Part shown: positions 1 through 12,140 of the stretch, in pieces
How the letters are laid out: each line of letters opens with the position of its first letter
How positions within the stretch are numbered: position 1 is the first letter of the stretch
Assembly (NCBI GenBank): GCA_030917805.1
Contig: JAUPUA010000072.1
Span: 1 to 12,140, forward strand
Direction of reading: 5' to 3'
Length of the DNA stretch: 12,140 nucleotides
DNA from: Patescibacteria group bacterium
Lineage (GTDB): Bacteria; Patescibacteriota; Saccharimonadia; Saccharimonadales; HK-STAS-PATE-42
The notes under the pieces: model-generated
Databases searched by the model: none
Told to the model about the DNA's origin: nothing
What the model saw: only the letters and a program-made list of their open reading frames with translations
Program-made: the position numbers and the translations under genes

Positions 1-864
1 CGCACGGTTTACCTCCCGGGTGAGGCTTGTCAGGGTATTTATCTTAATTTTAAGAATATTGTTGATACCACCCGTCAAAAGGTTCCTTTTGGTGTGGCCC
101 AAATTGGTAAGGCATTCCGCAATGAGATTAGCCCACGTAACTTCTTGTTTAGAACTCGCGAGTTAGAGCAGGCCGATACCCAGCTTTTCATCAAACCGAA
201 TACTAATAAAGAGGCTTACGAACAAGCTAAACAGATGAGGTGGGATTGGTATCTTGGGATTGGTATTCGCGAGGAGAACTTAAGGTGGAAGCAACACGAA
301 AACTTAGTCTTTTATACCAAAGAGGCTTGGGATATTGAATATAACTTCCCATCTTATGGTTTTGACGAGTTGGAGGGTCTGCACGATAGAACCGATTACG
401 ATTTGACCCAGCATATGAAGTTTTCTGGAACTGACCTTAATTACACAGATCCAGTTAGTGGTGAGAAGTATATTCCGTGGGTGATTGAGACTTCTGTTGG
501 TCTAGGACGTTTATTCTTAACGGTTGTTTCTGATGCCTACTGCGAAGAGGAAGTTAACGGTGAGACGCGTACAGTTCTTAAACTAAAAGAAGAGCTAGCT
601 CCAATTAAAGCTGTTGTTTCTCCGCTGTTGAAGAACAAACCAGAGTTAGTTGAAAAGGCTAAAGAGGTTTTTGCAAAGCTTTCTCAAGAGCAGATGTGTG
701 AGTATGATGATAATGGAAATATTGGTAAGCGTTACAGGCGTGCTGATGAGATTGGGGTTCCAAAATGCATTGTTATAGACTTCCAAACTTTAGAAGATGG
801 AACTGTAACTGTTCGTGATCGAGATACGATGGAGCAGGTTAGAGTGAAGATTGAGGATCTGTAG
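1..864 (+). CDS. glyS: Glycyl-tRNA synthetase, single-chain alpha2 type, 5'-truncated by the window
   Basis: Class II synthetase that charges tRNA-Gly with glycine in the cytoplasm. The frame is open from base 1, so the N-terminus is missing; an internal GTG at 94 is not the start. Counting from base 1, class II motif 2 is seen as FRNE at residues 39-42 followed by SPRNFLFRTRELEQ, and motif 3 as ETSVGLGR further on. The C-terminal ~110 residues form the anticodon-binding domain, including YDDNGNIGKRYRRADEIG and DGTVTVRDRDTMEQ, both typical of bacterial GlyRS. Odd: the segment usually read as RPETAQG is here PGEACQG (residues 6-12). Stop TAG; the next gene follows after 6 bp, suggesting co-transcription. 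Family assignment is very secure; only the 3' 287 codons are present. Confidence 0.96.
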   Translation, partial: RTVYLPGEACQGIYLNFKNIVDTTRQKVPFGVAQIGKAFRNEISPRNFLFRTRELEQADTQLFIKPNTNKEAYEQAKQMRWDWYLGIGIREENLRWKQHENLVFYTKEAWDIEYNFPSYGFDELEGLHDRTDYDLTQHMKFSGTDLNYTDPVSGEKYIPWVIETSVGLGRLFLTVVSDAYCEEEVNGETRTVLKLKEELAPIKAVVSPLLKNKPELVEKAKEVFAKLSQEQMCEYDDNGNIGKRYRRADEIGVPKCIVIDFQTLEDGTVTVRDRDTMEQVRVKIEDL

Positions 865-870
865 GCAAAG

Positions 871-1773
871 ATGTCTACCTATAAGACCGTATTTGACGAA
901 GAAGGAGCATCTAAGCTTTTGGCAGAGCTTCTAAATGAATCTGACATCAAAACTAAAAGGTTAAAAGGGGGTGAAGGCTCCTGTGCTTTTTCTTTTGCAT
1001 TTGATAACCAAAAGTTAGTGCTGAGGGTAAATTCTAATGGTGTCGAAGGCTACGAAAAAGATAAGTTTGCATATGATAACTTTAGCTCTAGTCATCTTCC
1101 TATACCAAAAGTAATTAAAATTGGAGTTAAAGAAGATGGTTTAGCGTATGTAATAACCGAAGAGGCTTCAGGCATAACTTTGGATAAGCTGTCAAAAGAT
1201 GAATACATAGAGTTGGCTCCAAAGTTAGTAGCAGTCCTGGATGCAATAAATGGCGTTAGATTAGCTGGAAGTGGCTATGGCTCATGGGATAAGAATGGGA
1301 ACGCTGGTTATAGCACTTGGCAGGGCTATTTAAAGGCTTGTATTACCCAAGAACCTATAGTAGATACCCCGAAGTTTTATAATCAGGGTCTTCATGACTT
1401 AACTGCTCAAAAAGCATCTAGCTTGTTCAAATATTGCCCTGAAGAAAGAGTACTAGTGCATGGAGATTTTGGCCTTGATAATACTCTTTGTGAAGGTGTA
1501 AATATTAGTTCTGTTATAGATTGGGAAGGTTCACTGTATGGAGATAGGTTAAGGGACATTGCCTGGATAGACTTCTGGAGAAACGATGATACAGTATCTA
1601 AGATATATCTGAAAGAGCATGAGAATGATAAAGATTTATTACTCAATTTTAAAGAGAGATTAGAGTGCTACAAGCTTTTGATAGGCTTAAGCGCTCTTTG
1701 GTTCTTTGCGTTCTCAAACCAAGAAAAGAGTTACGCCTATGCGCAAGAGTTAATAGAAAAACTTTTGAACTGA
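871..1773 (+). CDS. APH-family phosphotransferase, hygromycin B kinase (Hph/APH(4))-like
   Basis: Predicted ATP-dependent small-molecule O-phosphotransferase of 300 residues, close to the length of APH enzymes. The catalytic loop is H197-G198-D199-x4-N204 and the metal-binding Asp is D217 in IDW; GDRLRDIAWIDFW (224-236) matches the region after it. Resemblance to hygromycin B phosphotransferase is visible along the whole length from memory of Hph: GGEGSCAFSF near residue 35, LVLRVN at 49-54 (Arg where many kinases have Lys, as in Hph), HLPIPKVIKIG near 75-85, and a TW before the middle helices. Hph has HAD at the catalytic loop, whereas this protein has HGD. It lies 6 bp after glyS and meets the NIPSNAP gene tail to tail with a 2-bp gap. 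The substrate is unknown; resistance activity is inference. Confidence 0.88.
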   Translation: MSTYKTVFDEEGASKLLAELLNESDIKTKRLKGGEGSCAFSFAFDNQKLVLRVNSNGVEGYEKDKFAYDNFSSSHLPIPKVIKIGVKEDGLAYVITEEASGITLDKLSKDEYIELAPKLVAVLDAINGVRLAGSGYGSWDKNGNAGYSTWQGYLKACITQEPIVDTPKFYNQGLHDLTAQKASSLFKYCPEERVLVHGDFGLDNTLCEGVNISSVIDWEGSLYGDRLRDIAWIDFWRNDDTVSKIYLKEHENDKDLLLNFKERLECYKLLIGLSALWFFAFSNQEKSYAYAQELIEKLLN

Positions 1774-1775
1774 AT

Positions 1776-2102
1776 CTAATGAATAGGTGAATATTTGGTG
1801 GGGCGGAGAAATTTATTGTGGGTTTTTCGAACTAATTCGCCGTATTGAGCAGCGGATTCTTTCTTAATCTTTGACCATTCCTTGTCGCTGTTAAACTTTG
1901 GCCATTTTTCTTCTCGCTCGGCTAAGCTTTGCCATTCGATGATGTAGCAGAAGTTTTGCATGTCTCCGATTTCTTCATCCCAAATCATTAGGATCTTGAT
2001 CCCATATTTATCCATGATACGCATGGCGTGGTTTTCGAACCTTTCGTGAAAGGCTTTCCTGGCGTTGTTTGGGATTTCGTAAGTTCTAAGTTCGTGTATC
2101 AT
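1776..2102 (-). CDS. NIPSNAP family protein
   Basis: A 108-residue protein with the NIPSNAP signature: it opens with IHELRTYEI, then an amphipathic stretch (KAFHERFENHAMRIMDKYGI), a central beta segment with W-D-E-E-I-G-D, and the SLAEREEKWPKFNSDKEW block, in which LAERE...DxEW is the family hallmark. NIPSNAP is a ferredoxin-like alpha/beta-barrel fold related to antibiotic-biosynthesis monooxygenases; its bacterial members have no firmly established reaction. Soluble, with no signal peptide. Its ATG (complement of 2100-2102) is only 35 bp from the ATG of the divergent phosphatase gene, so the two share a very short divergent control region. I see no clear Shine-Dalgarno. Confidence 0.85.
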   Translation of the reverse strand: MIHELRTYEIPNNARKAFHERFENHAMRIMDKYGIKILMIWDEEIGDMQNFCYIIEWQSLAEREEKWPKFNSDKEWSKIKKESAAQYGELVRKTHNKFLRPTKYSPIH

Positions 2103-2120
2103 GTTCTAGATTATACCTTA

Positions 2121-2129
2121 TGCTACAGT
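2121..2129 (+). promoter_or_regulatory. Extended -10 promoter for the histidine phosphatase gene
   Basis: TGCTACAGT reads as an extended -10 (TGn plus a hexamer matching TATAAT at 4 of 6 positions). It ends 8 nt before the ATG at 2138, which would put transcription start at or next to that ATG. The alternative ATG at 2120 lies inside this element, which argues for the 2138 start. No convincing -35 is visible. Prediction only. Confidence 0.45.
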
Positions 2130-2137
2130 TAGTAGTT

Positions 2138-2680
2138 ATGGTATTCATTGCGAGACATGGGCAGAGTGAGGCAAATCTAGATGATCTATTTGCTGGTAAA
2201 GAACTTAATTCACCATTAACTAATATTGGTAGAGAGCAGGCCAAATTTTCGGGTGCTAAGGTAAAGCTTTTGAATATTGCTAAGATCGTCTCTTCGCCTA
2301 TAGAAAGGGCTCTAGAAACAGCACAAATTATAAGAGACTCTGCGGGGTTGAATGAGATAAAGATTGAAGTTGAAAAGGATCTTGAAGAGCTCGCAATGGG
2401 TGAACTTAGTGGGACTAAACGGTTTAAAGGTGTAGACGAATTCTGGGGTGCAGTAGGCGTTGAGGACCCTGACAAATTTAGGGATAGGGTCGCTAGGACT
2501 CTTTTAAAGGTAGATGAGGAAGGTAGGAATATCTTGGTGGTATCTCATGGAGTTGTTATTAAGGCGATTATAACAATTGAGAACGGTTTGACAGCCCGTG
2601 AGATCAGGACTTTGCATGATATCGAGAATGCAGTAGTTAAAGAGGTTGATATGGATGCAATAAAAAAGTTTTTAGAGTAG
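2138..2680 (+). CDS. Histidine phosphatase superfamily (phosphoglycerate mutase-like)
   Basis: A 180-residue cytoplasmic phosphatase/mutase of the RHG branch. The signature IARHGQSEAN places the phospho-accepting H7 eight residues from the chosen start; R57 (SSPIERALETA) and E84 (LEELAMGELSG) complete the phosphate pocket, and the second catalytic His is H137 in VVSHGVVIKAI. An upstream ATG at 2120 would add six residues, but it falls in the predicted promoter, and family members begin just before the RHG strand. The specificity loop is short, so cofactor-dependent phosphoglycerate mutase proper is unlikely; a small-molecule phosphatase (sugar phosphate, ribazole phosphate or similar) is more plausible but unresolved. 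It probably shares a transcript with the DUF1761 gene 42 bp downstream. Confidence 0.92.
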   Translation: MVFIARHGQSEANLDDLFAGKELNSPLTNIGREQAKFSGAKVKLLNIAKIVSSPIERALETAQIIRDSAGLNEIKIEVEKDLEELAMGELSGTKRFKGVDEFWGAVGVEDPDKFRDRVARTLLKVDEEGRNILVVSHGVVIKAIITIENGLTAREIRTLHDIENAVVKEVDMDAIKKFLE

Positions 2681-2709
2681 AATTTTTTTAGTTAAGGATA
2701 AATAAACGA

Positions 2710-2714
2710 AAGGG
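2710..2714 (+). promoter_or_regulatory. Shine-Dalgarno of the DUF1761 gene
   Basis: AAGGG lies 8 nt before the ATG at 2723, at good spacing. It is worth noting because most first genes in this window lack an SD, while this gene, which sits second in its transcript, has one. Confidence 0.65.
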
Positions 2715-2722
2715 TAGTTTTT

Positions 2723-3139
2723 ATGGAAGCTCAAGTTAATTTGGTGGGAGTTCTTTTAGCAACTCTGTCGAGTATGGTTGTGGGGAGTGTTTGGTATGCT
2801 AAGCCGGTTTTTGGTAAGACTTGGATGAAGCTTGTAGGCTTAACAGATAAAGATTTCAAAGAGATGAGTTGGACTCCGATGGTCTTTGCGATTGTAAGAT
2901 CAGCTTTTCTGGCGTATTTGTTAGCGTATCTAGCGTTTGTGGCAAATGCCTTTTACGGCAATAGCTTTACGCAGGATAGCTTGAAAGTGGCGTTTATGAT
3001 CTCTCTCATAGTCGTGCCAACGATGGTGATGCATGACCTATTTGAAGGTAGAAGAAAGAAGATAAGTCTAATCAATGGTCTGCATGAGTTTGTTACAATA
3101 ATGGTAATGGCTCTGGTGATTGGTGTAGTAGGACTTTAG
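2723..3139 (+). CDS. DUF1761 family small membrane protein
   Basis: A 138-residue integral membrane protein with about four predicted helices (roughly residues 6-24, 51-73, 86-104 and 118-137). The N-terminal pattern VNLVGVLLATLSSMVVGSVWYAK followed by FGKTWMKLVGL is the recognisable DUF1761 signature: an Asn in the first helix, WY at its end, then FGxxWM. The function of the family is unknown. Conserved polar residues inside the last helices (MHDLFEG near 103 and a His in NGLHEF) may be functional. A good SD supports the ATG. It follows the phosphatase gene and is closed by a hairpin terminator at 3166-3186. Confidence 0.82.
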   Translation: MEAQVNLVGVLLATLSSMVVGSVWYAKPVFGKTWMKLVGLTDKDFKEMSWTPMVFAIVRSAFLAYLLAYLAFVANAFYGNSFTQDSLKVAFMISLIVVPTMVMHDLFEGRRKKISLINGLHEFVTIMVMALVIGVVGL

Positions 3140-3165
3140 GGTTCGACTTTTCTAACTGCTACGTC

Positions 3166-3186
3166 ATCCCGGATTAATTCCGGGAT
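3166..3186 (+). terminator. Palindromic hairpin: rho-independent-like terminator or dispersed short palindrome
   Basis: A perfect 8-bp stem (ATCCCGGA / TCCGGGAT) with loop TTAAT, followed by CTTTCATT. It lies in the 73-bp gap after the DUF1761 gene and before the glycoside hydrolase gene. The T-tract is short, so termination may be moderate. The core with its flanks (GTCATCCCGG ... CCGGGATCT) resembles a palindromic repeat type seen between genes in several bacterial groups; only one copy is present here. Confidence 0.7.
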
Positions 3187-3212
3187 CTTTCATTATTACT
3201 AATCTTAATTAA

Positions 3213-4520
3213 ATGAAAAAGAACTTATTCGAGGATGATTTTTTATGGGGAGCTGGTGTTGCTGCGCATCAGGTTGAGGGCGGCAATGATAACGACTGGA
3301 CTGAGTGGGAGCTTGCCAATGCCTCGCACCAAGCAAAGGCTGCTCCAAACAAATTTGGTTACTTACCAAATTGGCCCAAGATCAAAAACGAGGCAACTGA
3401 CCCAAGAAATTATGTTTCGGGCCGAGCAAGTGAACACAAGAAATATTTTAAGCAAGATTTCGAACTTCTAAAATCACTAAATCTGAATACTTTAAGGTTT
3501 AGTATCGAGTGGAGTAGGATTGAGCCAACAGCGGGTGAGTTTAACAAAACTGCACTGCGTTACTATAAAACATACTTTAATGAGCTAAAGAGACAGGGGA
3601 TAACCCCTGTTGTCACTTTGTGGCACTTTACAGTTCCGAAATGGTTCGCTAGCAAGGGAGGGTTCTATAAACGAGGTAATATTAAATATTTTGAACGCTT
3701 TGTAGAGGTTGTTACAAAAGCCTTTGGTAATGACTTTACATATGTCACAATTTTGAACGAGCCGATGATCTATGCAAACCACTCTTTTAAAGACGGCAAG
3801 TGGCCTCCTCAGAATGAGAATATTCTAAAATCCGTAAAAGTTGTTTTAAATCTGATAACTGCCCATAAAAAAGCATCTAAGGTTCTTTTAAAATATCGAA
3901 ATGATTATAAGATTGGGATCGCGCATAACTGTGCAGACTTTTATATTGGTGATAGTACGCTGGCGACTAGGCTTAATGTTAAGTTTTTAAGGTGGGCTAA
4001 TAATCACTTCTTTTTGGATAGAACTAAAAAGTACCTAGATTTTATAGGTCTAAATTATTATTTTGCCGAGCGTCATTTTGGCTTTGGTTTGCACGCTAAT
4101 AATCCGGATAAAAATAGGAATGATATTGGCTGGAGCATGGAGCCCGCAAGAATATCTAATGTGGTACACGATATTTGGTGTAGGTATAAACTCCCAATAA
4201 TGATTACGGAAAACGGCGTGGCGGATTCTGGTGATAAATATAGAAAGTGGTGGATTGCAGAAACCTTAAAAGAGATTATTAAGCTTAAGAAGAAGGGTGT
4301 TGGACTTATTGGATACATCCATTGGTCACTGCTGGATAATTTTGAATGGGCAGATGGGCATTGGCCAAAGTTTGGTCTAATAGCGGTAGATAGAGAGACA
4401 GGATCAAGAAAGCTTAGGCCTAGTGCTAAGTGGTTTGGAGGTATTATTCAGCGTATTCAAAATCCAGGCCCAAGAAGTGAGCCTGTTACTGCCGCAAAAG
4501 AGATTGAGAAACTGAAGTGA
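3213..4520 (+). CDS. Glycoside hydrolase family 1 (beta-glucosidase/beta-galactosidase type)
   Basis: Retaining beta-glycosidase of 435 residues, a full (beta/alpha)8 GH1 domain. It starts with FLWGAGVAAHQVEGG (sugar-binding Q20), continues with LRFSIEWSRIEP (95-105) and WHFT (H138), and carries the acid/base E183 in LNEP and the nucleophile E333 in ITENG. The aglycone/glucose-binding region is SLLDNFEWADGHWPKFGLIAVD near 372-393. There is no signal peptide, so it acts in the cytoplasm on imported or internal beta-glucosides or similar; exact specificity (glucoside, galactoside or 6-phospho) cannot be read. The insertion around residues 40-70 differs from the common bacterial form and looks closer to archaeal-type members. 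No SD is seen before the ATG. The gene stands alone, convergent with the orphan at 4533-4838. Confidence 0.95.
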   Translation: MKKNLFEDDFLWGAGVAAHQVEGGNDNDWTEWELANASHQAKAAPNKFGYLPNWPKIKNEATDPRNYVSGRASEHKKYFKQDFELLKSLNLNTLRFSIEWSRIEPTAGEFNKTALRYYKTYFNELKRQGITPVVTLWHFTVPKWFASKGGFYKRGNIKYFERFVEVVTKAFGNDFTYVTILNEPMIYANHSFKDGKWPPQNENILKSVKVVLNLITAHKKASKVLLKYRNDYKIGIAHNCADFYIGDSTLATRLNVKFLRWANNHFFLDRTKKYLDFIGLNYYFAERHFGFGLHANNPDKNRNDIGWSMEPARISNVVHDIWCRYKLPIMITENGVADSGDKYRKWWIAETLKEIIKLKKKGVGLIGYIHWSLLDNFEWADGHWPKFGLIAVDRETGSRKLRPSAKWFGGIIQRIQNPGPRSEPVTAAKEIEKLK

Positions 4521-4532
4521 TTAGTTGCTAAA

Positions 4533-4838
4533 TTAGTTATCTTTCGGCACAAAAAGTGTTGTTGTCCCGGGCTCCTTTTTTAGATATTGGCTGGTTATCC
4601 CATCATATCTAGATCCTTCTGTGGTGAATGAACCTTCAGTGTTCTGTAGGATTCGTTCAATAGCATCCCTGCCAACCGAATCGTTACTTGTTGCTATAAC
4701 AGATACTCTAAAGAGTTCGTTAGCGGTGTCTGGAGCACCCATTACTTCAATATTTTTTAATTGACCTCTAATTGTGTCTAGGTCAAGTATTTCTCCAACT
4801 GGAGCAGGTTGTTTCTTTTTGTTTTCTGATGTTGACAT
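4533..4838 (-). CDS. Hypothetical protein, 101 aa, strongly promoted and probably leaderless
   Basis: I do not recognise this protein. It is short and soluble, with a low-complexity charged N-terminus (MSTSENKKKQPAPVGE). The remainder looks like a small alpha/beta domain: DLDTIRGQLKNIEVMG, then LFRVSVIATSNDSVGRDAIERILQNTEG, ending in a beta-rich tail (TTLFVPKDN). No cysteines, signal peptide or membrane segment. The ATG sits 7 nt after the -10 of a near-consensus promoter, which fixes the start and suggests a leaderless mRNA. It converges with the GH1 gene (12-bp gap). The strong promoter implies abundant expression, but no function can be assigned. Confidence 0.75.
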   Translation of the reverse strand: MSTSENKKKQPAPVGEILDLDTIRGQLKNIEVMGAPDTANELFRVSVIATSNDSVGRDAIERILQNTEGSFTTEGSRYDGITSQYLKKEPGTTTLFVPKDN

Positions 4839-4845
4839 AGTAGTC

Positions 4846-4874
4846 AGTATATCACTACTTATTGCTTATGTCAA
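4846..4874 (-). promoter_or_regulatory. Near-consensus sigma70 promoter for the 101-aa orphan
   Basis: On the minus strand, TTGACA (4869-4874, perfect -35), a 17-nt spacer and TATACT (4846-4851), preceded by TGA, giving an extended -10 as well. Seven bases then separate the -10 from the ATG at 4838, so initiation should fall on or beside the A of the start codon. The best promoter in the window. Confidence 0.85.
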
Positions 4875-4928
4875 TAGTCTGAAGGGTGATGTAGTGGATA
4901 TCATACATATGGTTGCTGAAGATGAGTT

Positions 4929-4959
4929 TTGTACACATCCTGTGGATAAGTTCTGCACA
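4929..4959. promoter_or_regulatory. Cluster of three DnaA-box-like sites
   Basis: TGTGGATAA at 4941-4949 is a perfect DnaA box (TTATCCACA on the minus strand). It is flanked by TTGTACACA (4929-4937) and TTCTGCACA (4951-4959), each one mismatch from TTATNCACA on the plus strand. A fourth, weaker match (two mismatches) is GGTGGAAAA at 4960-4968. The sites lie only 1-3 bp apart, about 70 bp upstream of the mraZ -35. DnaA binding is inference; no dnaA or dnaN gene is in the window. Confidence 0.5.
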
Positions 4960-5027
4960 GGTGGAAAAGCTACCACTGTAATTGATTTTTTGTCCCAGCT
5001 TTTCATTACTCGATATAAAGTTACTAC

Positions 5028-5057
5028 TTGTTTGTGGGTAGCTGTGGGTAGTATATT
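5028..5057 (+). promoter_or_regulatory. mraZ promoter
   Basis: TTGTTT (5028-5033), an 18-nt spacer and TATATT (5052-5057). The first two GTGGGT boxes fill the spacer exactly, so a bound repressor would block RNA polymerase. Predicted start is near 5064, giving a ~90-nt leader before the ATG at 5155. Confidence 0.6.
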
Positions 5058-5080
5058 TATCTTAGTGGGTAGATGTGGGT
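5034..5080 (+). promoter_or_regulatory. Four MraZ boxes (GTGGGT direct repeats)
   Basis: GTGGGT starts at 5034, 5044, 5065 and 5075: two pairs with an exact 10-bp pitch, the pairs being 21 bp apart (about two helical turns), so all four face the same side of the helix. Known MraZ operators are tandem TGGGN repeats with 5-nt spacers upstream of mraZ. Boxes 1-2 lie between -35 and -10 and boxes 3-4 just past the predicted transcription start, consistent with autorepression by the downstream gene. Confidence 0.85.
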
Positions 5081-5154
5081 GAACTGCAAGTTAAGCTAAA
5101 TAAGTTTACGTTGGTTCATTCAGAATAAAAACAAAAACTCCCACGAAATTTAAA

Positions 5155-5529
5155 ATGGCCAAAGTGGATTACTTCGCCCGGAAGCTCGACGACAAAAATC
5201 GTTTAACTTTACCTGCAGAGGTAAGGGATGAGTTTGCGGAAGGGATAGTAATTACACGAGGCTTTGGTACCTATCTGCATGCTTACCCTAAAGAGGTTTG
5301 GCAGCAAGATGTGGAATCTAGACTGAAGGGAGATATCCTGGATGAAAGGATTGCGGATCTTAATGTTAGATTTCGGATGGGAAAAAAGGATGTGGTACCG
5401 GACGGAAAGCAGGGTAGAATCACGTTAGATTCTAGTTTGCTTAGTTTTGCTGAGATTCAGCAAGACGTTGTGGCGATTCGAGTCGGCCAGTATTGGCGGC
5501 TCGGGTCACCTAAGAACATTAACAGCTAG
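5155..5529 (+). CDS. mraZ: Transcriptional regulator MraZ
   Basis: A 124-residue DNA-binding protein of the AbrB/SpoVT-like swapped-hairpin fold; in other bacteria it forms a ring and controls the division and cell wall (dcw) operon, of which it is the first gene. Two internal MraZ repeats are visible: FARKLDDKNRLTLPAEVR (7-24, with D12-x3-R16) and DGKQGRITLDSSLLSFA (83-99, with D83-x4-R88). Slightly shorter than the usual 140-150 residues, mainly at the C-terminus. The first repeat has DDKNR where DxKGR is usual. The ATG has no SD. Its own operator lies upstream. Unusually, rsmH/ftsL do not follow; a 405-bp noncoding stretch does. Identity is secure from the sequence and the operators together. 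Confidence 0.93.
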   Translation: MAKVDYFARKLDDKNRLTLPAEVRDEFAEGIVITRGFGTYLHAYPKEVWQQDVESRLKGDILDERIADLNVRFRMGKKDVVPDGKQGRITLDSSLLSFAEIQQDVVAIRVGQYWRLGSPKNINS

Positions 5530-5776
5530 ATTAGAGTTTTAACGCTCAATCTTAATATATTCTAATATTGCTACCGAGCAATCAGCGGTGGGTTTGAAGG
5601 AAACCACTTTAAAAAACCTTAGTACATCGGTATTTGCTTAAATCTGGTGAGGTTACTTTTGAATCGGACTATGTTCTTCTTTGAACTTGGCTCGCAAAGA
5701 TTCAAAATTACTAACCGCACTGCAAAGTTTTAAGTTTTACTAACAAAAAATCTCTCACTTCACATAAGTCTCTCTA

Positions 5777-5798
5777 TTAGATAGGAATAACTATCTAA
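5777..5798 (+). other. Perfect 8-bp hairpin
   Basis: TTAGATAG and CTATCTAA pair perfectly around the loop GAATAA. It is followed by an A-rich run broken by C (5798-5826), not by T's, so it is not a rho-independent terminator on the plus strand. On the minus strand the hairpin would be preceded, not followed, by T's. Probably part of the candidate RNA. Confidence 0.5.
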
Positions 5799-5855
5799 AC
5801 AAAAACAAAAATGATAAAAACAAAAAGCTGATTGTTCGATAATGATATTAGAATT

Positions 5856-5878
5856 AGCCCCACAAGTTTGGGGCTTTT
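5856..5878 (+). terminator. Rho-independent terminator after mraZ/candidate RNA
   Basis: A 7-bp stem AGCCCCA / TGGGGCT with loop CAAGTT, running into TTTT. It closes the mraZ transcription unit (or the separate RNA) just before the promoter of the next operon. Confidence 0.82.
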
Positions 5879-5917
5879 CTGTGCTTGTTGGTCGGAACAT
5901 ATGGGTGAATCTTGAAC

Positions 5918-5926
5918 TGTTATAAT
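5918..5926 (+). promoter_or_regulatory. Extended -10 promoter of the methyltransferase operon
   Basis: TGTTATAAT is a perfect extended -10 (TGn-TATAAT). It compensates for the lack of a good -35. It ends 8 nt before the ATG at 5935, so the mRNA is likely leaderless or has a leader of 1-2 nt; the purine-rich GGAAAGGA between them would then not act as an SD. Confidence 0.75.
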
Positions 5927-5934
5927 GGAAAGGA

Positions 5935-7239
5935 ATGGGGAAGAGAAGAAATACAAAAATGGAACCTTATGTTCTAAATGATATCGCTTTAGAGAAGTTC
6001 GTTAATGGTGGGCAGGCTCTTGGCTACACAACGGATGGAAAGCCGGTGTTTGTTTGGGGGGCACTGGCAGGTGAGACAGTTGATGTTTTGGTTTCTAAGG
6101 CCAAGAAGGGAATTCTAGAGGGTGTGGCTGAGAAAGTTAAGGTAAAATCACCAAATAGGATAGAGCCACTTGAGCAAGAGGAGTATATGAGTACGAGCCC
6201 ATGGCAGATTCTAAGTTATGGTTACGAGAATGAAGTTAAGCTTAGCCTATTAAGGCAGACCTTTAAGCACGAGGCCGGAATTGATTTTGCTGATACTGAA
6301 ATGGCTCAGGGCAAGAAGGAGTACGGCTATCGTAATAAGATGGAGTACAACTTTTGGGGTGATGACGAGGGTGTCCATCTTGCGCTTCATAAACGAGGAA
6401 CTGGCCAGAAGATTAAGCTTAGCGGAAGCGCTCTAGCATCTGAGGCTATAAATAAGGCCGGTAAAGAGTTGGTCAGCTTTCTGAACTTAAATAAGATTTT
6501 TGCAGGTGATTTAAAGAGCATTGTTCTTCGTTCTAATAGGGTGGGGGAGTGTGTTGGAGCCTTATTCGTTAAGAAAGAGAAGTTTGGTGAATTTGAGGCT
6601 CCGAAAAGCTTGAAAGGACTAGTTTGTTATTATTCTAATCCGAAATCTCCAGCTTCTGTTAAAACATCAGAGATCTGGAGAATAGGTGATATTACTTTGA
6701 GTGATGAAGTTTGTGGAACAGCTTTAGAATACGATGTAGATTCTTTCTTTCAGGTAAATATAGAGATTTTTGAAAAAGCGATTGAAGATATTAGGACTAA
6801 GCTTAATCCAAAGACTAAAAAAGTGATAGATTTTTATGGTGGAGTAGGGAGTATTGGAGTTTTGGTTGCTGATGGTAGGGCATTAGAGATTGTTGATATT
6901 GATAAGGACAATGCCCAGATGGCAAAGCAGAATTTAGCCAAGCTTAAGTTAGATAATGCTGAGGTTGTCTGCTTGCCGGGTGAAGATAGCCTAGATTCAA
7001 TTGTTACTGATTCTACTTTGATTGTTGATCCTCCAAGGGCAGGACTGCATAAAAGAGTTGTTCAGCAAATTGCTGAAGTTAAGCCTAAGCAAGTTATATA
7101 TCTAAGCTGTAACCCTGTTACGCAGGCTAGAGATGTGAAGATTTTGGTTGAGGCTGGTTATAAGATTAGCTTTGCTAAAGGTTATAACTTCTTTCCTAGA
7201 ACTCCGCATATTGAAAGTCTGGTGATACTGGAGTGTTAG
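5935..7239 (+). CDS. RlmD/TrmA-family RNA (uracil-5-)-methyltransferase
   Basis: SAM-dependent enzyme that makes 5-methyluridine in 23S rRNA or tRNA; 434 residues, the length of RlmD/RlmCD proteins. Domains in order: a TRAM-like OB domain (about 10-72), a central RNA-binding domain, and a Rossmann methyltransferase domain. Visible motifs: FFQVN (271-275), DFYGGVGSIG (299-308, SAM loop), DPPRAG (365-370), the nucleophile C392 in LSCNP, and the base E427 in TPHIES. The usual 4Fe-4S cysteines before LQxL are absent: the site reads MSTSPWQILSY (85-95). The ATG at 5935 is favoured by the abutting promoter; 5959 is possible. Whether the target is rRNA U1939/U747 or tRNA U54 cannot be told. First gene of a three-gene run to 8596. 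Confidence 0.93.
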   Translation: MGKRRNTKMEPYVLNDIALEKFVNGGQALGYTTDGKPVFVWGALAGETVDVLVSKAKKGILEGVAEKVKVKSPNRIEPLEQEEYMSTSPWQILSYGYENEVKLSLLRQTFKHEAGIDFADTEMAQGKKEYGYRNKMEYNFWGDDEGVHLALHKRGTGQKIKLSGSALASEAINKAGKELVSFLNLNKIFAGDLKSIVLRSNRVGECVGALFVKKEKFGEFEAPKSLKGLVCYYSNPKSPASVKTSEIWRIGDITLSDEVCGTALEYDVDSFFQVNIEIFEKAIEDIRTKLNPKTKKVIDFYGGVGSIGVLVADGRALEIVDIDKDNAQMAKQNLAKLKLDNAEVVCLPGEDSLDSIVTDSTLIVDPPRAGLHKRVVQQIAEVKPKQVIYLSCNPVTQARDVKILVEAGYKISFAKGYNFFPRTPHIESLVILEC

Positions 7240-7251
7240 AATTAATCTAGG

Positions 7252-7836
7252 ATGAATATTGATAACCTAAAACATACCGTGGCCGTCTTGGCCGCAATAC
7301 TTACCTTTGTAACGTATATTCCCTATTATAGGGATATCCTTAGAGGCAAGACGCACCCACACTTTTACACCTGGTTTCTGTGGACTCTATTGAGCGCTTT
7401 ACTCGTTGCCCTTCAGATAAAAGGAGATGCGGGTGCTGCTGTGTTGGTGTCTGGAGCTGCAGTTCTGCTGTGTATTGGAGTTGTTTTACTTAGTTTAAGG
7501 AAAGGTACAAAAGATATCACTAAGCTAGATAGCTATGTAGCCCTGTTGGGGCTTATTGCAATTATATTCTGGCTGGTTATAGATCAGCCTATAGTTTCAG
7601 CGATCTTACTAATAGTGGCGGATCTTCTTGCTTTCATACCGACTATTCGTAAAAGTTGGAATAAGCCCCACTCGGAGACTCTTTCACTTTACGTAACTAA
7701 TACTTTGCGTTTTTCTATGGCGTTATTTGCAGTGAAAGAGTATTCATTTCTTTCGGCATCTTGGATCGTGGTTTGGATCTTGGCTAATGCTCTTTTTGCT
7801 CTAATGCTGATTATTAGGAGGAGACAAGTAATTTAA
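7252..7836 (+). CDS. Seven-helix PQ-loop/SWEET-like membrane protein
   Basis: A 194-residue, very hydrophobic protein with about seven predicted helices (near 8-26, 38-56, 61-82, 93-110, 113-131, 144-161 and 168-188). The two ends look like repeats: helix 1 ends in YIPYYRDILRGKTHPH and helix 5 in FIPTIRKSWNKPHSET, each a Pro followed by a basic loop and a P-H. This 3+1+3 arrangement is that of SWEET/PQ-loop transporters, although the Gln of the PQ motif is absent. A sugar or small-solute carrier is a reasonable guess but unproven. It lies 12 bp after the methyltransferase and its stop overlaps the SD region of the nuclease gene, so all three are likely one operon. No clear SD precedes its ATG. 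Confidence 0.75.
   Translation: MNIDNLKHTVAVLAAILTFVTYIPYYRDILRGKTHPHFYTWFLWTLLSALLVALQIKGDAGAAVLVSGAAVLLCIGVVLLSLRKGTKDITKLDSYVALLGLIAIIFWLVIDQPIVSAILLIVADLLAFIPTIRKSWNKPHSETLSLYVTNTLRFSMALFAVKEYSFLSASWIVVWILANALFALMLIIRRRQVI
7816..7823 (+). promoter_or_regulatory. Shine-Dalgarno of the nuclease gene inside the upstream gene's end
   Basis: AGGAGGAG lies in the last codons of the membrane protein gene, 14 nt before the ATG at 7838. The spacing is longer than ideal. With the upstream stop only 1 bp before that ATG, this points to translational coupling. Confidence 0.55.
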
Positions 7837-7837
7837 T

Positions 7838-8596
7838 ATGAGTGCAGTTCAAAAAGTTGGATATAGGGGGATATATGATCCGAAAAGTGAGGCACCGTTT
7901 AGGATATCACGCTCGAAGATTGATCTTTTTTTAAACTGTGAAAGGTGTTTCTGGCTGGAGGTTAGAAAAGGAATTAAACGGCCGCCCGGTTTTCCATTTA
8001 ACATAAACTCAGCGATTGATGAGCTTTTGAAAAGAGAGTTCGATGCATATCGGGTAGATAAGCTGCCACATCCAATTATGGTTGAGAACGGATTGGAGGG
8101 AGTTCTACCTTTTGAGCATGAGGATATGGAGATCTGGCGAGAGAACTTTACTGGAATTCAATATTACGACGAGAACCTAAACTTAATTTTGTTTGGTGCA
8201 GTGGATGATATTTGGGTGAACGAGGCAGGGGAGTTGATTGTGGTGGATTATAAGTCTACTTCTAAAAAGAGCGAGGTGACTTTAGATGCACCTTGGCAGA
8301 TTGGCTACAAAAGGCAGATGGAATGTTATCAGTGGCTTTTAAGAAAAATTGGTTTCGAGGTAAGTGATGTTGGATATTTTGTTTATGCAAACGGTAACAG
8401 CGATGCAGAAGGTTTCTTTGATGTAGTCGAGTTTAATACTAAGCTGATTAGCTATAAGGGTGATGATTCTTGGGTAGAGCCAACGCTACTTGAACTTAAA
8501 GCCTGCATGGGTAGTGATGAGATGCCAAAGTTTGGCGCTAACTGTGAGTATTGTAAGTATGTTGGAGAGAGGTTGAAACTTTCCTGGGCTAAGTAA
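7838..8596 (+). CDS. PD-(D/E)XK nuclease, RecB/Cas4-like with two Cys pairs
   Basis: A 252-residue predicted DNase of the RecB-exonuclease/PDDEXK_1 group. The active site is visible: GAVDD (D123), VVDYK (D137, K139) and the family's QxxxY motif Q160-x3-Y164. The paired cysteines C34/C37 (NCERCFWLE) and C236/C239 (NCEYCKY) lie at opposite ends of the domain, the arrangement used in Cas4 and AddB to hold a 4Fe-4S cluster, although those usually have one N-terminal and three C-terminal Cys. C223 could also contribute. No helicase part and no cas genes are nearby; it stands as the last gene of the methyltransferase operon. Role in repair or uptake of DNA is inference. Confidence 0.87.
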   Translation: MSAVQKVGYRGIYDPKSEAPFRISRSKIDLFLNCERCFWLEVRKGIKRPPGFPFNINSAIDELLKREFDAYRVDKLPHPIMVENGLEGVLPFEHEDMEIWRENFTGIQYYDENLNLILFGAVDDIWVNEAGELIVVDYKSTSKKSEVTLDAPWQIGYKRQMECYQWLLRKIGFEVSDVGYFVYANGNSDAEGFFDVVEFNTKLISYKGDDSWVEPTLLELKACMGSDEMPKFGANCEYCKYVGERLKLSWAK

Positions 8597-8610
8597 GGTG
8601 GGGCTCAATT

Positions 8611-9021
8611 CTAACTATCGGATCTGGACTGATTTTTCTTTTCTAGGATATAGCTATCTACTTTTGGCTCAAAAATTTCTATAGTGTCTTTATCGTCATA
8701 GGCAGTTTCTAAAGTTACTCTTCTTAGGGCGGGAGGTATCATGGCCATCGCTGCTTCAACAATACCCCTAGTTCTTTCCTCTTCTGCTCGTTTTTGTTCT
8801 TCGTGTCTTCTTATTAGGGCTTCAAGTGTTTGTTCTGTTCGGCTAGGGTAAGATGGTGATCCAGTTAGTTCAAGTAATCTACGACCCGCAGTATCAGATT
8901 GGTCGGATATGTTTAGGGAGTGGATAGCCACACCGTCCTCGCGCCCTCTTTTGGTAGAAGGTGTGTTACTAACTCTGTCTATACCTTTGTAGGTGGGTTT
9001 ATTTATGGATAGCTTTGTCAT
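8611..9021 (-). CDS. Hypothetical protein, 136 aa, with charged helical segment
   Basis: Not recognised. Hydrophilic, with a basic, Ser/Thr-rich N-terminal third (MTKLSINKPTYKG) that looks disordered, then a long charged helix around residues 60-95 (TLEALIRRHEEQKRAEEERT), possibly coiled coil, and an acidic C-terminal part ending in KKNQSRSDS. No Cys, signal peptide or membrane span. The start at 9021 is chosen over an in-frame ATG at 9081 because a strong promoter (-10 at 9031-9036) lies between them; the longer form would be translated from upstream of its own promoter. Divergent from serS and convergent with the nuclease gene. A short, lineage-specific protein is likely. Confidence 0.65.
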   Translation of the reverse strand: MTKLSINKPTYKGIDRVSNTPSTKRGREDGVAIHSLNISDQSDTAGRRLLELTGSPSYPSRTEQTLEALIRRHEEQKRAEEERTRGIVEAAMAMIPPALRRVTLETAYDDKDTIEIFEPKVDSYILEKKNQSRSDS

Positions 9022-9030
9022 AATAAAAAT

Positions 9031-9060
9031 ATTATATAAAGTAGGCGTATCTAATGTCAA
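9031..9060 (-). promoter_or_regulatory. Strong promoter of the 136-aa orphan
   Basis: On the minus strand, TTGACA (9055-9060), an 18-nt spacer and TATAAT (9031-9036): both hexamers are perfect. Nine bases separate the -10 from the ATG at 9021, leaving a leader of about 0-3 nt. Confidence 0.85.
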
Positions 9061-9092
9061 CACTAAGGGAACTATATTCAATTTAAATAGGG

Positions 9093-9098
9093 TATAAT
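9093..9098 (+). promoter_or_regulatory. serS -10 box
   Basis: TATAAT lies 9 nt before the serS ATG; no good -35 or TGn extension is visible. If used, the serS mRNA has a leader of about 3 nt at most, and no SD is possible. It faces away from the orphan promoter at 9031-9060 within an 86-bp divergent gap. Confidence 0.65.
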
Positions 9099-9107
9099 AT
9101 TTGGAAT

Positions 9108-10406
9108 ATGTTGGATATTAAGTTTATTCGTGAGAACCCAGAGGTCGTTAAAGAGGCTGCGCGCAATAAGAATGTAGATGTTGATATTGATCAGTTATTG
9201 GTTCTTGATGAGCAGGTTGTAGCTTTGAGGCAAGAGTTGGATGCTTTGCGTCAAAAGAGGAACGAGAATGCTGAGAGCATGAAGGGTGGCAAGCCGAGCT
9301 CTGAACAGATTGAAGAAGGAAAGAGGCTTAAAGATGATATTTCTGAGCTAGAGGCTAAGCTTAGTCCGCTTGAAGAACAGCTTCTGGGTTTAATGTACAA
9401 AGTTCCTAATATTTCGGAGCCGGAGGTTCCAGTTGGGGCAACTGAAGAAGAGAACGTTGTGGTTGCAGAGTTTGGTAAAAAGCCAGAGTTTAGTTTTAAG
9501 CCTAAAAACCATTGGGAACTTGCGCAAGCAAAAGGCTGGATTGATAAAGAACGAGCAGCGAAGGTAGCGGGCTCAAGATTTGCATACATCAAGGGAGATA
9601 TGTTTAAGCTACAGTTCGCATTGGTTGGTTTTACTTCTGATAGATTAACTGATGAAACTTGGCTTAAAAGTGTTGCTGAGAAGGCTGAGCTTAATGTCTC
9701 TACGAAGCCTTTTGTACCTGTTATCCCCCCTATGATGGTTAAGACTAAGCCGTTTAAAGGTACGGGCCGTTTAAGTAAAGAAGAACAGACTTATCAGATT
9801 GATGAAGATGAGTTGTGGTTAAATGCAAGCGCTGAACACAGTATTTGCCCGATGTATATGGATGAGATTGTTGCTGAAAGTGATCTACCGATTAGGTATC
9901 TTGGTTATGCTACAAGTTTTAGGAAAGAAGCCGGAACTTACGGTAAAGATATGGAGGGAATTCTTCGGATGCACCAGTTTGATAAGTTGGAGATGGAATC
10001 ATTTACTGTTCGGGAAAGAAGTAAAGAAGAACACCTGTTCTTAATCGCTATTCAGAAAGAGTTACTTAATGAGCTTGGGCTTCATTACCACTTCTTAGAA
10101 AAGTGCACTGCTGATATTGGAACTCCCAATGCTAAAGGAGTTGATCTTGAGACTTGGTTCCCGGCTCAGAATAAGTTTAGAGAGACCTCTAGCGCGGATC
10201 TGATGAATGACTTTCAATCCAGAAGGCTTAACATGAGAGTTCGTCGAACTAGCGGTGAGCTTGAACTAATGCACACCAATGATGCAACAGGGATAGTAAT
10301 GAGCCGAATTCCTCCGGCAATTTTGGAAAATTATCAGACGGAGAGCGGAGACGTTGTGATTCCGGAGGTCTTGAGGCCTTATATGGGCGGCAGGGATAAG
10401 ATTTAA
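9108..10406 (+). CDS. serS: Seryl-tRNA synthetase
   Basis: Class II synthetase charging tRNA-Ser (and tRNA-Sec where present) with serine; 432 residues, complete. Residues 1-105 form the tRNA-binding helical arm (MLDIKFIRENPE, then a coiled coil to about 95). Catalytic core: motif 2 as FRKEAGTYGKD (271-281) followed by EGILRMHQFDK; WFPAQNKFRETSS (350-362) and NDFQSRR (367-373) in the ATP/serine site; motif 3 with GIVMSR (395-400) and AILENYQ; and the near-invariant C-terminal VIPEVLRPYMGG. The serine-binding loop, usually TAE, reads SAE (241-243), and motif 3 has NDATGIVMSR instead of the common NGSGLAxGR. The ATG sits on its -10 box. Followed by a 62-codon ORF and hpf. Confidence 0.97.
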   Translation: MLDIKFIRENPEVVKEAARNKNVDVDIDQLLVLDEQVVALRQELDALRQKRNENAESMKGGKPSSEQIEEGKRLKDDISELEAKLSPLEEQLLGLMYKVPNISEPEVPVGATEEENVVVAEFGKKPEFSFKPKNHWELAQAKGWIDKERAAKVAGSRFAYIKGDMFKLQFALVGFTSDRLTDETWLKSVAEKAELNVSTKPFVPVIPPMMVKTKPFKGTGRLSKEEQTYQIDEDELWLNASAEHSICPMYMDEIVAESDLPIRYLGYATSFRKEAGTYGKDMEGILRMHQFDKLEMESFTVRERSKEEHLFLIAIQKELLNELGLHYHFLEKCTADIGTPNAKGVDLETWFPAQNKFRETSSADLMNDFQSRRLNMRVRRTSGELELMHTNDATGIVMSRIPPAILENYQTESGDVVIPEVLRPYMGGRDKI

Positions 10407-10419
10407 AAAAGTAGTTTAT

Positions 10420-10608
10420 ATGTCTGCCGACCATTTAAACAGATCAAAACAGTTTATAAGTGCAAGTACTGAGACTCCGGCTAAGGTACCTAAGGTTCTT
10501 TTTGCTGGTTTAATAGGGTACATGGCGTTTGATCTTTATACTAATGATAACTTGTTTCTAATAAGGGATGCTCTTAATCTAGCTAATGGAACTCTGGGGA
10601 CACCTTAA
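10420..10608 (+). CDS. Small hypothetical protein, 62 aa
   Basis: Not recognised. Starts 13 bp after the serS stop. The middle (VPKVLFAGLIGYMAFDLY, residues 24-41) is hydrophobic enough for a short membrane segment, flanked by a polar N-terminus and a Thr/Gly-rich tail. Codon choice resembles the neighbours and it fills an otherwise empty 254-bp gap, which supports it; absence of an SD or promoter before the ATG argues against it. It could also be a chance ORF. No function proposed. Confidence 0.45.
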   Translation: MSADHLNRSKQFISASTETPAKVPKVLFAGLIGYMAFDLYTNDNLFLIRDALNLANGTLGTP

Positions 10609-10638
10609 GCTAAGGGTGTATAATCTAAGTTAAGATTA
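10597..10638 (+). promoter_or_regulatory. hpf promoter with overlapping inverted repeat
   Basis: GGGACA (10597-10602, 4 of 6 to the -35), a 16-nt spacer and TATAAT (10619-10624). The inverted repeat TAATCT / AGATTA (10621-10626 with 10633-10638, 6-nt loop) overlaps the -10 and the predicted start, so it could be an operator or a 5' hairpin. It begins inside the end of the small ORF upstream. Confidence 0.5.
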
Positions 10639-10650
10639 ATTGATAACGAA

Positions 10651-10655
10651 GGGAG
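10651..10655 (+). promoter_or_regulatory. Shine-Dalgarno fixing the hpf start
   Basis: GGGAG lies 5 nt before the ATG at 10661. This favours that ATG over an in-frame TTG at 10640, whose extra seven codons would read through the SD itself. Confidence 0.75.
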
Positions 10656-10660
10656 CCTCG

Positions 10661-11044
10661 ATGCAGATCAATCTAACATTCAAACATTTTAAGAAGGGTG
10701 AAGAGAAGTTAGCGCGTAATCTTAAAAAGTACGCTGAAGAAAAATTTAAAAAAGTAGAGGAGGTTTTACCTAATCATGCTAAAAAGAGTGCCAAATTGGA
10801 TGCAACACTTGATGAAAGTGGAAAGAAGACTCCGGGTTACAAATTCAAATTTGATGTAAAGCTTAGGTTACCAGGCAAGAGCCTTAGATCTAGTTTTAAC
10901 GCCAATACTGCTGAACAGGCAGTTAACAAAGCCGAAAGAAAGCTTGTCCAGCAACTCAACAAATATAAGACTCAGCACCATACAGATAAACGAATGGATA
11001 AAAAGACTCTAGCAAAACTAAGAAGAATCTTGAAGAGAGGTTAG
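10661..11044 (+). CDS. hpf: Ribosome hibernation promoting factor (HPF/RaiA, S30AE family)
   Basis: A 127-residue basic protein predicted to bind the 30S decoding region and idle ribosomes in slow growth. It starts MQINLTFKHFKKGEE, matching the first strand of S30AE proteins; then the helix LARNLKKYAEEKFKKVEEVL, the central strands KFKFDVKLRLPGKSLRSSF, and the second helix TAEQAVNKAERKLVQQLNKYK, the family's ADxxxAxDxAxxKLxxQLxKYK pattern. A short lysine-rich tail (after about 105) replaces the C-terminal dimerisation domain of long HPFs, so this is the short form. The SD-led start and a 30-nt leader contrast with the leaderless genes nearby. It lies downstream of serS but probably has its own promoter. 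Confidence 0.85.
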   Translation: MQINLTFKHFKKGEEKLARNLKKYAEEKFKKVEEVLPNHAKKSAKLDATLDESGKKTPGYKFKFDVKLRLPGKSLRSSFNANTAEQAVNKAERKLVQQLNKYKTQHHTDKRMDKKTLAKLRRILKRG

Positions 11045-11069
11045 TACTGGGTAGGAATCCTAATATATA

Positions 11070-11696
11070 TTATCGTAGGCAATGTATTATGGCTAGCGAT
11101 TGAGATACTTTCAATAGCGTAAAGCTCTGATTTAGCCTTAGGAATTCATCAACGGCTTTTTTGGTACCAGGAAGGGCCGGGTTGTTGTAGTCGTCTACAA
11201 TTACTATCCCACCAGAAGTTAACCTATCCTCGATCAAACTAAGTGGGTCTAAGACTGATTTATAGAAGTCGCCATCTAGAAATGCGAAGCAGATTTGTTT
11301 AGGGAGATCTTTTTCTTTAAGGTCTGAGAACCACGCTTTTTTTATCTTTGGTATTGGGAGGTTGGCTTTTTTGAAGTTAAGCTTAAGCTGCGATTTTGAG
11401 GCCATAAGCTCACCTGGGATAAAGTCTGCCCCAGCTGCTGATTGATCTTGACTCATTTTTTCTGGGAGTCCTTCAAAAGAATCGTAGAGGTAGAGCTTCT
11501 TTTTTGAGCTACTAACTTGGAGTAATCTTTGAATAAACAGGCTAGTGGTACCCACAAAGCAGCCAAATTCGCAAATGTCGCCTTCAAAATCTAAGCTTAA
11601 TATTCGTTCAAGCTCTTTTAAAATAATAAGGAGTTCATCTTTCTCAATTTGTTCGGAGATTATTGGATGTTTTTCAAGTAGTTCTTTATATGTCAT
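11070..11696 (-). CDS. TylF/MycF-family O-methyltransferase
   Basis: A SAM-dependent class I methyltransferase of 208 residues. From the chosen start: a helical N-terminus, the SAM loop EFGCFVGTTS (near 43-52), the TylF hallmark DSFEGLPE after LYLY, the metal/catalytic acidic motif FLDGDFYKSVLDPL, and GGIVIVDDYNNPALPGTKKAVDEF, all in the family order. Known members methylate sugar hydroxyls of macrolides; relatives in non-producers act on surface sugars or are unassigned. The second ATG (11696) is preferred over the one at 11702, which lies only 2 nt behind a TATAAT box; the second lies 8 nt behind it. Shares a mirror-image promoter region with the divergent orphan at 11741, and converges with hpf. 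Confidence 0.88.
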   Translation of the reverse strand: MTYKELLEKHPIISEQIEKDELLIILKELERILSLDFEGDICEFGCFVGTTSLFIQRLLQVSSSKKKLYLYDSFEGLPEKMSQDQSAAGADFIPGELMASKSQLKLNFKKANLPIPKIKKAWFSDLKEKDLPKQICFAFLDGDFYKSVLDPLSLIEDRLTSGGIVIVDDYNNPALPGTKKAVDEFLRLNQSFTLLKVSQSLAIIHCLR

Positions 11697-11702
11697 AAAC
11701 AT

Positions 11703-11732
11703 TTATTATAGCTGTTAAATGATGTATAATAA
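11703..11732. promoter_or_regulatory. Mirror-image divergent promoters in a 44-bp gap
   Basis: The perfect inverted repeat TTATTATA (11703-11710) and TATAATAA (11725-11732), 14 bp apart, supplies the -10 of both genes: TATAAT on the minus strand at 11705-11710 (8 nt before the methyltransferase ATG) and on the plus strand at 11725-11730 (10 nt before the orphan ATG). Each -10 lies where the other promoter's -35 would fall, so the two can probably not be occupied together. Confidence 0.7.
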
Positions 11733-11740
11733 AAGCTATT

Positions 11741-12022
11741 ATGGCAATCGAGTCGAGTAATTTTTGTTTTAACGATCTAGATAGACAACGAAGAAAGGAA
11801 GAGGTGGCCCGTCAACAGGCTACACTTGAACACTTGGCGGCAGTAGTTATTGATAGAAACGCTGAGAGGCTAGCGTATATCGCTAAGATGAACCATATAG
11901 ACTTAGCAGATGATGGCATGAGACGGGAGATTCTCATACATACAGCTGCCATCAGAGATGATAGGATGAGGGATTACGAGGGAGATTATGGTTGGGAACT
12001 AGACCAGTCTAGTGGTCTTTAA
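11741..12022 (+). CDS. Hypothetical protein, 93 aa
   Basis: Not recognised. Highly charged and probably all helical: residues 12-48 (NDLDRQRRKEEVARQQ... through IDRNAERLAYIAKMN) read as a long amphipathic helix, 54-74 as a second, with an acidic, Tyr/Trp-containing tail (DYEGDYGWELDQSSG). One Cys (C9). No signal peptide or membrane span. The start is supported by a TATAAT 10 nt upstream and a nearly leaderless layout. Its 3' end overlaps the convergent HIT gene by 14 bp. A small adaptor- or toxin-antitoxin-sized protein, but nothing here supports a specific role. Confidence 0.65.
   Translation: MAIESSNFCFNDLDRQRRKEEVARQQATLEHLAAVVIDRNAERLAYIAKMNHIDLADDGMRREILIHTAAIRDDRMRDYEGDYGWELDQSSGL
12001..12018. 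terminator. Weak convergent terminator-like hairpin
   Basis: AGACCA / TGGTCT (6 bp) with loop GTCTAG, followed by TTT on the plus strand. It spans the overlapping 3' ends of the orphan and HIT genes. The stem is short and the T-run minimal, so termination is uncertain. Confidence 0.35.
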
Positions 12023-12140
12023 ACAAATTTTTCTTTATTCTTTTAGCTAATTCTTCTAGAACTTGATGATCTGGCTCTTTAGTTTGATGTGTGGCGACAA
12101 TTTCACCGTAGCCTTTCTCACTTGGTATGAGGTGGAGATG
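12009..12140 (-). CDS. HIT family protein (histidine triad hydrolase), C-terminal part
   Basis: The minus strand is open from the window edge to a TAG at 12009-12011, giving the last 43 residues of a protein. It begins with HLHLIP, the end of the HxHxH histidine triad that forms the catalytic site of HIT nucleotide hydrolases/transferases (typical context HxHLHLIPR), followed by a variable stretch with GYGE and a C-terminal helix (VLEELAKRIKKNLF), as in bacterial HIT proteins. HIT enzymes cleave nucleoside phosphoramidates or dinucleoside polyphosphates; the exact branch cannot be told from this fragment. The 5' part lies outside the window. Its stop region overlaps the convergent orphan by 14 bp. 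Confidence 0.72.
   Translation of the reverse strand, partial: HLHLIPSEKGYGEIVATHQTKEPDHQVLEELAKRIKKNLFKDH

Follow-up and report, generated by a model that had tools for sequence, protein, structure and literature searches.

Candidate -10 elements abutting start codons point to leaderless or nearly leaderless messages alongside Shine-Dalgarno genes in a Saccharimonadia genome

Leaderless initiation from -10 elements adjacent to the start codon is an already known mechanism, described in Deinococcus-Thermus and in Actinobacteria. In the available part of the Deinococcus-Thermus study (PMC12340547), which also scanned further bacterial phyla, the -10 element is sufficient and the -35 element merely enhancing, a feature probably shared with the genes described here, whose putative near-start promoters carry weak -35 elements. 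GeneMarkS-2 predicts leaderless use in 21.6% of bacterial species, and in up to 40% of transcripts, according to the accessible sections of PMC9581028. For Saccharibacteria or Patescibacteria we found no report of leaderless mRNA in the open-licence literature searched, the word "leaderless" occurring only within reference titles in PMC7441243 and PMC6851277 and being used only for YchF in PMC12641178.

We analysed a window of 12,140 nt from a Saccharimonadia bacterium (contig JAUPUA010000072.1, GCA_030917805.1), in which -10-like hexamers stand next to the start codons of several genes; the spacer is the number of nucleotides separating the 3' end of the hexamer from the ATG. A sequence-only reading of this DNA had placed such hexamers at seven genes, and all seven were present, with spacers of 7-10 nt and five exact copies of TATAAT. 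On the forward strand, the extended -10 TGT-TATAAT (hexamer at 5921..5926) lies 8 nt from ATG 5935 of a tRNA_U5-meth_tr/TRAM methyltransferase gene (trmA), exact TATAAT at 9093..9098 lies 9 nt from ATG 9108 of the seryl-tRNA synthetase gene (serS), and another exact copy at 11725..11730 lies 10 nt from ATG 11741 of an orphan 93-aa gene. On the reverse strand, exact copies at 9031..9036 (spacer 9, TTGACA 18 nt upstream) and 11705..11710 (spacer 8) precede ATG 9021 of an orphan gene (8611-9021) and ATG 11696 of a TylF-like methyltransferase gene, respectively, and the extended TGA-TATACT (hexamer at 4846..4851, five of six bases, TTGACA 17 nt upstream) ends 7 nt before ATG 4838 of the orphan gene 4533-4838. 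The weakest of the set, TACAGT at 2124..2129 on the forward strand (spacer 8 to ATG 2138 of a histidine phosphatase gene), fits TANNNT, agrees with TATAAT at four of six bases and counts as extended through the TGC before it; it was spotted by eye, the scan having given TATGCT (4/6) at spacer 13 for this start. One further exact TATAAT, overlooked earlier, lies at 2110..2115 on the reverse strand, 7 nt from ATG 2102 of a NIPSNAP-family gene (1776-2102). Between the divergent start codons 2102 and 2138 lie 35 bp. Three of the eight window boxes (2138, 4838 and 5935) have the extended -10 TG. With the rate taken from shuffles, at least five exact cases among the 16 window starts have P~1e-7 and at least six have P~2e-9, values that are generous because the motif was already known when three of the starts were selected.

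We consider it very probable that these hexamers belong to sigma-70-type promoters that abut start codons, yielding mRNAs with a leader of 0 to ~5 nt and SD-free translation in a genome that also has Shine-Dalgarno (SD) genes. The -10 box of such a promoter (TATAAT, or TANNNT in general, 6-11 nt before the start) would adjoin the gene; RNA polymerase, initiating at its usual distance of ~7 nt past the -10, would begin on the A of the ATG or at most ~5 nt before it, as judged from the position of the box, and the resulting mRNA would be leaderless or nearly so. By analogy with other bacteria, ribosomes, mostly as 70S particles, may recognise, independently of SD pairing, an AUG that stands at the 5' end or very close to it. 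The genome would also have genes with SD leaders, such as hpf, the anti-SD being retained in the class. Promoters so placed would make very short divergent intergenic gaps possible, for example the 35 bp at 2102/2138.

The earlier reading would have been contradicted by a lack of genome-wide enrichment, and the scan, which covered roughly half of the genome, found enrichment. The own-genome sample, 288 kb out of 612 kb and with 3.8% N, comprised the window and 44 of the 93 contigs, each taken whole, and the replication set was those 44 further contigs of the 612-kb genome with the window excluded. Genes were called with a home-made codon-score caller that prefers ATG and that picks the upstream starts 2120 and 11702, being thus biased against near-start -10 boxes there; a gene was called internal when it had a same-strand neighbour at a gap of at most 25 nt, which is not a mapped operon. 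The first spacing tried, TATAATN{5,9}ATG, gave 67 occurrences against 57 in the reversed control, and since free pattern counts of this kind were too noisy, start-anchored counts were adopted. Outside the window, exact TATAAT occurred at spacer 7-10 in 27/210 non-internal genes (Poisson P~5e-20), that is 6.75 boxes per position at these spacers against 0.57 elsewhere, and in 3/82 internal genes. Across the 222 non-internal genes of the whole sample, exact boxes numbered 6, 7, 11, 8 and 6 at spacers 7 to 11 and 0 at 3-6 and 12-18; the 38 genes with a box at spacer 6-11 compare with a mean of 2.6 and a maximum of 8 in 300 dinucleotide-preserving shuffles of their upstream regions. The same pipeline applied to 200 kb of E. 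coli K-12 returned exact TATAAT in 0/125. In counts over whole genomes, TATAATN{6,11}ATG outnumbered TATAATN{13,18}ATG by 101 to 41 in the own genome, and in the class the ratio exceeded 1 in 10/10 genomes, with P<0.01 in 8/10.

The near-start peak recurs in related loci (the best 80 serS matches, all used, 61 of them titled Saccharibacteria or similar and the remainder bearing other or unspecific titles) and, patchily, in other Patescibacteria. Among these best 80 loci, exact TATAAT at 6-11 occurred in 93/826 non-internal genes, control intervals giving 7-21. An extended -10 TG accompanied 53% of the exact near-start boxes in the own genome (n=38) and 51% in the best 80 related loci (n=93); at random places the share was 5-7%. 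About half of the exact near-start boxes, not all, are therefore of the extended type. In four samples from other Patescibacteria groups the TG extension was rare (0, 0, 1 and 2 of 5 each), and one relative, G067, had 0/116 exact boxes and a weak one-mismatch excess (22, controls 10, 8, 18 and 6); the samples of G015, G030 and G115 were too small for judgement. In the own genome the messages of many genes would probably start on the first codon or a few bases ahead of it, and the pattern is seen again in relatives. Exact boxes never stood at spacer 6 in the own genome (0/38, mode 9) and did so in 18/93 cases in the best 80 related loci (nominal P=0.0016); with this spacing, strictly leaderless mRNA is likelier in the relatives than in the own genome.

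Alongside these genes, others carry SDs. The claim that genes with a real leader or inside operons have them held for 2723 (AAAGGG), 7838 (AGGAGGAG, yet with 14 nt to its ATG) and 10661 (GGGAG) and did not extend to all the rest: at 871, 3213, 5155 and 10420 the window sequence has no clear SD and no near-start -10 either, and the operon-internal 7252 has TAGAAT (5/6) at spacer 9 without an SD. The contrast case is the HPF-like gene (hpf, Ribosomal_S30AE domain), whose exact TATAAT (10619..10624, forward strand) is separated by 36 nt from ATG 10661, with the SD-like AAGGGAG at 10649..10655 of the same strand in between. Among the best 30 hpf loci, an SD 4-mer preceded some start in 25/30, and a near-start hexamer was seen in 4/30 against 3/30 in the control; in the congener the TATAAT is retained, with a leader. 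SD 4-mers peak 4-15 nt ahead of the start in genes without a TA box, which together with the hpf counts does not agree with SD-less initiation of the genome-wide Bacteroidetes type. The 16S gene was found in 37/61 class genomes and not in the own genome; 20 class loci were looked at, six of them on the other strand and left unread, and CCTCC was intact in all 14 readable tails, so loss of the anti-SD in the class was rejected. A missing bS21 as the cause of leaderless use was likewise rejected, bS21 being present in 61/61 class genomes at E<=0.001 and above the curated cut-off in 45/61. The proposal of two initiation modes in one genome is supported but incomplete, in that about half of the own starts carry neither signal.

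That share of starts without either signal also leaves some room for a quite improbable alternative, in which the AT-rich hexamer serves translation, for example as an S1-binding site or a non-SD ribosome site like that of Bacteroidetes, and the actual promoters are located farther upstream; in the available text of PMC5397173, Pribnow boxes and S1 sites are hard to tell apart amid AT-rich bias near starts. The position of the genes bears on this in both directions. In the own genome, exact boxes were found in 38/222 non-internal and 3/86 internal genes, a scarcity at tightly internal genes that speaks against a translation signal. In the best 80 related loci, however, the hexamer also stands ahead of tight same-strand neighbours: exact boxes occurred in 93/826 non-internal and 25/395 internal genes, and with at most one mismatch the excess was 0.20 at tight same-strand neighbours and 0.22 at other genes. 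The split by operon position, clear for exact boxes in the own genome, is accordingly weak in relatives. Against a ribosome site also speak the combination of TATAAT with the extended -10 TG, a promoter hallmark, the sharp lower limit of the hexamer at spacer 6-7, and hpf, where the same hexamer lies ~30 nt or more upstream and an SD is then present.

Abutting promoters are further favoured by the gene-by-gene comparison, which used the best 30 loci each for trmA, hpf and histidine phosphatase (matches in 45, 71 and 35 of 80 genomes). The window's own locus was counted in the sets of 29, 30 and 30 loci, after removal of the trmA locus L253, whose match began at residue 145, and a near-start box was scored at some start, several in-frame starts being allowed and the control spacing being applied to the same starts. 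A near-start -10 was present ahead of serS in 67/80 of the best 80 matches (control 8/80), ahead of trmA in 20/29 loci (control 2/29) and, as TATAAT with at most one mismatch at 6-11, in 14/30 phosphatase loci (control 3/30), the own locus scoring as a miss. The initiation mode would thus tend to be conserved gene by gene, with near-start -10 elements at serS and trmA and a leader with SD at hpf. That the promoters are real and the starts wrong, the true start codons lying downstream behind an SD leader, is very improbable. It draws on the trmA relatives, whose homology begins at query residue 8-19 in full-length matches, and on a second in-frame ATG at 5959; yet 5959 has no clear SD ahead, and the congener keeps the -10 and ATG 5935 and not 5959. 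At serS, homology starts at residue 1 in 80/80 of the best 80 matches, so that this start is hardly in doubt. The congener also keeps both -10 boxes of the divergent 11696/11741 pair, the 11741 box at spacer 10. Of the three start corrections proposed earlier, homology backs 11696, which is kept in the congener where ATG 11702 is missing, and 2138, which agrees with the N-termini of phosphatase homologues; 9021 was placed by spacing alone. That the pattern arose by chance, from AT richness and from starts selected after the fact, has a next to negligible probability: the motif was already known when 2138, 9021 and 11696 were selected, and 2138 has only 4/6 bases, so a single weak case like 2138 could be chance, but for the whole set chance was rejected by the shuffles and the replication outside the window, and control spacings, E. 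coli and conservation in relatives also speak against it.

Signatures nearer to the transcription start gave less. With transcription starting on the A of the ATG, a pyrimidine would be expected at -1; it showed no excess in TA-led over SD genes, either in the own genome (28/38 against 32/48, P=0.64) or in the best 80 related loci (60/93 against 212/355, P=0.47), and was dropped as a transcription-start signature. SD 4-mers are nearly absent from TA-led genes, partly by geometric exclusion; a geometry-fair test was non-significant (own genome 2/43 against 7/142, P=1.0; best 80 related loci 8/87 against 90/561, P=0.11), and SD avoidance, being mostly geometric, was dropped as independent support. 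A YR step peaked 6-7 positions past the -10 only when leadered promoters were pooled, and was diffuse in near-start promoters; the peak was absent in the 22 leadered promoters of the own genome taken alone.

A wider reading seems to us unlikely: leaderless initiation would be a main mode of Saccharibacteria and of much of the Patescibacteria, both ancestral and gene-specific, and this genus would have drifted to 1-5-nt leaders together with loss of initiation factor 3 (IF3). According to the available part of PMC9031893, IF3 in other bacteria selects against non-canonical sites and can be inhibitory for leaderless mRNA, and work in which IF3 is needed is cited as well. IF3_N was found in 17/20 genomes searched; IF3_N and IF3_C were not found in the own genome, the congener G215 or G222 (completeness 66%, 74% and 94%).

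Should a large share of Saccharibacteria first genes prove leaderless, annotation in this group may have many start codons wrong. It would then be possible to read promoter positions directly from start codons, and reporter designs in cultivated strains should place the -10 beside the ATG. The orthologue sets, with serS and trmA predicted to be mostly leaderless and hpf leadered, would make the per-gene evolution of the initiation mode testable.

Among described systems, the -10-adjacent pattern of Deinococcus-Thermus, in the available part of PMC12340547, is alike in its TANNNT a few bp before the ORF, its coexisting RBS genes and its leaderless mRNA, the last being predicted here. It differs in belonging to another phylum; here, moreover, the central bases mostly stay those of TATAAT, TG is common, and the pattern is known from DNA sequence. 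The TA-led genes of a 953-bacteria survey (PMC3160421) are alike in having a TA-like signal ~12 bp before the start and, in AT-rich genomes, TAtAAT with, as in Lactococcus, a TG peak; neither Saccharibacteria nor other Patescibacteria are among the groups named in the available text of that survey, one unclassified genome aside, and "TM7" does not appear in it. The leaderless class of GeneMarkS-2, as presented in the part of PMC9581028 at hand, is alike in that the same mechanism is inferred for it.

All seven hexamers that the sequence-only reading had placed 7-10 nt before start codons (2138, 4838 on the minus strand, 5935, 9021 minus, 9108, 11696 minus and 11741), calling these genes leaderless, were found, with spacers between hexamer and ATG of 8, 7, 8, 9, 9, 8 and 10 nt. 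Five are exact TATAAT, as claimed; the box of 4838 reads TATACT, and that of 2138 merely TACAGT, yet it is compatible with TANNNT and preceded by TGC. An additional case had been overlooked, a minus-strand gene starting at 2102 with exact TATAAT at 7 nt. The TG of an extended -10 accompanies three of the eight boxes (2138, 4838 and 5935) and a perfect TTGACA -35 two (4838 and 9021). By Pfam, the window genes include seryl-tRNA synthetase (serS), histidine phosphatase, NIPSNAP and TylF genes, a tRNA_U5-meth_tr/TRAM methyltransferase (here trmA) and a Ribosomal_S30AE gene (here hpf).

The pattern extends well beyond the window. In the same genome (612 kb, 66% complete, 93 contigs) we sampled 44 further contigs, with genes called by codon score and the motif not used. 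Among 222 non-internal starts (internal genes being those on the same strand with a gap of up to 25 nt), exact TATAAT occurred 6, 7, 11, 8 and 6 times at spacers of 7, 8, 9, 10 and 11 nt and never at 3-6 or 12-18 nt; these 38 genes at 6-11 nt compare with a mean of 2.6 and a maximum of 8 in 300 dinucleotide-preserving shuffles. The genome-wide enrichment that had been anticipated was borne out with the window excluded, 27 of 210 non-internal genes carrying an exact box at 7-10 nt (P about 5e-20) versus 3 of 82 internal genes, while 200 kb of E. coli K-12 passed through the identical pipeline gave 0/125. Allowing one mismatch, the excess over control intervals amounted to 0.23 for non-internal starts and 0.34 for divergent ones; this roughly estimates what fraction of starts uses such a site. 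The proposal of two initiation modes in one genome is supported insofar as genes with near-start -10 boxes lie beside Shine-Dalgarno (SD) genes, but about half of the starts show neither signal.

In sequence, the near-start hexamer resembles the -10 box of a sigma-70 promoter. In 345 near-start boxes with at most one mismatch, T1, A2, A4 and T6 are 94-99% conserved, position 3 is T in 73% and position 5 is A in 79%, although this selection in itself favours such conservation. TG stands one base upstream of exact near-start boxes in 53% of cases in the own genome and 51% in relatives, versus 5-7% at random places and 22-31% at boxes further upstream (leadered). A -35 element with at least 4/6 matches was present in 37% and 34%, versus 24% and 22%. 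Region 3 of sigma-70, the part contacting the TG of an extended -10, was present in 20/20 genomes searched, including this one. Sigma-70 transcription starts about 7 nt past the -10 box; in pooled leadered promoters a pyrimidine-purine step lies at positions 6-7 after the box in 45/103, a step not visible in 22 own-genome promoters alone. RNA polymerase would likewise initiate about 7 nt past the near-start box, so leaders are predicted to span 0 to about 5 nt. A pyrimidine at -1, expected if transcription starts on the A of the ATG, was not enriched relative to SD genes, and SD avoidance in genes with near-start boxes is largely forced by geometry.

According to a review (PMC9031893), 70S ribosomes begin translation at an AUG that lies at the 5' end or very close to it. 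The anti-SD and bS21 are retained in the class, so that SD initiation coexists. The bS21 gene of this genome (G000:C1:3039-3202, locus L001) itself carries TATAAT 8 nt ahead of an in-frame ATG, which lies upstream of the domain match. The N-terminal domain of initiation factor 3 (IF3_N, PF05198) was found in 17/20 genomes searched; it was not found in the whole genomes of G000 (this genome), its congener G215 and G222 (66%, 74% and 94% complete), nor did a search for IF3_C (PF00707) match in these three.

Conservation differed from gene to gene. In the 80 relatives with the best serS matches (61 of them carrying titles such as Saccharibacteria or Saccharimonadia, the others different or unspecific ones), TATAAT with at most one mismatch precedes serS at 5-12 nt in 67/80, versus 8/80 in an equal-width control interval; several of the 13 without it (e.g. 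loci L062, L063, L064 and L084) show, by eye, an SD-like word. For trmA the hexamer was present in 20/29 (control 2/29, SD in 1) and for the histidine phosphatase in 14/30 (control 3/30, SD in 6), whereas hpf had an SD in 25/30 and a hexamer in 4/30, not above the control of 3/30. The window hpf has an SD plus a 36-nt interval, and the congener retains its TATAAT, leader and G-rich SD-like stretch. The boxes of 11696 and 11741 (a divergent pair) and of 5935 are likewise kept in the congener, where neither of the alternative ATGs, 11702 and 5959, is present, in agreement with the proposed start at 11696. Thus, the mode of initiation used tends to be gene-specific.

Across 80 related loci (1.38 Mb), exact TATAAT lay at 6-11 nt in 93/826 non-internal starts, versus 7 to 21 cases in each of five equal-width control intervals. 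The one-mismatch excess there was 0.20 for tight same-strand neighbours versus 0.22 for other genes, so the split by operon position, apparent for exact boxes in the own genome, is not strict in relatives. For 145 genomes of the phylum we also compared whole-genome counts of TATAAT placed 6-11 nt ahead of any ATG with those at 13-18 nt: the ratio exceeded 1 in 10/10 genomes of the class (P<0.01 in 8) and in 115/135 outside it (P<0.01 in 50). Anchored on gene starts, four high-ratio genomes elsewhere in the phylum gave 5 exact boxes each among 56-70 non-internal genes (controls 0-2); low-ratio genomes gave 5/81 (G012, controls 1-3), 1/41 (G043, 1-3), 2/34 (G104, 0-4) and 3/22 (G015, 0-1), with 0/12 in G030 and 0/5 in G115, samples too small to judge. 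Within the same order, G109 was strong (18/63 exact, 12 at spacer 6 and 14 with TG) and G067 had 0/116 exact and a weak excess at one mismatch. The reach of the near-start -10 across the phylum seems patchy.

Some divergent pairs in the own genome lie very close together, with a start-to-start gap below 60 bp in 8/49 (starts as placed by the caller); very short gaps include 2102-2138, 11696-11741 and 9021-9108 in the window, plus pairs on other contigs. A near-start -10 (at most one mismatch) was present at 11/16 starts of the pairs below 60 bp, and at 15/28 (60-100 bp), 12/36 (100-200 bp) and 9/18 (at least 200 bp) in wider ones.

Separately, the non-coding stretch at 5545-5885 (+), which in place of rsmH follows mraZ (5155-5529), is a candidate for a new mraZ-linked structured RNA: folding predicts a single large structure (MFE -88 kcal/mol, z -6.9 vs 100 shuffles). 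Its identity to the congener is about 83%, and pieces are conserved beside mraZ in a relative (locus L025). An Rfam search of the window gave no family at gathering score and three weak matches (E 0.08-0.9), one overlapping the stretch on the opposite strand; loci L025 and L321 gave nothing at gathering score, and no tRNA or tmRNA was detected. Over the segment 4917-5855 (mraZ plus non-coding flanks) identity to the congener is 83%, versus 75% for coding 3213-4518 and 69% for 5918-7232; MraZ protein identity is 93% to the congener and 89% to L025. Upstream of mraZ, four TGGG words (5035, 5045, 5066 and 5076), in two pairs 10 bp apart and kept in the congener, resemble MraZ operator boxes (5035-5080), and a DnaA-box-like TGTGGATAA lies at 4941.

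A literature search (open-licence papers) found no description of the near-start -10 pattern in Saccharibacteria or the wider phylum. The closest known systems are, in Deinococcus-Thermus, a pattern with the -10 adjacent to the ORF (PMC12340547) and, in a survey of 953 genomes, TA-led genes (PMC3160421); that survey also reported a TG peak for AT-rich genomes, Lactococcus among them. Since both have already been described, the mechanism is a known one. The apparent novelty lies in its being documented in Saccharibacteria, in its gene-by-gene conservation and in how patchily it extends across the phylum.
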